Below are positions 1-7,310 of a DNA stretch of 7,310 nucleotides, in pieces. The notes under the pieces are model-generated. The model saw only the letters and a list, made by a program, of their open reading frames with translations. It made no database searches and was not told where the DNA came from. The DNA comes from Actinomycetes bacterium (lineage in GTDB: Bacteria; Actinomycetota; Acidimicrobiia; Acidimicrobiales; Palsa-688): assembly GCA_021827225.1 (NCBI GenBank), contig JAKAXG010000206.1, positions 1 to 7,310 of the forward strand, written 5' to 3'. Numbering within the stretch: position 1 is the stretch's first letter; every line of letters begins with the position of its first letter. The position numbers and the translations under genes were made by a program.

Positions 1-1
1 G

Positions 2-1246
2 GCGAGGGCCCGCCAGGTCAGCGCCCGCGCCCGGGAGCTGGCCGGGCGCCTGGGCGACGAGGCCGCCCTGGTCCACGTCCTGTCGACCGCCATGTGGCAC
101 GCCACCACCCCCGACGTGGCCGTCGAGCAGGCCGAGCGGACCGCCGCCGTCCGCCGGCTGGCCCAGGAGAGGCTCGACTACGAGACGCTCGGCGCCGCGG
201 CCAACTTCTCGGCCACGGTCAGCTACCTGACCGGCCGCCCCGACGTGGTCCGGGAGGCGCTCGAAGACGTCCGCCGGGCCGTCGGGGTGACCGGGCAGCC
301 GTACTACCGTCACGTGTACTGCTGCCTGGCCTACGCCGAGGCCTTCCTCGAGGGGGACTTCGGCGGCGCCCGCCACTGGGCGGACGAGAGCCTCAACCAG
401 AACGACACCTTCGGTGACGAGATGGCCGAGGGTCCGAACGGGGTGCAGATGTTCATGCTGGGACGCGAGACCGGCACCCTCGAGCGCTTCCGCCCCTACC
501 TCGACGGCAGCGAGGCCTTCGCCGGCCGGTGGGTTCCCGGCCTGCTGGCCCTCTACACCGAGCTGGGGCTGGAGTCCGGGGTCCGCCGGGCGCTGCACCA
601 CCTCCTCGGCAGGCAGCTGGACGCCCGCAACCACGAGGCGCAGTGGCCCATGGAGCTGGTGTTCCTGACCGAGGCGGCGCTGGCGGTGGGCGACGTCGAC
701 GCCGTCCGGACGCTGCGCCCGCTGCTCGGCGGGTACGCGGGCATGAACCTGGTCTGCGGGACGATGATCGCGGTGTTCGGGAGCACCGAGCGCTATCTGG
801 CCCGGGTGGCGGCCTTCCTGGGCGAGCGCGACGAGGCCGACCGGTGCTTCGCCGCCGCTCTCGCCATGGACCAGCGCATGGGGTCCGCCGTCCACACTGG
901 CGAGACCCTGGCCCACCAGGCGGCCTTCGCGTCGGTCACCGGCAGGGGCCGCCTAGCCGAGCAGCTGGCCGCTCAGGCCCGCCACATCGCCGAGCCGATC
1001 GGGCACGTCCGGGTGCTGCGGCTGGTCGAGCGGGTGACCCGGCCGGGCGGACCGGACGGTCTGACCGATCGGGAGATGGAGGTGCTGCGGCTCCTCGCCC
1101 GGGGCCTGAGCAACCAGGACATCGGGGGCCGCCTGCACATCAGCGCCAACACGGCCGCCAACCACATCCGCAGCATCTTGATGAAGACCGGCGCCGCCAA
1201 CCGCACCCAGGCGGCCATGTACGCCACCCGGCACCAGATCGTTTGA
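2..1246 (+). CDS. LuxR-family transcriptional regulator, 5'-truncated by the window edge
   Basis: A transcription factor with a C-terminal LuxR/NarL-type DNA-binding domain. The frame is open from base 2, so the gene starts outside the window; the ATG at 92 is internal and should not be taken as the start. About 414 residues are visible. The last 61 residues form the HTH domain, beginning LTDREMEVLRLLARGLSNQ, with the recognition-helix region ISANTAANHIRSILMKTGA and the usual C-terminal NRTQAA segment. The preceding ~350 residues are alanine- and leucine-rich helical sequence, resembling the TPR-like middle part of large LAL-type (ATPase-LuxR) regulators. Whether an N-terminal ATPase or other sensor exists cannot be seen. 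The gene ends 150 bp before an FAD oxidoreductase on the same strand, with several palindromes between them, so it may regulate that gene (inference). The HTH call is firm; the subfamily is not. Confidence 0.9.
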   Translation, partial: ARARQVSARARELAGRLGDEAALVHVLSTAMWHATTPDVAVEQAERTAAVRRLAQERLDYETLGAAANFSATVSYLTGRPDVVREALEDVRRAVGVTGQPYYRHVYCCLAYAEAFLEGDFGGARHWADESLNQNDTFGDEMAEGPNGVQMFMLGRETGTLERFRPYLDGSEAFAGRWVPGLLALYTELGLESGVRRALHHLLGRQLDARNHEAQWPMELVFLTEAALAVGDVDAVRTLRPLLGGYAGMNLVCGTMIAVFGSTERYLARVAAFLGERDEADRCFAAALAMDQRMGSAVHTGETLAHQAAFASVTGRGRLAEQLAAQARHIAEPIGHVRVLRLVERVTRPGGPDGLTDREMEVLRLLARGLSNQDIGGRLHISANTAANHIRSILMKTGAANRTQAAMYATRHQIV

Positions 1247-1255
1247 GGGCCCGTA

Positions 1256-1326
1256 GTCAGATCTGACCATCGCTTCAGGTCCGGAAAAAGGATCAGCTCC
1301 GGTCATGACCAGTGTCATCTTTTTCC
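1256..1326. promoter_or_regulatory. Cluster of palindromes between the LuxR gene and the FAD oxidoreductase
   Basis: Three symmetric elements are seen directly. A 12-bp perfect palindrome, GTCAGATCTGAC, lies at 1256-1267, 10 bp after the LuxR stop. A 10-bp perfect palindrome, GGTCATGACC, lies at 1301-1310. An overlapping ATGAC-N4-GTCAT inverted repeat lies at 1305-1318. The second palindrome is nearly centred within 8-bp outer arms, GGAAAAAG at 1283-1290 and CTTTTTCC at 1319-1326. The motif TGACCA recurs at 1264 and 1306, 42 bp apart, which is close to four helical turns. This looks like a regulator-binding region, possibly for the adjacent LuxR protein. The outer arms could also form a hairpin ending in a short T run that acts as a terminator for the LuxR gene. 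Confidence 0.45.
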
Positions 1327-1333
1327 TTACCTT
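1305..1333 (+). promoter_or_regulatory. Candidate promoter of the FAD oxidoreductase gene
   Basis: A -35-like ATGACC (1305-1310, 4 of 6 matches to TTGACA) is followed after 17 bp by TACCTT (1328-1333, a TAnnnT -10 box). Transcription would start near 1340 and leave a leader of about 57 nt. The -35 hexamer is the right half of the palindrome at 1301-1310, so a protein bound there would directly affect polymerase. This is a pattern match only. Confidence 0.35.
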
Positions 1334-1380
1334 CGTCCTGGATCCCGGAACCCGCCCGACGGCGGTGACCGGCTCAACAA

Positions 1381-1396
1381 GGAAGGAGCATCCTCC
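1381..1396 (+). promoter_or_regulatory. Ribosome binding site of the FAD oxidoreductase, with small overlapping hairpin
   Basis: GGAAGGAG at 1381-1388 lies 8 nt before the ATG at 1397 and is the strongest Shine-Dalgarno in the window; it fixes the start. Its last four bases, GGAG (1385-1388), can pair with CTCC (1393-1396) across the loop CATC, directly before the ATG. The 4-bp stem is weak, and the upstream AAGGAAGG would remain available. Confidence 0.7.
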
Positions 1397-2776
1397 ATGA
1401 CCGACCTGGCCCCTCTGCCCCGGTTGTCGGACAAGATCAGCGGCGGTGTCGTCCTGCCCGGCGATGCCGACTACGACGACGCCCGCAGCGTCCACAACGC
1501 CATGATCGACCGCCACCCGGCGCTGATCGCCCGCTGCGCCACCGTCGCCGACGTGCAGGCGGCGCTGGACGCCGGACGGCGCTCCGGCGTCCCCGTCGCG
1601 GTGCGAGGCGGCGGCCACAACGGTCCCGGCTTCGGCACGGTGGACGGAGGCATCGTGATCGACCTGTCCCCCATGCACGCCGTGGTGGTGGACGCCTCCC
1701 GCCGGACGGCCACGGTGCAGGGCGGGGCGACGTGGCACGCCGTCGACGCCGCCACCCACGAGCACGGTCTGGCCACGCCCTCGGGCATCATCTCCTCGAC
1801 CGGGGTGGGCGGGCTCACGCTGGGCGGCGGGCACGGGTACCTGTCCCGCCGCCACGGGCTCACCATCGACAACCTCCTCGAAGCGGAGGTGGTGCTCGCC
1901 GACGGCCGGGTGGTGCGGGCCTCCGAGGACGAGCACGACGATCTCTTCTGGGCACTGCGGGGAGGCGGCGGGAACTTCGGCGTGGTCACGTCGTTCACGT
2001 TCCGCCTGCACCCGGTGCGCACCGTCGTGTGCGGGCCGACGGCCTGGCCCATCTCCGCCATGGGCGACGTTCTCAGGTGGTACCGGGACTTCCTGCCGGT
2101 CCAGGACGACGCCATGTACGGCTTCTTCGCCAGCATGACCGTCCCGCCCGTCGACACCTTCCCCGAGGCGTTCCACCTCCACAAGGCCTGCGCCGTGGTG
2201 TGGTGCTACGCGGGCGACCCGGCCGCCGCCGAGGAGGCCTTCGCCCCGGTACGGGCCATGGAGCCGGCGTTCGACGGCCTGCACGAGGCCCCGTACCCCC
2301 GCCTGCAGTCGGCGTTCGACGGGCTGTACCCCAAGGGCCTGCAGTGGTACTGGAGGGGTGGCCTGTTCCGCACCATCTCCGACGCGGCGGTCGACACCAA
2401 CGTCGGGTTCAGCGAGGAGCTGCCCACCATGCACTCCACCATGCACCTGTATCCGGTGGACGGGGCGGTCAACCGGGTGGGTCCATCCGAGACCGCCTGG
2501 GCGTATCGCGACGCCACCTTCTCGCAGGTGATCGCCGGCGTGGACCCGGACCCGGCCCGGGCCGGCGATCTCAAACGGTGGACGGTGGCCTACGCCGAAG
2601 CCCTCCAGCCCTGCACCGTCGGTGCCGCCTACGTGAACTTCATGATGGGCGACGAGGGCGAGGACCGCCTCAGGGCGACCTACGGCGACAACTACGACCG
2701 CCTGCGCCGGGTGAAGGCCGCCTACGACCCGGGGAACCTGTTGCGGGTCAACCACAACATCCCGCCGGCACCCTGA
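1397..2776 (+). CDS. FAD-binding oxidoreductase, BBE/VAO-type
   Basis: A 459-residue flavoenzyme of the vanillyl-alcohol oxidase/PCMH superfamily with a C-terminal berberine-bridge-enzyme domain. Members oxidise alcohols, sugars or alkaloid-like compounds using O2 or another acceptor; the substrate here is unknown. The FAD domain covers about residues 38-207. Its motif RGGGHNGPG (70-78) contains His74, the expected 8-alpha-histidyl FAD attachment residue. It is followed by the glycine-rich segment 130-147, the HGLTIDNLLEAEVVLADG stretch (153-170) and RGGGGNFGVVTSF (188-200). The C-terminal BBE segment lies near 410-457 and includes YDPGNLLRVNHNI. In bicovalent relatives a Cys occupies the position that is Ile132 here, so attachment is probably through His74 only. 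No signal peptide is seen, so the protein is probably cytoplasmic. The length is normal for the family, and the strong Shine-Dalgarno supports the ATG. It lies between a LuxR regulator and a Fe-S repair gene, but the latter has its own promoter. Confidence 0.93.
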   Translation: MTDLAPLPRLSDKISGGVVLPGDADYDDARSVHNAMIDRHPALIARCATVADVQAALDAGRRSGVPVAVRGGGHNGPGFGTVDGGIVIDLSPMHAVVVDASRRTATVQGGATWHAVDAATHEHGLATPSGIISSTGVGGLTLGGGHGYLSRRHGLTIDNLLEAEVVLADGRVVRASEDEHDDLFWALRGGGGNFGVVTSFTFRLHPVRTVVCGPTAWPISAMGDVLRWYRDFLPVQDDAMYGFFASMTVPPVDTFPEAFHLHKACAVVWCYAGDPAAAEEAFAPVRAMEPAFDGLHEAPYPRLQSAFDGLYPKGLQWYWRGGLFRTISDAAVDTNVGFSEELPTMHSTMHLYPVDGAVNRVGPSETAWAYRDATFSQVIAGVDPDPARAGDLKRWTVAYAEALQPCTVGAAYVNFMMGDEGEDRLRATYGDNYDRLRRVKAAYDPGNLLRVNHNIPPAP

Positions 2777-2788
2777 CCCGGACCGGGG

Positions 2789-2817
2789 TTGTGACCACGG
2801 CCGACTGGTGATACTTT
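2789..2817 (+). promoter_or_regulatory. Predicted promoter of the Fe-S repair gene
   Basis: TTGTGA (2789-2794, 4 of 6 matches to TTGACA) and TACTTT (2812-2817, TAnnnT) are separated by exactly 17 bp. An extended -10 TG at 2809-2810 precedes the -10 by one base. The -35 starts 12 bp after the stop of the upstream oxidoreductase gene. The region from 2811 to 2840 is strikingly AT-rich for this window. Transcription is predicted to start near 2824. Confidence 0.6.
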
Positions 2818-2818
2818 A

Positions 2819-2834
2819 TCTAGTAGATACTAGA
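2819..2834. promoter_or_regulatory. Inverted-repeat operator at the Fe-S repair gene's transcription start
   Basis: Perfect 7-bp arms TCTAGTA and TACTAGA are separated by GA. An overlapping TATCT-AGT-AGATA repeat lies at 2817-2829. The element starts 1 bp after the predicted -10 box and covers the predicted +1, a classic repressor position. Homologous repair genes are often controlled by NO- or redox-sensing regulators such as Rrf2-family NsrR. No such gene is in the window, and I cannot assign the binding protein. Confidence 0.5.
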
Positions 2835-2859
2835 AATAACTCTGGGAAGGACGGGCGCC

Positions 2860-3549
2860 ATGACAACCATCACCACGGATACGGGGCAGACCCTGGCGGA
2901 GCTGGTCTCCGCCAACCCGGCCCGGGCGGTCGTGCTCGACCGGATCGGCCTGGACTTCTGCTGCCACGGCAACCGCACCCTATCCGAGGCCTGTGACTCG
3001 GCCGGGCTCGACGCCGGGGAGGTCATGGCCGCCCTCGACGCAATCGCCGACGCCGTCCCTTCTGGGTGGACCGGCGGCGGCCGCAGGGAGCTGGCCGCGC
3101 ACGTGGAGTCGACCCACCACTCCTACCTGCATTCCGAGCTGGGGGCGCTGGAGGGTCTGGCCGCCAAGGTCCGCTCGGTACACGGTGACCGCCACCCGGA
3201 GCTGGCCGAGGTGGCCGCTCTGGTGGCCGAGATCGTCGCCGCCTTCCGCCCCCACCTGGCGGCCGAGGAGAACGAGGTGTTCCCCGCCATCTCCTCGCTG
3301 GCCCCGGCGACCGCCGGCGACGACCGGCTGGCGGCGCAGATCGACGGGCTGGTGGCGGAGCACGCCGCCATGGGCGCCAAGCTGGCCCACCTGCGCGACG
3401 TCACCGGCGGCTACGCCACGCCGGAGGACGGATGCGCCAGCTACCGGTCGCTGTACGAGCGGCTGGCGCACCTCGAGTCCGACACCCACCTCCACATCCA
3501 CCTGGAGAACAACGTGCTCTTCCCGGCCGCGCTGGTCGAAGCCGTGTAG
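2860..3549 (+). CDS. ric: Iron-sulfur cluster repair di-iron protein (ScdA/YtfE/RIC family)
   Basis: A cytoplasmic di-iron protein of 229 residues, the usual length of the family. Known members restore Fe-S clusters damaged by nitric oxide or peroxide. The N-terminal ScdA_N/DUF542 domain (about 11-60) has the signature LDRIGLDFCCHGNRTLSEAC, with the Cys34-Cys35 pair. The hemerythrin-like domain (about 75-227) shows the expected iron ligands: His86 or His87, His132-x3-Glu136 in PHLAAEENEVFP, His168 in EHAAMG, and His212-x3-Glu216 in HIHLENNVLFP. GGAAGGA at 2845-2851 lies 8 nt before the ATG and supports this start. The gene has its own promoter and an operator-like repeat upstream, so it probably responds to stress independently of the oxidoreductase gene. 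It converges on the MFS gene with 21 bp between stops, and no clear terminator is seen there. The symbols scdA and ytfE are used for homologues. Confidence 0.95.
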   Translation: MTTITTDTGQTLAELVSANPARAVVLDRIGLDFCCHGNRTLSEACDSAGLDAGEVMAALDAIADAVPSGWTGGGRRELAAHVESTHHSYLHSELGALEGLAAKVRSVHGDRHPELAEVAALVAEIVAAFRPHLAAEENEVFPAISSLAPATAGDDRLAAQIDGLVAEHAAMGAKLAHLRDVTGGYATPEDGCASYRSLYERLAHLESDTHLHIHLENNVLFPAALVEAV

Positions 3550-3570
3550 CCCCCGGCCCGGCGTCCCAGC

Positions 3571-4854
3571 TCAGCCGGTCCGGCCGCCCACCAGCTCGGC
3601 GGCGCGGGCGGGCCGGCCGGTGGCTTCCGGCGGCGCCGAGGCGGCGGGCAGGCGGCGCCCGGTCATGATGACCCCGGTGCAGGCCAGCGCCACGGCTGCG
3701 AGAACGCCAAGCTCCAGGTCGGTGTGCATCCACCGGCCGGCGACCGCCAGCGCCGTGGGGAGCAGGAAGCCGACGTAGGACAGGGCGTAGTAGACGCCGG
3801 TCAGGGCCGGCAGCTCTTCCGGGCGGGCGGTGCGCTGGATCTCCAGCAGCCCGGCCACCAGCGCCACCCCGTAGGAGGCGCCCAGCACCAGGGCGGCCAG
3901 GGCCCCGAACCACGGGGAGTCGAGGGCCACGCTGATGGCAGCCACGACGATGCCCCCGGTCAGGGCCACCATCGCCGCCAGGATGGCCCGGGGCCGCGAC
4001 AGGTGGTCCAGGCGGCGGCCCAGCGGCTGCACCAGCACGCCGGCTCCCAGCGTCACCACCGTGAGGGCGGTGGCGTAGATCAGGGACCAGTGGCCCATCC
4101 GGGGGGCCATGCTCTGCGGGACGATGGCGTAGGCGACCCCGGCGGCCCCGAACACCCACGGCGCCATCGGCAGTACCAGCCGGCGGAACCTCGGATGGCG
4201 GACCGACGGGGTGCGGAGCCGGTCGGCCAGGCGCACGTCCGAGCCGGCCGGGCGGGTCTCAGCGCACCAGCGGGCCACCGCGGCGAGGACGGCCACGGTG
4301 AAAGCCAGGTGCACCAGGTAGGGAACCGTCTCGGGATGGGGCGACCACTGCGCCAGGACGCCGGCCACGCCGGCTCCTATCCCGAAACCGGCGGTCAGCG
4401 ACAGGGACGCCCGCCGGGCGCCGGTGGCCTGGGAGCGGCCGCGGGCGACGGTGAGCTCGGTCACCCAGGACGTGCCCACGGCCATGCCCAGGCCGACGGC
4501 CACGCCGCAGAGCAGGCGGCCGGCGGCGAGGAAGGGCAGGGCACCCACGGCGAGGGACGTGCTGCCGAGCCCCGACGCCGTCAGACCAGCCAGCATGACC
4601 CGGCGCCGGCCGTGGCGGTCGGACAGCGGCCCGCCGACGAGGAGGGCGGGAGCCAGACCCAGGACGTAGGCGCCGAGGAGGGCGTCGACCACGGTGGCGG
4701 AGTAGCCGTTGACGGCGCGGTACATGCTGAGCAGCGGGGTGAACTGGTTACCGCCCCAGCCGCACATGAACATGGCCGCGGAGGCCACCGCCCAGGCGGC
4801 GACCGGTGCCGTGCCGGCGGGTCGGGTGGGTCGGGTCGGCCGGGTGGGTGTCAC
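3571..4854 (-). CDS. Major facilitator superfamily transporter
   Basis: A 427-residue inner-membrane secondary transporter with about 12 hydrophobic segments, the first near residues 15-37. MFS motif A is clear in the loop after the second segment, GGPLSDRHGRRRVM (74-87), and a degenerate copy, QPLGRRLDHLSRPRA (276-290), opens the second half. GRLLCGVAVGLGMAVG (112-127) fits the fourth helix. Substrate and direction cannot be read from sequence; sugar, organic-acid and drug carriers all share these motifs. The GTG start overlaps the stop of the upstream GntR gene (GTGA, 4851-4854), so the two are almost certainly cotranscribed and translationally coupled; no Shine-Dalgarno is needed or seen. 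The N-terminus carries a short Thr-Arg-Pro repeat (residues 4-12). The next Met (28) lies inside the first membrane segment, which argues against a later start. The GntR protein is its likely regulator, possibly sensing the transported compound. Confidence 0.92.
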   Translation of the reverse strand: MTPTRPTRPTRPAGTAPVAAWAVASAAMFMCGWGGNQFTPLLSMYRAVNGYSATVVDALLGAYVLGLAPALLVGGPLSDRHGRRRVMLAGLTASGLGSTSLAVGALPFLAAGRLLCGVAVGLGMAVGTSWVTELTVARGRSQATGARRASLSLTAGFGIGAGVAGVLAQWSPHPETVPYLVHLAFTVAVLAAVARWCAETRPAGSDVRLADRLRTPSVRHPRFRRLVLPMAPWVFGAAGVAYAIVPQSMAPRMGHWSLIYATALTVVTLGAGVLVQPLGRRLDHLSRPRAILAAMVALTGGIVVAAISVALDSPWFGALAALVLGASYGVALVAGLLEIQRTARPEELPALTGVYYALSYVGFLLPTALAVAGRWMHTDLELGVLAAVALACTGVIMTGRRLPAASAPPEATGRPARAAELVGGRTG

Positions 4855-5522
4855 TGGCCGAACAGGAAGCGGTGGGTGGATTCGAAGTGCCGGTGCAGCG
4901 CAATGGCGAAACCGTCGCTGTCACCGCTCTCGGCGTGGCCGAGCAGGTCCCGGTGGTCGGCCAGCAGGTCGGCGAGCCGGTGCAGGTCCGCCCCCACCGC
5001 GGTGGCCGTCATGCGGCGCTGGCGGTCACCCAGCGCGGCGTAGAAGCGCGAGGCGAGGGCGTTGCCGGCGGCGTCGACCACGGCCCGGTGGAAGCGCTGG
5101 TCGGACGCGGCGAACCCCGGCAGGTCGAAGGTGGCGGCGTGGGACGCCTGCTCCCGCAGCTCGGTCCTCGCCGCCTCCAGCAGCGACGCCCGCTCGGTGC
5201 GCCGGGCCAGGCGCCGGACGGCGGACACCTCCAGCGCCTCGCGGACCTCCAGGACGTCGAGGGCGTCGCTGAAGGTCATGGGCGTGACCACCGCCCCCCG
5301 GCGGGGCATGAGCGACAGCAGACCCTCCGCCTCCAGCCGGACGAAGGCCTCCCGGGCGGGGGTGCGGCTGACGTGCAGCTGGCGGGCCACGTCGTTCTCG
5401 CTGAGCAGGGTGCCGCCGGTCAGCTGGCCGGAGAGGATCTGCTCCTTGGTGGTGTCGTACACGAGCTGGGCCGACGGCTGACGGTCGGACGGCTGACGGG
5501 CGGACGGCTGACGGGCGGGCAC
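4851..5522 (-). CDS. GntR-family transcriptional regulator, FCD subfamily
   Basis: A DNA-binding regulator of 223 residues from the chosen GTG. The winged HTH covers about 18-83 (LVYDTTKEQILSGQL, then SENDVARQLHVSRTPAREAF, then the wing PRRGAVV). The FCD ligand-binding domain covers about 90-215, with the expected metal ligands Asp141-x3-His145, His190 and His212. Such proteins usually bind carboxylates with a metal ion and repress neighbouring catabolic or transport genes. An alternative ATG at 5573 would add 17 residues encoded by the 46-bp palindrome. I prefer GTG 5522 because the palindrome looks like operator DNA and because a TAnnnT box at 5535-5530 lies 7 nt upstream, as in leaderless actinobacterial messages. 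Neither start has a good Shine-Dalgarno. Residues 4-18 contain a repeated RQPS-A/D unit. The gene overlaps the MFS gene by 4 bp and is divergent from the metallopeptidase gene. Family assignment is firm; the exact start is not. Confidence 0.93.
   Translation of the reverse strand: MPARQPSARQPSDRQPSAQLVYDTTKEQILSGQLTGGTLLSENDVARQLHVSRTPAREAFVRLEAEGLLSLMPRRGAVVTPMTFSDALDVLEVREALEVSAVRRLARRTERASLLEAARTELREQASHAATFDLPGFAASDQRFHRAVVDAAGNALASRFYAALGDRQRRMTATAVGADLHRLADLLADHRDLLGHAESGDSDGFAIALHRHFESTHRFLFGQ
5476..5520. repeat. Three tandem 15-bp repeats at the start of the GntR gene
   Basis: Three head-to-tail copies lie at 5476-5490, 5491-5505 and 5506-5520, with consensus GGCTGACGGGCGGAC. The second copy differs from the first by one base and from the third by one base. 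Because 15 is divisible by three, the array encodes a five-residue repeat (RQPSA, RQPSD) between the GTG start and the winged HTH and does not disturb the frame. Such arrays can change copy number by slippage. Confidence 0.85.
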
Positions 5523-5529
5523 GGCGGCC

Positions 5530-5535
5530 AGGGTA
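5530..5535 (-). promoter_or_regulatory. Candidate -10 box for the GntR-MFS unit
   Basis: Read on the - strand this is TACCCT, a TAnnnT hexamer, ending 7 nt before GTG 5522. It overlaps the outer edge of the 46-bp palindrome by 2 bp. No good -35 is found at 17-18 bp; the best TTGCAT has a 20-bp spacer and lies in the palindrome centre. If real, transcription begins at or next to the GTG and the message is leaderless. Confidence 0.35.
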
Positions 5536-5579
5536 GCCCATGCACACAAGCTTGCATGCAAGCTTGTGTGCATGGGCTA
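5534..5579. promoter_or_regulatory. Perfect 46-bp palindrome, probable GntR operator
   Basis: Base-by-base pairing about the centre 5556/5557 gives 23 matched pairs with no loop and no mismatch; the next pair outward (5533/5580, G and G) fails. The core is AT-richer than the surroundings. It divides into three abutting 12-bp units: CATGCACACAAG (5539-5550), CTTGCATGCAAG (5551-5562, itself palindromic) and CTTGTGTGCATG (5563-5574). The outer two are reverse complements of each other and match the central unit at 9 of 12 positions. FCD-type GntR proteins bind short palindromes next to their own genes, so an operator bound by more than one dimer is the likely role (inference). A cruciform or a transcribed hairpin is also possible. 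Confidence 0.75.
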
Positions 5580-5618
5580 GGCGGGCAGGCCCCGGGGTAC
5601 GGTGGCCGGGGAGGCAGC

Positions 5619-5984
5619 GTGGAGGTCGAGCCGTCGAGATTCCGGCAGTTGGTGGCGGATGCGCTGGACAGCATCCCGGAGGACCTGGGCCGGATGATGG
5701 ACAACGTGGCCGTCTTCGTCGAGGACTGGCCCACTGCCGAGCAGCTCGGCGGCCACCGGGGGACCCTCCTCGGGCTCTACGAGGGAGTGGACCTGACCCG
5801 GCGGTCGCCACTCTCCTACGGGGCGGTGATGCCGGATCGCATAACCATCTTCCGGGGCCCCATCGCCGCCCGCGCCCGGTCCGAGGAGGAGCTGCTCGAC
5901 ATGGTCACCACCACGATCGTCCACGAGGTGGCCCACCACTTCGGCATATCCGACGCCCGCTTGACGGAGCTGGGATGGGCCTGA
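5619..5984 (+). CDS. Small HExxH metallopeptidase family protein (PF06262, zincin-like)
   Basis: A protein of 121 residues, the usual size of this mostly actinobacterial family of zincin-like putative zinc peptidases. The zinc-binding motif HEVAHHFGISD (102-112) gives His102, Glu103 and His106, with a possible third ligand at Asp112. The family-typical N-terminal part (FRQLVADALDSIPEDLGRMMDNVAVFVED), LLGLYEGVDLT (50-60), MPDRITIFRGPI (71-82) and the C-terminal ARLTELGW are all present. There is no signal peptide, so it is probably cytoplasmic; substrates of the family are not established. The GTG at 5619 is chosen because GGAGG (5610-5614) lies 4 nt before it and the protein then begins at the family's conserved N-terminus; in-frame codons upstream run into the palindrome. 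It is divergent from the GntR gene, with the 46-bp palindrome ending 39 bp before its start, and converges on the gene ending at 6026. I see no convincing promoter of its own. Confidence 0.88.
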   Translation: MEVEPSRFRQLVADALDSIPEDLGRMMDNVAVFVEDWPTAEQLGGHRGTLLGLYEGVDLTRRSPLSYGAVMPDRITIFRGPIAARARSEEELLDMVTTTIVHEVAHHFGISDARLTELGWA

Positions 5985-6022
5985 CCGCCGCCGTCGGATT
6001 GAGACGAAAGAGGAGGCGGCGG
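5985..6022. terminator. Weak inverted repeat between convergent stops
   Basis: CCGCCGCC (5985-5992) can pair with GGCGGCGG (6015-6022) around a 22-nt loop in the 41-bp gap between the metallopeptidase stop and the converging hydrolase stop. There is no T run on either strand. The position would suit a bidirectional terminator, but such GC repeats arise easily in this DNA. Confidence 0.2.
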
Positions 6023-6025
6023 GCG

Positions 6026-6628
6026 CTAACCGCCGGCCCACCGGGCATCCAGCGGCCAGGTGGCCGCCGCTGACGCCAGGGCCTCCGCCACTAGGCGTCG
6101 GTGGATCTCGCACCCGCGGACCGCCGGCGGCAGTTCGACCTGCACGCCCGCCTGCGCCGGCAGGTTGACAGGGTTGGTGCGGTGCTGGCCCCGCAGCTCG
6201 GGCGGGATGCCGGCCAGGTCGGTGACGGCCTCGAACCCGGCCAGGCGGACCTTCAGATGGGCAGCCACATGATCGGCGAGCTCCCGGTTGCGACCGCCCA
6301 GCAGGAGGTGGCGGGGCCGGCGGTGGCGGCCGTAGCCGTGGACGGTGATCACGACCTGGACGTGGCGCAGCCAGGCGGCCAGGACCGGGGAGGCCCCCGG
6401 GTCGACGTCGCGGGAGGGAACGTGCCAGCGCAGCACGGCGGGCTGGTCTACCACGTACAGCGACGCCCCGGCGGCGGCCGCGGCCGCGGCGGCGATCTCC
6501 GCGGTGCCGGCCTCCAGGCCGCCGTGGTAGGCCATGAGACCGATCGCGGATGCGGTCTCGGCCCGCTCGGTGACGTCGGGATGGGCCAGCAGCTCGGACC
6601 ACCCGGCGCGGCGGGTAGCGGCGGGCAT
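6026..6628 (-). CDS. Poly-gamma-glutamate hydrolase family protein (DUF867/PF05908)
   Basis: A protein of 200 residues related to the zinc-dependent poly-gamma-glutamate hydrolase PghP, a carboxypeptidase-like fold first known from a Bacillus phage. Likely metal ligands are His35 and Glu39 in YHGGLEAGT and His97 in VITVHGYGR. Further family-like segments are VVDQPAVLRWHVPS (59-72), LLLGGRNRELA (108-118) and the NPVNL/VQVELPPAVRG region (152-172), whose Glu165 may be the catalytic acid/base. Bacterial chromosomal members are common in Actinomycetota and their true substrate is mostly unknown. No signal peptide is seen, so the protein is probably cytoplasmic and may not act on extracellular polymer. 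Residues 46-53 are an eight-alanine run encoded by a GCG/GCC repeat. ATG 6628 is the first in-frame Met before the conserved region; its Shine-Dalgarno is poor. It lies 23 nt after the stop of the secreted-protein gene, so the two are probably cotranscribed. Confidence 0.85.
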   Translation of the reverse strand: MPAATRRAGWSELLAHPDVTERAETASAIGLMAYHGGLEAGTAEIAAAAAAAAGASLYVVDQPAVLRWHVPSRDVDPGASPVLAAWLRHVQVVITVHGYGRHRRPRHLLLGGRNRELADHVAAHLKVRLAGFEAVTDLAGIPPELRGQHRTNPVNLPAQAGVQVELPPAVRGCEIHRRLVAEALASAAATWPLDARWAGG

Positions 6629-6651
6629 CAGCGCCGGACCGCCATTCCCGG

Positions 6652-7305
6652 CTACCAGCCGGCGTCTCGGGTCAGGGTGAAGTCCCGGGCGCTGGCCGCC
6701 CCGCTGGCCGCCACCGCGGTGACGCTGACCGTGAGGTCCTCGCTGTCGGCCCCGAAGCAGGACGGCTTGGCGACCACGGCGGTGGCCGGGGCGCCGTCGG
6801 CGCTGAGGGCCGAGGCCAGCGTGGCGGCGCCTCGGCGCACGGTCACCCGCTCGGCCGTACCCGGGGGGGCCGTGAGGGTGACGTGGAGGGCCCCCCAGCA
6901 CAGATGGAGGGCGTCACCGGAGACGTGGGTGGAGAAGTTGTCGGTCGCCGACGCCGGAACCACGTTGGCGTGCACGGCGGCGCGCCTGGTAAGGACGGTG
7001 CCCGCCAGGTAGTCGGAGCGGGACTCGCAGCCGTCGCCGGCGGAGCCGTCCAGGTCGTACCAGCCGGGGTCGCAGGCGAAGCCGTCGGTGTGCGGCGCCG
7101 GCCGCGGGGTCCCGCACGGCTGGTACGGCAGCGGGACGCACGCCTTCGGTGCCGCCTGGGCGGCGGGCCTGGACGGGCGGCCCGGGGGCGAGGTCACCAC
7201 CGCGGCGACCACGAGGGCGGCCGCCAGGGCCACGGCCAGGGCGCCGGCGGCCACCGCCCACGGCCGCCGCCTGCGGCCCGGCCCGGCGGGGGGGTCGCCC
7301 AGCAC
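6652..7305 (-). CDS. Uncharacterised secreted or membrane-anchored protein with a CxxG-DxDG-GCE motif
   Basis: I do not recognise a named family. From GTG 7305 the protein has 217 residues; the frame stays open to the window edge, so the true start may lie further upstream. A basic stretch (RRRR, 11-14) is followed by a strongly hydrophobic segment (about 17-38), which fits a type II membrane anchor or an uncleaved signal. The rest is therefore probably outside the cell. Next come a Pro-rich linker and CDPGWYDLDGSAGDGCES (78-95), whose DLDG resembles Ca2+-binding loops and whose C...GCE pattern occurs in cysteine-containing surface proteins. Residues 105-217 look beta-rich, like an Ig or fibronectin-type fold. 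There are six cysteines outside the anchor (56, 64, 78, 93, 136, 183), enough for three disulfides. It is the upstream gene of a probable two-gene unit with the poly-gamma-glutamate hydrolase homologue. Coding is supported by sensible composition and signals. Confidence 0.75.
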   Translation of the reverse strand: MLGDPPAGPGRRRRPWAVAAGALAVALAAALVVAAVVTSPPGRPSRPAAQAAPKACVPLPYQPCGTPRPAPHTDGFACDPGWYDLDGSAGDGCESRSDYLAGTVLTRRAAVHANVVPASATDNFSTHVSGDALHLCWGALHVTLTAPPGTAERVTVRRGAATLASALSADGAPATAVVAKPSCFGADSEDLTVSVTAVAASGAASARDFTLTRDAGW

Positions 7306-7310
7306 CCGAC

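Follow-up and report, generated by a model that had tools for sequence, protein, structure and literature searches.

A 46-bp perfect palindrome upstream of an actinobacterial gntR-MFS operon reads as three abutting predicted operator units

Analysis of 7,310 nucleotides of DNA from an Actinomycetes bacterium (the whole stretch, referred to here as the window) revealed a 46-bp perfect loopless palindrome that is best read as three abutting predicted 12-bp operator units, CATGCACACAAG / CTTGCATGCAAG / CTTGTGTGCATG (5539-5574), extended by 5 mirrored bases on each side. Taken as a whole, it is very probable that the palindrome corresponds to a predicted autoregulatory operator of the gntR-MFS operon composed of three 12-bp units. 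The palindrome is thus predicted to be an element of an ordinary kind, namely, a gntR-MFS autoregulatory operator of the type described for Ms0535 from Mycobacterium smegmatis. The features of the locus are the following.

3571..4854, minus strand: MFS transporter gene; its start and the stop of gntR share 4 nt (GTGA)
4851..5522, minus strand: gene encoding the GntR/FCD (VanR-like) regulator, proposed start GTG at 5522
5530..5535, minus strand: TACCCT, putative -10 element for gntR, separated by 7 nt from the presumed leaderless GTG start
5534..5579, no strand: perfect loopless palindrome of 46 bp, identical to its own reverse complement (23/23 pairs, no spacer)
5534..5538, no strand: outer flank towards gntR, TAGCC, mirrored and lying beyond the 12-bp units
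5539..5550, minus strand: predicted operator unit 1 (outer), read as CTTGTGTGCATG on the minus strand, motif score 14.6
5551..5562, no strand: predicted operator unit 2 (central), the self-palindromic CTTGCATGCAAG, motif score 16.6
5563..5574, plus strand: predicted operator unit 3 (outer), CTTGTGTGCATG, motif score 14.6
5575..5579, no strand: outer flank towards the metallopeptidase gene, GGCTA, mirrored and lying beyond the 12-bp units
5619..5984, plus strand: divergent gene encoding a zincin-like metallopeptidase (PF06262), not a conserved neighbour

The sequence of positions 5534-5579 is TAGCCCATGCACACAAGCTTGCATGCAAGCTTGTGTGCATGGGCTA. The second-longest perfect palindrome of the window has arms of only 7 bp, and the number of palindromes with 23-bp arms expected from the window composition is ~1e-8. 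The GC content of the palindrome (24/46) is below that of the window (73.6%). The complete pairing and the low expectation bear out the original prediction that the palindrome is far beyond chance. Its placement between a GntR-MFS unit and a metallopeptidase gene was likewise confirmed by domain matches, the GntR/FCD-MFS pair being on the minus strand and the zincin-like metallopeptidase on the plus strand. The regulator matched PF00392 (1.5e-14) and PF07729 (2.4e-19), both above the cut-offs, indicating that it belongs to the FCD (FadR/VanR) subfamily of the GntR family. Comparison of plasmid records with window positions 5450-5700 gave no match.

Homologous loci were obtained by a scan of genome contigs, from which the best 80 of 585 relatives were taken, and were supplemented with four loci from whole genomes (L088-L091); L081, from viral contigs, and the duplicates L082-L087 were left out. 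Many of the 84 loci are from related genera, and counts made on them are not independent. The regulators of the best 80 of 585 loci, mostly from actinomycetes, are 36-53% identical, and the DNA-level comparison covers regulators below 60% identity. The nearest homologues returned by protein search (P0002-P0039) are 62-87% identical, P0002-P0020 being at 72-87%. A taxon is given in the source name for a few of them, and these come from MAGs labelled as Acidimicrobiales, Actinomycetota, or Acidobacteriota. The four added loci were the matches at E 1e-40 among 299 genomes from the class of L042's genome. In the class of L044's genome, the sole match among 395 genomes at E 1e-35 was the centre genome itself, and viral contigs contained one weak relative, L081.

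Word enrichment was determined on either strand in the 220 bp upstream of the 84 gntR genes (best 80 of 585 plus 4). The word AGATACAA was present in 33/84 upstream regions (~0.05 expected, pseudo-count included), TTGCATGCAA in 11/84 (~0.02 expected, pseudo-count included), CTTGTATCTA in 20/84, and CTTGTGTCTA in 19/84, the enrichment of these four words being several hundredfold. The 12-bp motif derived from the enriched words has CTTGTATCTAAG as its majority letters and CTTGCATGCAAG as a variant. Sites were detected in all 84 upstream regions (best 80 of 585 plus 4) versus 55/2244 background chunks, both counts being on training data. In a split-half test, 83/84 held-out loci contained the motif versus 15/2244 background chunks; for the two halves, at a score of at least 10, the counts were 41/42 and 42/42 loci versus 2/1106 and 13/1138 chunks. 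Here too, the motif was seeded with words counted across all 84 loci. This comparison with related loci, suggested along with the original prediction, therefore placed the unit upstream of the gene in 84/84 homologous loci (best 80 of 585 plus 4; below 60% identity). In the window, which was absent from every motif training set, the motif occurs at exactly three places (5539-5550, 5551-5562, and 5563-5574) and nowhere else at threshold 8. Across the 84 loci (best 80 of 585 plus 4), the pitch of neighbouring sites at threshold 6.5 was 11 bp (72) or 12 bp (26) in 98/118 pairs; at threshold 8, the upstream regions contained one unit (13 loci), two (60 loci), or three in a row (11 loci).

Among the loci listed, the best parallel to the window palindrome is L053, from a Rhodococcus MAG, which has the same 46-bp, three-unit layout: TACCC CTTGCATGCAAG GTTGCATGCAAG GTTGCATGCAAG GGGTA. 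This array is a near-palindrome (21/23 pairs) with three TTGCATGCAA units at a 12-bp pitch and TA at both ends. Perfect loopless palindromes were also found upstream of the homologous gene in the mycobacterial loci L104 (40 bp), L101 (34 bp), and L018, L102, and L109 (32 bp each). Upstream of gntR, L061 and L064 harbor perfect inverted repeats with long arms (15 and 17 bp); these repeats have no operator unit inside and were excluded from the operator palindrome count. The two-unit pattern (up to 2 mismatches) was present in 18/198 genomes sampled from the genus to which L018's genome, a Mycolicibacterium and itself one of the 18, belongs, at one place per genome; the reversed control had no matches. 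Each of the 18 places precedes a gene for a regulator relative, and an MFS relative is encoded in the same locus. The mycobacterial loci fetched by this pattern have two-unit arrays, and their regulators share 47-51% identity with the window regulator.

Footprinting of Ms0535 (MSMEG_0535) placed its site, CCTTGCATGCATTCTTGCATGCAAGG, between -19 and -44 relative to the start codon of its own gene, which shares a transcript with the MFS gene Ms0534 (PMC4609117). The window locus resembles this system by its GntR/FadR (VanR-like) regulator, by an MFS gene in the operon, and by TTGCATGCA repeats, which form the footprinted palindrome of Ms0535. TTGCATGCAA-type units are found upstream of the window regulator, and the MFS gene comes next with a 4-nt overlap. 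The two sites are comparable in position (-19 to -44 for Ms0535, -17 to -52 for the window units) and differ in the number of elements (two repeats versus three units). The Ms0535 authors described one 26-bp motif with a 4-nt spacer rather than two 12-bp units, whereas by our reading the repeats are 12 bp apart (PMC4609117). By our comparison, the L018 operator differs from the published Ms0535 site at 2/26 bases. Judged from sequence, the operators described here, that of L018 included, and the Ms0535 footprint appear to be one kind of site. The published site, searched with 26 and then 25 bases, was found in 0/198 and then 0/396 genomes drawn from the genus, the M. smegmatis locus apparently not being among them. 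According to the authors' BLAST search, that M. smegmatis genome contains no other Ms0535 site (PMC4609117). When one repeat of the Ms0535 site was mutated, binding persisted as a single shifted band, and two-step binding was suggested in that study (PMC4609117). The homologue comparison and the published footprint of this relative strongly support the operator role proposed in the original prediction; the length claim did not hold in the same way, since the palindrome is not one unusually long operator but three 12-bp units in a row. The array is most likely a longer, fully symmetric three-unit form of an already known kind of operator seen in many actinobacteria.

The solved relative with the best E-value (2.5e-17) is Atu1419 (6z74) from Agrobacterium fabrum, which, like the window protein, is a VanR-type FCD GntR regulator. 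Atu1419 binds the 10-bp palindrome ATGTATACAT, which is close to TTGYATRCAA, with one palindrome per dimer (PMC7797058), in support of one dimer per 12-bp unit in the window. Unlike the abutting units of the window, the sites of the Atu1419 tetramer are 190 bp apart and involve DNA looping (PMC7797058). E. coli NanR on (GGTATA)3 offers a precedent for the close packing of three FCD GntR dimers at a single operator (PMC8012715), although the NanR site is made of direct GGTATA repeats, in contrast to palindromic 12-bp units. The window protein scored below the cut-off of the NanR model NF003011 (45.1 bits versus 260). Literature searches on GntR proteins with CTTGTATC and on VanR-subfamily operators returned nothing related in the material available.

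The longest gntR reading frame opens at ATG 5573, inside the palindrome, but the start of the gene is likely GTG 5522 rather than this ATG. Relative to the proposed GTG, the units extend from -17 to -52, beginning 16 nt before the start codon, and lie over the place of the -35 element; therefore, the stretch of the frame that follows ATG 5573 is probably operator rather than protein. TACCCT followed by 7 nt and GTG fits a leaderless actinobacterial promoter type, and the proposed -10 element overlaps the edge of the palindrome by 2 bases. The pattern TANNNT, 5-8 nt, and ATG or GTG in the regulator frame was present in 45/84 homologues (best 80 of 585 plus 4) versus 1/84 and 5/84 in the other frames and 22/3738 background chunks. 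It was not found in the remaining 39/84 homologues (best 80 of 585 plus 4), 22 of which have an open in-frame start codon inside a unit, indicating that the promoter layout differs among lineages. A tandem repeat (5468-5518, period 15, 3.4 copies) lies inside the start of gntR and encodes RQPSA-RQPSD-RQPSA, which lengthens the N-terminal arm of the regulator in comparison to the aligned homologues. In NanR, cooperation between dimers runs through an N-terminal extension (PMC8012715).

In the proposed mechanism, the three 12-bp units, spaced at roughly one helical turn, would cover the place of the -35 element, and the 10-bp core of each unit, related to TTGYATRCAA, would accommodate one GntR/FCD dimer. 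Up to three dimers could sit side by side and would set the transcription of gntR and of the overlapping MFS gene, and a small ligand, probably linked to the cargo of the MFS protein, would change the occupancy. Binding at this site, its stoichiometry, the leaderless start, the ligand, and the sign of control are features that we infer for this locus. The outer units are not self-palindromic, matching the central unit at 9/12 bases by our count, and it is therefore conceivable that the dimer axis sits at the AAG|CTT junctions, in which case there could be two sites rather than three. The position of the units over the -35 place suggests repression, which we regard as slightly favored. Ms0535 was called an activator by its authors on the basis of deletion and overexpression; they noted that the marker gene might have had a polar effect (PMC4609117). 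Activation, by analogy with these experiments, is a serious candidate a little short of probable, and it fits uneasily with an operator located over the -35 place.

The original prediction also proposed that the palindrome coordinates transcription in both directions. FadR-subfamily divergons with sites serving both operons have been described (PMC4494728), the palindrome ends 39 nt before the most likely start of the metallopeptidase gene (GTG 5619), and a bound array could affect the promoter of that gene. This proposal gained no support from the homologous loci, since a metallopeptidase relative was found in 0/84 of them (best 80 of 585 plus 4) at E 1e-4, with at least 700 nt of upstream sequence available in 80/84 loci. 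Furthermore, the arrangement of the units alone yields the symmetry, and a second target is unnecessary. We consider it improbable that the palindrome is a shared operator that controls the metallopeptidase gene in addition to the gntR-MFS operon. The MFS gene is a more regular neighbour: a relative follows the regulator in 64/84 loci (63/80 of the best 80 of 585 and 1/4 of the added loci), on the same strand in 64/64. It is missing in 17/80 of the best 80 of 585 and in 3/4 of the added loci, and one of the former 17, L044, ends 723 nt after the anchor. Elsewhere in the window, an inverted repeat noted by eye, TCTAGTA-GA-TACTAGA (2819-2834), lies in an AT-rich stretch before an ScdA_N-hemerythrin gene (2860-3549) and is possibly a regulator site, and a minus-strand reading frame (6026-6631) matches poly-gamma-glutamate hydrolase (PF05908).

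Perfect arms might also be produced by an assembly fold-back, one arm having been copied in error, or by the carry-over of a cloning sequence, as we take AAGCTTGCATGC to resemble the HindIII-SphI polylinker of vectors. An assembly fold-back would probably have copied much more than 23 bases in mirror image. The equal 46-bp layout of L053 and the perfect palindromes of L104 (40 bp), L101 (34 bp), and L018 (32 bp) precede the homologous gene, making a fold-back artefact unlikely; the unit is present upstream in 84/84 loci (best 80 of 585 plus 4), many of them from named isolates, and both polylinker contamination and assembly fold-back were rejected on this ground. We consider an artefactual origin highly improbable. 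The same very low probability applies to a structural element in which the symmetry itself is functional, such as a cruciform, an RNA hairpin, a terminator, or a mobile palindromic repeat. Such an element would account for the long perfect arms and for the mirrored flank runs of at least 3 bases in 6/71 arrays, although four of these six are from Mycolicibacterium. The units nevertheless persist in the 55/71 arrays in which the mirrored run outside the units is 0. A T-run is absent after the palindrome on both strands, and the two-unit pattern occupies a single place, before gntR, in each of 18 mycobacterial genomes, leading to rejection of a terminator and of a mobile repeat.

Within the reading as three operator units, the perfection of the symmetry calls for a separate account. 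The probability that two draws from the motif are identical is ~0.002 and that one draw is self-palindromic is ~0.008; thus, the units alone do not demand perfection. Flank complementarity at outward positions 1-6 of the 71 arrays was 0.23-0.31 versus 0.23-0.30 for shuffled partners, indicating that flank symmetry is no general requirement, and general recognition of the flanks was rejected. The six arrays with mirrored flank runs of at least 3 bases (shuffle mean 1.3, maximum 5 in 2000) are L015, L017, L018, and L020, all from Mycolicibacterium, plus L053 and L001; this excess is weak because four of the six share a genus. L109 carries ACAC/GTGT as its mirrored flank in place of the ACCC/GGGT of most of its relatives, a change on both sides. 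In L001 (a Pseudonocardia MAG), a separate inverted repeat (2923-2958; 17-bp arms, 94%, 2-nt spacer) spans the units and reaches a -10-like TACAGT.

A review on palindromes, in its available parts, gives no length threshold for bacteria (PMC7999016). Quite apart from that review, instability of palindromes in bacteria concerns mainly much longer palindromes. Quasipalindromes become more perfect through template switching in E. coli (PMC7202029), and the perfection of the arms and flanks of the window palindrome may have arisen by such correction of an already near-symmetric array. The original prediction of selection or recent formation is reasonable in this respect: the units look selected, judging from their conservation, and the extra perfect symmetry would be consistent with template-switch correction, on weak statistics.

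The analysis offers an explanation of a striking palindrome as an array of predicted operator units and extends a footprint known from a single mycobacterial regulator to a motif that precedes every one of the 84 homologous genes (best 80 of 585 plus 4). It also suggests that the published 26-bp Ms0535 motif may be re-read as two 12-bp units. A broader proposal, which we regard as speculative and rather unlikely, is that widespread actinobacterial regulators use abutting dimer sites at a spacing of one helical turn, from two to three, and that template switching during replication repeatedly makes such arrays into perfect palindromes reaching into the -10 element; if this were true, a mutational process would shape an operator. 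The locus would provide a compact natural test of how many FCD GntR dimers can be accommodated next to one another and of whether promoters undergo template-switch correction.
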